Positions 1-64,000 of a stretch of DNA of 64,000 nucleotides are shown one piece after another. Source of the stretch: Clostridia bacterium. GTDB lineage: Bacteria > Bacillota > Peptococcia > DRI-13 > UBA5745. The notes beneath the pieces are model-generated. The model was not told where the DNA came from. It saw nothing but the letters and a program-made list of their open reading frames with translations, and did not search any database. Location: assembly GCA_018434325.1 (NCBI GenBank), contig JAHDPO010000013.1:62001-126000 (forward strand), given 5' to 3'. The position numbers and the translations under genes were made by a program. The first letter of the stretch is position 1; each line of letters starts with the position of its first letter.

Positions 1-333
1 GTGCTGGGGGCTGACAAGCCGGAACTGGCGCCGCTGTTTCAATGCGGTTGGTTCGTCTTTGGCACGGTGTCTCAAGTCCTGGTTATTTATATGATCCGCA
101 CGGCAAAAATCCCTTTTCTGCAAGGCCGGCCTTCGGCCCCTCTATTGGTATCCACCTTGATTGTGGCGGCGGTGGCTCTTGTAACGGGATTCAGCGATTT
201 TGCCGTCGGCCTCGACATGATGCCCTTGCCTGCTTCCTTTGTGCCTTGGCTTCTGTTGATCTTGACCGGCTACTTTCTGTCAACTCAGCTGGTCAAAGCC
301 TTCTACATCAAGCGGTATAAAGAATGGCTCTGA
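1..333 (+). CDS. mgtA: Mg2+-transporting P-type ATPase, C-terminal fragment
   Basis: This is the last 110 residues of a gene that begins before the window, so the GTG at base 1 is not a real start. It carries about three hydrophobic segments. The signature IIRTAKIPF-like stretch (here IRTAKIPFLQGRPSAPLL) and the ending QLVKAFYIKRYKEWL match the C-terminal membrane domain of MgtA/MgtB magnesium-importing P-type ATPases as I know the family. The catalytic DKTG and nucleotide domains lie outside the window. Its stop codon is separated by only a few bases from the end of the convergent permease gene, with no room for a separate terminator. The family call rests on the C-terminal pattern only. Confidence 0.8.
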   Translation: MLGADKPELAPLFQCGWFVFGTVSQVLVIYMIRTAKIPFLQGRPSAPLLVSTLIVAAVALVTGFSDFAVGLDMMPLPASFVPWLLLILTGYFLSTQLVKAFYIKRYKEWL

Positions 334-334
334 C

Positions 335-1702
335 TTAGCTGCCCAATAGCGGCCCGATGGTCAGGATCATCACGCTGTACAGGGCCAGGCAGACTAAGCC
401 GTAGCGCCAGTTGAGCTTAAGGCCTGTATACCAGGAGTTTTTGCCGCAGAGACCGGCCATGGTCAGATTGAGGGCGGAAAAAGGCGAAAGCATGTTGGAT
501 AAAAGCCAGGCGCAGATAATGGTCATCGCAAAGGTGGGGACGGTGAGACCGATGGTGGCCGGTACAATGGTGGCCACCAGAGTGGTGCCGGTGGCTACGG
601 GATGAACGCCCAGCTGGCCCGGCAGAATCACCAGCAACATCAGGGACATCACTAAAAGAACGGGATAGTCGATCAGCGCGTGCGGGATCAGGCCGGGGAT
701 CCTGGCCCCCACGCCTGAGATATCCAAGGCATAAGCCAAAAGGCCGGCGGCAGTAAATAAGAAAACCTCTGTCCTGGCTTTAAATAAGGATTTATCATAA
801 TAAGTACGCAAGCCCTGCTTGAGCTGCGGTTTTTTGTTTTGAATCAGGGCGCAAACGAGAGGAAAGAGCATGCTGACCAAAGGGACGATGGCTAAGAGGT
901 TCCAACCCAGGGATTGATTGGTCACTAAGGTCACCAAAACAATGGAGACGGCCAAGCCGAACATGATCCAAATCTTGCGCCACTCCACAACGGTGTCTTT
1001 GTCGGGGGCTAAGGTTGGATAGCGGCCGGGATGGCGCAGCATGGCTATTTTGATGCTGGTCAGATTGATGCCTACGGAAACGACGGCGAAGATCAGACCC
1101 ACCAGAATCACCCGGTACCAGGGGATATGGAGCTCGGAAACCACCAGCATCACGGAAACCCAGGAGGTGCCCCAAAAACCGGAGGTAGAATAGCTGCGGA
1201 TCAGCGTGGAGATAAAAATATCCTCAGCATCATACAGCTTGCTGGTTTCCAAAAAAAGATTGTACATGATGGAAAAGGCGGCAAAGCCGGTGAGGGCGGC
1301 GAAGATGTGAGTGGGTACCGCGATGAGAAGAGCAAAGGGGATCAGCGTATGCATATGGAGCTTGGCTATGTTTTTCAGCTCCGATTGATAATCCTCATAC
1401 GTAAAGGGCAAATTAAGCAGGGGTCCGCAGGTAAAAAGGGCAATCAGCAGGCCGTTTTTGCCCAGGCCGGTAAGCCATTGAAAAAAATTGGCTTTAGCGT
1501 AAATCATCAAAACCGCAGCGGCCAAAAAAAGACCGATGCAAACGAGAAGATTGACCTTCGGCATGTTGAATAACGAGACGGCCAGCGCATAAAACAAACA
1601 AATGATGGCTGCATAAAATATGGGCTTCCATGAGAAGAAATAATAGACTACATTTAACAGGGCATAAAGAAAAACAGAAACTCGCAGAAGCTTGTCCTTC
1701 AC
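335..1702 (-). CDS. Multi-spanning membrane permease of unknown substrate
   Basis: A 455-residue, very hydrophobic protein with roughly 10-12 membrane segments. Near the C-terminus is GVHPVATGTTLVATIVPATI, followed by SNMLSPFSALNL, a small-residue re-entrant style seen in ion-transporter (IT) superfamily carriers for anions or dicarboxylates. I do not recognise a specific family or substrate. The chosen start is GTG at 1702 because AAAGGAG lies 8 bases upstream. In-frame ATG (1720) and TTG (1729) codons lie further out but have poor ribosome sites. The gene is convergent with mgtA and divergent from the twin oxidoreductases, so it is probably a single-gene unit. Confidence 0.6.
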   Translation of the reverse strand: MKDKLLRVSVFLYALLNVVYYFFSWKPIFYAAIICLFYALAVSLFNMPKVNLLVCIGLFLAAAVLMIYAKANFFQWLTGLGKNGLLIALFTCGPLLNLPFTYEDYQSELKNIAKLHMHTLIPFALLIAVPTHIFAALTGFAAFSIMYNLFLETSKLYDAEDIFISTLIRSYSTSGFWGTSWVSVMLVVSELHIPWYRVILVGLIFAVVSVGINLTSIKIAMLRHPGRYPTLAPDKDTVVEWRKIWIMFGLAVSIVLVTLVTNQSLGWNLLAIVPLVSMLFPLVCALIQNKKPQLKQGLRTYYDKSLFKARTEVFLFTAAGLLAYALDISGVGARIPGLIPHALIDYPVLLVMSLMLLVILPGQLGVHPVATGTTLVATIVPATIGLTVPTFAMTIICAWLLSNMLSPFSALNLTMAGLCGKNSWYTGLKLNWRYGLVCLALYSVMILTIGPLLGS

Positions 1703-1760
1703 GGGTCCGGCTCCTTTCATCTCTTTCAAATACTATCTTCTGAATCTTTATCTAAAGTAT

Positions 1761-1789
1761 TTGAAAATATCATCGGCTGCTGGTATGAT
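1761..1789 (+). promoter_or_regulatory. Sigma-A type promoter for the oxidoreductase pair
   Basis: TTGAAA (1761-1766), a 17-base spacer and TATGAT (1784-1789) make a near-consensus vegetative promoter about 120 bases upstream of the first oxidoreductase start. No operator-like palindrome was evident nearby. Confidence 0.6.
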
Positions 1790-1907
1790 TATATCATATT
1801 TTAAGCTGATTATAGCACAGAAAGGGCTTGATATTCTTAACCCAGGTCAACAAACACAAAGAAAACAAGGCTGAAGCAAAGCAAGAATAATGAGGAGGAT
1901 AAAAATA

Positions 1908-2591
1908 ATGGAATTGACAGTAGCGATAGTAGGCTCCGGCAGGATGGGAACTTTTGTAGGCCAGCAGCTGCCTCAGGACGTCAAAAAAATATGCATCGAC
2001 AGCGATGAAGCAAAGGCCAAGCAGCTGGCTGCCGCTGTTGACGGCACCTATGGCCTGACTATGGATGCAGCTAAGGATGCCGACGTAATTGCCATTATAC
2101 TGCCGGCGCCGGTTGTCAATGCAATGGCTCGGGAATTGGCCGCTGTGGTCAAGGATGGGGCAGTAATCATCAACATGGCCACCAACGGCAAAATCGAGGA
2201 CGACGTCAAAAAGCTCAATGCTTCCCTTAGCTTTGTCGATGCCAAAATCATCGGCAACGCCAAGGTTATGGCCATGGGCTTCCCCAGCTATGTTGTTGTC
2301 AATACCGAAGATCAAGCCGTCTACGAGAAAATCAGCTATATCTTGCCGGGCTATACTAAAGTCGTAATGGGAGATTCCAACCTGGTGCCTCAGATCAATA
2401 CCATCGGCTCTGAGGAAGGCATCCGCACCGCGGTCACGCTGCGTAAGCGCCTCAAAGAATTTAATATCCCCAAGGATTGGGAGGATATCGTGATTTACAC
2501 CGTCTGCGCCGGCACAATGCTGGCCTACGTCGATGACGACCTGGGTGAGTTTGCCCGCAATCTGGTGGAAAAGCTGGAAAAAGAAATCTAA
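1908..2591 (+). CDS. NAD(P)-binding Rossmann oxidoreductase (ProC/F420-reductase-like), copy 1
   Basis: A 227-residue protein with an N-terminal dinucleotide-binding motif GSGRMGTF (GxGxxG) within the first 15 residues. A ProC/F420_oxidored-like layout follows, including the MATNGK loop near residue 95 and a conserved NTIGSEEGIRTAV segment near residue 165. Start ATG 1908 follows AGGAGG by 9 bases; the earlier ATG at 1890 lies in front of that ribosome site. The next gene is a same-length paralog 48 bases downstream, so the two probably form one operon and may be two subunits. Substrate is unknown. The short length, without the dimerisation domain of classical P5C reductase, argues against proline biosynthesis. 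Confidence 0.65.
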   Translation: MELTVAIVGSGRMGTFVGQQLPQDVKKICIDSDEAKAKQLAAAVDGTYGLTMDAAKDADVIAIILPAPVVNAMARELAAVVKDGAVIINMATNGKIEDDVKKLNASLSFVDAKIIGNAKVMAMGFPSYVVVNTEDQAVYEKISYILPGYTKVVMGDSNLVPQINTIGSEEGIRTAVTLRKRLKEFNIPKDWEDIVIYTVCAGTMLAYVDDDLGEFARNLVEKLEKEI

Positions 2592-2639
2592 TGCCTGATT
2601 CATAACCAAATAACACATGACAAAAGGATGGAGAAAACA

Positions 2640-3323
2640 ATGAAAATTGCTCTGATCGGCCCTGGTAAGTTAGGTACTGCCGTGGCTATGCGTATGCCCA
2701 AAAACGCCAAAAAAATCATCATCGGCCGGGGAGAACATAATGCCCGCTGGCTGGGCGAAAATATGGGCTGGCCTTATGCTTTGGAGATCAGCCAGTGCCA
2801 TGATGCCGACGCTATTTTGCTGACTCTGGACGCTCATGATATCAATCCCGTTTTGACCCAGGTAGTTAGCTTTGCCAAAAAAGGCGCCCTGATTTTAAAT
2901 ATGGCCACAAAAGGCGTGGTCGATCCGGCCCTGATTGCCGCCAATCCCCAGCTGACCATCGTAGACGCCAAGGTTATCGGCTCGGCTCTCGGTTTACAGC
3001 GGGGCATGCCCGGTATTATTGTGGCCAAAACTGAGGATGCCGCTGTTTTTGATAAAATCAGATACCTGCTCTGCGGTTTTGACGACGTAGTGCAGGGTGA
3101 TGCGGATATTGTGCCCAAAATCAACTCCATCGGTTCCGGCGAAGGCATCCGGGCAGCGGTGATCATGCAGAAAAAGCTGGAGGAATTCCAGGTGCCCCAG
3201 GAATGGAAGGATATGATTCTCCGCTCCGTGGCTCCCGGCACCATGCAGGCTTTTGCCGAAAACCGTCTGGGCCATTTTGCCCAGGAACTGGCCGACAAGG
3301 TTCGCAAAGAACTGGAGTCATAG
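2640..3323 (+). CDS. NAD(P)-binding Rossmann oxidoreductase, copy 2
   Basis: Also 227 residues, and clearly a paralog of the preceding gene. It shares the GxGxxG loop (GPGKLGTA), the MATKG loop, the VDAKVIGSA / VDAKIIGNA segment, the INSIGSGEGIRAAV segment, and a C-terminal GTMxA motif ahead of a final helix. ATG 2640 is chosen because GGATGGAG lies just before it; ATG 2628 has no ribosome site. It may form a heteromer with copy 1. No catalytic residue assignment is possible from reading alone. The gene is followed by a repeat-bearing intergenic region. Confidence 0.65.
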   Translation: MKIALIGPGKLGTAVAMRMPKNAKKIIIGRGEHNARWLGENMGWPYALEISQCHDADAILLTLDAHDINPVLTQVVSFAKKGALILNMATKGVVDPALIAANPQLTIVDAKVIGSALGLQRGMPGIIVAKTEDAAVFDKIRYLLCGFDDVVQGDADIVPKINSIGSGEGIRAAVIMQKKLEEFQVPQEWKDMILRSVAPGTMQAFAENRLGHFAQELADKVRKELES

Positions 3324-3395
3324 AAGCCGGAGCAAGAGCATGAAGGGGAATCTGAAGGCAGCAGCGATTAGATTTTGGCAAGGGCACTGAAAAAT

Positions 3396-3573
3396 GAGCA
3401 AAATTGCAAGTTTAAAGTGTGCTGCCCCTGCAGGATAGCGGGCATCTCCTGTCTGTGACACTAAATACAGTCAAATCCAGCCGCTAAGCGGTGTCCGGAC
3501 ACCGCTAAACTTGAAATTTTGCGCAGTTGGGAGGCAGACAAGTGGGGCAACCCTAAACCTGCAAATTTTGAGC
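3396..3573. repeat. Family-A intergenic inverted-repeat element, copy 1
   Basis: The left arm (3396-3420) is identical over 25 bases to the left arm of the element at 62886. The right arm is AAACCTGCAAATTTTGAGC (ending 3573). An internal half-copy lies at 3504-3524. Within it, 3487-3506 is a perfect 20-base palindrome centred on GTCCGGAC. It fills the gap between the second oxidoreductase and the aldo/keto reductase. It looks like a non-coding MITE-like repeat. Confidence 0.55.
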
Positions 3574-3615
3574 GGTCAGCCTATCAGAATTAAGCGGAAA
3601 AGGCAGGCGTATAGA

Positions 3616-4623
3616 ATGAAGTATACAACTTTAGGAAAAACCGGGCTCAACGTATCTTTTCTGGGCTTTGGCGGCATCCCTATTCAGCGGGTGTCCCGGC
3701 AAGAGGCTGCCGTCACGGTGCGCCACTGCCTGGATCAGGGAATTTGCTTTATTGATACGGCTAGAGCCTACACCGACAGTGAGGAAAAAATCGGTGAGGC
3801 TTTGAAGGGATTACCCAGAGACGGCTATGTTCTGGCCACCAAGACCATGGCCCGCAGCGGCGGCGATATGGCCAGGGATATTGACATCAGCTTAAAAAGT
3901 CTCGGTGTGGATCACATTGACCTTTATCAGTGCCACAATGTTCGTTACGACACGGATGAGGCGGCTTTATTTGCCCCCGGCGGCGGTTTGGATGCGCTTT
4001 TGGATGCTCAAAAAGCCGGCAAGATCGGGCATATCGGCCTGACGGGCCATCAGGTGGACCGCCTGATCCGGCTGATGAAGACCGGCAAGTTCGCCACTAT
4101 ACAGGTTCCCTATAATTTTAATGAGCTTAAGCCGGAAGAGGAGCTTTTGCCTCTGGCCTTAAAAGAAAATATGGGCGTTATTATCATGAAGCCCCTGGGC
4201 GGCGGCGCTCTGCCCCAGGATCTGGCTCTCCGGTTCTTCCTGGATAAGCCCGTCAGCGTCGTCATTCCCGGTATCGAAGAGCCGGCCATGGCCGATCAAA
4301 ATCTGCGTTCTCTTATGGAGGGCGGACCTCTTTCCAAAGCTGAAGAGGAAGAAATCGGCCGGATCAGGCAGCAGCTTGGTCAAAGCTATTGCCGCCGCTG
4401 TGATTATTGTCAGCCTTGCCCCCAAAACATAGACATATCTACGGTGTTTTTGGCGCATGCTTACTATAATAGGTATGGGATGAAGGACTGGGCCAGGCAG
4501 CGTTACGGCAGCCTGAAGGTCAAAGGCGACGCCTGCATTGAGTGCGGCCAGTGTACCGGGCGCTGCCCTTACGGCTTGCCCATACCTGAGATGATAAAGG
4601 CAGCGGCGGCAGACATGGGCTAA
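3616..4623 (+). CDS. Aldo/keto reductase with C-terminal 4Fe-4S domain
   Basis: A 335-residue protein. The first ~260 residues are an AKR barrel: GFGGIPIQ near the start, DTARAYTDSEEKIGEAL with the catalytic Asp and Tyr, ATKT with the Lys, and QCHNV with the His. The end carries cysteine motifs RRCDYCQPCP (near residue 260) and CIECGQCTGRCPYGLP (near 305) for iron-sulfur binding, as in the clostridial 'predicted oxidoreductase' AKR subfamily. Start ATG 3616 gives the canonical MKYTTLGKTGLNVS N-terminus; the longer reading from 3511 runs into the upstream repeat. Probably NAD(P)H-linked and cytoplasmic; substrate unknown. Confidence 0.8.
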   Translation: MKYTTLGKTGLNVSFLGFGGIPIQRVSRQEAAVTVRHCLDQGICFIDTARAYTDSEEKIGEALKGLPRDGYVLATKTMARSGGDMARDIDISLKSLGVDHIDLYQCHNVRYDTDEAALFAPGGGLDALLDAQKAGKIGHIGLTGHQVDRLIRLMKTGKFATIQVPYNFNELKPEEELLPLALKENMGVIIMKPLGGGALPQDLALRFFLDKPVSVVIPGIEEPAMADQNLRSLMEGGPLSKAEEEEIGRIRQQLGQSYCRRCDYCQPCPQNIDISTVFLAHAYYNRYGMKDWARQRYGSLKVKGDACIECGQCTGRCPYGLPIPEMIKAAAADMG

Positions 4624-4700
4624 GGCCGGGTCTGTCAGGTAAAGTTCCCCCGGCCTCTTGGGGCTATAAAATGCCGCCAAAGAAGAAAGATGGGTAAAGG

Positions 4701-7196
4701 ATGAAAACGAAAAAAAACAATACGCCAGAAGAAAAGCCCAGGGTGAAAGCTTCAGTAAAATCCGACGCCAGGACAGCGGGCAAATCCTTCCGCAAAGCGG
4801 CGGCGGCCTCGCCAGGCACAACGGCCAAGTCTGCGTCTTCGGCCAAACCGGCAGCAGCCAGAGCTTCGGCTCTGCCAAAATCAGGGCCAACCAAGACAGC
4901 GGCCACACCGAAACCAGCGTTCAAAGCGTCAGCCTCGCCAAAATCGGCGGCGGCTAAGCCGGAAATCATCGGCATTTATGAGCGGATTGGCTCTTTTGGC
5001 CGGGTGATTCCCGACGACCGCCGGGAAATCAAAGAAATCATGATCCTGCAAGGCAGCGAAGGCGAGGCCAAGCAAGGCGACCGGGTGGTAGTGGAGCTCT
5101 CTCCCCAGAATAGTTACCGCAACCTGCGGGGCCGCTCCGGCGCCGACCGGGTGGGGCGGATAATTGAAGTTTTGGGAGCCGGCGGTGATCTGGCCGTAGC
5201 AGAGAAAGCCGTTATCCGTCGCTTGGGGCTGCGGCAGACTTTCACCGCCAAGCAGCTGGAAGCAGCTCAGGCTTTGAACCGCCCTGTGGGCGCCAAAGAG
5301 CTGGAGGGCCGCCTGGATTTGCGGCAAGAGCTGCTGGTCACCATCGACGGCGAGGATACTCGGGATATTGACGATGCCGTCAGCATCCGCCCATTAGCCG
5401 ACGGCGGCTGGCAGCTGGGTGTTCATATTGCCGATGTGTCTTATTATGTCAAAGAAGGCTCTTTGCTGGACAAGGAGGCCTTTCTTAGGGGCACCAGTAT
5501 TTATTTTCCCGATCTGGTACTGCCGATGCTGCCGCCGGATCTGTCAAATGGCATCTGCAGCCTGAACCACGGCGTGGACAGGCTGGCCGTAAGCTGTCTG
5601 ATGACCTTGGATAGCCGGGGCAAGGTGACGAGCCACGATATCCGGCCTACCGTAATCCAGGTCAGAGAGCGGCTAAGCTATCCGCAGGTTCAGGGCTATC
5701 TGAATCGCCATGGTTGGAGCACTAAAGAAGCCCTGGCAGCTTTGGAAGCAGGTCTGAGGGTCAAAAGCCAGGACGGTAAAGCCGCAGATGCCCAAAGCCA
5801 GCACAGCAAAACCCGGGACGGCAAGGCTGAGGAAAAGGTCTATTTCGAGGATGAGGCAGTAGGCCCTATGATGATAGAGGCGGCAAAGCTCTGCCTGGTA
5901 TTGCGCCATAACCGTCTCAACCGGGGCGCTTTGGATTTTGAACTGCCGGAAAGCAAGATCCAGCCCGGCCCCGGCGGGAAAGCGCTGGAGCTAAAACGCA
6001 AGAAGCGGATGCTTTCAGAAATGATCATTGAGGAATTGATGATCATTGCCAACGAAACGGTGGCTCTTCATTACCGGCAGTTGGGTATGCCCTTTCCTTA
6101 CCGCATTCATATGGGACCCAGCCAGGATCGCACCTTCGGTTTAAATCTCATGCTGAAAACCCTGGGCTTGACCATAAAAGGACAGCGAGCCGGCAAGAAA
6201 AACAGCGATGAGCTGACCATTAGCTCAGGCTCTTATCAGCAGCTGCTGGCGGAGGTCAAGGGCAAGCCGGAGGAGACGATTGTTTCCACCTTACTGCTGC
6301 GCTCTTTGAGTCATGCCTACTATGGTCCCGAAGAATACGGCCATTTTGGGCTGGCTTCCGATTGCTATTGCCATTTTACTTCGCCGATCCGCCGCTATGC
6401 CGATCTGATGGTTCACCGCATAATCAAAAAGGCGGCTCAGGAAGGCAAGCTGAAAACCCAGCAGAAGGAAGAGCTGCGGATGAAGGTGGATAAGCAATGC
6501 CAGCAGGCCAGTATATGCGAGCGGATTGCGGAAGACGCGGAGCGCAGGGTGGACAGTCTCTGGAAAGCTGACTACATGAGCCGGTTTATTGGTGAGGAAT
6601 TTAAGGGCGTCATCAGCGGCGTTACCGAATATGGTCTTTACGTCAGCCTGGAAAATACGGCGGAAGGCATGGTGCATATTTCCCGCTTAGCCGGCTATTA
6701 CGAATACAATGAAGAGCAGATGTCGTTGTATAGCTATCAGAGCCGGCAGCGTTACCGGCTGGGGGACCCGATAGCGGTACGGTTAGACAGCGTCGATGTG
6801 GGAGCAGGCTATATCAACTTTAGTTTGGCGGCGGTTCAGCCTCAAGCCCAGGCGGTGGGATTTGCTGCCAAGGGAGCAGGGGCGGCCGGCACGGCCATAA
6901 AAGCCAAGGCTAAAGGCGCCAAAGAGGCAAAGGATTTCGGCGGCAAGAGCGGCAAGGAAAGCGGCCGGGGCCGGGGCAGGAAGGCTGCTAATGCCGATGG
7001 AACTGTCAAGGCCGATGGTCCTGCCAAGGCCGGCAAAGGGGTTAATGCTGTTAAAACAGCTGCTCCCGTCAAGCCCGCTAAACCCGTTAAACCAGCCAAA
7101 TCCTCTAAACCAGCCAAACCTGCTAAGCCAACTAAACCTGCCAAACCTGCCAAGTTGACAAGAAAATCTAACGCCAAATCAAGACGGGATGTTTAA
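4701..7196 (+). CDS. rnr: Ribonuclease R
   Basis: An 831-residue 3'-5' exoribonuclease of the RNB family. From the N-terminus: a Lys/Ala/Ser-rich basic stretch (about 1-90), a cold-shock-like domain (about 90-165), the RNB catalytic domain with DGEDTRDIDDAVS near residue 215 (the Asp cluster that binds Mg2+), and an S1 domain around 635-715 (GVISGVTEYGLYVSLENTAEGMVH). The last ~110 residues are basic and rich in Ala, Lys and Pro repeats. A hydrophilic insert (about 350-375) interrupts the RNB domain. It degrades structured RNA. sfsA starts 5 bases downstream and is likely co-transcribed. Confidence 0.9.
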   Translation: MKTKKNNTPEEKPRVKASVKSDARTAGKSFRKAAAASPGTTAKSASSAKPAAARASALPKSGPTKTAATPKPAFKASASPKSAAAKPEIIGIYERIGSFGRVIPDDRREIKEIMILQGSEGEAKQGDRVVVELSPQNSYRNLRGRSGADRVGRIIEVLGAGGDLAVAEKAVIRRLGLRQTFTAKQLEAAQALNRPVGAKELEGRLDLRQELLVTIDGEDTRDIDDAVSIRPLADGGWQLGVHIADVSYYVKEGSLLDKEAFLRGTSIYFPDLVLPMLPPDLSNGICSLNHGVDRLAVSCLMTLDSRGKVTSHDIRPTVIQVRERLSYPQVQGYLNRHGWSTKEALAALEAGLRVKSQDGKAADAQSQHSKTRDGKAEEKVYFEDEAVGPMMIEAAKLCLVLRHNRLNRGALDFELPESKIQPGPGGKALELKRKKRMLSEMIIEELMIIANETVALHYRQLGMPFPYRIHMGPSQDRTFGLNLMLKTLGLTIKGQRAGKKNSDELTISSGSYQQLLAEVKGKPEETIVSTLLLRSLSHAYYGPEEYGHFGLASDCYCHFTSPIRRYADLMVHRIIKKAAQEGKLKTQQKEELRMKVDKQCQQASICERIAEDAERRVDSLWKADYMSRFIGEEFKGVISGVTEYGLYVSLENTAEGMVHISRLAGYYEYNEEQMSLYSYQSRQRYRLGDPIAVRLDSVDVGAGYINFSLAAVQPQAQAVGFAAKGAGAAGTAIKAKAKGAKEAKDFGGKSGKESGRGRGRKAANADGTVKADGPAKAGKGVNAVKTAAPVKPAKPVKPAKSSKPAKPAKPTKPAKPAKLTRKSNAKSRRDV

Positions 7197-7201
7197 TATT
7201 C

Positions 7202-8014
7202 ATGGAATATAAAAATATAGTCGGAGGTAACTTCATCCGCCGGCCCAATCGATTTATTGCTCACTGCAGCCTGGACTCTCAGGCTGCTTCTTATAAGGCG
7301 GAGTCTGCCTTCAGCCCGGGGGAGTTTGCTTTTGGCGAAAGCGAGGCTGCTTTTGGTGAAGCTGGGGTGGCTGCCGAAACGGTAGTTCACGTAAAAAACA
7401 CCGGTCGCTGCAAGGAACTCCTGGTGCCGGCGGCACGGGTCTATTTGGAGAAGTCTTCCAATCCCGCCAGAAAGACGGCCTATGATCTCATCGCCGTAGA
7501 AAAAGCGGTCAAAAGCGGCTGTCTATTGGTCAACATGGATTCCCAAGCGCCTAATCAGGTCTTTCATGAAGCCCTGGCGTCGGGGCTGCTTTTGCCGGGC
7601 CAGCCGGGTCCTTGGCAGCAGCTGCGCCGGGAGGTGGTCTTCGGCGGTTCCCGCTTTGATCTTTATGGCCAGGCTATTGATGGCAACGAGGACTTATGGC
7701 AAGCTTACATCGAAGTCAAAGGCGTGACTTTAGAGGAGGATGGCGTCGTCCGTTTCCCCGATGCCCCTACGGAAAGAGGCGCCAAACACCTGAAGGAGCT
7801 GGCTATGGCTGTGGAGGCCGGCTTTGCCGCTTATGTGGTTTTTGTGATCCAAATGAAGGGCGCAGCTTATTTTACGCCTCATGATGAGCGGGACCCGGCT
7901 TTTGGCGGAGCGCTGCGGCAAGCGGCCCGGGCCGGTGTAGGCGTATTGGCCTATGATTGCCTGGTGACGCCGGGCAGTATGGTTTTGGATGCTCCGGTAG
8001 AGGTGAGGCTTTAA
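7202..8014 (+). CDS. sfsA: SfsA family protein (sugar fermentation stimulation homolog)
   Basis: A 270-residue SfsA-family protein, recognised from FIRRPNRFIAHC at the start, HVKNTGRCKELLVPAARV (about 65-82), the EVKGVTLEEDGVVRFPDAPTERGAKHL segment (in pieces, about 180-206), and VVFVIQMKG. Members have an OB-like and nuclease-like fold, and a DNA-binding or nuclease role is proposed. Compared with the usual ~230 residues there is an extra 25-30 residue stretch (about 32-60) containing AFGE repeats. It lies directly behind rnr. No regulatory function can be inferred from the name alone. Confidence 0.85.
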   Translation: MEYKNIVGGNFIRRPNRFIAHCSLDSQAASYKAESAFSPGEFAFGESEAAFGEAGVAAETVVHVKNTGRCKELLVPAARVYLEKSSNPARKTAYDLIAVEKAVKSGCLLVNMDSQAPNQVFHEALASGLLLPGQPGPWQQLRREVVFGGSRFDLYGQAIDGNEDLWQAYIEVKGVTLEEDGVVRFPDAPTERGAKHLKELAMAVEAGFAAYVVFVIQMKGAAYFTPHDERDPAFGGALRQAARAGVGVLAYDCLVTPGSMVLDAPVEVRL

Positions 8015-8116
8015 TTATTAAGGGGGACCGGCAACTCATGCTTTCCGGCAGAAGGGGTATAATATTTCCATAGGAAGATATTATGAACGTGTAAGCCGCG
8101 GAAAGGAGCAATAAAA

Positions 8117-9079
8117 ATGAAGGAAAAAGAAATTTGGCTGGCGGGAGGGTGTTTTTGGGGCACTGAAGAGTATTTGGCCGGTATTCAAGGCGTATTGGAA
8201 ACCAATGTGGGCTACGCCAACGGCCGCACGGAGAATCCGACTTATGAACAGGTTTGTTTTGGCAAGACCGGTTTTGCGGAGGCGGTATATGTAAAATACG
8301 ATCAGGACGTCCTGTCCCTGAACTTTTTGCTGTCCCTGTTTTTCCGCTCCATCGATCCCACGGCAAAAAACCGTCAGGGCAATGACGTGGGAGAGCAGTA
8401 CCGGTCAGGTATTTATTATAAAGATGCCGAGGATCTGCCGGTAATTCGGCAGGCCATCGATAAGCTGGCTCAAGGCTTGAACAAGCCGGTAGCTGTTGAA
8501 GTGCTGCCCTTGGAGAATTATTATCCGGCAGAAGATTACCATCAGGCTTATCTGAAAAAGAACCCTGGCGGCTACTGCCATATACCGGCCAAGCTTTTTG
8601 ACGAGGCCAAAAAAGCCAAGCAATGGTCAAAGCCTGACGATGCCAAGCTGAAAGCCATGCTTACCCCTATGCAATATAAAGTAACCCGGCAAAATGCCAC
8701 GGAACCGCCTTTTTCCAACGAATACGATGAGCATTTTGAACCGGGGATTTACGTGGATGTTACCACCGGGGAACCATTGTTTTTGTCGAAGGATAAATTC
8801 AATTCCGGCTGCGGCTGGCCGGCTTTTTCCAAACCGGTGGATAAAGAAGCGGTGGCGGAATATCGGGATACCAGTCATGGCATGATCCGCAGCGAGGTGA
8901 GAAGCCGCAGCGGCGACGCCCATTTAGGCCATGTTTTTAATGACGGCCCGGCTGCCGCCGGCGGTTTGCGCTATTGCATCAACAGTGCCGCTTTGCGCTT
9001 TATCCCTCAGGATGAGATGATGGCAGAGGGCTATGGCGAGTGGCTGCCTTTGCTGACGGCGGCAGCATCCCATCGATGA
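8117..9079 (+). CDS. msrAB: Bifunctional peptide-methionine sulfoxide reductase MsrA-MsrB
   Basis: A 320-residue fusion. The MsrA domain (about 1-160) carries the catalytic GCFWG motif at residues 11-15 and reduces the S-epimer of methionine sulfoxide. The MsrB domain (about 175-310) carries [19 protein letters not shown] and the catalytic RYCINSAAL, for the R-epimer. The paired CxxC zinc motifs of many MsrB proteins are not visible, so this looks like the zinc-free type. It starts at ATG 8117 after GGAAAGGAGC. A TATAAT at 8058-8063 is a possible -10 element, without a clear -35. Cytoplasmic repair of oxidised proteins. Confidence 0.93.
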
Positions 9080-9196
9080 CGATGAAGGAGCGGAACAGGC
9101 GAAGCTGGGGCCGCTGGCGCAGCCGACACATACAGCAATAGCACAGCCAGCCGAAAGAGACAAAAGAGGAGCGGGACTAAACTGGAGCGGACTAAA

Positions 9197-9811
9197 CTGG
9201 AACGTGGCTTTTATCTGGAGAATACGGTAGAGGTAGCCAGAAATCTGCTGGGTATGATTCTGGTTCGGCAGACTGGCGAAGGTCTGACTGCCGGCATAAT
9301 TGTGGAAACGGAAGCCTATGTGGGAGCCGCAGACGCCGCCTGCCATGCCGCTAAAGGCCGCCGCAATGGCAGAACCGCCGTGATGTATGGCCCCGGCGGT
9401 TTTGCTTACGTCTACTTCATTTATGGCATGTATTACTGCATGAATGTGGTAACCAGAAAGGCAGAAGAGCCGGAAGCGGTGCTGATCCGGGCTCTTGAGC
9501 CCTTGGAGGGTCTGGAGTTAATGGCCAGCCGGCGGGGAGTTAGCGATATCGGCAGCAAAAAGGGCCTGCACAGCCTCTGTACAGGCCCCGGTAAGCTATG
9601 CCAGGCCATGGCTATAGATAAAGATTGCTACGGCATGGACCTATGCGGCAATCAGCTTTATATCGAGCAGGGCCAAAGGCCGGCTGCCCGGGATATAGTG
9701 GCTGCCAAAAGGATTAACATTGATTACGCCGCTGAAGCTGCGGACTATCCCTGGCGGTTTTTGCTGCGGGATAATCCTTACGTATCCGTAAAGGTAAAGG
9801 GAGATAGTTAG
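9197..9811 (+). CDS. 3-methyladenine DNA glycosylase (AAG/MPG family), probable CTG start
   Basis: An alkyladenine glycosylase: ETEAYVG, YGPGGFAYVYFIYGMYYCMNVV and GPGKLCQAM are family hallmarks for base excision of alkylated purines. The first in-frame ATG (9254) would cut off the conserved N-terminal helix. The frame continues upstream as LERGFYLENTVEVARNLLGM, which the family needs. The only initiator-like codons there are CTG at 9197 or CTG at 9182, each preceded by a GGAG-type ribosome site. A near-duplication (ACTAAACTGGAGCGG / ACTAAACTGGAACG) spans the two. I chose 9197. A lost ATG by small rearrangement is also possible. Confidence 0.75.
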   Translation: MERGFYLENTVEVARNLLGMILVRQTGEGLTAGIIVETEAYVGAADAACHAAKGRRNGRTAVMYGPGGFAYVYFIYGMYYCMNVVTRKAEEPEAVLIRALEPLEGLELMASRRGVSDIGSKKGLHSLCTGPGKLCQAMAIDKDCYGMDLCGNQLYIEQGQRPAARDIVAAKRINIDYAAEAADYPWRFLLRDNPYVSVKVKGDS

Positions 9812-9853
9812 AGAAAGGGTTCTGCCGCAAAATGCTAAAGCAAAACGTTTTCT

Positions 9854-10063
9854 GTGCAATTTTTTCGATTGTGGGTGTTTTCGCACCCCCGTCGGTGCAA
9901 TTTTTTCTATAGTAGGTGATTTGCAGAGGTTTTTAAGCCAAATTCGGGACGATTCTGCGCAATTTTTACGGTTATGCGTAAATGCCCTCTTTGCATTTTA
10001 CCTACTAACGCAAATTTTGCTCACCCGGATTAGTGCTTTTGCATACAAACGTAAATTCTGCAC
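9854..10063. repeat. Family-B intergenic repeat cluster, copy 1
   Basis: The gap between the glycosylase and arcC holds three direct copies of a G(T/C)GCAATTTTT(T/A)C motif with a GTGGGT- or GTAGGTG-like tail (9854, 9895, 9957). Two inverted copies follow (TTACCTACTAACGCAAATTTTGC near 9998-10020, and GCATACAAACGTAAATTCTGCAC at 10041-10063). The same family recurs at 26637-26858. No open frame of substance; likely a decayed MITE or protein-binding repeat array. Confidence 0.5.
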
Positions 10064-10118
10064 AGGGGGGCGGTGCCCCGTGCCGTGCAGAGCTGCCCTC
10101 ACGGGCAGAGGCGCCTGT

Positions 10119-11054
10119 TTAGTCGCACACGACGGTGCCGGTACGTCCGGCAATGCCTTCTTTGGCTTTTTCCAGCAAAGTGATAAGGGCCCGGCGGCCG
10201 GCCTTGGATTCGGCAAACTCAACTGCTGCTTGTACCTTCGGCAGCATGGAGCCGGGAGCAAAATGGTTTTCGCCAATGAGCTTCTTGGCGTCTGCCGTAC
10301 CCAACTCCGACAGCCATTGCTGATCAGGCTTGCCAAAATTGATGGCCACCTTTTCGACGGCGGTGAGGATGATCAGGTAATCGGCGTCCAGCTCCTGGGC
10401 CAGGCGGCAGCTGGCAAAGTCTTTGTCGATGACGGCGGCAATGCCTTCCAGGCGGTTGCCCCGGCGAACTACCGGTATGCCGCCGCCGCCGCAGGCAATG
10501 ACGATGTGACCGGCGCTGACCATGTCGCTGATGCTGGCAATTTCGACGATTTCCCTGGGCTTCGGGGAGGCTACCACCCGCCGCCAGCCCCGGCCGGCAT
10601 CTTCCATAATGGCCTGGCCCTCAGCCTCAACCGCCAGGGCCTCTTCATGGGTCATAAAGCGGCCAATGGGTTTTGTGGGATGGCTGAAAGCGGGGTCCTG
10701 AGGATCTACGGCCACCTGAGTGATTATGGTGCAGACCTCTTTGCGGATGCCCCGGTCTAAAAGCTCAGTCCGCAAGGCGTTTTGCAGGTCGTAGCCGATA
10801 TAGCCCTGGCTCATGGCGCCGCAAACGGTGAGGGGAGTGGGGGGATACTTGACTGGGTCTTTGGCGGTTAACTCTGCCATAGCCAGGTTGATTGTACCGA
10901 CTTGGGGACCGTTGCCATGGGCCACGACTACCTGATGACCTTCTTCGACAAGGTCGGCAATAGCTTTGGCTGTGTTCTGGGCAGCGGCATACTGCTCCGG
11001 CAGGTTGTTGCCCAGGGCGTTGCCTCCTAAAGCGATAACGATACGTTTTGGCAT
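10119..11054 (-). CDS. arcC: Carbamate kinase (ArcC/YqeA)
   Basis: A 311-residue amino-acid-kinase fold enzyme that makes ATP from carbamoyl phosphate and ADP. Visible motifs are IALGGNALG at the N-terminus, VAHGNGPQVG near residue 45, AVIDKDF near 210, and the C-terminal ITLLEKA region. In the E. coli yqe/yge purine-catabolic cluster the equivalent is YqeA. Here it follows ygeW on the same strand, past a strong hairpin. It would harvest carbamoyl phosphate released by the YgeW transcarbamoylase, the energy-yielding step of ureide fermentation. Confidence 0.93.
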   Translation of the reverse strand: MPKRIVIALGGNALGNNLPEQYAAAQNTAKAIADLVEEGHQVVVAHGNGPQVGTINLAMAELTAKDPVKYPPTPLTVCGAMSQGYIGYDLQNALRTELLDRGIRKEVCTIITQVAVDPQDPAFSHPTKPIGRFMTHEEALAVEAEGQAIMEDAGRGWRRVVASPKPREIVEIASISDMVSAGHIVIACGGGGIPVVRRGNRLEGIAAVIDKDFASCRLAQELDADYLIILTAVEKVAINFGKPDQQWLSELGTADAKKLIGENHFAPGSMLPKVQAAVEFAESKAGRRALITLLEKAKEGIAGRTGTVVCD

Positions 11055-11102
11055 GGAAACAGTCCTTTCTTTTTAAAAATAAATTCAAAGCAAATTAGAA
11101 AT

Positions 11103-11196
11103 AAAACCCGGCGGCGCAGGGATAAATACCACCGTATACCAATCTGCACTGGAGTTTTTAATTGCAGATGAGTATGACCTTGCACCGCCGGGTTTT
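11103..11196 (-). terminator. Long hairpin terminator between ygeW and arcC
   Basis: On the minus strand a 12-base perfect stem (AAAACCCGGCGG with CCGCCGGGTTTT) extends inward past small mismatches and contains a second stem, ATCTGCA/TGCAGAT. It ends in TTTTATTT, fitting an intrinsic terminator or attenuator. The inner ATAC-nn-ATCTGC boundary resembles the outer stem of the cloverleaf elements at 41526 and 57985. Confidence 0.65.
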
Positions 11197-11206
11197 AATG
11201 AGAATA

Positions 11207-12400
11207 CTATAAAGTCTTACGCAGCTTGCCTCTTTGTTCCAGGGCCTGCAGCACTTCCTGGGGATTCTTGATTTTGCTGAGGAAGATCATGGCCGCAATG
11301 ATGTAGGGCTTGTAGCTGGCTTCTTTGTAGAGGGGCACCCGGTAGCGGTCAAAAACGGAAGCGGCCACTTCGCCTTCTTTGCAGCTGACGCCGGTGATGT
11401 CTGCCGGCAGGCAGTGGAGATAAAGGGCTTTGCCGTCCTTCGTCTTGGCCATCATTTCTTCGGTGCATTCCCAATCCTTATGCTGGGCGTTTTGGGCCAG
11501 CAGCTCTTTTTCCAAAGCCTTGATGCCTTCATTGTCGCCTTCGCCGTAAAGCTTCGTCCGTTTTTCCATGGCGGAAAAAGGCGCCCAGCTCTTGGGATAA
11601 ACGATATCTGCATCCTGGAAGGCCTCGGCCATGCTGTTGGTCTTTTTGAAGCTGCCGCCGTTTTCTTTGACGTTTTTCAGGGCCACTTCTTCAACTTCGC
11701 TCATGATTTCGTAGCCTTCGGGATGGGCTAAGACCACATCCATGCCCATACGGGTCATCAGGCCCACGACGCCCTGAGGTACGGAAAGGGGTTTGCCGTA
11801 GGAGGGAGAATAAGCCCAGCTCATGGCGATTTTTTTGCCTTTCAGGTTTTCGACGCCGCCAAAATGATGGATGATATGAGCCATGTCGGCCATGCATTGG
11901 GTGGGATGGTCGATGTCGCACTGCAGGTTGACCAGGGTGGGCCGCTGCTCCAGCACACCGTCTTTATGGCCTTCGGTGACGGCGTCCATAAATTCATGCA
12001 TATAGGCATTGCCTTTACCGATGTACATATCGTCACGGATACCGATGACGTCGGCCATGAAAGAAACCATATTGGCCGTCTCACGGACGGTTTCGCCATG
12101 GGAAATCTGGGATTTGCCCTCGTCCAGATCCTGAACCTCGAGGCCCAGCAGGTTGCAGGCAGAGGCGAAGCTGAAACGGGTGCGGGTGGAGTTATCCCGG
12201 AAAAGGGAGATACCCAGGCCGCTTTTGAAGATTTTGCTGGAAATATTGTTTTCCCGGAGGTGACGCAAAGCATCGGCTACGGTAAAGACGGCGTCCAGCT
12301 CATCCCGGGTTTTTTCCCAGGTGAGGAAAAAGTCGTTTTCATACATCTCGTCAAAGGTCAACCCGTTCAACTTATCAATAAAGGGCTTAATATTACTCAT
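11207..12400 (-). CDS. ygeW: Knotted carbamoyltransferase YgeW
   Basis: A 397-residue transcarbamoylase of the YgeW family. FRDNSTRTRFSF (about residues 68-79) is the carbamoyl-phosphate loop; DHPTQCMADM and HCLPADITG are the other active-site signatures of the ornithine/aspartate transcarbamoylase fold. The family is tied by genome context to selenium-dependent purine catabolism, but its true substrate was not settled when I last knew. Neighbours are ygeY upstream and carbamate kinase downstream. The expected direction in fermentation is phosphorolysis of a carbamoylated amine to carbamoyl phosphate. Start ATG follows GGAGAAAGAGT. Confidence 0.92.
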   Translation of the reverse strand: MSNIKPFIDKLNGLTFDEMYENDFFLTWEKTRDELDAVFTVADALRHLRENNISSKIFKSGLGISLFRDNSTRTRFSFASACNLLGLEVQDLDEGKSQISHGETVRETANMVSFMADVIGIRDDMYIGKGNAYMHEFMDAVTEGHKDGVLEQRPTLVNLQCDIDHPTQCMADMAHIIHHFGGVENLKGKKIAMSWAYSPSYGKPLSVPQGVVGLMTRMGMDVVLAHPEGYEIMSEVEEVALKNVKENGGSFKKTNSMAEAFQDADIVYPKSWAPFSAMEKRTKLYGEGDNEGIKALEKELLAQNAQHKDWECTEEMMAKTKDGKALYLHCLPADITGVSCKEGEVAASVFDRYRVPLYKEASYKPYIIAAMIFLSKIKNPQEVLQALEQRGKLRKTL

Positions 12401-12464
12401 ACTCTTTCTCCTTTTCGCTTTTCCTCTATGTCGTTATCAAGACTTACTTCAGGCTCTCTTAGGC

Positions 12465-13775
12465 TTATTTTGTATATATGCCGGGCAGAGCTGCATAAAC
12501 GGCGGCGCAGACCACCAGATCATCCTTCCAGGTCTTTTCGTTGGGAGCGTGGGCCTGAGCTTCGGCGCCGGGGCCAAAACCGATGCAGGGAATGCCGTTT
12601 CTGCCCATGATGGAAACACCGTTGGTGGAGAAGGTCCATTTGTCAACCAGAGGACGGACTTTGCGGGCGGCTTCCGTCTCGGGGCTGCCGATGCGGCTTT
12701 CGCCGTAGAGGCCCTTGTATGCTTCATGAAGAGCCTGGGTTACCTGATGATCCTCGGGAATGACCCAGGTGGGGAAATAGCATTCGATGGGGTAAACACA
12801 GCCGGTCCAGGAGGCCCGGTCATACTGGTACATGCTGACCTTCACATCGCTGCCGTATTTTTTGACGGCGGGCAGGTTGCGGATTTCTTCCAGGCAGCTT
12901 TCCCAAGTCTCGCCGGCGGTCATGCGGCGGTCTAAAGAGACGGCGCAGGAATCGGCTACGGCGCAGCGGGAAGGGCTGGTGAAAAAGATTTCGGAGGTGG
13001 TGACGGTGCCCCGGCCCAGGAAATTGGCTTCTTTCCACTGGGGATTGTACTTCTCATCCAGCATTTTGACCAGGCCTTTGATGGCGGTGCCGTCGGCGGC
13101 GTCGTTTTCATTGAGAGCCCTGATATCCAGGAGCATTTCGGCCATTTTGTAAATAGCGTTGTCGCCGCGCTCGGGAGCGGAGCCATGGCAGGAAACGCCT
13201 TTGACTTCTACCCGGATTTCCATACGGCCCCGTTGGCCCCGGTAGATGCCGCCGTCGGTGGGCTCGGTGGAAACCACGAATTCAGGGCGGATCTTGCCTT
13301 CTTTAATGATGTATTCCCAGCAAAGGCCGTCGCAGTCTTCTTCCTGAACGGTACCGGTCACCAGTACGGTGTACTTGTCGTTCAACAGGCCCAGATCCTT
13401 CATGATCTTGGCGCCGTACACGGCGGAGACGATGCCGCCCAGCTGATCCGAGGTGCCCCGGCCGCCGATTTCCGTGTCGCTTTCGTAGCCTTCATAGGGA
13501 TCAAAGGTCCAATTGCTCAGCTCGCCTAAGCCCACAGTATCAATATGGCCGTCGAAGGCGATCAGCTTTTCGCCGCTGCCCATGTAGCCCAGGATATTGC
13601 CCTGGCCGTCCACTTCGACTTTGTCAAAGCCCAGATCTTTCATCTCTTGTTCGATGCGGCGGACGTGGCCTTCCTCGCCGGCGCTTTCACCGGGAATAGC
13701 TACCAGCTCTCTCAGGAATTTGGTCATTTGGGGCCGATAACTTTCGGCAGCGGCTTTAATTTTTTGAAAATCCAT
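12465..13775 (-). CDS. ygeY: YgeY family M20 metallohydrolase
   Basis: A 436-residue zinc hydrolase of peptidase family M20. [11 protein letters not shown] (about 72-82) carries metal-binding His and Asp; EEDCDGLC (about 147) carries the catalytic Glu pair; STEPTDGG carries a further ligand. A dimerisation lid domain sits in the middle. This is the 'selenium metabolism-linked hydrolase' type adjacent to ygeX and ygeW. The role is inferred to be hydrolysis of an N-acyl or carbamoyl intermediate in the purine/ureide route. It starts after AGGAATTATC, 65 bases past the end-proximal gap to ygeW, in one transcription unit. Confidence 0.9.
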
Positions 13776-13801
13776 GATAATTCCTCCATTTCTTTTTGTG
13801 C

Positions 13802-15010
13802 TTAACCTTCCGCCGGGTACTTGCCGTCCCAGACGATACTGCGGTAAAAGTGAGGATCGGTATTGCCTTCCGAGGAAAAGGTCAAAACGACGGAGTCTTT
13901 GTCAAGACCCAGATCCTGACGGAGTTCCCGGTACTCTTTAAATTCCATGATGGCGCTGATGGCTCCGTGATTGACGGCGCCGGATTCACCGGAAATCACA
14001 ACGGGGTCACCTTTGAGAGGCACGCCCAGCATCCGCATACCCCTGGCGCTGATCCAGTCGGGGCAGGAAAGGAAGCAGGTGCTATGATTTTTTAGAATAT
14101 CCCAGGCTAAAATATTGGGAGAGCCGCAGGCCAGGCCTGCCATGATGGTCCGGATATCCCCTTCCACAATGCGATAATTGCCGTCGCCGGCCAGGGCGCC
14201 CCGATAGATGCAATCGGCGGCTTGAGCCTCGACAATGATGACCTTGGGGGGATCCTGGGGATAGCGGTTAAGGAAATAGCCTTGAACCGCCGCAGCCATA
14301 GAGCCTACGCCGGCCTGAACAAAAATATGGGTAGGCTTTCTGATGCCTGCCAGCTGCAGCTGGAGATCGGCTTCCACGGCCATGGTGCCGTAGCCTTGCA
14401 TGATCCAGGCAGGGATTTCTTCATAGCCTTCCCAGGCCGTATCCTGAATTACCACGCTGTTGGGCGTTTTGGCGGACTGAGCCGCAGCCAGGCGGACGCA
14501 ATCGTCGTAATTGCCCTCTTCAATAGTGGCGGTGGCTCCTTCGTCCAGAATGTGCTGCAAACGGGGCAGAGTGGAACCTTTGGGCATGTAAACCACCGCT
14601 TTTTGGCCCAGGCGTTTGGCGGCCCAAGCCACACCCCGGCCGTGATTGCCATCGGTGGCGGTAAAGAAAGTAAACTGCCCTAATTCTTCTTTTAATTCGG
14701 GGGATGTCAAATCTTCGTAAGTCATGGCCGGCCGGCCGGTTTTCTGAGCGATAAAGCGGCTGATGGCGTAAGAACCGCCTAAAACTTTAAATGAGTTGAG
14801 GCCGAAGCGGAAAGCCTCGTTTTTGACGAAAAGGTTCTTTAAGCCTAAATATTTGGCCATTTGAGACAGATTGGCCAGCGGCGTAGGCTCATAGCCGGGG
14901 ATGGAGCTGTGAAAAGCCTGAGCTTTGTGGACCTCTTCTTCAGACATTAAAGAGAGATAGGGGTCCGAGGTTTTTGGCAAGTGGTTGAACACCCATTTCA
15001 TTTTTTCCAT
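13802..15010 (-). CDS. dpaL: Diaminopropionate ammonia-lyase (YgeX)
   Basis: A 402-residue fold-type II PLP enzyme that cleaves 2,3-diaminopropionate to pyruvate and two ammonia. [14 protein letters not shown] (about 70-83) contains the Schiff-base lysine; [14 protein letters not shown] and the glycine-rich [13 protein letters not shown] loop bind the phosphate and cofactor. ATG 15010 is preceded by AAAGGAGG at 6 bases; the 26-residue extension to 15088 is basic, non-conserved and overlaps the ribosome site. It sits between the regulator gene and ygeY. In urate degradation by gut anaerobes, diaminopropionate and its carbamoyl derivatives have been proposed as intermediates. Confidence 0.93.
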
Positions 15011-15056
15011 GGGAGGCCTCCTTTGGTGCATCAGGCGCCTCGTTCCTGGGGGCGCC

Positions 15057-15728
15057 TCAGTTGCTTTCTTCTTCCTTGAGAGCGGCATCCATATAGCTGT
15101 AAAGTGTGTATTTAGAGATATTGAAGTGCTTAGCGATCTTGTCGCCGGACTTGGTAATCAGGAAAGCTCCGGATTTATTAAGGAATTGAATGGCCTGAAC
15201 CTTATCCTCTTTTGTCATTAAAGCCACGGGCTTACCGGTAAGGCTTACGGATTGGCTGATCAGCTCATCCAGCAGCTCATTGACGTTTTGGGGAATCCAT
15301 TCCGGCTCTTTGGCAATGACCTCTTCCGCCGGGCCTACTAAAGCCGTCAGGGCTTTCTCCGCCACCAGCAGGTGAGTGATGTCATAATTCAAAGACAGAA
15401 TGCCGATGATTTGATCGTTATCGTCCCGGATGTAAATGGTGCTGGATTTCAGAATGCGGCCGTCATGGGTTTTGGAAAGGTAGGCCAGCTTATCTTCCAG
15501 GGCCGCCGCATTTTTTAAAGCTTCCAGGGCTTCCAAAGCGATATGGGAAGGGCCGTCGCCAATCTTTCTATTGGTCACATGGCCGTTTTCAATGACAACG
15601 ATTGTTTTTTCCGGGTCCTCAGTGGTGAGGTCATGAATCAGCACCTCACAGTCACTGCCAAATTGGAGCGCTAATCCCTTGGCAAGCCGGCTAAGAAAAT
15701 CGATAGGCAGCTTCTTTTTGGCTTCCAT
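15057..15728 (-). CDS. YheO/DauR-like PAS + HTH transcriptional regulator
   Basis: A 223-residue regulator. The N-terminal ~115 residues are a YheO-type PAS domain (LALQFGSDCEVLIHDL, then GILSLNYDITHL near 110). The C-terminal ~60 residues are a DauR-like helix-turn-helix (AFLITKSGDKIAKHFNISKYTLYSYM). Relatives such as DauR sense amino-acid-related ligands. It is the first gene of the ygeX-ygeY-ygeW-arcC unit and is transcribed away from ssnA, so it probably controls the divergent purine arms. A purine or diaminopropionate-type effector is inference. Confidence 0.85.
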   Translation of the reverse strand: MEAKKKLPIDFLSRLAKGLALQFGSDCEVLIHDLTTEDPEKTIVVIENGHVTNRKIGDGPSHIALEALEALKNAAALEDKLAYLSKTHDGRILKSSTIYIRDDNDQIIGILSLNYDITHLLVAEKALTALVGPAEEVIAKEPEWIPQNVNELLDELISQSVSLTGKPVALMTKEDKVQAIQFLNKSGAFLITKSGDKIAKHFNISKYTLYSYMDAALKEEESN

Positions 15729-15768
15729 ACGTACCCCCTTATCTGTCCCGATTAAACTCTTTAGCCTT

Positions 15769-15796
15769 AATATATCATAAAAAATTGGGAATTCAA
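15769..15796 (-). promoter_or_regulatory. Sigma-A type promoter for the regulator-ygeX-ygeY-ygeW arm
   Basis: Read on the minus strand: TTGAAT (15796-15791), a 16-base spacer and TATATT (15774-15769), about 40 bases upstream of the regulator ATG at 15728. It is back-to-back with the plus-strand promoter at 15846. Confidence 0.55.
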
Positions 15797-15845
15797 GAGG
15801 CAGCTAAAAAATATTTTTCTGTTAACAAAAAACTTTTTAAGGCAA

Positions 15846-15874
15846 TTGATTTTTTGGCGCATTTCTGTTATCAT
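15846..15874 (+). promoter_or_regulatory. Sigma-A type promoter for ssnA-ygfK-hydA-xdh
   Basis: TTGATT (15846-15851), a 17-base spacer and TATCAT (15869-15874). It lies about 340 bases before the ssnA start, leaving a long 5' leader that contains duplicated hairpins and a terminator. Confidence 0.65.
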
Positions 15875-15919
15875 AAAGGCAGAAGTTTAGCTTGAGTTAA
15901 GTCAATTAAAACTAAATAC

Positions 15920-16106
15920 TAGGCTGCAAGGAAGTGCTATGCGCTTCACCTAACTTAATATTGGTAGCTGTAAGGAAGTGCTATGCGCACGGGCTGACTA
16001 TCACTCAGGAGAAGATCCGGCATCTTAAGTCCGTTGAGTAAAAAAGGGTCAGTGATCAATCGATGAGTGTTCTCTCACCAGCAGGTGGGGAGCGCTCATT
16101 TTTGTT
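15920..16106 (+). ncRNA. Structured 5' leader of ssnA, riboswitch-like attenuator candidate
   Basis: The leader carries two tandem units, 15920-15952 and 15965-16000. Each is closed by a TAG...CTA stem and shares a 22-base core (GCTGYAAGGAAGTGCTATGC then GC) that forms a GTGC-TAT-GCGC hairpin. A third hairpin follows: ACTCA (16003-16007) with TGAGT (16035-16039), enclosing AAGAT/ATCTT. CACTCA (16002-16007) can instead pair with TGAGTG at 16064-16069, which is the 5' arm of the downstream terminator. That is the layout of a termination/antitermination switch. I do not recognise it as a named riboswitch class; it does not match the purine riboswitch consensus. Confidence 0.5.
16065..16106 (+). 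terminator. Intrinsic terminator in the ssnA leader
   Basis: GAGTGTTCTCTCACC (16065-16079), loop AGCA, GGTGGGGAGCGCTC (16084-16097), then ATTTTTGTT. The stem is mostly paired with G-U wobbles and one bulge. It precedes ssnA by about 105 bases, so it would attenuate the operon rather than end one. GTAC-centred inverted motifs (16129-16172) lie between it and the gene. Confidence 0.6.
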
Positions 16107-16211
16107 AAAAGGCAACGTCAATTGGCAGGTTGTACAAAAAACGAACTTGTGCTCGAATTTGTACAGTTAACCTGCAGTAATGCTGTTCAACAAGGTAAAG
16201 GAGGAAGGAAA

Positions 16212-17543
16212 ATGAGTGTATTAGTGGGAAATGGCAAGGTAGTCACCAGGGATCAAAGCCGGCCTTATCTGGCCGAGGGCTGTTTGCTCCTGGAGGACGG
16301 CCTCGTCAAAGAAATTGGGAATACACAGGAAATGCGGGCCAAGTATCCGGAGGCTGAATGGGTTGACGCCAAAGGCAGGCTGATCATGCCGGGATTGATC
16401 AACACGCACCATCATATCTACAGCGCCTTTGCCCGGGGCTTGTCTATTCAGGGCTATAATCCGAAAAACTTCGACGATATTCTCGACGGCATGTGGTGGA
16501 AGATCGACCGGCTTCTCAATCTGGAGGATTGCCGCTATAGCGCCTATGCCACTTATCTCAATTGCATCCGCTGCGGCGTTACCACCGTATTTGATCACCA
16601 CGCCAGCTATGGGGCTATCGAGGGCAGCCTTTTTGCCATCGCTGATGTGGCCAAAGAGCTGGGCATCCGCACCTGTCTTTGTTATGAAGTATCAGACCGG
16701 GACGGCCGGGCCAAAATGGAAGCAGCCGTAGCCGAAAACGCCGCTTTCATCCAGGCTTGCGCCAAAGACGACAGCGATATGCTTTACGGTATGATGGGCC
16801 TCCATGCCGCTTTCACCCTTTCGGATGAGACCTTGAAATATTGCGCCAAACACAAAGGGGAGGCCGGCTACCATATTCATGTGGCCGAAGGCTTGTCCGA
16901 CGTCCAGGATTCCCTGAAGAAGCATGGCAAACGGGTGGTCAACCGCCTCTTTGATCTGGATATTCTGGGGGCGAAGACCCTGGCTATTCACTGCGTCCAT
17001 ATTAATAAAGAAGAAATGGGCCTGCTGAAAGCAACGGATACCATGGTGGTGCACAATCCCGAGTCCAACATGGGCAATGCCATCGGCTGCGAGCCCATGC
17101 TGCAGATATTTAATGAAGGAATATTGCTGGGCCTCGGCACCGACGGCTATACCAGCGACATGATCGAATCCTACAAGGTAGCCAATATTCTGCACAAGCA
17201 CAACCTGGGCGACCCGACGGTGGCCTGGGGCGAAGTGCCGGTAATGCTCTTTGAGAACAATGCCAAAATCGCCAACCGTTATTTCAAAAAACCTCTGGGC
17301 ATACTTAAAGAAGGCGCGGCGGCCGACGTGATCATTTGCGATTATGATCCTTTGACTCCCATGGACGGCGGCAACGTCAATTCCCATATTCTCTTCGGCA
17401 TGAACGGTTTTAGCGTCACCCATACCATCATCGGCGGCAAAGTGGTTATGGCCGACCGTCAGATTTCGGGGGTTGACGAGGCGGCGCTGATGGCGGACAG
17501 CCGCAAACAGGCAACAGAGCTTTGGCAGCGGATCAACGGCTGA
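16212..17543 (+). CDS. ssnA: SsnA family aminohydrolase (selenium metabolism-linked)
   Basis: A 443-residue amidohydrolase-superfamily protein. Metal-binding NTHHHIYSAFARGL is near residue 60, YHIHVAEG near 230, IHCVH near 260 and LGLGTDGY near 305. It is the chlorohydrolase/guanine-deaminase-like SsnA of Se-dependent molybdenum hydroxylase clusters. Deamination or ring opening of a purine intermediate is the likely role; the exact reaction is not established. ATG 16212 follows AAGGAGGAAGGAAA, and the 30-residue extension to 16122 lacks family similarity. ygfK begins 17 bases after its stop, in the same operon. Confidence 0.92.
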   Translation: MSVLVGNGKVVTRDQSRPYLAEGCLLLEDGLVKEIGNTQEMRAKYPEAEWVDAKGRLIMPGLINTHHHIYSAFARGLSIQGYNPKNFDDILDGMWWKIDRLLNLEDCRYSAYATYLNCIRCGVTTVFDHHASYGAIEGSLFAIADVAKELGIRTCLCYEVSDRDGRAKMEAAVAENAAFIQACAKDDSDMLYGMMGLHAAFTLSDETLKYCAKHKGEAGYHIHVAEGLSDVQDSLKKHGKRVVNRLFDLDILGAKTLAIHCVHINKEEMGLLKATDTMVVHNPESNMGNAIGCEPMLQIFNEGILLGLGTDGYTSDMIESYKVANILHKHNLGDPTVAWGEVPVMLFENNAKIANRYFKKPLGILKEGAAADVIICDYDPLTPMDGGNVNSHILFGMNGFSVTHTIIGGKVVMADRQISGVDEAALMADSRKQATELWQRING

Positions 17544-17560
17544 GAAGGAGGCAAAATAAG

Positions 17561-20500
17561 ATGAGCGATAGAATGACGACCATGCCCTTTGCCAGATTGA
17601 TGGAATGGGTTCTCAGTGAAAAGGCGGGGCAGGGTCAGGTATTTGGCGTCAAAAAACCCTTTGTCAAAGATAAGGAAGGCAAGAAGCTTCATTTATTTAA
17701 AGAAAAGCTGGAAACGCCCTTTGGCCCCGCTGCCGGGCCCCATACTCAGCTATCCCAAAATATTATTGCCGCTTATTATGGCGGCAGCCGTTTCTTTGAA
17801 TTGAAGACGGTTCAGACGCTGGACGGTGAAGATTTGCCGGTGGCCAAGCCTTGTATCGACGCTGCCGATGAATGCTACAACTGCGAATGGTCTACAGAAC
17901 TCAGAGTGCCCCAGGCTTTTGAAGAGTACGTCCGGGCCTGGTTTGCCCTCAAGCTGCTGGCCCGGGAATATGAGATGGGCGATCCGGAAGGCTTCATGTT
18001 CAACATGAGCGTAGGCTATGATCTGGCCGGTATTCAATCGGAGAAAATCGACAGTTTTATCGAGGGCTTGAAGGATGCCTCGCAAACCCCGGTTTGGCAG
18101 GAGTGCCGCCAATGGACATTAGATCATCTGGATCGCTTCCGGCATATTGACCGGGCTTACGTGGAGGCTATCGCGCCTCAGGTTTGCTCCTCCATTACCC
18201 TGTCCACCCTCCATGGCTGCCCGCCTCAGGAAATCGAGAGGATCGCTGCCTACCTGATTGAGGAAAAAGGTCTCAATACCTTCGTCAAATGCAACCCCAC
18301 CATGCTGGGCTATGAGACAGCCAGGGGAATTTTAGATAGCCTGGGCTTTGGCTATGTAGAATTCGATGATCACCATTTCAAAGGGGATTTGCAGTTTGGC
18401 GACGCTGTACCCATGTTCAAACGGCTGCTGGCCAGGGCTGAAGCTAAAGGCCTGGCTTTCGGCTTGAAGCTGACCAATACCTGCCCTGTGGACAATAAGG
18501 GCGACGCTCTGCCCGGCGACGAAATGTACATGTCCGGCCGGGCCCTGTATCCCCTGACGGTGTCTCTGGCCCGCAAGCTGGCGGCGGAGTTTGAGGGCAA
18601 GCTGAGAATTTCTTACTCCGGCGGCGCCGATTACTTCAATATTGAGAAATTGTTCCGGGCCGGTATCTGGCCGATTACGATAGCCACCACCTTGCTTAAG
18701 CCCGGTGGTTATCAGCGGTCGCTCCAGATTGCCGAAAGCCTGGAGGCTTGCCCTTATGAGGATTTTCAGGCCATCGACGTGGCAGCTTTAGAGAAGATTG
18801 CCGAAGGCCTGACGGCGGTGGAGAGAAATCATAAAGCCATCAAGCCGCTGCCTTCCCGGAAGCTGCCGAGAAAGGTGCCGCTGTTTGATTGCTTCACTGC
18901 GCCTTGCCAGGGGGGCTGCCCCATCGGCCAGGATGTTTCTTCTTACGTAGCTTTGGCCGGCGAAGGCCGCTATCTGGAAGCTCTGGAGGTAATTACCGAT
19001 AAGAATCCCCTGCCTTTTATCACGGGCACCATCTGCAGCCACTTCTGCATGAATAAATGCACCCGCAATTTTTATGAGGAGTCCATTCAGATCAGATCGG
19101 TTAAGCTGAAAGCGGCAGAAGAAGGCTATGAGGCGTTGCTGGCTGACATAAAGAAAGATCAGGCAGGCAAGGCTTCGGCCGGCTCCGCAGCAGCCGCAGC
19201 TGTAGTGGGCGGCGGCCCCGCCGGACTGGCGGCGGCATTTTTCCTGGCCCGCCAAGGCGTTAAAGTCACCGTCTTTGAAAAAGAAGAGCAAGCCGGCGGT
19301 ATCGTCCGTCAGGTAATCCCCGATTTCCGCATCGGGGCTCAGGCTATCGCTAATGACGTGGAATTGGTCAAAGCCATGGGCGTGGAAATCCGCACCGGCG
19401 TTGCCGTTGACTCCCTGGACCAGCTGAAGGATCAGGGCTTTGATTATGTGGTTGTGGCCGTTGGCGCCTGGCAGCCGGGGCGGCTGGAGCTGGAGCAAGG
19501 CGAGAGTCTCAATGTGTTGGAATTCCTCAAAGAGCTGAAGCAGGATCCCTCTAAGCTTTCCCCGGGCAAAAACGTAGCCGTCATCGGCGGTGGCAACACG
19601 GCCATGGATGCCGCCCGGGCCGCCAAAAGATTGCCGGGTGTGGAAAAAGTATCTCTGGTTTACCGGCGGACCCGCCGCTATATGCCGGCGGATGAGGAAG
19701 AGCTGGCTTTGGCTTTGGAGGACGGCGTGGAGTTCCAGGAGCTTTTGGCGCCGGTATCTCTGGCCGGCGGCCAGCTGCAATGCCGCCGTATGGTGCTGGG
19801 CCAGCCGGACAGCAAAGGCCGGCGGCAGCCGGTAGCTACTGAGGAATTTGTGGAAATCCCTTGCGATACGCTGATCAGTGCCGTCGGTGAAAAGATTGAC
19901 AGCAGTTTTTATCAGGCCAACGGCCTGGCGCTGGATGAGGCAGGCAAGCCCTTGGTTAAAGAAGAGAGCCGGGAAAGCGCTAACCGCCCCGGAATTTACG
20001 TTATTGGCGACGGTCTGAAGGGGCCGGCTACAGTGGTGGAGGCCATTGCCGACGCTGCGGCTGCAGCGGCAGCCATCGGAGCAGCTTTGTCATTAAGCCC
20101 CCATCAAGAGGTAGCAGGCTATCACCATAGCCGGCAGGAAATCACCGCCAAACGCGGTTATTTAAAAATGGCTCAAGCTGCCGATAAAGAAAGCGAGCGT
20201 TGTCTGGAATGCGGCGTAGTCTGCGAAAACTGCGCCCAGGTCTGCCCCAACCGGGCCAATATAGCGGTAATCGCGCCGGGCTATTGCCAATCCCAAATCA
20301 TTCACATGGACAGCATGTGCAACGAATGCGGCAACTGTACTACTTTCTGCCCCTACGACAGCTCCCCCTATAAAGAAAAGCTGACGCTGTTCAGCTCGGA
20401 GGAGGACTTTGCCGACAGCGAAAACCAGGGCTTCCTGCTCTTAGACCGGCAAGCCGGCAGGTTTAAAATCCGCCGGGAAGGTCAAGTCTATGAGGGCGCC

Positions 20501-20572
20501 GAACTGCCGGCCCAATGGCAGCCTGTGCTGTCGGCGCTGCTGAAGGATTACTCCTATTTGTTTGGCGCATGA
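17561..20572 (+). CDS. ygfK: YgfK, multi-domain flavin/Fe-S oxidoreductase ('putative selenate reductase')
   Basis: A 1003-residue protein. The N-terminal ~400 residues resemble dihydroorotate/dihydropyrimidine dehydrogenase (FGPAAGPHTQLSQN, KCNPTMLGYE). The middle is GltD-like, with an FAD motif GGGPAGLAAAFFLARQG near residue 550 and a pyridine-nucleotide motif AVIGGGNTAMDAARAA near 675. The C-terminus has cysteine clusters CLECGVVCENCAQVCP and CNECGNCTTFCPYD for Fe-S centres. A further cysteine pattern (CQGGCPIGQDV, CSHFCMNKC) is near 450-510. Despite the name, clusters like this one suggest reductive purine/pyrimidine ring chemistry. ATG 17561 follows AAGGAGG. Confidence 0.92.
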   Translation: MSDRMTTMPFARLMEWVLSEKAGQGQVFGVKKPFVKDKEGKKLHLFKEKLETPFGPAAGPHTQLSQNIIAAYYGGSRFFELKTVQTLDGEDLPVAKPCIDAADECYNCEWSTELRVPQAFEEYVRAWFALKLLAREYEMGDPEGFMFNMSVGYDLAGIQSEKIDSFIEGLKDASQTPVWQECRQWTLDHLDRFRHIDRAYVEAIAPQVCSSITLSTLHGCPPQEIERIAAYLIEEKGLNTFVKCNPTMLGYETARGILDSLGFGYVEFDDHHFKGDLQFGDAVPMFKRLLARAEAKGLAFGLKLTNTCPVDNKGDALPGDEMYMSGRALYPLTVSLARKLAAEFEGKLRISYSGGADYFNIEKLFRAGIWPITIATTLLKPGGYQRSLQIAESLEACPYEDFQAIDVAALEKIAEGLTAVERNHKAIKPLPSRKLPRKVPLFDCFTAPCQGGCPIGQDVSSYVALAGEGRYLEALEVITDKNPLPFITGTICSHFCMNKCTRNFYEESIQIRSVKLKAAEEGYEALLADIKKDQAGKASAGSAAAAAVVGGGPAGLAAAFFLARQGVKVTVFEKEEQAGGIVRQVIPDFRIGAQAIANDVELVKAMGVEIRTGVAVDSLDQLKDQGFDYVVVAVGAWQPGRLELEQGESLNVLEFLKELKQDPSKLSPGKNVAVIGGGNTAMDAARAAKRLPGVEKVSLVYRRTRRYMPADEEELALALEDGVEFQELLAPVSLAGGQLQCRRMVLGQPDSKGRRQPVATEEFVEIPCDTLISAVGEKIDSSFYQANGLALDEAGKPLVKEESRESANRPGIYVIGDGLKGPATVVEAIADAAAAAAAIGAALSLSPHQEVAGYHHSRQEITAKRGYLKMAQAADKESERCLECGVVCENCAQVCPNRANIAVIAPGYCQSQIIHMDSMCNECGNCTTFCPYDSSPYKEKLTLFSSEEDFADSENQGFLLLDRQAGRFKIRREGQVYEGAELPAQWQPVLSALLKDYSYLFGA

Positions 20573-20588
20573 CGAAAAGGGGCTGATT

Positions 20589-21980
20589 ATGGATAAATTA
20601 ATCAAGAATGGAATATTGGTTTTGCCCCAGGGACATAGTAAAGGAGATTTACTGCTGCAAGGGGAAAAAATAACGGCGGTGGGAGAGGGAATCAGCTATG
20701 ATCCCTTGAAGACAGAGGTCGTTGACGCCGAGGGCTGCCTGGTTTTTCCCGGCTTTATCGACACCCATACCCATTTTCAGTTGGATAACGGCCGTTTTAT
20801 TTCACCGGATGATTTTGCCGCCGGCAGCCGGGCGGCCATTCTGGGGGGCACTACGACGATTTTGGATTTTGCCACCCAAAACCGGGGGGAAACCTTGGCT
20901 CAAGGCCTAGCTAACTGGCAGGATATGGCCAAGGATAAGACCAGCTGTGATTACGGCTTTCATCTGGCCATTACGGAATGGAATCAGCAGATTTCCCGGG
21001 AAATAAAGGAAATCGCGGCGGCTGGTGTCACTTCTTTCAAAGTTTATATGGCTTACGATAATCTGCGGTTGAAAGACAGGGAAATTTTCCAGATCATGAA
21101 AAAGGTTGACGAAATCGGCGGCATCGTGGGCTGCCATTGTGAAAACGGCGACTTGATTAGCTGCCTGACCGCTGAGCTTAGGGAAAAAGGGGAGATGAGC
21201 GTCCGCTCTCACCCGCTGGTGCGGCCGGCCCAGGTGGAGGCAGAAGCCGTTTATCGCTACCTGACCATTGCTGAAATGGCGGGAGTGCCGGTGAATATCG
21301 TTCATTTAAGCTCCTCCCGGGGGCTGGCCGTCGTCGAGGAGGCCAGAGCCCGGGGACAGGAGATTTATGTAGAAACCTGTCCCCAATACCTGCTGCTGGA
21401 GGACTCCCGTTATGAGCTGCCCCCAAGGCAGGCTGCCGTTTACGTTTTCTCACCGCCCTTGCGCAAGCCCGCGGATCAGCAGGCTCTTTGGCAGGCGGCG
21501 GCGGGGGGCCGGGTGGATACCATCGGCACGGATCATTGCAGCTTTAACATAGCGGGCCAGAAGGAGCAGGGGCTGGAGGATTTCACCATGATTCCCAACG
21601 GCATTCCCGGTGTGGGCCACCGGCCCCAGCTGCTGTATACCTATGGTGTGGCCGCCGGCAAGATCAGTCTGGAGACCATGGTCCGGCTGCTGGCAGAAAA
21701 CCCGGCCAAGCTTTTCGGCCTTTACCCCCGTAAGGGTGTATTGGCGCCGGGAAGCGACGGCGACGTGGTGATCTGGGACCCGGACAAAGTGAGCCGCATC
21801 GAGGCGCGGACCCAGGCCCATCAAGTGGACAATACGCCCTACGAGAGCTTTGAAGTAAAGGGCGGCGTCAGAGCGGTCTATCTCCGGGGCCGGCTGACGG
21901 CGGATGGCAAGGAATTGCTTGAAGCAGGCAAAGGCTGCTACCTGTCCAGGGGGCCCAGTCTGCGTTTTCGTCAACAATAA
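20589..21980 (+). CDS. hydA: Dihydropyrimidinase / D-hydantoinase (HydA/HyuA)
   Basis: A 463-residue cyclic amidohydrolase. DTHTHFQL (about residues 58-65) binds the dinuclear metal centre, TSFKVYMAYDN (about 150) carries the carbamylated Lys, then GCHCENG, NIVHLSS and TIGTDHCSF. It opens five- or six-membered cyclic ureides such as hydantoin or dihydropyrimidine rings. In this cluster it would hydrolyse a ring produced by YgfK/SsnA-type chemistry, in line with phenylhydantoinase HydA of the E. coli yge cluster. ATG 20589 has AAAGGGG upstream, and the longer frame starts inside ygfK. Confidence 0.92.
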   Translation: MDKLIKNGILVLPQGHSKGDLLLQGEKITAVGEGISYDPLKTEVVDAEGCLVFPGFIDTHTHFQLDNGRFISPDDFAAGSRAAILGGTTTILDFATQNRGETLAQGLANWQDMAKDKTSCDYGFHLAITEWNQQISREIKEIAAAGVTSFKVYMAYDNLRLKDREIFQIMKKVDEIGGIVGCHCENGDLISCLTAELREKGEMSVRSHPLVRPAQVEAEAVYRYLTIAEMAGVPVNIVHLSSSRGLAVVEEARARGQEIYVETCPQYLLLEDSRYELPPRQAAVYVFSPPLRKPADQQALWQAAAGGRVDTIGTDHCSFNIAGQKEQGLEDFTMIPNGIPGVGHRPQLLYTYGVAAGKISLETMVRLLAENPAKLFGLYPRKGVLAPGSDGDVVIWDPDKVSRIEARTQAHQVDNTPYESFEVKGGVRAVYLRGRLTADGKELLEAGKGCYLSRGPSLRFRQQ

Positions 21981-22015
21981 CCTTGCAATAATAGTCAAGC
22001 AGAGAGGTGAAGATT

Positions 22016-24697
22016 ATGGCGTTTACCGTCAACGGACAGACCGTCAATCCTGCTCCCCAGGGTTTGCTGGAGTTTTTGCGGGATGAGATGAGGCTGACCT
22101 CCGTGAAGAATGGCTGCAGCGAGGGCGCCTGCGGCACCTGCATGGTTTTGGTGGAAGGTAAAGCTCAGCGAGCCTGCTTATTAAAGACGCAGAATCTGGA
22201 AGGCAAGGCTGTTTTAACGGTGGAAGGCCTAAGTCCCCGGGAGAAGGCGGTCTACTCTTATGCCTTTAATGCCGCCGGCGCCGTTCAGTGCGGTTTTTGC
22301 ATACCCGGCATGATCATCAGCGCCAAGGGCTTGCTGGATCAGCAGCCGGACCCCAGCCGGCAGCAAGTCAAGCAGGCGATTAAAGGCAATATCTGCCGCT
22401 GCACCGGTTACAAAAAAATTATCGACGGCGTCCTGTTGGCTGCCCGCTATCTGCGTCTGGAGCTGCCGGTGCCTGCCGATAAAGGCTACGGTCCTGCCGT
22501 GCCCCATGACCAGGCGGAGGCAGAGGGCTGCGACTTTAATTGCGGCATGGGCAGCGGCCTCCATCGGGTGGACGGTACCGCTAAGATTTTAGGCACAGCC
22601 AAATACGCCGATGACCTCTATTTCGATGGCATGCTCTATGGCAGCGCCGTCAGGAGCATGACCTATCCCCGGGCCAGGGTCTTGTCCATCAATATCGAAA
22701 AGGCCCGGGCTCTGCCGGGAGTAGCGGCGGTGCTGCTGGCGGCGGATATTCCGGGCGATAAGAAAATCGGACATTTGAGGAAAGACTGGAATGTGCTGAT
22801 TGGCCAGGGAGAGATCACCCATTGCCTGGGGGATCCGGTGGTTTTAGTTGCTGCCGAAACCAAGGAAATATTGACCGCCGCCAAGGCTCTGGTAGAAATC
22901 GAATATGAAGAGCTGCCTTTCCTGTCCCGGCCTGCCCAAAGCCTGGCCGAAGGTGCTCCTTTGGTTCATGAGACAGGTAATCTTTTGTCTCAGGAACGGC
23001 TGATTCGGGGCAATGCCGAAGAAAAAATCAAGAATTCCCGCTATGTGGTGACGAACCATTACAGTACGCCTTTTACGGAACATGCTTTTTTGGAGCCGGA
23101 GACGGCGGTGGCCATGCCGGACCCCGAGGTGGCCGGCGGCATTCGAGTATTCAGCGGTGACCAGGGGATTTATCAGACCCGTCATGAATGCGCCGATATG
23201 CTGGGATTGCCTCAGGAAAAGGTTCGGGTGACGGCCATGATGATCGGCGGCGGCTTCGGCGGCAAAGAGGATATGAGCGTCCAGCATCAGGCGGCTTTGC
23301 TGGCCTGGCATACGGGAAAACCGGTGAAGGTCAGTCTCAGCCGGCCGGAAAGCATTTTGACCCATCCGAAACGCCATCCCATGGAAATAACCTTGACTAC
23401 GGCCTGTGACGAAAACGGCTATTTAACGGCGATGAAGGCGGAAATCTTAGCGGATACCGGCGCTTACGCCTCTTTAGGGGGGCCGGTGCTGCAGCGGGCC
23501 TGCACCCATGCGGCGGGACCCTATAATTATCAGGATATTGATATCCTGGGCCAGGCTGTTTACACGAACAATCCTCCTGCCGGGGCCTTCCGGGGCTTTG
23601 GCGTTCCCCAAAGCTGTTTTGCCACGGAATGCAACATCAATCAGCTGGCGGAAATGGCGGGGCTTTCTCCCTGGGAGATCCGTTACCGCAATGCTATCCG
23701 GCCCGGCCAGATTTTGCCTAACGGTCAGATTGCCGATGCTTCCACGGCTTTGGCGGAAACCTTAGACGCGGTAAAAGAGCTGTTTGAGGCCAATCCCAAA
23801 GCCGGCATTGCCTGTGCCATGAAAAACAGCGGCCTGGGGGTAGGTGTGCCGGATGTGGGCCGCTGCAATCTGGCAATACGGAATGGCCAGGTGGAAATAC
23901 GAAGCAGCGCCGCCTGTATCGGTCAGGGTATGGGCACCGTGCTGACCCAGATTGTGGCTCAGGTTACGGGGCTGGATACCAGCTATTTGACCTATGCCGT
24001 CCCCGATACGGCCTATGCTCCCGACGCCGGCAATACCACGGCTTCCCGCCAGACCTTGTTTAGCGGTGAAGCGGCTCGCCGGGCTGCCGAAAAGCTGCGC
24101 AAAGATCTGGAAGGGATTTTGGGAGACAAACCGGGAGAGGAGCCGGCGGGAGCCCATTCTTTGGTGGGCGTGATGGCCGACGGCGCTCTAGGGCTTTTGG
24201 AAGGCCGCTTATATGAAGGAGAGTACGAGGGCGTCACCGACAAAATGGGCTCGGATAAGCCAAACCCCATAAGCCATGTTGCTTACGGCTATGCCACTCA
24301 GCTGGTGGAGCTGGATCAGGATGGCCGGGTAGCCCGGGTGGTGGCCGTCCATGATGTGGGCAGGATAGTTAATCCCAAGGCGCTGGCCGGCCAGGTGGAA
24401 GGCGGTGTGGTAATGAGCCTGGGTTATGCTCTTACCGAGGATTATCCCTTGAAGGATTGCCGGCCTACGGCTAAATTCGGTACCTTAGGATTGTTCCGGG
24501 CACCGGAGACGCCGGAGGTGGAAACGGTTTTCATCGAAAGAAATGATCCCCAGGGCCTGGCCTTGGGCGCTAAAGGCATCGGAGAAATCAGCTCGATTCC
24601 TACGGCCCCGGCCGTGCAGCTGGCCTATTATCAGCGGGACGGCGTCTTTCGGACGAAGCTGCCTTTGGAGGATACGCCGTATAAGAAAAAGGCTTAG
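22016..24697 (+). CDS. xdh: Selenium-dependent xanthine dehydrogenase, fused 2Fe-2S and molybdopterin domains
   Basis: An 893-residue fusion. The N-terminal ~160 residues are the 2x[2Fe-2S] domain, with CSEGACGTCM, the CGFCIPGM motif and CRCTGY. The rest is the molybdopterin domain, with GGGFGGKEDMS near residue 415 and [12 protein letters not shown] near 520. There is no FAD domain, which marks the Se-dependent XDH family; electrons probably pass to a separate flavoprotein, possibly YgfK. In this family selenium is a labile ligand and not selenocysteine, and no in-frame TGA is present. It oxidises hypoxanthine/xanthine-type purines. Last gene of the ssnA operon, followed by a strong terminator. 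Confidence 0.93.
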   Translation: MAFTVNGQTVNPAPQGLLEFLRDEMRLTSVKNGCSEGACGTCMVLVEGKAQRACLLKTQNLEGKAVLTVEGLSPREKAVYSYAFNAAGAVQCGFCIPGMIISAKGLLDQQPDPSRQQVKQAIKGNICRCTGYKKIIDGVLLAARYLRLELPVPADKGYGPAVPHDQAEAEGCDFNCGMGSGLHRVDGTAKILGTAKYADDLYFDGMLYGSAVRSMTYPRARVLSINIEKARALPGVAAVLLAADIPGDKKIGHLRKDWNVLIGQGEITHCLGDPVVLVAAETKEILTAAKALVEIEYEELPFLSRPAQSLAEGAPLVHETGNLLSQERLIRGNAEEKIKNSRYVVTNHYSTPFTEHAFLEPETAVAMPDPEVAGGIRVFSGDQGIYQTRHECADMLGLPQEKVRVTAMMIGGGFGGKEDMSVQHQAALLAWHTGKPVKVSLSRPESILTHPKRHPMEITLTTACDENGYLTAMKAEILADTGAYASLGGPVLQRACTHAAGPYNYQDIDILGQAVYTNNPPAGAFRGFGVPQSCFATECNINQLAEMAGLSPWEIRYRNAIRPGQILPNGQIADASTALAETLDAVKELFEANPKAGIACAMKNSGLGVGVPDVGRCNLAIRNGQVEIRSSAACIGQGMGTVLTQIVAQVTGLDTSYLTYAVPDTAYAPDAGNTTASRQTLFSGEAARRAAEKLRKDLEGILGDKPGEEPAGAHSLVGVMADGALGLLEGRLYEGEYEGVTDKMGSDKPNPISHVAYGYATQLVELDQDGRVARVVAVHDVGRIVNPKALAGQVEGGVVMSLGYALTEDYPLKDCRPTAKFGTLGLFRAPETPEVETVFIERNDPQGLALGAKGIGEISSIPTAPAVQLAYYQRDGVFRTKLPLEDTPYKKKA

Positions 24698-24745
24698 GTG
24701 ACGTCAAGCTTCGGGAAGTGCAGCTTTAGCTGTAACAAAGACAAA

Positions 24746-24796
24746 GGGACTGTCGTTATTGGTTGGATTTCAACCAATTGCGGCAGTCCTTTTTTT
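24746..24796 (+). terminator. Intrinsic terminator of the ssnA-xdh operon
   Basis: Stem GGACTG-T-CG ... CG-G-CAGTCC around an inner ATTGGTTG/CAACCAAT stem, followed by seven Ts. The remaining ~280 bases to the permease start are AT-rich and show no further gene. Confidence 0.85.
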
Positions 24797-25078
24797 ATAT
24801 ATAATCAAACAAAAAGAGCAATGAATAGAAATTTCTAAACAATTTCTCGATTCTTAAAATTATATTTACGATAGCAGATTATTCGGCAGGAAATTGGAAT
24901 TTTGAGTGGAATTAACTTAAAGGTTGCTAATGGTGAGTTCAGGCAGACTTCACAATGGCAATTGTTTACTTTGAGCTATGGATAATGATATAGATATTCT
25001 TCTGCAAGACAAGAAAGGAGGGGCGTAGGGTTTTTCGGCATTGCCAAACTGGCGATAGTAAAAAAAAGGAGGGATACC

Positions 25079-26431
25079 ATGATTATCGTTATCATTCCAT
25101 TTATTGTTTTACTCGCAATTATCTTAATTCCTAAAATTCCTTTTATTGGCGGCAATATCCAGGCCGGTCTTTTGATTACGGGTTTAGTGGCTCTTTTGAT
25201 GGGAGGAGTCTTAAATCCTGTTGATTGGGGTTTGGCCTGGATTGACGGTGTGGACCGGATTGCCTGGGTTATCTGCCTGTCGGTTTTCGGCAGTGTTTAT
25301 GCGGAAACTCAGGTGGAGATGGGGACAATGGATACCGTAATCAACTCTTTACGGGCCTTGTTTGGCCATTCTCCTAAAGGTCTGATCATTTCCGTTATGA
25401 TCGCTTTGACCATCGCCGGCTCTCTCCTGGGCGACGCCATTGCCGCCTCCACCGTTATCGGTGTGCTGGTCATCAAGTCTTTGGCAGAAATGAATTTATC
25501 AGGCGAGCAGATTTCCGCTACTATCGTTATGGGCGCAAGCCTTGGCTCGATCATGCCTCCGATTACCCAAGCCATATTTCTGGCTGCCGGTCTTGTAGGC
25601 ATTGAGCCGGATCCCGTAGTTAATATTGGTTATTTTACCGTTGGCGTCGGCGTAATTCTTTGCTCTATTTATGTGGCCAATATGTTTATCAAGATTAAAT
25701 CCCTGCCGGAAGATTTGATTCCCAAGGAAACGGCCGGTCAGATCGTCAGAAAGAACTGGGCTACGCTGGTTCCCCTGTTCATCCTGATCCTGCTGGTGGT
25801 TTTGCGTACCGGCTTCAAGATCGATTTGATTTCCATGGTTTTAGGCGGCTTTATTAACGTCATTAAGACGATTCCAATCATCAAAGGTTTCTCTAACCTG
25901 ATCGTTCTCAGTATCATTATCGTTATGGTGATCAGCTTCTTTTACCCCAAGGTGCGCAGCCAGCTGGGCACCGTCGTCGGCCGCGGCTTAGTTAACGTAA
26001 AAACCAGCTTTTCTGTACAGATCAGCGCCGGTTTGATGCTGGGCGCTTTCTATAAAGCCGGCCAGATCGAAGCCGTTAAGACCTTTGCTTTAGCTCTTAA
26101 CGAGAACCTGCTGAAGCTGGGCGGCAGCGCCGCTCTTTGCTTGATCGGTATGCTTACCGGTTCTCAGACCACTGCCCAAAACGCTATTTTCTCCTTCTTT
26201 GGCCCCGCCTTGATTGAGATTGGCTTAGATCCGGTGAATGTGGCCGTAGCCGGCGCTCATTTGGCTATGTCCGGCCAGGGTCTGCCTCCTGCCGACCTGA
26301 CTACCTTCGTGGTGGCCGGCCTGGTTGGCGGTATTTTGGGTATCAAGGTTGACCCCGTGAAATCCATGTTTTATTCTGCCGTAATGTGCATTTACTTCCT
26401 GATCGTGGGCGTTGTGTTCCTTTACATCTAA
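25079..26431 (+). CDS. Stand-alone DctM/TRAP-like permease
   Basis: A 450-residue membrane protein with about 11-12 hydrophobic segments. SLGSIMPPITQAIFLAAGLVG (about residues 158-178, shown in part) and the AGHxxMSGQGLPPADLT-like repeat near 400 resemble the large permease of TRAP transporters and related anion carriers. No DctP binding protein or DctQ small subunit lies beside it. Placed after the purine operon, it is a candidate for purine or ureide import, but that is context only. ATG 25079 follows AAAGGAGGGATACC. It has its own downstream terminator and is probably transcribed alone from the AT-rich 24800-25070 region. Confidence 0.7.
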   Translation: MIIVIIPFIVLLAIILIPKIPFIGGNIQAGLLITGLVALLMGGVLNPVDWGLAWIDGVDRIAWVICLSVFGSVYAETQVEMGTMDTVINSLRALFGHSPKGLIISVMIALTIAGSLLGDAIAASTVIGVLVIKSLAEMNLSGEQISATIVMGASLGSIMPPITQAIFLAAGLVGIEPDPVVNIGYFTVGVGVILCSIYVANMFIKIKSLPEDLIPKETAGQIVRKNWATLVPLFILILLVVLRTGFKIDLISMVLGGFINVIKTIPIIKGFSNLIVLSIIIVMVISFFYPKVRSQLGTVVGRGLVNVKTSFSVQISAGLMLGAFYKAGQIEAVKTFALALNENLLKLGGSAALCLIGMLTGSQTTAQNAIFSFFGPALIEIGLDPVNVAVAGAHLAMSGQGLPPADLTTFVVAGLVGGILGIKVDPVKSMFYSAVMCIYFLIVGVVFLYI

Positions 26432-26472
26432 GAAAAGGGCAGCCTAAGAAAAATCGCATAAAACAGCAAAAA

Positions 26473-26520
26473 AGGGCTGTCTCAAATTGGGTTTCGAAAA
26501 CCAATTGAGATAGCCCTTGT
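26473..26520 (+). terminator. Terminator hairpin after the DctM-like permease
   Basis: GGGCTGTCTCAAATTGG, a GTTTCGAAAA loop, then CCAATTGAGATAGCCC followed by TTG. A long, nearly perfect stem about 40 bases past the stop codon. The T tract is weak. Confidence 0.65.
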
Positions 26521-26636
26521 CATTAAGATAAACAAAAAGTTGGCGAATCCGTGGAGCATTGGCCGGCGCCGCGTCAATAGAACAATACAGTGATGACGCC
26601 CGGTACTGCTATTAGTGGACCCTTGGCGGCGGTAAC

Positions 26637-26858
26637 TTGTACAAAAATTGCGGTTGTGGTCAATTGCCCGGGGCAGGGTGTACAAAAATTGCGGTTGTAG
26701 GTAAAATGCAGGGGAAGTAGTCCCTCACAACCGAAGAAATTGCACAAAATGGCTTGAGCTAGGCTAAAATAGGCCTCAGCTGCTGCTGCAATTTACCCAC
26801 AAACGCAAAAATTGTACAGGCCGAATCCGGAAAACGCATACAAACGAAAAAATTGTAC
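26637..26858. repeat. Family-B intergenic repeat cluster, copy 2
   Basis: Two direct copies of TGTACAAAAATTGCGGTTGT (26638 and 26680 regions) face two inverted copies: CCACAAACGCAAAAATTGTAC near 26797-26817, and ACAAACGAAAAAATTGTAC ending 26858. A degenerate AAATTGCAC copy sits in the middle. The arms match at roughly 20 of 26 positions. The related array lies at 9854-10063. No gene lies between 26432 and 26871. Confidence 0.5.
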
Positions 26859-26871
26859 ATCTACGCCCCAA

Positions 26872-27981
26872 TTATCTCAGGATAGCAGATTGAGATAGGG
26901 CATATTTCACTCTGTTGCCGTACTGCTGCGCCGTGAGCAAACCAAGCTCCGTAAATTTCTGAACAAATCCCCGGATGGTCGCATAGGCGGCGTCCCCAAA
27001 ATCCCGTTCAAGCTGTTTTGTGGAAAATTCATTGGTCCCATAAGCTGAAAGCAGGAAATTCCAAAGCTCTTTCTCTTTGGCGGTGATCTTGCCGTTTTTA
27101 AGAGCCTGATGAAAAGTGTCCAGCGTATTAGCCTGGGGGAGGGAGCCCTTAAGCTTGTTATATACATGCTCAATGAAGTACACCAAGAAGGGCGTTATAT
27201 CCAGCACGCCGCTGATTTTGGCGTTTTTTTCGGCAAGCGTATAAGCATTGTAATATTGTTTCCGGCTTCGCTCTATATAGCTGGAAAAAGGAACAAACAA
27301 AGCAGCTGAATAACCCTGCCGGCGCAGATACCACATATGCATTAAACGTGCCATACGCCCGTTGCCATCAAAATAGGGATGTAGATATGCAAAATAGAAG
27401 TGAATGGCGGCAGCTTTGAGAAGATCGTTCATGGAGCTGTCCTGCCCTATAATAGAAACGATATCGTGCCTGTAGCGGTCTCCGGCGTTTAGTTTGTCCC
27501 CTGCATCAAGATATTGGCCGATTGCTATATCATAAAGGGCAAAAATATTTTCCTCTGTGATAGCATTGGAAGGATCGGCTATGAATTCCAGTCCTTTTTT
27601 CATGCCGTATATGCGATCTTCCTGTTCGTCGCAGGGAGCGTATCCCTGTAATATTTTTCTTACACTGTCTCTGCTGAAATCGATGCTTTCAATGGTAAGC
27701 GTGGATGTTATTTCATCCTCCATAGCTTGCAGGCCGAAGCCGCCCTGTGAGCTATGGGGAGTGAGCAGCAGCTTTACCGCACTCATCCGCACCTGGGCAA
27801 TATTCTCCATATACACAACATTATTACCGCCGAAATCCCGGATAGGGAGAGATTTGTATACGCTTGTTTTAAAAAGCCCAATCAGTTCATTCATATTTGC
27901 GTCAGGATATTTATAGCTAAGTTTCTCCAGGTCACTGATGCTCTTGTCGGACAGTATTCTTGCATATAATGCGGCATCCAT
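26872..27981 (-). CDS. Fic family protein
   Basis: A 369-residue Fic-domain protein. The core HPYFDGNGRMARLMH (near residue 225) carries the catalytic His and the phosphate-binding loop used to transfer AMP, or another phosphate-containing group, to target hydroxyls. An N-terminal helical domain precedes it. The last ~90 residues look like a winged-helix region (AYGTNEFSTKQLERDFGDAA). An inhibitory (S/T)xxxE(G/N) motif was not assigned. ATG 27981 follows AGGAGGTGAAAAGC; the longer frame to 28017 overlaps this site. A lone gene flanked by repeats, possibly an accessory or acquired gene, with no antitoxin partner visible. Confidence 0.88.
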   Translation of the reverse strand: MDAALYARILSDKSISDLEKLSYKYPDANMNELIGLFKTSVYKSLPIRDFGGNNVVYMENIAQVRMSAVKLLLTPHSSQGGFGLQAMEDEITSTLTIESIDFSRDSVRKILQGYAPCDEQEDRIYGMKKGLEFIADPSNAITEENIFALYDIAIGQYLDAGDKLNAGDRYRHDIVSIIGQDSSMNDLLKAAAIHFYFAYLHPYFDGNGRMARLMHMWYLRRQGYSAALFVPFSSYIERSRKQYYNAYTLAEKNAKISGVLDITPFLVYFIEHVYNKLKGSLPQANTLDTFHQALKNGKITAKEKELWNFLLSAYGTNEFSTKQLERDFGDAAYATIRGFVQKFTELGLLTAQQYGNRVKYALSQSAILR

Positions 27982-28155
27982 GCTTTTCACCTCCTGATTG
28001 ATATATTCTAGTATCATTATATATCAGTTTATCGGATTTTAAACCGAATGGCAAGCAGTGCTGTGGCAGTTCCGTAAATTTTCTGCAACAATAGACCGTC
28101 CCGCCGCATATAATGATCAGAATCGCAGATAAGTATAAGATTGGAGTGGAGCGGC

Positions 28156-29301
28156 ATGGAGACTATCTATTTAGATAACGGAGCCACCAGCTTTCCCAAG
28201 GCTCCGGGCTTAGGCCAGGCTATGGCGGATTATTTGGATAACAATGGAGTTAACATCAACAGAGGCAGTTATCAGCCGGCCGCTGCCGCTGCCGGCGGGG
28301 TGCTGGAGACAAGGGAGCTTTTGGGCGAGCTTTTTCATTATAAGGACACGTCCCGGATCATTTTTTCTCCCGGAGTTACCTTCAGCCTCAACATGATCAT
28401 CAAGGGGCTGCTGAAACCGGGAGATCACTGCATTGTCAGCTCCATGGAACATAACGGCGTGATGCGGCCCCTGGTACAGATGGCGGCTAAGGGCGTAAGC
28501 TTTGACCGGGCCCCCTGCGACCGCCGGGGCCGTCTGGTGCTGCCGGAGTTTGAGAAGCTTTTTCGGCCCAATACCAAGCTGGTGGTGATGCTGCATGCCT
28601 CCAATGTCTGCGGCACTTTACTGCCGATAGCCAAAGTGGCGAAAATCTGCCGGGAAAAAGCTATACCTTTCGTTCTTGATGCCGCTCAGACAGCGGGCCA
28701 TATCGATATCAATATGGAGGAGTTAGGCCTGGCCGGACTTTGCTTTCCCGCCCACAAGGGCCTGATGGGGCCCGGCGGCATCGGCGGCATGATCGTTACG
28801 CCGTTGCTGGCAGCGGAGCTGGAGCCTTTGGTGGCAGGAGGCACCGGCAGCCATTCCGAATCCGAGGAAGTACCGCCGGAATTACCGGAGCGCTTTGAGG
28901 CTGGCACCATGAATATTGCCGGTATCTTTGGCCTGCGCCACAGCCTGCAATTCATCAAAAACCAATCTCTCGAGGCTATTCATCATAAAGAAATGATCCT
29001 TACCGCCTGTTTTCTCGACGGCATCAAAAGAATGGAGAGCATACGCGTTGTAGGCGAGCCGGGTATTTCTAACCGGATGGCCGTAGTTTCTCTGGACTTT
29101 CTCAACCGGGATAACGCCGAAATCGCTTTTCAGCTGGCGGAGCAATATGGCATTATGACCCGCAGCGGTCTGCAATGCGCCCCTTCGGCACACAAAACCC
29201 TGGGGACTTTTCCCCAGGGCACTGTAAGGTTTTCTTTCAGTTATTTTAATACGGAGGAGCAAATCGACAAAGCCGTCGAGGCGGTAAGAGCTTTGGCCTA
29301 G
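28156..29301 (+). CDS. Cysteine desulfurase family protein (class V aminotransferase)
   Basis: A 381-residue fold-type I PLP enzyme. IYLDNGATSFPK at the start, SMEHNGVMRP near residue 98, and FPAHKGLMGPGGIGG near 200 containing the PLP lysine are visible. RSGLQCAPSAH near 340 holds the catalytic cysteine for persulfide or selenide transfer. The sequence type matches the family found beside selD and Se-dependent molybdenum hydroxylase genes in Enterococcus and clostridia. It may therefore mobilise sulfur or selenium for the xanthine and nicotinate dehydrogenases in this window; that link is inference. ATG 28156 is chosen over the TTG at 28141. Convergent with fabZ. Confidence 0.82.
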   Translation: METIYLDNGATSFPKAPGLGQAMADYLDNNGVNINRGSYQPAAAAAGGVLETRELLGELFHYKDTSRIIFSPGVTFSLNMIIKGLLKPGDHCIVSSMEHNGVMRPLVQMAAKGVSFDRAPCDRRGRLVLPEFEKLFRPNTKLVVMLHASNVCGTLLPIAKVAKICREKAIPFVLDAAQTAGHIDINMEELGLAGLCFPAHKGLMGPGGIGGMIVTPLLAAELEPLVAGGTGSHSESEEVPPELPERFEAGTMNIAGIFGLRHSLQFIKNQSLEAIHHKEMILTACFLDGIKRMESIRVVGEPGISNRMAVVSLDFLNRDNAEIAFQLAEQYGIMTRSGLQCAPSAHKTLGTFPQGTVRFSFSYFNTEEQIDKAVEAVRALA

Positions 29302-29321
29302 TGCTGTGCTGATACATAGTA

Positions 29322-29729
29322 CTAGGTCAGCATAAAGGAGAATTCTGCCTGGGCGCAGAGCTTGTCATCGACGTAGACCTTGCCTTCCGCAAAATAAAAG
29401 GGCTTCCGTGATTTGGTGATCCGGCAGTGGCAGCGGACGCGATCCCCCGGCTTTACGGGCTGGCGGAAGCGGACGTTGTTGAGGCTGGTGTAATAAGTCT
29501 GGTCGGCCTTTTCTTCTGCCAGGCAAACGGCGCAGGATTGAGCCAGCATTTCGCAAAGTATAACGCCGGGCACCACCGGATTGCCGGGAAAATGGCCTTG
29601 CAGGAAGAACTCGTCGCCCCGGACGTCATAATAAGCGGTGGCGCTGCCGTCTTCGTTAAGGTAGGCTTCCTCCACCAAAAGCATAGGCTCCCGGTGGGGC
29701 AATATGGCTTTAATTTCTTCTTTATTCAT
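29322..29729 (-). CDS. fabZ: 3-hydroxyacyl-ACP dehydratase FabZ
   Basis: A 135-residue hot-dog dehydratase. GHFPGNPVVPGVILCEMLAQ (about residues 45-64) carries the catalytic His and Glu. It removes water from 3-hydroxyacyl-ACP in fatty-acid elongation. Last gene of the fab operon, 14 bases after fabF. The acc genes that often follow fabZ in Firmicutes are not here; the next gene is convergent. Confidence 0.95.
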   Translation of the reverse strand: MNKEEIKAILPHREPMLLVEEAYLNEDGSATAYYDVRGDEFFLQGHFPGNPVVPGVILCEMLAQSCAVCLAEEKADQTYYTSLNNVRFRQPVKPGDRVRCHCRITKSRKPFYFAEGKVYVDDKLCAQAEFSFMLT

Positions 29730-29743
29730 CTTCGGGTCTCCAA

Positions 29744-30976
29744 TCAGTCTGCCGGCACAAAGGCCACTACGCTGTTGTGGCCGCCAAAGCCTAAAGAGGT
29801 GGAGAGGGCAAAGTCGCAGGCAGCCGTAACCTTTTGATTGGGGGTATAGTTGAGATCGCAGTCGGGGTCGGATTCCTTATAGCCCATGGTGGGAGGAATG
29901 ACGCCTTCGTGCAGAGCCTTGACGGCGGCAATGGCCTCGGCGGCGCCGGCGGCCCCCAGCATATGGCCGGTCATGGATTTGGTGCTGCTGATATGCAAGC
30001 TTTTGGCTGTTTCTATGCCAAAGGCTTTTTTAATGGCCAGAGTTTCTGCTTTGTCATTAAGAGGAGTGGAAGTGCCATGGGCGTTGTAATAGACCTGCAT
30101 GCCTTCCCGGTAGCCGGCCTCGGCCAAGGCCTGGCGGATGGCATTGGTTGCCCCTTCCGCTTCCGGATGGGGAGCGGTGATATGGTAAGCGTCGCTGGTG
30201 TTGCCGTAGCCTTTGATCTCCGCGTAAATCTTAGCGCCCCGGGCTTTGGCGTGCTCGTATTCTTCCAGCACCAAGATAGCGGCCCCTTCGCCCATGACGA
30301 AACCGTCCCGGTTTTTATCAAAGGGGGTGGAGCTTTCCATGGGGAGGTTTTTCGTGGATAGAGCCTGGCAATTGATAAAGCCTGCGGTAGCCAAAGCGTT
30401 GATCGGGGCCTCGGTGCCGCCGGCAATGATGGCGTCGGCATAGCCGTGCTTAATGGCCCGGAAGGCCTCGCCCACAGTATGGGTGGAGGTGGCGCAGGCG
30501 GTAACTACCGGCAGGGTGGGGCCCATGGCTTGATATTTGATGGAAATATTGCCGGTAGCCATGTTGGAGATCATCATGGGAATAAAAAAGGGTGAGATCC
30601 GGCGAGGCCCGTCAGAAAGCAGCTTTTCGTGGCCGCCCATAAAGGTGTCCATGCCGCCGATACCGGAGCCTACGTAAACGCCGAGGCGTTCCGGCTTCAC
30701 CTGGCCCATAATGCCGCTGTCCCCCATAGCCTGGGCTGCAGCGGCCAAAGCGTATTGGCTGTAGGGATCTGTACGGCGGACATCGTTCTTATCCATATAG
30801 AGAGTGGGATCAAAGTCCTTCACTTCCGCCGCTATGTTTACTTTAAAACCGGTAGTATCAAACTTGGTAATAAAATCAATGCCTACCTTACCGGCAAGCA
30901 AGGACTGCCAGTAGGCGTCCAAGGTATTGCCGATGGGAGTAACGGCTCCCATTCCTGTTATTACTACTCTTTTCAC
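29744..30976 (-). CDS. fabF: 3-oxoacyl-ACP synthase II FabF
   Basis: A 410-residue condensing enzyme. TACATSTHTVGEA (near residue 160) holds the nucleophilic Cys; NAHGTSTPLNDKAE (near 300) and TKSMTGHMLGAAG (near 335) hold the two His. It elongates acyl-ACP with malonyl-ACP. GTG 30976 is preferred: it overlaps the fabG stop as GTGA and has GGGGGG 8 bases upstream. The ATG at 30982 would be only 2 bases from that site. Confidence 0.95.
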   Translation of the reverse strand: MKRVVITGMGAVTPIGNTLDAYWQSLLAGKVGIDFITKFDTTGFKVNIAAEVKDFDPTLYMDKNDVRRTDPYSQYALAAAAQAMGDSGIMGQVKPERLGVYVGSGIGGMDTFMGGHEKLLSDGPRRISPFFIPMMISNMATGNISIKYQAMGPTLPVVTACATSTHTVGEAFRAIKHGYADAIIAGGTEAPINALATAGFINCQALSTKNLPMESSTPFDKNRDGFVMGEGAAILVLEEYEHAKARGAKIYAEIKGYGNTSDAYHITAPHPEAEGATNAIRQALAEAGYREGMQVYYNAHGTSTPLNDKAETLAIKKAFGIETAKSLHISSTKSMTGHMLGAAGAAEAIAAVKALHEGVIPPTMGYKESDPDCDLNYTPNQKVTAACDFALSTSLGFGGHNSVVAFVPAD

Positions 30977-31719
30977 ATGCATAACCCCCCATCGATTTGA
31001 ATCACGGCGCCGGTAATGTAAGAAGCGTCCTCGGAAGCCAGAAAGGCTACCGCCTTGGCGATTTCGCCGGGCTGCCCCATTCTTTTTAAGGGAATGGAAG
31101 CAAGGGCTCCTTCTTTGACTTTATCCGGCAGCTTTGCCGTCATATCGCTTTCAATAAAGCCCGGCGCTACGGCGTTGCAGGTAACGTTTCTGCCGGCCAG
31201 TTCCCGGGCCACGGTTTTGGTCAGGCCGATCATGCCGGCTTTGGCGCTGGCGTAGTTGGCCTGGCCGGCGTTGCCCATGATGCCGGCTACGGAAGAGATA
31301 TTGATGATCCTCCCGGAGCGCTGCTTCATCATCGGGCTGTAAATATGCCGGATCATATTGAAGGCGCCTTTTAAATTGGCGTTGATGACCTCGTCGAAAC
31401 TGGCCTCGCTCATCGAAAGCAGCAGGCCGTCTTTCGTAATGCCTGCGTTATTGACTAAAATGTCGACTTTGCCGAAAAAGCTAATGATTTCTTTAACCGT
31501 ATCCTTAGTGGCATCGAAGGAAGCCACGTCGCAGCGATAGGCTTTGGCCTTCACCGCCAGCTGCTCCAGCTGAGCGCAGGTTTCCAAAGCGGCTGCTTCG
31601 CTGCCATAGTAGAGGATAGCCACATCGGCGCCTTGGACGGCCAGCTCCAAAGCGATGGCCTTGCCGATGCCCCGGCTGCCGCCGGTGACGATTGCCGTTT
31701 TATTTTTCAAATTTGTCAT
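30973..31719 (-). CDS. fabG: 3-oxoacyl-ACP reductase FabG
   Basis: A 248-residue short-chain dehydrogenase. The NADPH loop TGGSRGIGKAIAL is at residues 12-24, NNAG near 90, and the catalytic Ser and Tyr-x3-Lys lie in SSVAGIMGNAGQANYASAKAG (about 141-161, key residues S, Y, K). It reduces 3-oxoacyl-ACP. Its ATG overlaps the fabD stop (ATGA) and its stop overlaps the fabF start, so the three genes are translationally coupled. Confidence 0.95.
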   Translation of the reverse strand: MTNLKNKTAIVTGGSRGIGKAIALELAVQGADVAILYYGSEAAALETCAQLEQLAVKAKAYRCDVASFDATKDTVKEIISFFGKVDILVNNAGITKDGLLLSMSEASFDEVINANLKGAFNMIRHIYSPMMKQRSGRIINISSVAGIMGNAGQANYASAKAGMIGLTKTVARELAGRNVTCNAVAPGFIESDMTAKLPDKVKEGALASIPLKRMGQPGEIAKAVAFLASEDASYITGAVIQIDGGLCM

Positions 31720-32648
31720 GATTCTTTAGGTCCTCCGTTGTTTCCCCCAAGGGCGGCCAGGGTTTGCTCCAGGCTGGCCTGATCTTCCACGTTGAGGGTA
31801 GTGACCTGGGGCAGGATTTTGCTGACCAGGCCGCAAAGAGTTTTGCCGGCTCCCAGCTCCACGAAAGTATCCACACCCTCAGCGGCCAGATATTCGATGG
31901 AGGACTGCCAATAGAGAGGGCTGTTGATTTGCCGGAAAAGCAGGTCCTTGCCGGTATAGGGCCGGCCGGTAACGTTGGAGATCACCGGCGCTGCCGGAGT
32001 GGCAAAGGCCAGATCGGCAAATTCCGCCGCCAAGGTTGCCGCCGCCTGATCCATAAAAGGAGAGTGGAAGCCGCCGCTGACAGCAAGCTTCAGGGCTTTA
32101 CCACCGGCGGCTTTAACTGCCGCCTGAAAAGGAGCGGCAGCATCGGTCTGGCAAGCCACCACCGTTTGATTGGCGCTGTTGTAATTGGCAGGGTAGCATT
32201 GGGGGAAGCCGCCGGCAATTTCTTCTATGGCGGCGGCGTTAAGACCCATCACGGCAAACATGGTGCTGCCGCTTTCCCGGGAACATTGGTCCATCAGCTC
32301 GCCCCGGCGGCAGACGAAGCGGAAAGCGTCTTCATCGCTAAGGCTTGCGGCAAAGGCTAAAGCAGGGATTTCCCCCAGGGAGAAACCGGCGATGAAATCC
32401 GGCCTGCCGCCGGCTGCCGCTAAGGTGCGGGCTGCCGCCAGTCCGACGCAGAACAAGGCAGGCTGAGTCACCTTGGTGACGGTCAGCTCTTCTTTGGAAG
32501 CGGAGAAGCATTGCTCGGAGGTGCCGGGGCGGATGCCGTCGGCCATGGTGAAAACAGCCCGGGCTGCCGGTGAGGCTTCCCACAATTCTTTGCCCATGCC
32601 GGTGTATTGCGCTCCCTGGCCGGCAAAAAGAAAAGCTATTTTACCCAT
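31716..32648 (-). CDS. fabD: Malonyl-CoA:ACP transacylase FabD
   Basis: A 310-residue acyltransferase. FLFAGQGAQYTGMG is at the N-terminus, the nucleophile elbow is AGFSLGE near residue 91, and the catalytic His is in SGGFHSPFMD near 200. It loads malonate onto ACP for FabH and FabF. It overlaps the end of fabK by 13 bases and the start of fabG by 4, fitting a tightly coupled operon. Confidence 0.95.
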   Translation of the reverse strand: MGKIAFLFAGQGAQYTGMGKELWEASPAARAVFTMADGIRPGTSEQCFSASKEELTVTKVTQPALFCVGLAAARTLAAAGGRPDFIAGFSLGEIPALAFAASLSDEDAFRFVCRRGELMDQCSRESGSTMFAVMGLNAAAIEEIAGGFPQCYPANYNSANQTVVACQTDAAAPFQAAVKAAGGKALKLAVSGGFHSPFMDQAAATLAAEFADLAFATPAAPVISNVTGRPYTGKDLLFRQINSPLYWQSSIEYLAAEGVDTFVELGAGKTLCGLVSKILPQVTTLNVEDQASLEQTLAALGGNNGGPKES

Positions 32649-33580
32649 GTTGCCGCCTCCTTGAATCTTGCTGCCGCTTCGGCAAATAATTCTTCAATGA
32701 TTTCTTTGGCGGGCTGCTCTTTGTTGACCAGGCCGCTGATCTGACCGGCCATGAAGCAGCCGTTTTTCTCGTCGCCTTCTTTGACAGCCCGGCGCAGTGC
32801 CCCGGCTCCGAAGGCTTCCAGCTCTTCCAGACTCATGTCGCTTTGCATCTCGTTTTTCAGGAACTGATGAGTAAAAGGCGACTTGAGGGCCCGGACGGGA
32901 TGGCCCAGCCGCCGGCCGGTGGTCATAGTGGCGATATCCCCTGCCGCCAGAATTTTCTTTTTATATATCTCGTGAATGGTACATTCTTTGGCCACCAGAA
33001 ATCTGGTGCCCAGCTGGACGCCGCAGGCTCCCAGCATGAAGGCTGCCGCCACACCCCGGCCGTCGCCGATACCGCCGGCGGCAATGACCGGCAGCTGCAC
33101 CGCATCACAAACCTGGGGCACTAAGGCCATAGTATTCAATTCGCCGATATGGCCGCCGGATTCGCCGCCTTCGGCAATGACGGCGGTGGCGCCGGCCCGC
33201 TGAACCAGCTTGGCGACGCCGGTAGAGGGAACGACGGGGATCACTTTAATCCCTGCCGCCAGCCAAGCCTTCATATATTTAGTGGGCAGGCCGGCCCCTG
33301 TGGTCACCACCGGCACTTTTTCTTCCGCCACCAAGGCGGCGATCTCTTCCACAAAAGGGCTCATCATCATAATATTGACGCCAAAGGGTTTATTCGTGCG
33401 GGCCCGGGTCTGCCGGATCTGCTCCCGGACGTAGTCGGCAGGGGCGCTGCCGGCAGAGATAATGCCCAAACCGCCGGCTTCGGATACGGCGGCAGCCAGG
33501 CTATAATCGGAAACCCAGGCCATGCCGCCCTGAAAAATCGGGTACTCGATGCCCAGAAGTTCACATAAGATCGTTTTCAT
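32636..33580 (-). CDS. fabK: Enoyl-ACP reductase II FabK (FMN-dependent)
   Basis: A 314-residue FMN TIM-barrel enoyl reductase of the nitronate monooxygenase-like fold: YPIFQGGMAWVSD, GGLGIISAGSAP, EGGESGGHIG and AAGGIGDGRGVAAAFMLGA. FabK replaces FabI in many Firmicutes and reduces the enoyl-ACP double bond. Placed between acpP and fabD as in Streptococcus and clostridial fab operons. No fabI is visible in the window. Confidence 0.95.
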   Translation of the reverse strand: MKTILCELLGIEYPIFQGGMAWVSDYSLAAAVSEAGGLGIISAGSAPADYVREQIRQTRARTNKPFGVNIMMMSPFVEEIAALVAEEKVPVVTTGAGLPTKYMKAWLAAGIKVIPVVPSTGVAKLVQRAGATAVIAEGGESGGHIGELNTMALVPQVCDAVQLPVIAAGGIGDGRGVAAAFMLGACGVQLGTRFLVAKECTIHEIYKKKILAAGDIATMTTGRRLGHPVRALKSPFTHQFLKNEMQSDMSLEELEAFGAGALRRAVKEGDEKNGCFMAGQISGLVNKEQPAKEIIEELFAEAAARFKEAATWVK

Positions 33581-33653
33581 GTTAATGCGATATCCTCCAA
33601 ATCAATAGGTATAACGAGGCGTTAGAAGCAGGGAAAGCCTGCTGAAAAAATGA

Positions 33654-33875
33654 TCAGGCAGTCAGGCTGTTGATCAGAGAGACGAGATCGCCTACCGTCT
33701 GCAGGGTTTCATCGGCCTCGATGGTGATGCCGAACTCTTCTTCAAAGGCCATGATCAGCTCCACGGTATCCAGGGAATCAAAGCCCAGGGATTCCAGGGT
33801 GGATGCGGCGGTGATTTCGGCAGGATTCAATTCTTTCTTTTCTGCGATTAAATTAGTTACTTTTTCTAAGGTCAT
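33654..33875 (-). CDS. acpP: Acyl carrier protein
   Basis: A 73-residue acidic ACP. The Ser in [11 protein letters not shown] (near residue 35) takes the 4'-phosphopantetheine. ATG 33875 is chosen because GAGGAGG lies 8 bases upstream; a longer in-frame reading to 33992 overlaps the end of fabH and is basic, unlike any ACP. Confidence 0.95.
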
Positions 33876-33898
33876 TGTTGGTTCCTCCTCAATTTTGA

Positions 33899-34855
33899 TT
33901 AAAGCTTTATTACGCAGGCGCCGGTGGTAAAACCGCCGCCGAAGGCTGATAAAACGATGATATCGCCCCTTTGGATCTTGCCCTGCCGCCACAGATCATC
34001 CAGCACAAGGGGGATGCTGGCGGAAGAGGTGTTGCCGTAATGATCGATGCCCACGGCCGTTTGTTCCTCGGAAAAGCCTAACAGTTTGGCGGCGCTTTGA
34101 ATGATCCGGATATTGGCCTGATGGGGAATCACCATTTTAACTTGGGCCGGCGTAAGCCCCGCTTGAGCCAAGACTTTTTTGACATCCTTGGCCATGGCGC
34201 CCACGGCAAATTTAAACACCTTGCGGCCGTCCATGCTGAGGGTAGTGGGTCTGGAAGGCCATTGGCTGAAAGGATTGTTGTTGTTGAAGCCGGGAACCAG
34301 CAGAGCCAGATCTTTATCCCCTTGTGCCGTCAGGACGCTGGCCAGGAGCCCGTCGCCTTTTTGCAGCACTACGGCGCCGGCGCCGTCGCCAAAGAGAACA
34401 CAGGTGGAGCGGTGGCTCCAGTCCAACTGCTTGGACATTATTTCGCAGGCCACCACCAGCACTTTCTCAGCCCGGCCGCTGTCCAGGTAAGCTGCCGCAG
34501 CATCCAGGGCATAAACAAAGCCGGTGCAGGCGGCATTGAGATCGAAAGCAGGGCAATGAGCGCCGATTTCCTGCTGCACCATGCAGGCCAAGGAAGGGGT
34601 GACGTTATCGCCTTGCAAAGTGGCGCAAATGATCAGATCCAAATCCGCTGCCGCCATGCCGGCATTATCCAGGGCGTGGGAAGCGGCGGCGGCGGCCAGC
34701 TCCAGGCCGGTTTCCGTAGTGGCGATAAACCTGGATTTAATGCCGCTGCGGCTGGAGATCCATTCGTCATTGGTATCCACTATCGTGGAAAGCTGGTCGT
34801 TGGTTAAGGAAAATTGCGGATGGGCTTTGCCCGTTCCCATAATTTGAAAGCTCAT
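33899..34855 (-). CDS. fabH: 3-oxoacyl-ACP synthase III FabH
   Basis: A 318-residue initiating condensing enzyme. The catalytic triad is visible: Cys in [11 protein letters not shown] (near 112), His in [10 protein letters not shown] (near 245) and Asn in [11 protein letters not shown] (near 275). It joins acetyl-CoA, or a branched primer, to malonyl-ACP. It begins directly after the fabT stop codon. Confidence 0.95.
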
Positions 34856-35308
34856 TTATTTCTCCAATTTTATAGCGTTTTTTGCAAAATATTGATTTAG
34901 GCGTAAAACGCCGTTATAAAAAACTTGTTTTTCCGCTTCGGTCATATCCTGGGTAATGGTGTTGACCATTTTCCGGTGGAAGAAATGATGGAGCCGATAG
35001 ACCCGTTTACCCGCCTTCGTCAGAGAGATATAAACTGATCTGCCGTCGGAGGGGTTCTTTTCTTTGATCAAAAACCCTTTGGCTACCAGCTTGTTTACGG
35101 CGATGGTTACTGAGGCCAGGGTAATGTTGAGGGCGGAAGCAATATCGCTGATGGTAGCCGCCTCCCGGCGTCCGATGGCGTCGATGAGATGGACCTCGCT
35201 GATGGAAGCGTCGATATCGTTATCCCGCAGGTTTGCTTCCTCGATCTTCAAGATATATTCAAAAGTCTCGGTCAGCAAATCGCTCAATTGGTTCTTGAAA
35301 TCGGCCAA
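34856..35308 (-). CDS. fabT: MarR-family fatty-acid operon regulator FabT
   Basis: A 150-residue MarR-type winged-helix protein: helix-turn-helix around AATISDIASALNITLASVT (about 50-68) and the wing NPSDGRSVYISLT (about 85-97). As first gene of the fab operon it matches FabT, which represses fab genes with acyl-ACP as corepressor. The start is TTG 35308, with GGGAGG 11 bases upstream. A perfect palindrome (35335-35351) overlapping its own transcription start suggests autoregulation. Confidence 0.9.
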   Translation of the reverse strand: MADFKNQLSDLLTETFEYILKIEEANLRDNDIDASISEVHLIDAIGRREAATISDIASALNITLASVTIAVNKLVAKGFLIKEKNPSDGRSVYISLTKAGKRVYRLHHFFHRKMVNTITQDMTEAEKQVFYNGVLRLNQYFAKNAIKLEK

Positions 35309-35334
35309 ATCTATTGGCGCCTCCCTTCGATTAG

Positions 35335-35351
35335 TTAGTTAGTCTATCTAA
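35335..35351 (-). promoter_or_regulatory. FabT-type operator palindrome
   Basis: TTAG-T-TAG-T-CTA-T-CTAA reads as a 17-base palindrome around a central base. It begins at the last base of the fab -10 element, so it covers the transcription start, an ideal repressor site for the FabT encoded next to it. The divergent operon starts 21 bases away and may share the control. Confidence 0.65.
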
Positions 35352-35378
35352 TTATATAGCGGTGGAGGAAAATGTCAA
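35351..35378 (-). promoter_or_regulatory. Sigma-A promoter of the fab operon
   Basis: On the minus strand, TTGACA (35378-35373), a 16-base spacer and TATAAT (35356-35351): both hexamers are perfect consensus. The -35 hexamer overlaps the first codons of the divergent gene at 35372. Confidence 0.8.
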
Positions 35379-35758
35379 TAGAAAAATTATTTGGCAGCTG
35401 CTCAAAATTGCAGATATTCCCCCGGCATGCTGGTTATTCTGTAGTGGTCCAAGGACTTTATGACGATGTGAAAAGATGCTGCAATAAGATGGGGCTGAAA
35501 GTCCATACCACCAATCATTCTCTGGGCATTTGGGGCAAAAAAGAAAAGCTGCCCTCTCAGGAATTGCTGGAGATCACCACCATGTGCGGCCATGGCATGG
35601 TGCCTGCCAGTCTGGTTAAGGATGCCCTCAATGATATTAAAACAGGCAAATCAACGGTGAAGGAAGCGGCCTTGAAGCTGACCAGGCCTTGTGTCTGCGG
35701 CACATTTAATCCGGACCGGGCCGAAAGGCTGCTGGCCAAAATAGCGGAAAAGAAGTAA
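35372..35758 (+). CDS. Uncharacterised Cys-motif protein (short paralog of the 36502 gene)
   Basis: A 128-residue protein I do not recognise. From about residue 22 onward it aligns along its length with the C-terminal half of the protein at 36502: HTTNHSLGIWGKKEKLP, TTMCGHGMV and the Cys pair PCVCGTFN are shared. The invariant MCGHGM and PCxC motifs could bind metal or an Fe-S cluster; that is inference. The start ATG 35372 has GGTGGAGG only 3 bases away, so a later start is possible. First gene of a four-gene unit with a ferredoxin-like protein and an amidohydrolase. Confidence 0.7.
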   Translation: MSIEKLFGSCSKLQIFPRHAGYSVVVQGLYDDVKRCCNKMGLKVHTTNHSLGIWGKKEKLPSQELLEITTMCGHGMVPASLVKDALNDIKTGKSTVKEAALKLTRPCVCGTFNPDRAERLLAKIAEKK

Positions 35759-35770
35759 AGGGGTGAAGTC

Positions 35771-36502
35771 ATGAGAATCGACCCGGACAAGTGTATCGCT
35801 TGCGGCAACTGCCTGCCCTATTGTCCGATGGCTGCCATTGCCATGATTGGCGATATAGTGGTCATCAATGAAGATGAGTGCGTGGAATGTGACTGCTGTT
35901 TCGACTTTGCCGGCTGCCCCACGGCGGCCATCGAGAAGGTTGACCTGGCCTGGCCCCGGATCTTGAGGAACCAATTCAGCAATCCGGTGGTTCCTACCGT
36001 AACCAGCATGACGGGCCGGGGATCGGAGGAGATGAAAACCAATGACGTCACCAACCAGTTCAGGGCAGGCTTTTTTGGATTAGGGGTGGAGCTGGGCCGG
36101 CCGGGCATTGGGGTCAGGTTTGACGATGTGGAGAAAGTGACCATGGCCCTGGCTCCTCATATCAATAAATTTGCGGCAGTCAATCCTGTCACTGAGCTTC
36201 TGGAGGATCGCACCACCGGCAAGATCAGGGCTGAAGTCCTTAGCGAAAAAGTTATGTCGGTTTTGGTGGAAATCATTGCTCCTCTGGAAAAGCTGCCGGC
36301 CCTGCTTCAGGAGCTGGCAGCCTTGAAGACCAAGGTTAATACGGTTTTTTGCGCGTCCTTAATCTCGAGACTGGATGAGAACGGCAATTCGCCGGTGGTG
36401 GAGATCGCCAGGCAATGGGGCTTTACGCCGGAAATCAGGACAAAGACCAATATCGGCATGGGCAAAATACCTCCGGGGTACAGAGGGGAGGCACATAAAT
36501 AA
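35771..36502 (+). CDS. Ferredoxin-like protein with 2 x [4Fe-4S] and an unknown C-terminal domain
   Basis: A 243-residue protein. The first ~55 residues have two Fe-S motifs: CIACGNCLPYCP (residues 9-20) and a looser CVECDCCFDFAGCP (about 37-50). The remaining ~190 residues (GFFGLGVELGRPGIGVRFDD, SLISRLDENGN, NIGMGKIPPGYRGE) match no family I know. It presumably carries electrons to or from a redox partner, most simply the two Cys-motif proteins on either side. Start ATG follows AAAGGGGTGA. Its stop overlaps the next start as TAATG. Confidence 0.75.
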   Translation: MRIDPDKCIACGNCLPYCPMAAIAMIGDIVVINEDECVECDCCFDFAGCPTAAIEKVDLAWPRILRNQFSNPVVPTVTSMTGRGSEEMKTNDVTNQFRAGFFGLGVELGRPGIGVRFDDVEKVTMALAPHINKFAAVNPVTELLEDRTTGKIRAEVLSEKVMSVLVEIIAPLEKLPALLQELAALKTKVNTVFCASLISRLDENGNSPVVEIARQWGFTPEIRTKTNIGMGKIPPGYRGEAHK

Positions 36503-37140
36503 TGACGCACAGCTTATACAGGACAGGATCTTACGATGAGGTAAAAGATGATTTCGTGGTATTGATCATGCCGGGCAAGGGCATCAATGTGGAAGGCTCC
36601 GCAGCAAAAATGAAACAGTTTCTGGACATCGCCAACCGCCATGCTCCCGCGGATCTGGGCGGCTGGGCCATCGGCCATATGTACAACTCCACGCTGGAGG
36701 ACATGAAGGATAAAGTGATCGACAGGGCGGCATCCTGCTCGGTGGTCTACGACAGCAAAGAATCTCTTGTGGAATTCTTGAAAGAGATGAAGGAAGCAGA
36801 CCTGGGCCTGTCCCTGGTGATCAGCGGCGTCGATGAAATCGTCAAAAATGACGTCTGCAAAGAGCTGGATATCAAACCCCATACCACCAACTATTCTTTG
36901 GGTATTATGGGCAAAACCGAAAAGCTGCCCCAAGATGAAAGGGTGCTGGCTGTTGCCACCATGTGCGGCCACGGTATGGTCTCCTATAATCTGATCAATC
37001 AAGCGGTAGAAGAAGTCAGGGGCGGAGCCGATCCGGAGCAGGTGGCAGCAAAGCTGGCCCAGCCCTGCTCCTGCGCCATTTTCAATGTGCGCCGTGCCGT
37101 GGGCCTGCTCAAAGAGATGAGCCGGGATACCCTGGAGTAG
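36502..37140 (+). CDS. Uncharacterised two-part protein with MCGHGM and PCxC motifs
   Basis: A 212-residue protein of unknown function. The N-terminal ~100 residues (VLIMPGKGINVEG, GGWAIGHMYNSTLEDM) are unique to this copy. The C-terminal ~110 residues repeat the fold of the protein at 35372: HTTNYSLGIMGKTEKLP, ATMCGHGMVS, QPCSCAIFNVRRA. Spacing of the Cys residues is conserved between the two copies, which suggests a shared cofactor site and perhaps a heterodimer. Translation is coupled to the ferredoxin-like gene by a TAATG overlap. No signal peptide or membrane segment is visible. Confidence 0.7.
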   Translation: MTHSLYRTGSYDEVKDDFVVLIMPGKGINVEGSAAKMKQFLDIANRHAPADLGGWAIGHMYNSTLEDMKDKVIDRAASCSVVYDSKESLVEFLKEMKEADLGLSLVISGVDEIVKNDVCKELDIKPHTTNYSLGIMGKTEKLPQDERVLAVATMCGHGMVSYNLINQAVEEVRGGADPEQVAAKLAQPCSCAIFNVRRAVGLLKEMSRDTLE

Positions 37141-37156
37141 AAAGGGAGGGATAGTG

Positions 37157-38344
37157 ATGAATTTAGACCGGCTGCCCTTTTTCGATCATCATAGCCACCT
37201 GCTGGACCCCCAAAGGATTTCCCTTAGCAGAAAGAGCCTGTCCATGAATTTTTCACACGGCTATCAGGATAGGGAACCCTTTATCCAAGGCCTGGACGCC
37301 ACTTATGCCCATGGCTATGCCTCGGATTTTCAGAAGAAAAATATAGAGAATCTGGGCGTGGTCAAGACGGTAGTAAATTATATGGCGCAATATCTTGGCT
37401 GTCAGCCCGCCATAGAAGCCGTGGTGGCGGCCAGAAACGCCCGAACCCAGGATGAAGCCGCCTTGCGGCAGTACACCATCGATCTCTATCGTGACCAGAA
37501 TATTCTGGCCACAGTGGTGGATTGGCCCAACAGTGAGCCCTATGACAGGCCGGGAACCTTTCCCTGTCCGGTTTACCGGCTTTATAATTATGAGGACGTC
37601 TATTTTGAACTCCTAAAAACAGCCGGTTCCTTCAAGGAGTTGATGGCCGAGCTGAGGTTGGATATCAAAAAAGCCATCAGGGATAAGGGCTTTGCCGCTT
37701 TGAAATGTCATCTTTGCGAGCATTATACGATGGCGGTGCGGCCCGTCAGCGACGAAATGGCGGAAAAGGTTTTTGCCGCCGCCAAAAACGGGGAATATGG
37801 GGCTTGCGAAGAGGTCTATTTTGCAATGTTGGGCCATCTGCTGCTCTTGTGCCAGGAGCTGGCTGTGCCGCTGCATATCCATACCGGCTCCACGGGTTTT
37901 AACCGGAAATCTGCCGCTTTTGTACCGGAGATGGATCCTTTTCTCTTTGTACCCTTTATTGTCTCTGATCCTCAATACGTCAAAACAAAAATCGTTTTTC
38001 TCCATCAGGGATATCCCTACACCCGCCATGCCGCTTTAATGGCCTATTCTTTCCCTAATATGTATGTGGACACCAGCTGGACTCTGCCCTGGGCGTCGGC
38101 CAGCTTCTGCAGCTGCATTGAAGATGTGCTGGGGGTTGCGCCTCATACGAAGATCTTTTTCGGCTCAGGCCAGCATGGCATTCCCGAGATTGCCTGGACG
38201 GCAGCTAAGGTAGCCAAATCCTGCCTGGCCCAGGTGCTGGATAAGATGGTGGGATTGAATCTTATGGCAGAAAGCCAGGCCGAGGAGACGGCCGCCTTGC
38301 TGCTCTACAAAAATGCAGTGGCTTTGTATAGCAAGGAAGGCTAG
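37157..38344 (+). CDS. Amidohydrolase-superfamily protein (amidohydrolase_2/FluG-like)
   Basis: A 395-residue protein of the metal-dependent amidohydrolase fold. FDHHSHLLD near residue 10 supplies the HxH pair; KCHLCEH (near 180), HIHTGSTGFN (near 240), FLHQGYP (near 280) and FGSGQHGIPE (near 335) follow the barrel strands. In FluG/amidohydrolase_2 proteins the last motif usually has Asp (xTDGHxxPE); here the Asp position is Gly. It may hydrolyse a cyclic amide or act as a lyase. ATG 37157 follows GGAGGG by 6 bases. It faces an NCS1 permease gene. Confidence 0.75.
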   Translation: MNLDRLPFFDHHSHLLDPQRISLSRKSLSMNFSHGYQDREPFIQGLDATYAHGYASDFQKKNIENLGVVKTVVNYMAQYLGCQPAIEAVVAARNARTQDEAALRQYTIDLYRDQNILATVVDWPNSEPYDRPGTFPCPVYRLYNYEDVYFELLKTAGSFKELMAELRLDIKKAIRDKGFAALKCHLCEHYTMAVRPVSDEMAEKVFAAAKNGEYGACEEVYFAMLGHLLLLCQELAVPLHIHTGSTGFNRKSAAFVPEMDPFLFVPFIVSDPQYVKTKIVFLHQGYPYTRHAALMAYSFPNMYVDTSWTLPWASASFCSCIEDVLGVAPHTKIFFGSGQHGIPEIAWTAAKVAKSCLAQVLDKMVGLNLMAESQAEETAALLLYKNAVALYSKEG

Positions 38345-38393
38345 GGCGGATACCGCAAGACCGGCGCCGGCCAACTAAAAACGGGCATACAAA

Positions 38394-38423
38394 GGGGGCT
38401 TGTACCAATATGGCACAGCCCCC
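38394..38423. terminator. Hairpin between convergent amidohydrolase and NCS1 permease genes
   Basis: GGGGGCT and AGCCCCC, seven pairs, enclose a 16-base loop. On the minus strand it is followed by TTTGTATG and later TTTTT. It probably serves both convergent genes; the T tract is weak. Confidence 0.5.
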
Positions 38424-38469
38424 AATGAATTGCCGGGTTATTTCATGCTTAAACAGACGGCATCAAGCT

Positions 38470-39768
38470 CTATTTCTTCAATACCTTGCCGTCAAAAGCC
38501 TTACTTAATATAGTGTAGACAATTAGTGTAAAAATGAAGGCGATCACCGGAGAGACGAAGAAGTTCAGCTCCAGGCAGACCTTACCGCAAATACCGCCCA
38601 AGATCCAGGCGACGATGGCGATAGGGTTGATGTCGATATCAATTTTGCTGTTTTTCACAAAATAGCGCTCGGCCACAATCAGGGCCGGCACAGGAGCCAG
38701 CAGCACGGACAGGAAGGAAATGATGGGCAATAGATATTTGAGAGCGCCGACAAAGGCAAAAATAGCGGCACAAGCAGAAATGGAGATGGCGATCTGGGCG
38801 TGGGTGATTTTTCCTTTCAGCCTCGTCTCATTAAAAACATTCTGCAAAGCCAGGGAGGCGCCGTAAATGTTGTTATCCTGAGTAGTCCACAGACAGAAAA
38901 CGGAGCAGGCAAAGACGAGATAGCCTAAGCCCAGAGCTGCGGTAGCTGCGGAGAAGTTGCCGTTTTTCGTGGCCATAGCGACCAGAACGCCGATAAACTG
39001 CAGACAGAACAGGCCGATGAAAAAGGCCGAGGTGCCGCTGATCAATACGGTTTTTTTACTTCTGGCATAACGGCAGACATCCGGCGTGATGATGCAGCCA
39101 AAAACCCAGCTGCCGACCACGGAGGCGGAGGCGGCGGTAAAGGTCATGGTTTCATTAGGTACATAAGAAAAGATAGAAGTATAACCGCCGGTTTTAATGC
39201 CTACGCCGATGAAGCAGGCCAGGGAAAGCACGATGGCTGCCGGCACGCCCAGGAAGGAGATAAACTCCAGGCCTTTATAGCCACGGATTGCCGACTGGGC
39301 CCAAATGAAAATTACGATAACGCCGGTAATGGAAACAGGAATAGGCCACCAGGCGAAGTTGGTCTGGATCATGCCGGCAAAGGTATTGCCGTTGATACCG
39401 ATCCAGTTGATGGCCGATAAGGCCAGCAATACAGAGAAAATGCTGGAGCCTTTCTTGCCGAAGGCTGTGCGGGAGAGAAAGGAGGTGGAAAGTCCGGTTT
39501 CATATGAAATAATTCCTGTGCAAACAGCGATAAAAATCAGAAAAGCGTCTGCCGCCAGAATAGCGGTCATGGCTTGAGCAAAAGACATTTTGATACCGAT
39601 GGCAGCCCCCGTCACGAAATTGGACAAGGCAATGGGATAGCCCGCCAGCACCATAAAAAGGCTGAGACCCCCTTTTTTCTTATCTTCCGGTACCGCTTCA
39701 AAAGCGAACTCGTAAGCGCCTTCTTCTTTCACTGCGGGTGCAGCTGCTTGTGCTTCTAATTCTGACAT
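38470..39768 (-). CDS. NCS1-family nucleobase permease (CodB-like)
   Basis: A 432-residue permease with about 12 membrane segments. The N-terminal cytoplasmic stretch is acidic. GYPIALSNFVTGAAIG, NWIGINGNTFAGMI and GSWVFGCIITPDVCRYARSK are typical of cytosine/purine/allantoin NCS1 symporters. The substrate cannot be read directly. Its position opposite the unknown amidohydrolase operon and next to the nicotinate cluster suggests an N-heterocycle or cyclic ureide. ATG 39768 follows AAGGAGGATTATCC. The 280 bases upstream are AT-rich; I saw no recognisable purine riboswitch. Confidence 0.85.
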   Translation of the reverse strand: MSELEAQAAAPAVKEEGAYEFAFEAVPEDKKKGGLSLFMVLAGYPIALSNFVTGAAIGIKMSFAQAMTAILAADAFLIFIAVCTGIISYETGLSTSFLSRTAFGKKGSSIFSVLLALSAINWIGINGNTFAGMIQTNFAWWPIPVSITGVIVIFIWAQSAIRGYKGLEFISFLGVPAAIVLSLACFIGVGIKTGGYTSIFSYVPNETMTFTAASASVVGSWVFGCIITPDVCRYARSKKTVLISGTSAFFIGLFCLQFIGVLVAMATKNGNFSAATAALGLGYLVFACSVFCLWTTQDNNIYGASLALQNVFNETRLKGKITHAQIAISISACAAIFAFVGALKYLLPIISFLSVLLAPVPALIVAERYFVKNSKIDIDINPIAIVAWILGGICGKVCLELNFFVSPVIAFIFTLIVYTILSKAFDGKVLKK

Positions 39769-39999
39769 GGATAATCCTCCTTAAATTCTAATAAATTATC
39801 AATGATAAAGAATTGAATAATGACGGGAAGGCAAGCACCTCCTTGACATATAATTGGCTTGTCTGCCTGTTTATAAAATGAAAGTTTTCACAAACATGGC
39901 TAAACAAAAGCCTAATTTTATAAAACGATTACCTGTTCGGGATTATAGGGGGGTGATCCAGCATACTCCTGGACAGATAATTGTTTCCCAAGGTCAGTC

Positions 40000-40022
40000 A
40001 GGGGCAAGCTGAACTTGCCCCT
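40000..40022 (-). terminator. Hairpin at the 3' end of the nicotinate cluster
   Basis: A perfect 9-base stem (AGGGGCAAG/CTTGCCCCT) with a 5-base loop, 27 bases past the stop of the last gene. No T tract follows on the minus strand, so it may act as a processing or stability hairpin instead of a full terminator. Confidence 0.5.
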
Positions 40023-40049
40023 GTTACTAAGTTGGCAGGCGGGCTAATG

Positions 40050-41453
40050 TCACTGAGCCAGTACGATACCTAGCTTTTCCGCTATCTCCTTGGCTGCGGC
40101 CAGGGAGGGGGAGGCATCCCGCAGCACCAGGCGGCCGCCGCCCCGGTTCAGGGTATCCACCATGCAGGTCATTTCGTCGGTTTCAATGGTGATTTTTTGG
40201 ATGCCGTATTCTTTATTTTCTTTGATATCCACGGCGATGCCCATCTCTTTGACTTTGTCTACAGCCTTGCCGTACATTTCGTAATCGCCGGTATTGGCGC
40301 CAAAGACGGCTCCCATGAGGACGCCGGGGATATTGATGGCCCGGCGGGCAAAGAGTTCGGGATAAAGCTCCACGGTAACCTTTTTGATGTTGCCCTTGGC
40401 CAGCTCATGGGCAATCCGGGCGGCATTGGTGGGAGAACCCACTGCCTGGCTGGAGCCGCCCACTACGGCGTCGCCGTAAGTCTGCAGAATGGGCTTGGTG
40501 CCATCGGCCAGCTTTTTGGCGATTTCTTTAGCCTTCTGCAAAGTTTCTTCAATCTGCTTGTTTTCGGCAGCCTTGACTTCTTCGCTGATCAGGGATTCCA
40601 CATTGGCTTTGCGTTTAAAGAAGGGCTCCATGAATTCGACTACCGTAGGCACCACGGCCTTGGCGGAGACGATGTGTACCTCGGCGGCCATGGCGATCAT
40701 TACGTCAATGGGCACATTGACGGTCATGTCCACCAGCATGCAGAGGCGGGCGGAATACATACCGATAAGAATGGCGCCGCCCACGTGAGTGGTGCAAAGG
40801 GCCGGCACCAGCACCCTGGGCGTGCAGGGGTTGGCGATAGTGGGGGAAATAGCCAATACCATGGCTTTTTCCATCTGCTCGGGAGTGCCGCCTTCCAGGG
40901 CTACCGTAGCGGCGGAGATGCAGGCGGCGCCGGCGCCGAAGCCTTCCATATTGCAGCCGGTGCTGACCTTGCCTACACGGAAGATGCTGCCGATTTTCAG
41001 AATCAGGGCGGCTACCTCGGCGATAGTGACTTCATCGATGCCTTCTGTCTGCATAGCCTTCACAAAGCCGGCATAGGGGCAGGAGTCGCCGGTGCCGGCG
41101 CAGGGCCGCAGACCGATGCAGTGGTTGCCTACCTGGGCCGCCAGGGTGTAGAGCAGGGCATTATCCAGGAAGGTGTCTTTGAAACACTTCGTACCCTTAA
41201 CCTGGTTCAGTTGGGAAGCCACAGTGCCCAGCAGAATGCTTTCGCCGTCTTTCAGGCCGATGTCCAGAGCTTTCAGGTTGTGGGCATATTCGTCCATTAC
41301 CTTCGTGAGAATTTCTTCCCGGGAAAGGCCTGTACGCAGTTCGCTTTCGATGAGAACCACATCCACCACCCGGGCGCTATATTCGGTGGCGAGAGCCAGC
41401 ATTTCCCCAATAGTTAAAGGCATTTTTGCCTTGATTGCTTCTCTTAATGCCAT
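40050..41453 (-). CDS. hmd: Serine dehydratase-like [4Fe-4S] enzyme, predicted 2-(hydroxymethyl)glutarate dehydratase
   Basis: A 467-residue homolog of the alpha domain of iron-sulfur L-serine dehydratases. TGCNMEGFGAGAACISA (near 180) and NPCTPRVLVPALC (near 210), plus an earlier PCAGTGDSCP (near 120), supply the likely cluster cysteines. In E. barkeri a [4Fe-4S] serine-dehydratase-like enzyme is predicted to turn 2-(hydroxymethyl)glutarate into 2-methyleneglutarate; this gene fills that slot in an otherwise complete pathway. ATG 41453 has AAAGGA upstream; the TTG at 41471 is rejected. Separated from dml by two cloverleaf elements. Confidence 0.8.
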   Translation of the reverse strand: MALREAIKAKMPLTIGEMLALATEYSARVVDVVLIESELRTGLSREEILTKVMDEYAHNLKALDIGLKDGESILLGTVASQLNQVKGTKCFKDTFLDNALLYTLAAQVGNHCIGLRPCAGTGDSCPYAGFVKAMQTEGIDEVTIAEVAALILKIGSIFRVGKVSTGCNMEGFGAGAACISAATVALEGGTPEQMEKAMVLAISPTIANPCTPRVLVPALCTTHVGGAILIGMYSARLCMLVDMTVNVPIDVMIAMAAEVHIVSAKAVVPTVVEFMEPFFKRKANVESLISEEVKAAENKQIEETLQKAKEIAKKLADGTKPILQTYGDAVVGGSSQAVGSPTNAARIAHELAKGNIKKVTVELYPELFARRAINIPGVLMGAVFGANTGDYEMYGKAVDKVKEMGIAVDIKENKEYGIQKITIETDEMTCMVDTLNRGGGRLVLRDASPSLAAAKEIAEKLGIVLAQ

Positions 41454-41525
41454 GTGATCATTCCTTTCCAAAGATTAGAAAAAGTAGGATGTAAAAGGCT
41501 AAAGCGCCTTCCTGCAAGCAGCCTC

Positions 41526-41605
41526 ATACTAATCTGCAATTAAAACCTTGTTTTAATTTGCCGCACAAAGTGCGGCAGTGGGCAGAGGCCCACGCATATT
41601 AGTAT
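41526..41605. repeat. Cloverleaf element 1 (perfect four-way junction)
   Basis: The outer stem ATACTAATCTGC (41526-41537) pairs with GCATATTAGTAT (41594-41605), 11 of 12. Inside are three contiguous hairpins: 41538-41558 (9 pairs, loop CTT), 41559-41577 (8 pairs, loop AAA) and 41578-41593 (6 pairs, loop AGAG). There are no unpaired bases at the junction. Intergenic between hmd and dml. Confidence 0.7.
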
Positions 41606-41613
41606 ATATGCCA

Positions 41614-41686
41614 TTCTGCCTGCGCCTTTGACGCAGTGGCAATCAAGAATTGCCAGATTAAAATACTCCATATTTTAATCGCAGAA
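41614..41686. repeat. Cloverleaf element 2
   Basis: The outer stem TTCTGC/GCAGAA (41614-41619 with 41681-41686) encloses hairpins 41620-41636 (CTGCG/CGCAG), 41637-41655 (TGGCAAT/ATTGCCA) and 41656-41680 (GATTAAAATA/TATTTTAATC). It is again fully paired at the junction. It is nearly identical to element 3 at 57985 and directly follows element 1. Confidence 0.7.
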
Positions 41687-41700
41687 CAGCCTCACTTTGT

Positions 41701-42570
41701 CTAGCCTCTATTGGCGTATTTGGCTTCGATTTCCCGAATTCTGGGCAGACCGATGAGATCGTTGAACTGAGGGAAGGGAATCATCTTGTCGATCATGCCG
41801 GCGGTGGTGCCGTCCTTCTTTAAGCCTTCCATCAGATCCAGCATGGCCTTGGTGGTGATATAAGTGGAAGCAGTGGGGTAGATAACCAGATTGTAGCCCA
41901 TGGCTTCCAATTTGTCGTTGGGTACCAGAGGAGTACGGCCCCCTTCCACCATGTTAGCCAGAGTATAGACGGAAATAACCTCATTGATTTTCTTCATTTC
42001 ATCTTCGGACTCGGGAGATTCGATGAAAATAATGTCGGCGCCGGCTTCCTGGTAAGCAAGGCCACGCTCTAAGGCTTCTTCAATGCCATGAACAGTGCGG
42101 GCGTCGGTGCGGGCCATGATCATGAAATCGGGGTCGATTCTGGCGTCTACGGCGGCTTTAATTTTGCCCACCATCTCATCCTTGGAGATGACCTGACGGC
42201 CTGTCATGTGGCCGCATTTTTTGGGCATTACCTGATCTTCCAGCTGGATGACGGCTACGCCGGCCTTTTCGTATTCCCGAATGGTGCGGATCACATTGAT
42301 GGCATTACCGAAGCCGGTGTCGGCGTCGGCAATAACGGGTACGCCGGCAGCTTCCACAAAAGTATTGGCTCGCATGACCATTTCTGACATGGTCATCAGA
42401 CCGGCGTCGGGCTCGCCCAGGTGGCTGGCGGATTGGCCGTAGCCTGTCATATAAACGGCCTCAAAGCCTACTTTACCGACAATTTTGGCAGTCAGAGCGT
42501 CATGGGCGCCGGGGGCGACGATGAGCTTGCCGGATTGGAATAATTGTTTTAATTGTTTTCTGCTGTTCAT
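41701..42570 (-). CDS. dml: 2,3-dimethylmalate lyase
   Basis: A 289-residue member of the isocitrate lyase/PEP mutase superfamily. MTGYGQSASHLGEPD (about 41-55), DADTGFGN (about 84-91, Mg2+ Asp) and LEDQVMPKKCGH (near 115, active-site KKCGH) are clear. It cleaves (2R,3S)-2,3-dimethylmalate to propionate and pyruvate, the last step of nicotinate fermentation. A methylisocitrate lyase role is the alternative, but the flanking dimethylmaleate hydratase, mutase and isomerase genes favour Dml. Ribosome site GAGAGGATTG precedes the ATG. Confidence 0.88.
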   Translation of the reverse strand: MNSRKQLKQLFQSGKLIVAPGAHDALTAKIVGKVGFEAVYMTGYGQSASHLGEPDAGLMTMSEMVMRANTFVEAAGVPVIADADTGFGNAINVIRTIREYEKAGVAVIQLEDQVMPKKCGHMTGRQVISKDEMVGKIKAAVDARIDPDFMIMARTDARTVHGIEEALERGLAYQEAGADIIFIESPESEDEMKKINEVISVYTLANMVEGGRTPLVPNDKLEAMGYNLVIYPTASTYITTKAMLDLMEGLKKDGTTAGMIDKMIPFPQFNDLIGLPRIREIEAKYANRG

Positions 42571-42579
42571 GTTCCAGAA

Positions 42580-44055
42580 TCAATCCTCTCTTAAATGGTT
42601 TTTCATATAGGAAAGCACCGGGTCGGGGAAATGCCGGGATAAAACGCCCATGGCGTATAGAAGATAGTCGTTGTCGAAGTAAAACTGCGGGTGAAGAGGC
42701 AGCAGAGAAATTCCCGGATCCCCAAAAGCTTTGGCCAGGATTTCCTGTTTTTCCGCAGATTTGGTGTGATAGAAAATACCGCCCACGGCTAAAACGTGTT
42801 TGACTGAGCGCAGATCCCGGCCTACGGGGGTGCCGGCTACCATGCCGAGAATAGGATCGGCTTCCTTGGAAAGATGGCCGGCGTGGCGGCGCAGGGCTAC
42901 AGCGACAGCAGATATAGCCAGAGCCTTATCCATGGCCCATTCCCGGGGCGTGGTCGGTATGGATGAGGGCTCTTTTTCCATTTGGCGGGTATAGTCAAGA
43001 ATCTCTTCCGGTGTAGCCGGCGGTTCCTGGGGACCCATATCCCGGATGACGGCCAGGGGGCCTACCGCTTCGGGGATACCGGTAGCGCTGACTCTGAGGC
43101 CTAAATTGCCTTCCACCGTCCGGTAGGAAAATTGCTTTTCGTTGTTGATGACCAGACCTCGTTCTTCCAGCTTCAGGTTTTCCAGCTCAGGCAAGGCAGA
43201 ATGAATATCCGTAGTAGCGCCGCCGATATCCACAAGAATCAGGCCGCCGATGCCTGCTTGCTCATAAGTGCCTTTGGCCAGCAATTCACTGGCTAAGAGC
43301 ACAGCCCCCGGCGTAGGCATTACCGTTTTGTCTGCCAGCATAGCCTGCAGCCGGTCTAAGCCCTTGGCCTTCGTAATCTGCTTGATAAACTGGGCGTGGA
43401 TGGCTTCCCGGGCCGGTTTGATATTCAGCTCATGGATGGTGGGCATGATGTTGGGCACTCTGGCGTAAGGGATGCCTGCTTCATCGAAGCGGGCGGCCAC
43501 CTGAGCCTGGGCGTCCTTGTTGCAGGCCACCACTACCATGGCTTTGCTTTTGACCCGGATAATAATCTCGGCGTTTTCCAGCACAGATTCCCGGTCGCCG
43601 CCGTCGGTACCGCCGGCCAGCAAAATAATGTCCGGCCGGATTTCCTGCAGCACTTCTTCCCGGTATTCTATAGGCTCATCGTAGGAGATGACCTCCATTA
43701 CCCGGGCGCCGGCGGTCATGGCCACTTCTTTGGCGGCTTTGGCGGTAACCCGGGGCATATAGCCTAAGGCCACCATCCGCAGGCCGCCGGCAGCGCTGCA
43801 AGTAGCGTAATGGCGCAGGTCGGCACTGAAGCCGATACCCTGGCCGGCGATAGCCTGCCGGGCATTTTCCACACCCAGCAGCACATCTTCCAAGGTGGTT
43901 GGGGACTGGCCCCGGCCCAGAAAGATCAGGCTGTCCGGCTGCTCCAGGCGAAAAGCCGTTGCTTTGGTGTAGGTGCTGCCCACATCATAAACCAGCAGAT
44001 TAGCTTCCTTTACCGCTGACGGATGAAGGGCGTCTGTCGGATTGAGCTTGCCCAT
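42580..44055 (-). CDS. MutL/GlmL-family protein, probable reactivase of the B12 mutase
   Basis: A 491-residue ASKHA-fold protein. DVGSTYTKATAF (about 24-35) and LVDIGGATTDIHSA (near 265) are phosphate-binding signatures, and LAVGGIFYHTKSAE lies near 430. It matches the GlmL/MutL family encoded beside carbon-skeleton B12 mutases such as glutamate mutase, where an ATP-dependent reactivating or assembly role is assumed. Here the partner would be 2-methyleneglutarate mutase, two genes upstream. ATG 44055, five bases beyond the mii stop, has GGAG at 9 bases; the 12-residue longer reading overlaps mii. Confidence 0.85.
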   Translation of the reverse strand: MGKLNPTDALHPSAVKEANLLVYDVGSTYTKATAFRLEQPDSLIFLGRGQSPTTLEDVLLGVENARQAIAGQGIGFSADLRHYATCSAAGGLRMVALGYMPRVTAKAAKEVAMTAGARVMEVISYDEPIEYREEVLQEIRPDIILLAGGTDGGDRESVLENAEIIIRVKSKAMVVVACNKDAQAQVAARFDEAGIPYARVPNIMPTIHELNIKPAREAIHAQFIKQITKAKGLDRLQAMLADKTVMPTPGAVLLASELLAKGTYEQAGIGGLILVDIGGATTDIHSALPELENLKLEERGLVINNEKQFSYRTVEGNLGLRVSATGIPEAVGPLAVIRDMGPQEPPATPEEILDYTRQMEKEPSSIPTTPREWAMDKALAISAVAVALRRHAGHLSKEADPILGMVAGTPVGRDLRSVKHVLAVGGIFYHTKSAEKQEILAKAFGDPGISLLPLHPQFYFDNDYLLYAMGVLSRHFPDPVLSYMKNHLRED

Positions 44056-44059
44056 GGCC

Positions 44060-45211
44060 TTAAGCTCCGAAAATCTTGTCGGTTTCCACAAAGGCGTAGC
44101 CTTCCATCAGGCGGCGGGCCGTACGCTCGATGCTGGCCTTCGTCACTTCACCGTCTTTGACGGCGGCCCCTACGGGAATGACGCCGGCGGGATGGCCGAT
44201 GCGCACCGTTTCAATGCTGTCGATATGAGGAATGCACTGATTGACGATGGTGCCGGGGATTTTGGCGGCAGCGCCGGTGCAGGCCGTGCCGGTGCCGGGA
44301 TAAGTCTTATGCAGCACCTGCATAAACATCATGCGGGAGACGAAATCCACATCGCTTTTTTTAATGGTATTGCCGGTGGTGAAGTCCACATAATCGGCGG
44401 CTTCCGTAACGAAAGCGATCATGGGGAAGGCGGGGGAGAGCTTGGTGGCTTCTTCCTCGGTTTTGGCTTTGCCCATGATGACGGTGCATTTGGCCCGAAT
44501 CTCTTCCAGATAAGCCAGCAGCTCTTTGTTGCCGTTGATCTCAGTGGGGTTTTCCGTGCCCTTCATGTTGACGTCCTTGGCCCGCACAAAGAGGCAGGGG
44601 TTGGACAGATCGACCATGGAAACTTCGATGGGGCCTCTGCTGGTTTCCACTATGTCTACCACATTGCCGGTGGGCAGCAGCTTGCCGGTAGAAGAGCCGG
44701 CGGTGGCGGCAAAATTCATCAGGATGGGAGCGGCTGTGCCGGGAACGCCGTCGATTTTGCAGTCGCCTTTGACTACGGCTTTACCGTCTTTGACCTGAAC
44801 TTCCGCTACCAGGATTTTGCCGGTATTGGTGTTATGAATACGGACGGTGGTAACGGGCTCCACAGCCCGGACGATGGATTCGTCGATGGCAAAGGGACCT
44901 ACGGCGGAGGAAATGTTGCCGCAGTTGCCGCTATAGTCGATGACGGTATCGTTGATGCTGACCTGGCCGAAGGTGTAGTCCACATCGGCGTCGGGGCGGC
45001 TGGGGGGACCGATGATGGCCAGCTTGCTGGTCAGGGGATCGGCGCCGGCTAAGCCATCGATTTGACGGACGTCGGGGCTGCCGAAAATGGCCAGGATGAT
45101 TTTGTCACGGACTGCCTTATCGGCAGGCAGATCGTTTTCTTTCAGGAACACGGCTTTACTGGTGCCACCCCGCATGAGAACGCAAGGAACACGAAAAACA
45201 TCAGATTGCAT
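44060..45211 (-). CDS. mii: 3-methylitaconate delta-isomerase
   Basis: A 383-residue PrpF-type (diaminopimelate epimerase fold) isomerase. VPCVLMRGGTSKAVF is at the N-terminus, YSGNCGNISSAVGPFAIDE near 90, and GTACTGAAAKIPGTIVN near 310. It converts (R)-3-methylitaconate to 2,3-dimethylmaleate by moving the double bond. It lies between the mutase and the MutL-like gene. ATG 45211 has GGAGT 8 bases upstream; the TTG at 45220 is less likely. Confidence 0.88.
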   Translation of the reverse strand: MQSDVFRVPCVLMRGGTSKAVFLKENDLPADKAVRDKIILAIFGSPDVRQIDGLAGADPLTSKLAIIGPPSRPDADVDYTFGQVSINDTVIDYSGNCGNISSAVGPFAIDESIVRAVEPVTTVRIHNTNTGKILVAEVQVKDGKAVVKGDCKIDGVPGTAAPILMNFAATAGSSTGKLLPTGNVVDIVETSRGPIEVSMVDLSNPCLFVRAKDVNMKGTENPTEINGNKELLAYLEEIRAKCTVIMGKAKTEEEATKLSPAFPMIAFVTEAADYVDFTTGNTIKKSDVDFVSRMMFMQVLHKTYPGTGTACTGAAAKIPGTIVNQCIPHIDSIETVRIGHPAGVIPVGAAVKDGEVTKASIERTARRLMEGYAFVETDKIFGA

Positions 45212-45228
45212 GTGTATCAACTCCTTAT

Positions 45229-47070
45229 TTATTTTCTTGCCTTCAATAAGGCTTCTGTTTCGGCAATGATTTTGTCCGTAGAGGTACCAGGACCGTAGAA
45301 GGCGTCTACGCCTAAGAAACCGATGCCTTCCTTGGCGATCTTTTCTTCGTACATGGCATGCTCTTCTTCTTTTTCGGCAATACGGCCGCCGGCTATTACC
45401 AGGGTCTTATCCCGGCGTCCCAGCTCTTCCAGGCGCTGACCCACCCGGGGGAAGAGGGTCTGGGCCATGCCCAGCAGGTTATTGATGCCCACGATGTCGG
45501 CATTGGCTTCGGCAGCTACCTCCGCTACGGTTTCCGGCAGATTCATGCCCCGCAGGTAAATGATGTTGAAGCCCGCTTTCTGGTAAGCTTCCCGTACCTG
45601 GTTGATGCCCTGGACGTGAGCGTCGGCGCCTACGGTACCCAGAACGATGGTTTCCGGCCTGCTGGCTTTGGCTTCCGGTTCCACGGTGATATTATCGATG
45701 GAAACAGCCACCCGCTCCGGATCGATGCCCAAGGGAGTGAAGCCTTTAATATAGCGGGTGACGCCGTCATGATCCCGGTGGACCTTGACGTGGCGTTTCA
45801 GATCCCAGCCGCCGGCTCTCTGGCAGTCGAAGACGCCGTTCTTACCGGCTTCTACAGCTTTGTCGATGAGCTCTTCATCGGTCCATTGCAGCCAGAATTC
45901 CGGGGTGATCTGATCGGGAGTCAGATTTTTGACGCCTAAAGCGGCTTCCAGTACAGCCATGGCCTCGCTGATGATCTCTTTTTTCCTGGCGTCGATGACG
46001 GGAGATTCGATGGGCTGAGTATAAATGCCATCAAAAACATTGCGGGTAGCCCAAATGGACTGACCCATGGAATCGCCGGTGGGGATACCCACGGACTCCG
46101 CGGCCTTGGGCCGGTAGAAGTTGGCGCCGCCCAGCTTGGCGTTGACGGCCATGCGGGCGAAATGAGCAGATTCGGCGATCAGGTTGGGAGGCGGATTCTG
46201 GAAGGTTTCCGGCACCACGATCAAGGATTTGCTCCACATGCTTCCTTTGAAAGCCTGCATAACGGCCAGATCTGCATAGATATTGATGCCGGCAATATTC
46301 ATCTGGATGGCGGACAGCTCCGCCGGCAGACCGGCGTGAATAGCCAGACCTTCGGCCATTAAGCACATGGCCAGGGCCATGCCGTCGGTGCCGCCGATGT
46401 TGTTCAAATGTTTGTGAGAGTCCAGCTGAACGAAGATATTGTTGTCGGCGCAAACCTGCAGGGCCTTGTAGCCGTTGACGACTTTTGTCTTATAATCATG
46501 GATGCCCCGGCCGCCGAAATGGACGTGGATTACCGGACCGATATCGGTGCCGTCAAAGCCGGCAATCAGAGCATTGATGATGGAAAGGTGGGGAGTATCG
46601 CCGGTGGCGTTGATCCGCACGGGATGCTTGGAACCGCCGCCCATCTGCACAAAGTCCCGTTCCCCTTGGGGAGTGATGCCGCCCTTGCCTCGGGATTGCT
46701 CGATGAGTTCCCGGCCCTTTAACGGGTCGATGTGGCGGGTAGCTTCGGAGTGAACGAAATGAAATAACGTCTCATCAAATTTTTCGGCGTATTCATACAT
46801 GTTTTTAGATTCTTTGTATGTTTCTTCGCCGGTATTGCGGCCCAGGATGGGATTTTGCACGGGCCAGCCTCTTTTTTCGGCCAGCTGGGCCAGCTCATAA
46901 ATACGATAGCCGCTGCGGACAACCCCTGCTACCTCACGGGGATAAGGGGCCGGCAGGCCTACAACCTCGCCTTTATCGTCCAGATCGGGCATCTCCACAT
47001 TGAAGGTATCGGCATAAGCCCGGACGGCCTCAATGTCTTCTTTAATAATGCGCTTTGTTTTTTCTTGCAT
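45229..47070 (-). CDS. mgm: Coenzyme B12-dependent 2-methyleneglutarate mutase
   Basis: A 613-residue single-chain mutase. A large N-terminal catalytic barrel precedes a C-terminal cobalamin domain starting near residue 480. [18 protein letters not shown] contains the D-x-H-x-x-G signature whose His replaces the dimethylbenzimidazole ligand, and [10 protein letters not shown] is the later glycine loop. It rearranges 2-methyleneglutarate to (R)-3-methylitaconate through radical chemistry. Homology to glutamate mutase is expected; pathway context and single-chain form identify Mgm. ATG 47070 follows AAGGAGACGTATTC. Confidence 0.9.
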
Positions 47071-47120
47071 GAATACGTCTCCTTTTTAAACAATTATTGA
47101 TTAATAATCATTTTAAATAA

Positions 47121-47615
47121 TTATTGGCTAATCCCTAATTCCGCCCGTACCCGGGGAATCAGACCGCCGTAGTCCAGGGTTTTTAAGACATTCTCCGACA
47201 GCGGCTTGGCCGTAACCTGACCTTCGGCGTAGCGGACAGTGCCCTTGACCATATCGACTTCGATAATATCGCCGTCCTTCAAAACATCGGCGATTTCGGC
47301 CACATATACCGGCAAGCCGATGTTGATGGCGTTGCGGCGGAAGATCCGGGCAAAGCCGGCGGCAACCACCAAGCCCACACCGGCCATTTTTAACGCGATG
47401 GGAGCCTGCTCCCGGGAGGAGCCGCAGCCAAAATTGCGTCCTGCCACGATGATGTCGCCGGGCTGCACCCGGTTGAGAAAATCCAGGCCGGGAGCTCCGG
47501 CCATAGCATATTTGCCTAATTGATCAAAGGGCTCGGCCATAGCGTAGCCAGGCAGAATCTGATCCGTATCCACGTCGTCGCCCAGGACGAAAACCCGTCC
47601 TTTTATCACTTCCAT
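47121..47615 (-). CDS. dmdB: 2,3-dimethylmaleate hydratase, small subunit
   Basis: A 164-residue aconitase-C/LeuD-type subunit. GDDVDTDQILPGYAMAEP is near the start and RNFGCGSSREQAPIAL near residue 60 is the swivel-domain substrate loop. With DmdA it hydrates dimethylmaleate to (2R,3S)-2,3-dimethylmalate. ATG 47615 follows GGAGGG at 8 bases. An isopropylmalate isomerase subunit would look alike; no leu genes are near. Confidence 0.88.
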   Translation of the reverse strand: MEVIKGRVFVLGDDVDTDQILPGYAMAEPFDQLGKYAMAGAPGLDFLNRVQPGDIIVAGRNFGCGSSREQAPIALKMAGVGLVVAAGFARIFRRNAINIGLPVYVAEIADVLKDGDIIEVDMVKGTVRYAEGQVTAKPLSENVLKTLDYGGLIPRVRAELGISQ

Positions 47616-47650
47616 TTGCGTATCCCTCCCAAATGATATCGTTTGCACTC

Positions 47651-48844
47651 CTACAGGCTGTCTGTACCGGGTACCGTGATTTTACCGGCAATGGCGCTGG
47701 CGGCAGCCGTAGCCGGCGATGCCAGATAGATCTGTCCTTTGTTAGCCCCCATGCGGCCGGGGAAATTGCGGTTGGTGGTGGATACCACTACATCACGGTT
47801 GCTGATAATGCCTTCGTGGGCGCCGAAGCAGGGGCCGCAGCCGGGATTGAGCACTGTGGCGTTAGCCTCGCGGATGATCTTGCACCAGCCTTTTTCCTCC
47901 ATGGCATTCAGCACATCCTTGGAGGCCGGCACTACCAGCATATTGACGTTGGGATGAACCTGACGACCCTTGAGAGCTAAAGCCACCTGCTCCATGTCGT
48001 TGATACGGCCGTTGGTGCAGCTGCCGACTACCACTTGAGTAATAGGCAGACCGGCAATGTCTGCCACATCGCAGACATTGGCAGGAGAGAAAGGTTTGGC
48101 AATTTTGGGGTTAAGAGTGGACAAATCGATTTCCCGGATTTCTTCCACTTCGTTTTCTTTTGTTTCCGTGCCAAATAAGGTGATCATGCTGCCCAGTTCC
48201 GTGCCCATGTTGCAGATCGTCATTCGTTCCGCTACGGAAAAGCACTCAATACCGGGGCCGGTGATCAGCAGGCCTTTATCCGTTAAGTAATCGGTACCGA
48301 AGATTTCACCCAAATAGAGGATAAAGTCTTTGCCGAATACGTTTTCTTTCAATTTTCCGGTAAGATAAACCTGTACCACTGCCGGCACCTCTAAATCCAA
48401 ACGGCCGGTGGCCATGGCGGCGGCAGCTTCTGTGGAGCCCACACCAATGCCGATGGCGCCGTAACCGCCGCAGGTACAGGTATGGGAATCGGCGATGACA
48501 ACCAGTTCGCCGGGTGCGGCCCGGTGTTTTTCATACATGATTTGGTGAATGACGCCTTCACCTTTTTTATAAATAGGGATTCCAAATTCCCGGGCAAAGT
48601 CGTCCATGATCCAGACGCTGTCCCGGGCTTTCTCGCTGGATGCAGGATAGATGTGGTCGACAATCAAGAGAACCCGTTTCGGATCGAATACTTTGTCAAC
48701 GCCAATTTCCCGAAATTGTCTGATGGCGATTGGGGCAGTCACATCATGGGCGGCCACATAGCCAACCTTGCAGCTGATGTCCATTCCGGCGCTTACCGTA
48801 TCAAGATCCGCGGCTTTGGCCAAATAGCTTTCGATCAAATTCAT
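47651..48844 (-). CDS. dmdA: 2,3-dimethylmaleate hydratase, large [4Fe-4S] subunit
   Basis: A 397-residue aconitase/LeuC-type subunit. ADSHTCTCGGYGAIGIGVGS (near residue 110), VGSCTNGRINDM (near 275) and NPGCGPCFGAHEG (near 335) supply the cluster cysteines and substrate contacts. Its pairing with dmdB and its place beside mii, mgm and dml assign it to dimethylmaleate hydration. ATG 48844 follows GGGAAGGTG; the longer reading to 48886 has no conserved content. A hairpin separates it from the transporter upstream. Confidence 0.9.
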   Translation of the reverse strand: MNLIESYLAKAADLDTVSAGMDISCKVGYVAAHDVTAPIAIRQFREIGVDKVFDPKRVLLIVDHIYPASSEKARDSVWIMDDFAREFGIPIYKKGEGVIHQIMYEKHRAAPGELVVIADSHTCTCGGYGAIGIGVGSTEAAAAMATGRLDLEVPAVVQVYLTGKLKENVFGKDFILYLGEIFGTDYLTDKGLLITGPGIECFSVAERMTICNMGTELGSMITLFGTETKENEVEEIREIDLSTLNPKIAKPFSPANVCDVADIAGLPITQVVVGSCTNGRINDMEQVALALKGRQVHPNVNMLVVPASKDVLNAMEEKGWCKIIREANATVLNPGCGPCFGAHEGIISNRDVVVSTTNRNFPGRMGANKGQIYLASPATAAASAIAGKITVPGTDSL

Positions 48845-48889
48845 TGTTAACACCTTCCCGCAAATCAAATTTAATATTCTGGTCAAGGG

Positions 48890-48919
48890 AGAAGCCCGGC
48901 TCCGGCAGGAACCGGGCTT
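48890..48919 (-). terminator. Hairpin between the transporter and dmdA
   Basis: GAAGCCCGG/CCGGGCTTC, nine perfect pairs around a 12-base loop, just past the transporter stop. No T tract, so partial termination or mRNA end protection is more likely than a full stop. Confidence 0.5.
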
Positions 48920-48931
48920 CGTTGATACATC

Positions 48932-50017
48932 TTAGCAATCGATCTTGTAATCACCCAGTTTAATCATACCCTGTTTGCGCATGAATTCAGAGGTCAGCCA
49001 AGATACTGTGGCAGGAATGACAATGGCGATGAGCAGGAGACCCAGCCAGTCAAAGGCGGTGGCGCCAACTGCTACCTCACCGGCGGTGACTGCCGCCTCA
49101 GAAGGCGTGAACCAGCCGGTGATGACGCCGATGGGGCCTACCATACCGGAGGTGCCCATACCTGAGGAGATAGGAGGACCGTTCTGTTTCATTTTGAAGA
49201 TTACGGTAGCAACGGGGCCGTTGACAATGGAGGCAACTACTGCCGGCATCCAGAGAATGGGCTTGCTCATCAGATTGGGTACTTGCAGCATGGAAGTGCC
49301 AAGGCCCTGAGCCATCAGGCCGCCAATCTTGTTTTCTCTGTAGGAGGCAACGGCAAAACCTACCATGTGCGCGCAGCAGCCGGCTACGGCGGCGCCGCCG
49401 GCCAGGCCTACCAAGCCGAAGGAAGCGGCTACGGCAGCGGAGCTAATGGGCAAGGTGAGCACAATGCCCATGATAGCGGAAACCAGGATACCCATCAGGA
49501 ACGGCTGCATCTCGGTGGCCCACATAATGGCGTAACCGATGGAAGCGGCAGCTTTGCCGATGGGAGGCGCCAGGATCACGGCTGCGACGACACCCACACA
49601 AATCGTAACAAAAGGTGTGGCAATCAAGTCGATAGGCGTGGTTTTGGAAACCAGTTTACCGGCAAAGACGGCGATCAATGCAATAAAGAATACGGCTAAA
49701 GGACCGCCGGCGCCGCCTAGGGAGTTGGCCGCCTGACCTACGGCTACCAGAGAATAAAGCACAAAGGGCGGAGCTTTTAAAGCGTAGCCGATGGATACGG
49801 CCATGGCCGCACCGGTACCGGCAGTGGCAAAGCCGCCGATTTTGTTAAGAAAAGGAATACCCAGCTGGGTGCCCAGGGTATTGATGATAGTACCGATAAG
49901 TAAAGATGCAAAAAGACCGTGAGCCATAGCGCCAAGGGCGCTGATACCGATTCTGTTCCAGGTAATTTCAATACCTTGCTTTTTCATAAAAGCGGAAAAG
50001 GATTTAGGTTCTGACAT
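48932..50017 (-). CDS. PTS EIIC-like membrane transporter, nicotinate uptake candidate
   Basis: A 361-residue protein with about 9-10 hydrophobic segments, GGFATAGTGAAMAVSIGYAL, GGAAVAGCCAHMVGF and NGPPISSGMGTSGMVGPIG. It resembles the 'PTS_EIIC_2' group of stand-alone membrane proteins, which carry no EIIA or EIIB phosphorylation domain; none is encoded nearby. Inside a cluster with every catabolic enzyme and no other transporter, nicotinate or a related acid is the natural substrate guess. That is inference; the family's transport mechanism is unproven. Ribosome site GAGGGGGATC. Confidence 0.65.
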   Translation of the reverse strand: MSEPKSFSAFMKKQGIEITWNRIGISALGAMAHGLFASLLIGTIINTLGTQLGIPFLNKIGGFATAGTGAAMAVSIGYALKAPPFVLYSLVAVGQAANSLGGAGGPLAVFFIALIAVFAGKLVSKTTPIDLIATPFVTICVGVVAAVILAPPIGKAAASIGYAIMWATEMQPFLMGILVSAIMGIVLTLPISSAAVAASFGLVGLAGGAAVAGCCAHMVGFAVASYRENKIGGLMAQGLGTSMLQVPNLMSKPILWMPAVVASIVNGPVATVIFKMKQNGPPISSGMGTSGMVGPIGVITGWFTPSEAAVTAGEVAVGATAFDWLGLLLIAIVIPATVSWLTSEFMRKQGMIKLGDYKIDC

Positions 50018-50142
50018 AGATGATCCCCCTCTCAGTGATCAATCAAGATAATCTTATAAAAAGATACCGTGGTCATTGAATAAAGCCTTGCAACACCCCC
50101 CTCTTTGTCAGGGTTTTCCTGATAGCTCTATTACCGGATTTT

Positions 50143-50193
50143 GCCGGCTCAAGGCCCTGGTCTTGAGCATTGAGCATCGAGCCCTGAGCCGGC
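50143..50193 (-). terminator. Hairpin after the nicotinate dehydrogenase genes
   Basis: GCCGGCTCA/TGAGCCGGC, nine perfect pairs, about 25 bases past the molybdopterin-subunit stop. It is followed by AAAATCC on the minus strand, so no T tract. It may divide the Ndh mRNA from the transporter-dmd-mgm segment. Confidence 0.45.
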
Positions 50194-50216
50194 TTGCGCC
50201 ATTACCTTATACTCAC

Positions 50217-52460
50217 CTAGCCGCGGATTTTTTTCATAACTTCCGTGGGCATCAGAGGCAGTTCGAAGAATCTCTGGCCCAAAGCGTTTTCCACAGCATT
50301 GGTAATGGCGGGGATACCCGGTATCAAAGCAGGCTCACCGACGCCTTTGGCGCCGAAGGGACCGGCCTCTCCAGGACACTCAACGATAATCGGATAAATT
50401 TCCGGTACGTCCATAGCGGTAGGAATCAGATATTTTGAGAAAATCGGGTTTTTGATTTTACCCTTTTCGTGTTCGATTTTTTCAAAAACGGCAAAGCCTT
50501 GAGCCATAACCATGCCGCCTTCAATTTGGCCTTCCACCATTTCCCGGTCCACGGCCTGGCCCACATCATGGGCGGAAATCAGCTTCTGCACATCCACTTC
50601 ACCGGTGGAGGTATCCACTTCCACTTGGGCGATGGTGGTGCCATAGGCATAGATTTCGTAAGGGATACCGGCCATGGTTTTGGCATCCAGGTACGTGGTT
50701 TTGGGATTGTAAGCGCCGGCGCCTACCGCCAGCTTGCCCCATTTCTTCATCTCGGCCATCAGCTCGGGATAGGTCAGCTTAATAGCGGGATCCTTGGAGC
50801 TGTAGACCATACGGTTGCGGAAGATCAGATCTTCCTTGGGCACATTGAGGAAATTGGCGGCAGTCTGAGCTAAGGTCTCCTTAGCCTGCTTGCAGGCGAT
50901 CCTGGTGGCGTTGCCGGAGATAAAGGTCTGGCGGCTGGCTGAAGAAGCTCCGCCTTCCGGCGTTACCATGGTGTCGGCAGAAGTGACGTGGATATCGTCA
51001 TAAGACAGGCCCAGCTCTTCGGCAGCAATAGCCGCCATAACCGTTGAGGAACCCTGGCCGATATCGGCGCAGCCTACCATCAGATTGACGGAAGCATCGG
51101 GCAATACCTCAACGAAAGCTGCGGCGGGATTAGGCAGGCCGGTGTTGCCGACGCCGTACCACATGCAGCCGACGCCGACGCCCTGGTTTTCTTTACAGGT
51201 ATCCAGCACCTCGGCCGCCTTTTTCTTGGCTTCCTGCAAGGTTTCGATAAAGCCCACGGCCTCGTCCAGCACCTGGCCGGTGGCCAGCACCGTGCCGGGC
51301 CGTTGAGCATTGAGAATGCGCAGATCGATGGGATCCATATTGAGAGCTTTGGCTAAGGCATTCATCTGGCCTTCATGGCAGACGGAAACCTGAGGTACGC
51401 CAAAGCCGCGGAAAGCGCCGCACATAGGGTTATTCGTATAAACGAAATCGGCATCTACCCGGACGTTAGGCACTTCGTAGGGGCCCATGCAGTGAACCAC
51501 GGCCCTGACGATGACGGCGGGACCGTAGGAGGCATAAGCGCCGGTATCGCCGGTCATGAAGACCTCCACCGCCTGAATCTTGCCGTCTTTGGTGGCGCCG
51601 GTTTTGGCTTTCATCGTCATGGGATGGCGCTTGGCGGAAACATCGGTGGATTCTTTGCGGCTGCGAACCATCTTTACGGGACGGCCGGTGGCATTGGCTA
51701 AAAGAGCCAGGTGGCACTGGACCGAGATGTCCAGCTTGCCGCCGAAGCCGCCGCCGGTGGTTACCTGCACTACCCGGACTTTGTTGTTGGGCAGGCCCAT
51801 GGTTCTGGCTACCTCGCCCCGGTCAAAATGGGCGTTTTGAGTAGAAGCATAAACGGTGATAACGCCGTCTTCGATGCGGGCTACGCCGGCGTCCGGCTCA
51901 ATAAACATATGGGACAGCATGTTGGTAGTATAGGTGCCCTCAACGATAACGTCGCATTGGGCAAAAGCGGCGTCCACGTCGCCGGATTCCAGATGCTTGC
52001 GCATATGAAGATTGGTTTCGCCGTGAACCTTAGCGCTGTCTTCCCGCATGGCGTCTTCATAAGAGAGGATAGGTTCCAGGAGGTCGTATTCCACCTCCAT
52101 CAGCTCCAGAGCTTCTTCCACCAGCTCCTGTGTTTCGGCGGCGACGATGGCGATGGCGTCGCCTACCCGACGGATTTTGTCGTCCACCAGTACCGGCTCA
52201 TCTTTCAGGATGATGCCGATGCGGTTGCCGCCGGGAATATCTTTGGAGGTTAGCACGCAAGCCACACCAGGCAGGGCCAGAGCTTTGGAAGCATCGAAGC
52301 GTTTGATGGTGGCATGGGGCACTGTGCTGCGGAAAACACCGCCGTACAGCATATGGTCGAATTTTAAATCGGCGGCAAACTTAGCCTCGCCGGTAATTTT
52401 ATTGTAGGCGTCCTTTTTTACATTAGCTTTGCCCAGGACAGCCAGATCGCGTAATGCCAT
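50217..52460 (-). CDS. Nicotinate dehydrogenase molybdopterin subunit (NdhL-NdhM in one chain)
   Basis: A 747-residue xanthine-dehydrogenase-type molybdopterin protein. [20 protein letters not shown] is near residue 235, [14 protein letters not shown] near 345, [15 protein letters not shown] near 465 and the C-terminal [14 protein letters not shown] near 705. It hydroxylates nicotinate to 6-hydroxynicotinate with NdhS and NdhF. In E. barkeri this subunit is split into NdhL and NdhM (together of similar total length); here it is one continuous frame. Selenium is expected as a labile Mo ligand, and no in-frame TGA is present. ATG 52460 follows GAAGGAG. Confidence 0.87.
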
Positions 52461-52480
52461 ATTGATCGCTCCTTCCTTCC

Positions 52481-52945
52481 TTAATTTCCTGCGGCCATGT
52501 CGACGGCCTTAAAGATTTTGGTGTAGCCGGTGCAGCGGCAGAGATTGCCGGATAAGGCCCGGCGGATTTCTTCATGAGTGGGATGAGGATTTTTCATCAG
52601 CAGGGCCTTGGCTGACAAGACCATGCCCGGCGTGCAGTAACCGCATTGGACGGCGCCGGCCTCCACGAAGGAGGTTTGCAGTTTGTCCAGCTCTCCGTCC
52701 TTGGACAGACCTTCCAGGGTCAGGATGCTGTCGCCTTCAATCTGGCCGGCCAGCATCAGGCAAGAGGTAACGGGAGTGCCGTTGACCAGCACGGTGCAAG
52801 CGCCGCATTCGCCTTCGCTGCAGCCTTCTTTAACGCTGGTGCATTCGCAATCTTCCCGCAAAAGATCGACTACCCGTTTGTTGGGATAAGTTTCAACGGT
52901 TACGGGCTTATCATTTAATATAAAACTGATTTTTATTTTATCCAT
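52481..52945 (-). CDS. ndhS: Nicotinate dehydrogenase small [2Fe-2S] subunit
   Basis: A 154-residue ferredoxin-type subunit with two clusters: [15 protein letters not shown] (near 42) for the plant-type centre, and CGYCTPGM plus [10 protein letters not shown] (near 100-140) for the second. It passes electrons from the Mo site to FAD. ATG 52945 begins right at the ndhF stop and has GAAGGTGG upstream. The 16 extra residues of the longer reading overlap ndhF. Confidence 0.9.
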
Positions 52946-52946
52946 A

Positions 52947-53828
52947 TTAACGACCACCTTCCTGCAGACCAAAATCCGCCAGAATCTGGCCAAAGGTCTT
53001 GTCGGAAACGCCTTTGACCCCTTCTTTTTTGTAAGGCATGGAAGCTCTGGTGGGAATCATCTCTCTGACGGCGTCCGACAGCAGATCGGCACAAGGTGCA
53101 AACGTGCACTTGCTGACGGGCTTGCCTACCAGATACTCCTCAACCTTGGGCAAACGGGCAGGTTTAGGCGATACGCCGCCTATGACTACCTGAGCCCGGC
53201 TGATATTGCCGGCGTCGTCTTTTTCAATGAGGACAGCCAAACCGACAACGACGATAACCAAAGCTTTTCTTTTGCCCAGCTTCATGGTGGCTGTGGCGAC
53301 TTCTTTGGCAGGGGCGTCGAAATAGATTTCCGTCATCAATTCGTTGTCGGCAATCTGGGTTTTTTTGCAGTTGGCGTAGAAGTCCGTCAGCTTCATTTCC
53401 CGTTTGCCGGTTTTGCTTTGCAGCACTACGGTGGCGTCGAGGGCCATGAAGGTGGTGGGGCTGTCGCCGGCCACGGAGCAATTGACCACATTGCCGCCGA
53501 TGGTGCCCAAATTGCGAATCTGAGGCGAGCCGACATGAGCGGCGCAGGAATGGAGACCTTTAACATTCTCTCTGATATATGAATTGTTTTCCAGGTCGGT
53601 AAAGGTGGTTAAGGCGCCGATTTTCACTTTGCCGTCTTCCACCTTGCAATAACGGAGCTCATCGATTTTGTTGATGTTGATTACACAGTCGGTGTCCCGC
53701 TGCCGCTCCGTCAGCTCGATGACAACGTCTGTGCCGCCGGCGATGACCGTGGCTCTGCTTTTACATTTATCCAGCAGATCCAGGGCCTCCGTCAGCGTCC
53801 TTGGCGAATAAAAATTAAATGCTTTCAT
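52947..53828 (-). CDS. ndhF: Nicotinate dehydrogenase FAD subunit
   Basis: A 293-residue CoxM/XdhB-type flavin subunit. TVIAGGTDVVIELTE (near 30) and TIGGNVVNCSVAGDSPT (near 108) are the two FAD-binding loops. The C-terminal CO-dehydrogenase-flavin domain follows. It delivers electrons from nicotinate hydroxylation to NAD(P). First of the three ndh genes, in the order F-S-(LM). Confidence 0.9.
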   Translation of the reverse strand: MKAFNFYSPRTLTEALDLLDKCKSRATVIAGGTDVVIELTERQRDTDCVININKIDELRYCKVEDGKVKIGALTTFTDLENNSYIRENVKGLHSCAAHVGSPQIRNLGTIGGNVVNCSVAGDSPTTFMALDATVVLQSKTGKREMKLTDFYANCKKTQIADNELMTEIYFDAPAKEVATATMKLGKRKALVIVVVGLAVLIEKDDAGNISRAQVVIGGVSPKPARLPKVEEYLVGKPVSKCTFAPCADLLSDAVREMIPTRASMPYKKEGVKGVSDKTFGQILADFGLQEGGR

Positions 53829-53905
53829 AAAAGAACGAACCCCCCTCGTCTTTTAAAGTGATAGGAATAATGCCGGTGATGTTGATGAAGCCTGATAAAA
53901 ATTGG

Positions 53906-54796
53906 TTAGCAATCCTTGACCTTGATGCCGGCCAGATCTTCCCAGACCTTGATGACGGCGGAAATATCCTGACGATTGAGGCCTTTGGCCCGGGCCATTT
54001 CAAAAACCTGAGCCGCAGCGGCGGTCAGGGGCAGAGGAGAGGCCACGTCTTTGGCGGCGTCAAGAGCCAGACCCAGATCCTTGTATTGCAGATCCACGGC
54101 AAAACCGGTGTCAAAAGCGTCGGCCATGATGAATTTGTCAAACTTGGCTTCCAGCGCATAGGAACGGCCGGAGCTGACGCTGATCACTTCTTTCATGGTT
54201 TCCGCTTTGAGACCCAGCTTAGCGCCTAAAACGAGGGCTTCGGCCAGAGCGGCCATGCTGGTGCCCAGAAGCAGGTTATTGACGATTTTGATGGCGTCGC
54301 CGGCGCCGGCTTCCCCAACGTGGTAAATATTTTTACCTAATACTTGAAGAACCGGAGCAACCTTTTCATAAGTTTCCTCGTCACAGCCTACCATGATGGT
54401 CAAGGTGCCTGCCGCAGCGCCGGACACGCCGCCGCTGACGGGAGCGTCCATGTATTTGACGCCGTATTTCTCGCCGGCCTTGGCCATCGCCTTTGTGGTG
54501 GCGGGAGCTACGCTGCTCATGTCCATGATGATGGTGCCGGGCTTACAGTTTTCCATTACGCCGCCTTTGCCGGTCATTACCGTCTCCACGATCTTGGCGT
54601 TGGGCAGGGAAGTGACGATCAAATCAGCCTTGTCGGACAATTCCCCGCTATCGGCACAAGCTTTGGCGCCGAAGCCTTCCAGCTCTTTGACGTTTGCTTC
54701 AACTAAATCGTAAACATAAACTTCATAGCCGGCGGCCAAAAGATTTTTTGCCATAGGCTTGCCCATGGCGCCTGCGCCGATAAAACCGATTTTCAT
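53906..54796 (-). CDS. hgd: 2-(hydroxymethyl)glutarate dehydrogenase
   Basis: A 296-residue beta-hydroxyacid dehydrogenase of the 3-hydroxyisobutyrate family. The NAD loop GFIGAGAMGKPMAKNLLAAG is at residues 4-23, DAPVSGGVSGAAAGTLTIMV (near 118) binds substrate, and the catalytic Lys lies in DAIKIVNNLLLG (near 170). It reduces 2-formylglutarate from enamidase to (S)-2-(hydroxymethyl)glutarate with NADH. The enamidase and reductase genes in the same cluster support the assignment over tartronate semialdehyde reductase. Confidence 0.88.
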   Translation of the reverse strand: MKIGFIGAGAMGKPMAKNLLAAGYEVYVYDLVEANVKELEGFGAKACADSGELSDKADLIVTSLPNAKIVETVMTGKGGVMENCKPGTIIMDMSSVAPATTKAMAKAGEKYGVKYMDAPVSGGVSGAAAGTLTIMVGCDEETYEKVAPVLQVLGKNIYHVGEAGAGDAIKIVNNLLLGTSMAALAEALVLGAKLGLKAETMKEVISVSSGRSYALEAKFDKFIMADAFDTGFAVDLQYKDLGLALDAAKDVASPLPLTAAAAQVFEMARAKGLNRQDISAVIKVWEDLAGIKVKDC

Positions 54797-54842
54797 GAGT
54801 AATCAATCCTCTTTCTTGTAGTATCAGTGGATTAAGGAAACA

Positions 54843-54867
54843 GGGGGGCGGCCATGCGTCGTCCCCC
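54843..54867 (-). terminator. GC-rich hairpin between the AA_synth gene and hgd
   Basis: GGGGGGCG pairs with CGTCCCCC (one G-T wobble) around a 9-base loop, followed on the minus strand by TGTTTCC. It looks like an attenuating or processing hairpin in the long operon. Confidence 0.4.
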
Positions 54868-54894
54868 ATAAAACCTCAATCACCCAAAATAGTA

Positions 54895-55476
54895 TTAGCG
54901 CAAGCCGTCTTCGCCTTTGATTTCACTGATTTGCAGGCCGCCGATTCTGGCATGAGGACGGCCGCCGTCGGTGAAAGCCAGAGCTACGACGATTTCGTCG
55001 CATTTGGGAGCGTCGGCGATTCTGACTTCCATGGCGTCATAATGAGTGCGGACAAAAGCGGCGTCTTTGTAGTGCAGGGGCACGTCCAGAGCCGTACCGG
55101 CAGCGCCGGCTTTTTTAGCGGAGGGAATGATGGCTTTGCCGCCGCCGATGGCATCCCGCATGGGTTTGCCCAGCTTGGGATGGAGAATAGCAGCGCAGTG
55201 CTCTAATTCGCCGTCCAGGCCGGCGATGGCGCCTTTGCCGTAGCTGTGGACATTGCCTTCGCCCAGGACCTTTACGGCTTCTTTGGAGAGATAATCTCCC
55301 AGCCATTCGCCGATTTCGCTGAGTTCGGACAAGTCTTCCTGGTATTTGCCGGCATAGGGATTCTTAATAACGGCAGCTACGGAAACCCGGCGGATGGGTT
55401 TTTCCAGATCGGAGAAGCCTTCGTAACGGATCTCTTCCACAGAGGTGACAACTTTTCTGATTTTGGGCTCTAACAT
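54895..55476 (-). CDS. AA_synth (amino acid synthesis) family protein
   Basis: A 193-residue soluble protein that matches the 'amino acid synthesis' family (PF06684 as I know it): IRRVSVAAVIKNPYAG, GKPMRDAIGGGKAIIPS, GTALDVPLHYKDAAFVR and FTDGGRPHARIGGL. The family has no established reaction, but it recurs with amidohydrolases in N-heterocycle degradation clusters, and this gene lies between hgd and the UPF0280/hnr/ena genes. It may assist enamidase or act on 2-formylglutarate; that is a guess. ATG 55476 follows AAAGGAGAG; the TTG at 55482 is disregarded. Confidence 0.75.
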   Translation of the reverse strand: MLEPKIRKVVTSVEEIRYEGFSDLEKPIRRVSVAAVIKNPYAGKYQEDLSELSEIGEWLGDYLSKEAVKVLGEGNVHSYGKGAIAGLDGELEHCAAILHPKLGKPMRDAIGGGKAIIPSAKKAGAAGTALDVPLHYKDAAFVRTHYDAMEVRIADAPKCDEIVVALAFTDGGRPHARIGGLQISEIKGEDGLR

Positions 55477-55499
55477 AAGCAATCTCTCCTTTTATCTGT

Positions 55500-56399
55500 T
55501 TATTGATTTTGAATTTCAGTTTTAGCTCCGGGCATATTGATTTGAATCATGTGATCCTGGACCCTGGCGGTCATGGCCAGCAAATTACCTTTATGCTTTT
55601 GGCGGAAAGCTTCCTGCTCTACTTGGGCCAAGGCCTGCCGCACTTCCCGGCGGGTCAGCCGGTCCACTGCCGCCACTACCTCCAAATCCCGGATATCGCT
55701 TTGGGGATCGAAAACACCGGCCTTGGCGGTCAATACCCGGGGCGAAGGAACGTAGGAGGTATTGGCCAGATGAGTAGCCAAAGCGTCGGCTAAGATGCAA
55801 CGGGAAGAAAAAACACTGACCCCCTGGGCAATGCCCCGGGTGAAGCTCCTGCCTCCTAAACCGCTGGTAGCCACGCCGCCGATACCGTCCTCAGCTTTGA
55901 TGGGAACCACCACATCCACTTGACCGGCAGCCAGGCTTGACATGATGCCCAGATTGAGCTTTTGTCCGGGAGCCAGCCTTATAGCCACATCGCCGCCGTT
56001 ATTGACGGAGACCCGCTGAGCGCCCCGGGCAAAGAGCCAATCGGCCACTAAATCTGCCATGGCGCCGGCAACGGTAGCCATAGGAGTCAGGGTAGGCTCC
56101 TCAACCGCTAAGACGGCCTCCAGCATTTGGGCCGGCAGTCCCGTCAGAATCCGCAAGGGGATTTGGCCGGGATACAGGCGCAGCAAATCCAGAGAAGAGG
56201 TAAGCTCTTTTAAACCTTCCTCGATTACGGCAAAGGCCTGGCAGCAAAGCTCCGTCAAGGGCAGGCCGTCTTTATCAGCCATGATCACCATGGAGACGGG
56301 CCCATAGTCTACGTAAACCTTGCCATCCTCCAGCACCCGGAAAGGCCCGGGGGCATTGGCGGTGTGAAGCTGATCATGATGTGTGATTTGATGCTGCAT
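55500..56399 (-). CDS. UPF0280 family protein (ApbE-like fold)
   Basis: A 299-residue UPF0280 protein. VAGAMADLVADWLFARGAQ and VNNGGDVAIRLAPG (near 115-145) echo the N-x-GGD substrate loop of ApbE flavin transferases, whose fold the family shares. It starts 33 bases after hnr. Because 6-hydroxynicotinate reductase of E. barkeri carries covalently bound flavin, a role in attaching that flavin is attractive; no experiment I know shows it. Cytoplasmic; no lipoprotein signal. Confidence 0.75.
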   Translation of the reverse strand: MQHQITHHDQLHTANAPGPFRVLEDGKVYVDYGPVSMVIMADKDGLPLTELCCQAFAVIEEGLKELTSSLDLLRLYPGQIPLRILTGLPAQMLEAVLAVEEPTLTPMATVAGAMADLVADWLFARGAQRVSVNNGGDVAIRLAPGQKLNLGIMSSLAAGQVDVVVPIKAEDGIGGVATSGLGGRSFTRGIAQGVSVFSSRCILADALATHLANTSYVPSPRVLTAKAGVFDPQSDIRDLEVVAAVDRLTRREVRQALAQVEQEAFRQKHKGNLLAMTARVQDHMIQINMPGAKTEIQNQ

Positions 56400-56431
56400 A
56401 AAAGCCTCCGCAAACCGGTAAGTAATCGGTC

Positions 56432-57928
56432 CTAGGCATCGCCTTTTAGGGTTTTAACATCCTTGACTTGATCCATATGGCCGCCAATAGACTCGTAGTC
56501 GGACAGTTTCATGGTATATTCCACGGGAGCCACTGTGGCGGGGGTGGGTACCCAGCTGAAGCCGTTGGCCACTACCTGCTCGGTATCGATGATGAAGTTG
56601 ATGCCGCCGCCGGGCAGAATGAAGGTGGGAGCGCCGCCGATGGTCAGTACGGCTTTGCCGGCGTGGACGGCTTGGGAAAGGGAGAGAGGCTTTTTGCAGA
56701 CGCCGCCCCGGGCGCTGCCGCCGGTACCGCCGGTGTACATGACGGAGCAACGGGATTCCTCACAAGCTTCGTTGATGGCTTTCGGCACTTTCAGGGCCTT
56801 TTCCGTCATGGGGATGGCCTTAACTTCGCCGTCGGCCTGCAGCTCAAAGAGCTCATAGATCTCGCCGGTGGTGTTGACCACCAGAATAGTCATGCCGGGT
56901 TTGGCAACGGACATATCGACGCTCTTAATGGCGTCCCGGCAGCTCATCAGCGTAGTGCCGCCAATGCCGTCGCCGTGTTCGCCGAAATAGCGGCCCCGGG
57001 AGCTCTTGGTGGCGTTGGGCACCACGCCGCTCCAGGAAAGACCGATGGCTGCTCCGGCCAAATGCTCGGTGCATAAGCCGATGACGTGGTGGTCAATGAC
57101 CAGGCATTCGTCGACGCATTCTTTCATCAGGTAGGCAAAAAGACCTACGGTAGCGCTGCCGCAGCCCAGGCGCATTTTCTTTTCCTGGACGCCGTTGATG
57201 ATGGGAGCTTTGCCGGCCTGCATCCGGACTTTATATTTCTTATCTACGGAAACTTCCACCTCTTGGCCGTTGGCCAGTTCCACGATGGTACGGGCCGTCA
57301 TGAAGCCGCCGTCGCCGGTAAGCCGGTTGGCGCCGCCGATGGCGATCATCTTGGAGCCGTATTCTTCCGTATTGACCATGCCGACTACTTTACCGTCACG
57401 GTAGACCTTAGCGCCTTCTTCACCAATGTAGCTGTTGGTATCCAGCTTCACAATCAGGCCGCTGTAGCTCAAAGGAGCTTCCGTCACTACGGTAACCACA
57501 TCCACGCCTTCTCTGCTTTCCTTGACGATATGGGGAGCAGGCAGGGAGCAGGGGTAGTTGGCGCCGCCGCCGACGGCGGTGATAATGGGCCGGCGGATAT
57601 TCTCCTCGGGGAAGATCAAATCCTTAGGCTCCAGAACATGCTCCAGAGTTCTTTCCAGCTTGCCGTCCCGGTTGATATAGCGCTTGCAGGCGCCGGTAGC
57701 GCCTGCGGGCACCCGGCACTGAATGGGGCAATAGCTGCAAATCACAGCGGTAGCCGGCAATTTGTCGGTTTTCTCCAAAGCTTTAAAAGGGCAAACCCGC
57801 ACACAGATGCCGCATTGTACGCAGGTATCTTTAATGTGCAGTTTTTTTCTTTCTAAATACAAAGCGTCTACGGGACAGTTTTTTACGCAAATACCGCAGC
57901 TTTTACAATTCTCGTTAACGATGATCAC
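56432..57928 (-). CDS. hnr: 6-hydroxynicotinate reductase
   Basis: A protein of about 498 residues. Two [4Fe-4S] motifs open it, CKSCGICVKNCPVDAL (near 8) and CVQCGICVRVCPFKAL (near 37), followed by a second Cys group CPIQC...GACK (near 70-85) that could hold the [2Fe-2S] centre. The rest is a glycine-rich flavin-linked domain. It reduces 6-hydroxynicotinate to 1,4,5,6-tetrahydro-6-oxonicotinate; the E. barkeri enzyme has covalent flavin and three Fe-S clusters. GTG 57928 has AAGAAAGG at a proper distance; the ATG at 57937 abuts that site. Confidence 0.9.
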   Translation of the reverse strand: MIIVNENCKSCGICVKNCPVDALYLERKKLHIKDTCVQCGICVRVCPFKALEKTDKLPATAVICSYCPIQCRVPAGATGACKRYINRDGKLERTLEHVLEPKDLIFPEENIRRPIITAVGGGANYPCSLPAPHIVKESREGVDVVTVVTEAPLSYSGLIVKLDTNSYIGEEGAKVYRDGKVVGMVNTEEYGSKMIAIGGANRLTGDGGFMTARTIVELANGQEVEVSVDKKYKVRMQAGKAPIINGVQEKKMRLGCGSATVGLFAYLMKECVDECLVIDHHVIGLCTEHLAGAAIGLSWSGVVPNATKSSRGRYFGEHGDGIGGTTLMSCRDAIKSVDMSVAKPGMTILVVNTTGEIYELFELQADGEVKAIPMTEKALKVPKAINEACEESRCSVMYTGGTGGSARGGVCKKPLSLSQAVHAGKAVLTIGGAPTFILPGGGINFIIDTEQVVANGFSWVPTPATVAPVEYTMKLSDYESIGGHMDQVKDVKTLKGDA

Positions 57929-57984
57929 GAAATCCATCCTTTCTTAAACCCTTTTAACCCTTAACCCTTTAAATCCCGAATATT

Positions 57985-58069
57985 ATACTAATCTGCCTGT
58001 GCCTTTGGCGCAGTGGCAATCAAGAATTGCCAGATTAAAATATGGAATATTTTAATCGCAGAATAGTAT
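57985..58069. repeat. Cloverleaf element 3
   Basis: The outer stem ATACTAATCTGC (57985-57996) pairs with GCAGAATAGTAT (58058-58069), 11 of 12. Three hairpins inside: 57997-58013 (CTGTG/CGCAG, one wobble where element 2 has a Watson-Crick pair), 58014-58032 (TGGCAAT/ATTGCCA) and 58033-58057 (11 pairs, loop GGA). No junction bases are unpaired. Its last base is also the last base of the enamidase stop codon. Confidence 0.7.
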
Positions 58070-59229
58070 TACATGACTTTGGCTTGACGTGTGGCGGGAG
58101 GCGTATTGCGGCTCTTATTGACCTTGACTACGCCGTCGATGATGACGATGCTGACGCCGGGCACGTCGCCGGCGGCAATGGCGCTCAGGGCGTCCTCGGC
58201 TACGGAGCCCAGAGGAGCATCCATGATCACCAGGTCGGCCTCTTTACCGGAAGCAATAATACCGGTGTTCAGACCGTAGACCTTGGCGGTATTGCCGGTG
58301 GCCATGCAAACGGTCTGCTCGGGAGCGATGCCGGACACGGAAGCGATCTGGCACATATTGCGCAGAATGCCCAGGGGAATCAGGCCGGTGCCGGAAGGAG
58401 CGTCGTTGCCGAAGATGATCCGGGGCAGCATGCCTTTTTCCTGGGCCCGGCGAGCTACGTAATCGGCTACCTTGGGATTGCCGCACTGAACGATTTCCAA
58501 AGCAAACTCCGTCTCGTCCATGATGCGGTCCACTTCCTGCAAAGAGACAGCGGTAGGTCCGCCATTGATATGAGAAACTACATCGGGTTTTGTGGCGATA
58601 ACATCAGCGGCAGTGACGGTGGAGCTGCCGGGGATGGAGGTGCCGCCGGTATGCATTTGCACCTTGAAGCCGTATTTATGGGCCCACTCTACCATGGGAG
58701 CTGCTTCGGCAGGAGACTTAACGGAGCCCAGGCCGATTTCGCCGACGATCCATACGCCTTGCTCTTTCAACTCGGCAAAGTCTTTTTCCACTAAGCCTTT
58801 TTCTAAAATCAAAGCGCCGCCGTGGACTTTCACGCCGGAAGGCCGGGCATTCTCATAAGATTTATGAGCTAAAATGGCCAAAGCCTTTGTGCCCACAGGA
58901 TCTTTGGGACGGCCGGGCATATGGGCCTCGCCGGCGGAAATCATCGTGGTGACGCCGCCGTGCAGAGCGCTGTCAATATAATTAAGAGTGGACTGGCGCT
59001 GGGCAAAATCCCCAATGGTGGTATGAACGTGAGAATCAAAAAGTCCGGGTGTTACGGTGGCGCCGGCAGCGTCGATAACTTTGGCGCCTTCAGCATTTTC
59101 GGCCAGCTCTTTGCCGCCGACGGCAACGATAAGGTTGTCCTCCACGACAATGGTATCGCCTTTCAGGATAGGGTTAGCACAATCCCCGCTGACAATAGTA
59201 CCGATGTTGGTGATGATTAACTTGCTCAT
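58069..59229 (-). CDS. ena: Enamidase
   Basis: A 386-residue bifunctional amidohydrolase. FDSHVHTTIGDF (near 60) gives the HxH metal pair, then QMHTGGTS (near 185), HINGGPTAV (near 220) and FGNDAPSGTGL (near 283, catalytic Asp). It hydrolyses 1,4,5,6-tetrahydro-6-oxonicotinate to ammonia and (S)-2-formylglutarate; the E. barkeri enzyme has an Fe-Zn centre. ATG 59229 follows GAGGAGA; the longer frame to 59325 runs back into the sigma-54 promoter and is unlikely. First gene of the nicotinate operon. Confidence 0.9.
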   Translation of the reverse strand: MSKLIITNIGTIVSGDCANPILKGDTIVVEDNLIVAVGGKELAENAEGAKVIDAAGATVTPGLFDSHVHTTIGDFAQRQSTLNYIDSALHGGVTTMISAGEAHMPGRPKDPVGTKALAILAHKSYENARPSGVKVHGGALILEKGLVEKDFAELKEQGVWIVGEIGLGSVKSPAEAAPMVEWAHKYGFKVQMHTGGTSIPGSSTVTAADVIATKPDVVSHINGGPTAVSLQEVDRIMDETEFALEIVQCGNPKVADYVARRAQEKGMLPRIIFGNDAPSGTGLIPLGILRNMCQIASVSGIAPEQTVCMATGNTAKVYGLNTGIIASGKEADLVIMDAPLGSVAEDALSAIAAGDVPGVSIVIIDGVVKVNKSRNTPPATRQAKVM

Positions 59230-59308
59230 AATACATTCTCCTCTCTCTATGTAAAAGAAAAAGTGGTGGGTCCGGTCTTCTTCTGACCATCTATACAATA
59301 GATGTTTT

Positions 59309-59325
59309 AGCAAGAAACATGCCAA
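59309..59325 (-). promoter_or_regulatory. Sigma-54 (-24/-12) promoter of the nicotinate operon
   Basis: On the minus strand TTGGCATGTTTCTTGCT has the invariant GG and GC doublets exactly 10 bases apart (consensus TGGCAC-N5-TTGCW). It lies about 80 bases upstream of the enamidase ATG, just downstream of a sigma-54 activator gene. Confidence 0.8.
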
Positions 59326-59456
59326 GGTTTCGACAATGTTGAAGAATATAATAAAATATACAAAAAACCTTACCGTTGTTAAGATTTTTGATGATGAAGC
59401 CGACGAAGCAAGAGAAGGAAAGGCTGGCGGTTAAATATGGAAAAAGCCGCAAAACA

Positions 59457-59470
59457 TTTCAAAAATGTAA
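59457..59470 (-). promoter_or_regulatory. Upstream activator site 1 (TTTCA-N4-TGTAA)
   Basis: One of three related 14-base dyads; this copy has one half-site mismatch in TGAAA but sits in a wider ACATTT/AAATGT inverted repeat. It lies about 130 bases upstream of the -24 element. Confidence 0.6.
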
Positions 59471-59509
59471 TGCCTCAAAAATATGACGGCCTGCGAAGGA
59501 TTTATCTCG

Positions 59510-59523
59510 TTTCAAAAATGAAA
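59510..59523 (-). promoter_or_regulatory. Upstream activator site 2 (TTTCA-AAAA-TGAAA)
   Basis: A perfect dyad TTTCA-N4-TGAAA, 53 bases (about five helical turns) from site 1 and 20 bases (about two turns) from site 3. Likely bound by the sigma-54 activator encoded at 59593-61167. Confidence 0.68.
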
Positions 59524-59529
59524 TGGTGA

Positions 59530-59543
59530 TTTCAATTATGAAA
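59530..59543 (-). promoter_or_regulatory. Upstream activator site 3 (TTTCA-ATTA-TGAAA)
   Basis: A second perfect dyad with a different spacer (ATTA), so the half-sites and not the spacer are conserved. It is 50 bases past the end of the activator gene. Confidence 0.68.
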
Positions 59544-59592
59544 GGTGCAGACTTCTATATTAATGAGGCATAAAGGACGGAGCTCCGATATT

Positions 59593-61167
59593 CTATTCTT
59601 CTATAGCAAATTCTTTGATTTTTCGCCAAAGGGTGATGGTGCTGATACCCAGAAGATCGGCGGCTTCTTTTTTGACGCCGCCGGCATGGTGCAGGGCGTT
59701 TTTGATGGCAGCTATTTCCGCGTGCTGTATCTGATCTTTTAAATTGAAGGATTTGCCCGAGGGACCGCTGTGACCCAGACTCAGGTTCAGCAAATAGGGA
59801 GGCAGGCTTGAACTCAGCAGCTGGCTTTCATTGACGCTGGTCATATTCATGGCCCGCTCCACACAGCTTTTCAGCTCCCGGACATTGCCGGGCCAGTGGT
59901 GGCTCATCAAAATATCATAAAATCTGTCCTCGGCGGAAAAGACGAATTTTCCCAAGAGCCGGTTAAACTCAGCAATAAAGTTTTTAACCAGCAGAGGGAT
60001 ATCCTCTTTGCGCTCCCGCAAAGGTGGGATGCGGATCTCGATGACGTTGATGCGGTAGTAGAGATCCTCCCGGAAACGGCCTTCTCTGACAGCCTGAAGC
60101 AGGTCGCTGTGGGTGGAGGAAATGATGCGGACATCCAGTTTAATGGGGGTGAATTCCCCGATGCGCATCACTTCTTTTTCCTGGATCACCCGCAGCAGCT
60201 TCGTCTGGAGATCCGGCGGCATTTCGCTGATTTCGTCAAGGAAAATCGTGCCGGTATTGGCTTGCTCGAAAGCGCCGCTGCTGCCTTCTTTTTTGGCGCC
60301 GGTAAAAGCGCCGCCGGAATAGCCGAATAAATAGCTTTCGATGATGGTGGCCGGTATGGCGCCGCAGTTGATGGCGACGAAGGGTTTGTCCCGGCGGTCG
60401 CTTTCGTTATGAATAGCCTGGGCAAATAGCTCTTTGCCGGTGCCCGTTTCTCCGTTAAGCAAAATGGAGGAGGCCCGGGAGGCCGTAAGGCACAGGTGCT
60501 TGGCGTAAGTGATCTTTTCGCTTTCACCTATAATGTCTTTTAAATTGTAGCGGGCGGTCTGAAATTTTTTAACCTCTTCAAATAATTTTTTCTCATGATG
60601 GACGGTAAGCTCGTTATTAAAGCCCAGGCCGTATTCCTTCGTGATCGGAATCCGAATGGCCATAGCCCCGTGAACGGAAGTTGATTCGCCGAAGGTGGGG
60701 GTCTGATCTTCCATAGCTTTGCGGGCCAGCTTGCTGACTTTGCCGATTTGCTTTTCGATGACCTTGCCGCCTGCGTCTACCGTATTGAGACGCAGGCCGT
60801 TTTTATCGAAGATAACAGCTTCGCCGCCCACCAGGCGGGCAATAAAGGGCAGGGCCTGATCCAGGGATTTGACGAGGGCTTGATCCCTTTCGGTCTTGGC
60901 GATGTTGCTGGCGGCGATGACGTAATTGCCAAAGGGGATGGCCCAGGTTTGGGCGTCGTTGGCAATTTGGGAAAAGCCGATCTTGATTTGGCCGCTTTCC
61001 CCGGCTTCCCGGGCCAGGTCATAAACCATGCCCCGCATTTCCGTCAATTCCGTACCTGAGGAATCATAGGTTCTGATGCGGATGCCGGAGCTGTCGGTGA
61101 TTGTAGAATAGCCTTCACAAATATGGGCGATGGATTTTAATGCTTCTTCAAACTGAGCAGCTTCCAT
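59593..61167 (-). CDS. Sigma-54-dependent transcriptional activator of the nicotinate cluster
   Basis: A 524-residue enhancer-binding protein. The N-terminal ~205 residues hold two similar sensor modules (see TDSSGIRIRTYDSSG near 23 and FDKNGLRLNTVDAGG near 120). The AAA+ domain (about 215-450) has Walker A NGETGTGKE, the sigma-54 loop GAFTGA, Walker B TIFLDEIS and RFREDLYYR. A Fis-type HTH ends it (KKEAADLLGISTITLWRKI). It is not a phosphorylated response regulator; a pathway metabolite probably binds the sensor region. Targets are likely the three dyads and the -24/-12 promoter just downstream. Confidence 0.9.
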   Translation of the reverse strand: MEAAQFEEALKSIAHICEGYSTITDSSGIRIRTYDSSGTELTEMRGMVYDLAREAGESGQIKIGFSQIANDAQTWAIPFGNYVIAASNIAKTERDQALVKSLDQALPFIARLVGGEAVIFDKNGLRLNTVDAGGKVIEKQIGKVSKLARKAMEDQTPTFGESTSVHGAMAIRIPITKEYGLGFNNELTVHHEKKLFEEVKKFQTARYNLKDIIGESEKITYAKHLCLTASRASSILLNGETGTGKELFAQAIHNESDRRDKPFVAINCGAIPATIIESYLFGYSGGAFTGAKKEGSSGAFEQANTGTIFLDEISEMPPDLQTKLLRVIQEKEVMRIGEFTPIKLDVRIISSTHSDLLQAVREGRFREDLYYRINVIEIRIPPLRERKEDIPLLVKNFIAEFNRLLGKFVFSAEDRFYDILMSHHWPGNVRELKSCVERAMNMTSVNESQLLSSSLPPYLLNLSLGHSGPSGKSFNLKDQIQHAEIAAIKNALHHAGGVKKEAADLLGISTITLWRKIKEFAIEE

Positions 61168-61251
61168 GGTGGCTTCCTTTCTTATACCGATATTATCTCA
61201 TACCGAAGCCTGTACCGGCATGGTTTTTTTAGGCGGAGTCGGTATTGAGGG

Positions 61252-61279
61252 TTGATTATAGCGGTTATTGATGTAGAAT
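61252..61279 (+). promoter_or_regulatory. Possible sigma-A promoter for the YczE-like gene
   Basis: TTGATT (61252-61257), a 16-base spacer and TAGAAT (61274-61279), about 40 bases before the ATG at 61318. Confidence 0.45.
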
Positions 61280-61317
61280 GAACAGTATGGCAGGAATCCA
61301 AAAAGGGAGATGTGGTC

Positions 61318-62127
61318 ATGACCGACTTTCTAAAAAAAACAGCCAGGGTAGCCTTCGGCCTGTTTTTATGCGCTATAGGCTCTTATCTCAGTATCCAGGC
61401 TAACGTGGGGCTGGCGCCCTGGGGAGCCTTCAATATCGGCGTGGCCGCCGCTACAGGCCTGACCTATGGCAATGTTTCTATTATAACAGCTTTGCTGGTG
61501 ATTCTGGTGGATGTTGCCCTCAAGGAAAAGATTGGCATGGGCACGTTGATGGATTCCATCTTGATGGGCGTATATGTGGATCTGCTGATCCGTCTGGATC
61601 CGCTGCCCCTATGCACAAATTACGGTCTGGGGATTTTGGTGCTGCTGCTGGGGCAAGTGGCGATTTGTCTGGGAAGCTATTATTATATAAGCGCGGGCCT
61701 GAGCTGCGGCCCCCGGGATTCACTGATGGTGGCTTTGGACAAGCGTCTTACCAAGGTGCCCATCGGCGCGGTAAGAGGCCTCATCGAGACCGGGGCTCTT
61801 TTGGTAGGCTGGCTCTTTGGGGCTAAGGTCGGCTTGGGCACAATCATTGCCGTTTTTGGTATCAGTTCCATTTTGCAGCTTACGTTTAGTATTTTTCGTT
61901 TTGATCCCAAAAGCGTGGATCATGAGGATATCCTTACCTCTTTTCGCAATCTGAAGGCTGAGCTGGCCAAAAGGCTGGCCGGAGAGGATAAAGGGGAAGG
62001 GGCTATTGCTCCAAAAAAAGCCGGAGCAGAGCCGCTGTCTGCAAACGGCTTGTCTCCTCTACCGGCAGGCATTGCACCAGAGGGTGCCTCTTTACCCGGT
62101 CAAGGAAAGGATCAGATTTTTCCTTGA
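61318..62127 (+). CDS. YczE/YitT-like integral membrane protein
   Basis: A 269-residue protein. The first ~200 residues form 5-6 membrane helices with FGLFLCAIGSYLSIQANVGL, APWGAFNIGVA, GLSCGPRDSLMVAL and the VGTIIA-like end, as in the YczE/DUF6198 family of unknown function. The last ~65 residues are hydrophilic and lie antisense over the 3' end of the NTPase gene (125 bases of overlap), so the tail may be a recent extension. ATG 61318 has GGGAG 8 bases upstream. In some bacteria YczE genes sit beside phosphopantetheinyl transferases; not here. Confidence 0.7.
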   Translation: MTDFLKKTARVAFGLFLCAIGSYLSIQANVGLAPWGAFNIGVAAATGLTYGNVSIITALLVILVDVALKEKIGMGTLMDSILMGVYVDLLIRLDPLPLCTNYGLGILVLLLGQVAICLGSYYYISAGLSCGPRDSLMVALDKRLTKVPIGAVRGLIETGALLVGWLFGAKVGLGTIIAVFGISSILQLTFSIFRFDPKSVDHEDILTSFRNLKAELAKRLAGEDKGEGAIAPKKAGAEPLSANGLSPLPAGIAPEGASLPGQGKDQIFP

Positions 62128-62746
62128 TTACGCCCAACACCCGATAAGGGCCTTCCAGAATCTCCAGTACCCGGTTTTGAAAGAGGTAAGCTTCTTTCTC
62201 TAAGAAGCCCAGTTCATCCATCAGCACCAGGCTTCCTGCCGGGATGTGCGCCAATAAGGCCACGCCGGCGGTGTCGAAAGCTTGCGGATAAGCCGCCAAT
62301 ATGCCGGCGGGGCCGCAGAGGCCCACGAGGCTAGGGCCGGGGCCGGCGGTGGCGGTGGCGGGACTGCTGAAGCTGCCAAGGCTGCCAAGACCGCCAAGAT
62401 TGCCGCCAAGGGAACCGGGCGGGATGCCGTTAACAGAGGCGGCACTTTTGCCGCCGATAGAATCAGCGGCATCGGCAGCATTGGCCGGCTGGCCCATATC
62501 CGGCGGGCCCAGCAGCACCTGATGGGTGGCTTGGCTGCCGCCGCTGTAGCCGCAGCTGTAGCTGCTGTAGCTGCTGTCCGGCTTGGGCGAAACGGGCTGC
62601 GGCGCGCCTTGATCCGGCAGGAAAGGCTGGGCCAAGGCCAGCTTTTTTGTAGAGAAGCCGGCAGGAACGATACCAGCCTGGCGAAGGGCGGCACGAATCA
62701 ATGTAGTCTTGCCGGCGCCGCTGGGGCCGTAGAGAAAAAGATGCAT
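62003..62746 (-). CDS. THEP1-type nucleoside-triphosphatase with low-complexity insert
   Basis: A 247-residue P-loop NTPase. Walker A GPSGAGKTTL is at residues 7-16, Walker B-like LVLMDELGFLE near 170, and GVIKEKSDPFLDRVKRHP near 205 are typical of the NTPase_1/THEP1 family (~175 residues). Residues about 50-135 form a Ser/Gly/Ala/Pro-rich insert absent from the family as I know it. Relatives appear beside selenium-dependent hydroxylase accessory genes, and the MocA gene follows across an intergenic gap. The frame is open throughout, so the insert looks translated. Confidence 0.7.
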   Translation of the reverse strand: MHLFLYGPSGAGKTTLIRAALRQAGIVPAGFSTKKLALAQPFLPDQGAPQPVSPKPDSSYSSYSCGYSGGSQATHQVLLGPPDMGQPANAADAADSIGGKSAASVNGIPPGSLGGNLGGLGSLGSFSSPATATAGPGPSLVGLCGPAGILAAYPQAFDTAGVALLAHIPAGSLVLMDELGFLEKEAYLFQNRVLEILEGPYRVLGVIKEKSDPFLDRVKRHPLVQCLPVEETSRLQTAALLRLFLEQ

Positions 62747-62885
62747 AGCATAACTCCTTCCACTTTGCTTCTCCGTTACCTCTATTGTAATAGATAATAA
62801 TAATCAAATCAATTAATCAATTGATAATGCCGCAGCAGATAATTTGCCGGCAGAAATTTTTCCAATTCATGATATGGCCTGAAAT

Positions 62886-63024
62886 GAGCAAAATTGCAAG
62901 TTTAAAGTGTCCGAAACATCGCTTGGGGACTGCATTCGACTGAACTTGGCTATATCCAGTGTATCATCAAGATAATGCACACTATCTTTAACAAACTGCA
63001 CACTTTAAACCTGCATTTTTGCTC
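62886..63024. repeat. Family-A MITE-like element, copy 2
   Basis: 139 bases with 25-base terminal inverted repeats (62886-62910 and 63000-63024) matching at 23 of 25 positions. The left arm is identical to the arm at 3396. No coding potential. It lies in the ~990-base gene-free stretch 62747-63735. Confidence 0.65.
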
Positions 63025-63238
63025 AATAATTTGAGGCTTGGCCACCTTTTTCAGCAGTCCTCTTTAAATCTGCATTTTTGCATAAAACGAACCGGGCCGT
63101 AATTGGGAGGTCCCTCAAAAGGGCTAAACTTGTATGACTAAACTTGTATGGTATAAATCTAATATATAGCTAGAATATAGTTGGAGTCCCACAGATAAGG
63201 CGGGACAAATGAAAAGCCAAGTCAATAGAGAGTCGGAT

Positions 63239-63438
63239 GCTCAAAATTGCAACTTTTCCACAGGTGCACCTCGAATTTAGCCTGAAATCAGAGGCGGAAT
63301 GCTCAAAACTCGAAGTTGTGTGGGAAAATGAGCCTGAAACTAGCCTGAAGCATAGGCTAACCAGGGCAAAATGGGGTGCAAAACTTGCAAAATTGAGCAG
63401 TTCGCGGTCATGCTGGTGTAAAAGCTGCAAAATTGAGC
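63239..63438. repeat. Family-A related element, copy 3
   Basis: GCTCAAAATTGCAACTTTT (63239-63257) and its inverted partner AAAAGCTGCAAAATTGAGC (63420-63438) bound a 200-base segment. Two internal copies of the same motif lie at 63301-63317 and 63378-63398. It is a more diverged or composite member of the family. Confidence 0.5.
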
Positions 63439-63557
63439 GATCTGACATCACGTCAAAACGGCAGCTCCCCGATTGCATAAAAAAGGTGCCCTCATCAATC
63501 TCCTGCTTGGTTTATTATTTCTGAGCAGTAGGCCTTCATTACGTTGGCCGCCCTGCC

Positions 63558-63633
63558 GCCCTACTGCGCCACTGCGTATCGATGCCCCATCACAGCGCTA
63601 CTGCCCTACTGCGTCACTGCGCATCAATGCCCC
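63558..63633. repeat. C-rich tandem duplication upstream of mocA
   Basis: Two 31-base copies (63558-63588 and 63603-63633) beginning GCCCTACTGCG and ending ATGCCCC, with 3 differences, 45 bases apart. They lie within a strongly C-biased stretch that shows no credible reading frame. Confidence 0.55.
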
Positions 63634-63735
63634 GCCAAGCCCCGCTGTCCCGTCGCGGCCCCATCGCGGCCCCATCATTGCGCGGGGCGCCGCCGTGCCA
63701 GCCATACCATCCCGGACTTAAAGGAGCTCACATTA

Positions 63736-64000
63736 ATGAAAGAAAAAAATATTGCGGCGGTGGTCATGGCTTCCGGCTTCTCCCGGCGCTTGGGGACCAA
63801 CAAGCTGCTGCTGCCTTTGGATGAAACGACCAGAGTGATCGACAAAGTGCTTGATCGGATAAAAGAAATGGACTATGCCGCCGTAGCGGTAGTATCTCAA
63901 TACGACGAGGTTCTGGAACAGGCTGCCCGGCAAGGGTTTGCGGCGGTAGCCAATACAGAGGCCATTGAAGGAAAAAGCAGCTCCATCCGGCTGGGGGTGG
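63736..64000 (+). CDS. mocA: MocA-type molybdenum cofactor cytidylyltransferase, N-terminal part
   Basis: An open frame that runs off the window end: 88 residues are visible. MASGFSRRLGTNKLLLPLD (residues 11-29) is the nucleotide-binding signature G-x-S-x-R-x-G-x-x-K of the MobA-like NTP transferase family, in the MocA/YgfJ form that makes the cytidine dinucleotide of molybdopterin for xanthine-dehydrogenase-type hydroxylases. ATG 63736 follows AAAGGAGCTCACATTA. Both such hydroxylases in this window would need its product. Only the start of the gene is present. Confidence 0.85.
   Translation, partial: MKEKNIAAVVMASGFSRRLGTNKLLLPLDETTRVIDKVLDRIKEMDYAAVAVVSQYDEVLEQAARQGFAAVANTEAIEGKSSSIRLGV

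Follow-up and report, generated by a model that had tools for sequence, protein, structure and literature searches.

A predicted two-protein iron-sulfur module in a short segment between a fab operon and a nicotinate fermentation cluster

Do four closely spaced genes that face a permease make up one pathway? The question is raised by a segment of ~3 kb in the window (the whole stretch of 64,000 nucleotides of DNA that was analyzed). A sequence-only reading described an operon of four plus-strand genes, separated by 12, −1, and 16 bases, and proposed that their products, together with the facing NCS1-type permease, reduce and then hydrolyze a cyclic N-compound. Gene number, strand, spacing (12 for A/B, −1 for B/C, and 16 for C/D, the last counted from the ATG of D), and protein lengths were confirmed by ORF calls (Table 1), and the gene facing A–D was identified by Pfam and NCBIfam as an NCS1-type permease, as described. 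The four ORFs are not one conserved pathway. The segment lies between a fab operon and a nicotinate cluster and is part of neither; it would hold one pair of genes B and C (BC), together with A as the severed end of a further C gene and D as a local gene of FluG type whose catalytic site is altered.

Table 1. Coordinates of the ORFs, domains, promoter, and junctions, numbered from the first nucleotide of the window
Feature	Position	Strand	Description
Promoter of marR-fab operon	35351..35378	-	Perfect TTGACA-16-TATAAT; contains the ATG of A (35372)
ORF A	35372..35758	+	128 aa; Cys/His domain of a C protein, lacking the N-terminal half seen in the family
Left junction	35380..35413		Close alignment with sister species G004 stops here
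Gene B	35771..36502	+	243 aa; 2[4Fe-4S] ferredoxin domain and orphan alpha/beta domain; first BC subunit
Ferredoxin domain of B	35771..35944	+	Residues 1–58; Fer4 match
Loop of B	36014..36049	+	Residues 82–93 (GRGSEEMKTNDV)
Alpha/beta plait domain of B	36062..36415	+	Residues 98–215; weak PII/ACT/CutA-like fold
Gene C	36502..37140	+	212 aa; alpha/beta plait and helical Cys/His domain; second BC subunit
Cys/His domain of C	36874..37122	+	Residues 125–207
Gene D	37154 (GTG) or 37157 (ATG) to 38344	+	396/395 aa; FluG-type Amidohydro_2
Right junction	38345..38469		Intergenic; unalignable to G004; similarity returns at the NCS1 stop codon (38470)

Whole-genome searching with C as query recovered relatives in 7 of 100 genomes, at a maximum of ten copies per genome; in a wider draw on the phylum, 25 of 398 genomes carried C. 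By named records, relatives of C occur in Bacillota, Chloroflexota, Synergistota, Acidobacteriota, Thermodesulfobacteriota, and Rokubacteria. Where seven genomes were searched with both proteins, B and C were adjacent one to one in 31 of 31 cases (30 in the order B-C and one in the order C-B). The unpaired C matches over all loci were contig ends, short remnants, L022 (a short contig with two C genes in tandem), and L064, in which B is interrupted by an internal insertion and actually adjoins C. Divergence of the two proteins is also coupled: the two distance matrices correlated with r 0.89 over 86 pairs and r 0.98 inside each of two genomes (9 and 10 pairs), and none of 999 permutations reached the observed values. 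Neither gene was found in a plasmid collection, and profile comparison of B with C gave no usable relation (2.9% probability). The pair in the window has the adjacency, the eight Cys residues, the GRGxEExK motif in B, and the CGH and CxC motifs in C that define BC, and its C forms a long branch in the comparison of C proteins. Judged by sequence, B and C are an undescribed, always-paired two-protein iron-sulfur module that recurs in many bacteria; what remains of the proposed four-gene unit is B with C, with A and D as local neighbors. The module is new in that C has no curated family, solved structure, or paper among the sources searched; within partial coverage of the literature, no paper on it was found.

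The Cys residues of B at positions 8, 11, 14, 18, 37, 40, 43, and 49, which form two complete four-Cys ferredoxin motifs, are invariant in 86/86 pairs, consistent with the earlier description of a 2x[4Fe-4S] protein with an unassigned remainder. Residues G82, R83, G84, E87, K89, and N91 of the loop are equally invariant, as are G109, R110, P139, E167, K225, and G231. An AlphaFold2 model of B (mean pLDDT 86.2) contains the ferredoxin domain and a plait; the invariant loop (82–93) and tail (225–231) fall in its least confident stretches and may become ordered when B binds C. In C, the C155-G156-H157 and C189-x-C191 motifs and N195 are invariant in 86/86 pairs and H127 in 85/86, and R7, D17, G53, G102, and S104 are also invariant across the 86. 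The model of C (mean pLDDT 92.9) begins with an alpha/beta plait and continues into a helical Cys/His domain. Pfam and NCBIfam have no family for C (window proteins and 37 C members scanned), and a PDB sequence search returned no relative of C and matches for the ferredoxin part of B only. The statement in the sequence-only reading that three of the proteins match no family holds for A and C in Pfam and NCBIfam, whereas B has a Fer4 match and an unassigned rest.

Comparison with known systems locates the familiar and the unfamiliar parts of the module. The first ~55 residues of B share the Cys pattern and fold of clostridial-type 2[4Fe-4S] ferredoxins (1fca, 1fdn, and 9g03), with a fold match of this domain to 1fca/1fdn at 1.7 Å rmsd, but only B carries ~180 further residues, in which separate motifs are invariant, and only B has an obligate partner, C. 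Foldseek searches of the PDB with B and C returned nothing at E≤1e-3; ferredoxins (to the first domain of B) and scattered PII/SbtB/ACT plaits were the top matches, all at E >1e-3. PII, SbtB, CutA, and ACT proteins share plait topology with B and C alike as weak fold matches, but none matched B or C at E≤1e-3, there is no sequence relation, and they lack the ferredoxin and Cys/His domains of BC. The catalytic subunit of ferredoxin:thioredoxin reductase has a seven-Cys CPC/CPC/CHC pattern. That subunit is a helical Cys-rich domain with CxC motifs served by a ferredoxin, and its likeness to C is offered as an idea only; C has only three invariant Cys residues (C155, C189, and C191) and gave no fold match to it.

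ORF A matched only the last half of C (residues 101–207; 45% identity, E 4e-23), and neither Pfam nor NCBIfam has a family for it. The two proteins had been called paralogs; a relationship exists, but A spans no more than part of its relative. A is an open frame that retains all the Cys/His residues, with a ribosome-site-like GGAGG ahead of its ATG, and a comparable short ORF (L104) occurs in genome G108. These features favor a functional stand-alone Cys/His protein that is no remnant, which we consider unlikely, if arguable. Against it, the ATG overlaps the complement of the −35 box of the marR-fab promoter and the GGAGG sits in the promoter spacer; the alignment with sister species G004 extends from marR past the ATG of A into its first codons, and both signals are present in G004, a species without gene A, as the antisense of the fab promoter. 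Contig ends do not account for the shortness of A: setting them aside, only A, L104, and L048 are so short among 95 C matches, and L104 and L048 seem truncated too. Because its start lies in the fab promoter and is shared with a species that lacks the gene, A is most likely a 5′-truncated remnant: a C gene was severed at the junction, and its 3′ end stayed open by chance. A recent duplication of the neighboring C is not supported as the source of A, the closest relative of A being a Dehalococcoidia C protein (57%) and the C of the window a long branch. Tandem B-C-B-C arrays exist elsewhere (L065), so the segment may once have been B-C-B-C-D.

Nicotinate fermentation genes lie to the right of the segment, in a cluster of the Eubacterium barkeri type. 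It contains genes for Dmd, a GlmL-like protein, a PrpF-type isomerase, a B12 mutase, DmdA/DmdB, molybdenum hydroxylase subunits, and an HIBADH-type dehydrogenase, together with a Fer4 protein of 501 aa, presumed to be Hnr (56432–57937), and an amidohydrolase presumed to be Ena; the assignment of these genes to pathway steps is presumptive. In G004 (86–98% protein identity), the cluster ends with NCS1, marR-fabH lies 0.43 kb beyond, and A–D are absent. The cluster also ends with NCS1 in G007 and G008, in which C was not found. Because NCS1 closes the cluster in these three genomes, the permease belongs to the nicotinate cluster and lies outside the A–D set, and the proposal that it serves A–D is not supported. 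Nor do BC pairs elsewhere come with such a permease: NCS1 was found within 7 kb of 0/85 other BC pairs. C was not found in eight family relatives, some with incomplete genomes, so the simplest history is a gain in this species; a loss in G004 is possible instead. A repeat was considered as the cause of insertion and rejected: the 17-mer at which the left-junction alignment fades has 318 matches in the sister species and 2 here, with up to 1 mismatch allowed, and since it is nearly absent from the window genome it does not explain the insertion.

The analogy to Hnr and Ena drawn in the sequence-only reading found no backing. Hnr and B both start with a 2[4Fe-4S] domain (36% identity over 53 residues), but significant alignment is confined to residues 6–58 of B and the remainders are unrelated. 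Hnr occurs in 14/398 genomes and C in 25/398; the two overlap in one, that of the window, where 0.9 is expected. A link between BC and nicotinate fermentation was rejected on this chance-level co-occurrence and on the absence of A–D from the sister locus.

The amidohydrolase assignment of D stands at the family level (Amidohydro_2, E 4e-12), as does its sequence likeness to FluG-type amidohydrolases and 2qpx, with which it shares HxH, Lys, His, and His residues; what does not hold is the catalytic site. Close to the C-terminal end of the barrel, G339 (codon 38168–38170) replaces the catalytic/metal-binding Asp, the motif being GSGQ in D versus GSDG in L074 and SD in 2qpx. L074, the nearest relative found (E 4.5e-33, 29–31% identity), adjoins a glutamine-synthetase-like gene, an arrangement shared with FluG-type sets; D adjoins BC. 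A search of 298 genomes found no other D-like gene at E≤1e-40, and none lies within 7 kb of the other 85 BC pairs. From its sequence, D looks like a local amidohydrolase-like add-on whose catalytic site is altered, although codon 339, seen in one genome only, may reflect an error of sequencing or assembly.

BC pairs recur next to operons for the uptake of organic acids, and redox genes are among their neighbors. Among the 31 pairs, TctA (PF01970) lies within 6 kb of 17 (0.98 expected) and AOR (PF02730) within 6 kb of 9 (1.3 expected). Within 7 kb of the 86 pairs, there were 40 with TctA, 22 with GntR, 12 with AOR, 5 with CooS-like, and 5 with lactate-racemase-like genes, among others. A transporter is beside 64/86 pairs, from mutually unrelated families (TctABC, TRAP, and 2HCT), and 22/86 have no listed transporter. 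Redox neighbors include AOR, CooS-like with FNOR, and KGOR genes, the GntR or PucR regulators are separate genes, and some pairs have no recognizable redox or transport neighbor. Identities were checked for CooS/prismane-like, pyridine-nucleotide oxidoreductase, dihydropyrimidinase-type, AllG, FdrA, DUF6282, molybdenum hydroxylase, PucR, and DctM neighbors; the remainder were assigned by eye. Counts of EcfA were set aside as probably inflated by ordinary ABC ATPases, and amidohydrolase counts include a pyrC-type gene of a pyr operon (L049). A few pairs are near a dihydropyrimidinase-type amidohydrolase or molybdenum hydroxylase: L121 (dihydropyrimidinase-type, with AllG and FdrA), L120 (molybdenum hydroxylase, with a DUF6282 protein), and L113. 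L121 and L120 are a weak echo of the cyclic N-compound idea. A test confined to that part of the B+C tree in which contexts vary gave 21 changes of operon type versus a minimum of 25 in 300 shuffles, and genome labels were unclustered (44 changes versus a shuffle minimum of 43). By this measure, the B+C tree follows operon type and not genome, a signal that co-inheritance of whole operons alone could produce.

A redox role, as originally suggested, is plausible because B is a 2[4Fe-4S] protein. Our tentative preference, at a little short of an even chance, is that BC is a partner-specific redox enzyme, or half-enzyme. B and C would form a complex in which the invariant loop and tail of B become ordered on C; H127, C155, H157, C189, and C191 of C would hold a metal or third cluster as the working site, and B would connect this site to the low-potential electron carriers of the cell. 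Each copy would be specialized for a carboxylate-type substrate of the adjacent transporter operon. The bolder form of the proposal, in which BC would be a two-subunit iron-sulfur enzyme of a new class whose active site is the Cys/His-bound metal or cluster of C, duplicated and specialized copy by copy to supply an unrecognized step in many anaerobic carboxylate-degradation operons, is possible but rather doubtful.

A redox- or effector-sensing regulator, whose plaits bind a metabolite or nucleotide while the Fe-S part reports redox state and the pair gates the adjacent transporter or regulator, would fit the weak plait matches to PII, SbtB, CutA, and ACT domains equally well, and the adjoining transporters (64/86) and GntR genes (22/86) also speak for it. 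BC has no DNA-binding domain, however, the GntR or PucR regulators are encoded separately, every fold match lies above E 1e-3, and the adjacent transporters are of unrelated families, so we regard a sensor as unlikely. Equally improbable is a dedicated electron-transfer adaptor for neighboring oxidoreductases (AOR and CooS-like) with no chemistry of its own; the 2[4Fe-4S] domain and the AOR (12/86) and CooS-like (5/86) neighbors speak for it, but most pairs lack such a neighbor, the window genome has no AOR match at all, and conservation of the loop, tail, and Cys/His residues appears to exceed the needs of an electron carrier. The original proposal, that A–D and the NCS1 permease reduce and then hydrolyze a cyclic N-compound, draws on the operon-like spacing and on L121, L113, and L120, but D and NCS1 are beside no other BC pair, D lacks the catalytic Asp, A is probably a remnant, NCS1 belongs to the nicotinate cluster, and BC and Hnr co-occur only at chance level; we consider it very improbable.

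The case illustrates how an adjacent pathway and a fortuitous start codon can mimic a system that does not exist. What the locus holds instead is one copy of a strictly paired Fe-S module that is present in six phyla, at up to ten copies per genome, beside TctABC, TRAP, AOR, and CODH-like operons. These contexts point to a step common to many anaerobic degradation pathways, and one solved BC copy would annotate dozens of operons.

Two candidate transporters are encoded within the nicotinate cluster, the genes for a nicotinate fermentation of the Eubacterium barkeri type: an NCS1 permease and a PTS_EIIC_2-like membrane protein (table below). The NCS1 gene product is a candidate for the nicotinate carrier. 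Comparison with the loci of relatives showed that the gene for the 473-residue protein weakly resembling the L-serine dehydratase alpha subunit keeps its place in the cluster in the sister species (G004) and in two further relatives, G007 and G008. The genome from which the window derives also contains another gene resembling that for 6-hydroxynicotinate reductase (Hnr), with 40% identity, at another site (G000:C22:112677-114167).

Features of the nicotinate cluster, atypical relatives of proteins B and C, and the repeat element (positions are in the window unless a locus is named)
Feature	Position	Strand	Context
NCS1 permease gene	38470-39768	minus	end of nicotinate cluster
473-aa protein, weak likeness to L-serine dehydratase alpha	40050-41471	minus	between Dmd and NCS1
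PTS_EIIC_2-like membrane protein gene	48932-50017	minus	within nicotinate cluster
AA_synth (PF06684) gene and UPF0280-like gene (PRK04334)	54895-56399	minus	adjoin Hnr in nicotinate cluster
C-type Cys/His domain without N-terminal half, a further case besides ORF A	L104:9262-9627		behind aldo/keto reductase with ferredoxin tail
B protein with inserted near-duplicate of its own LMEDLTTGKL segment	L064:12747-13547		
CAAAATTGCAGGTTTGT repeats	L142, about 10928-11344		G004 genome

At five loci (L107, L117, L125, L127, and L128), the adjacent B and C genes are adjoined by short CooS-like proteins of about 420-520 residues, compared with 621 positions in the CODH model, and these are accompanied by a ferredoxin resembling CooF as well as an NAD(P)H oxidoreductase.

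With at most one mismatch allowed, CAAAATTGCAGGTTTGT was matched 318 times in the G004 genome but only twice in that of the window. The G004 copies often form arrays with 41-bp spacing, opposite inverted arrays, and represent a recent expansion of a repeat element in the sister species.
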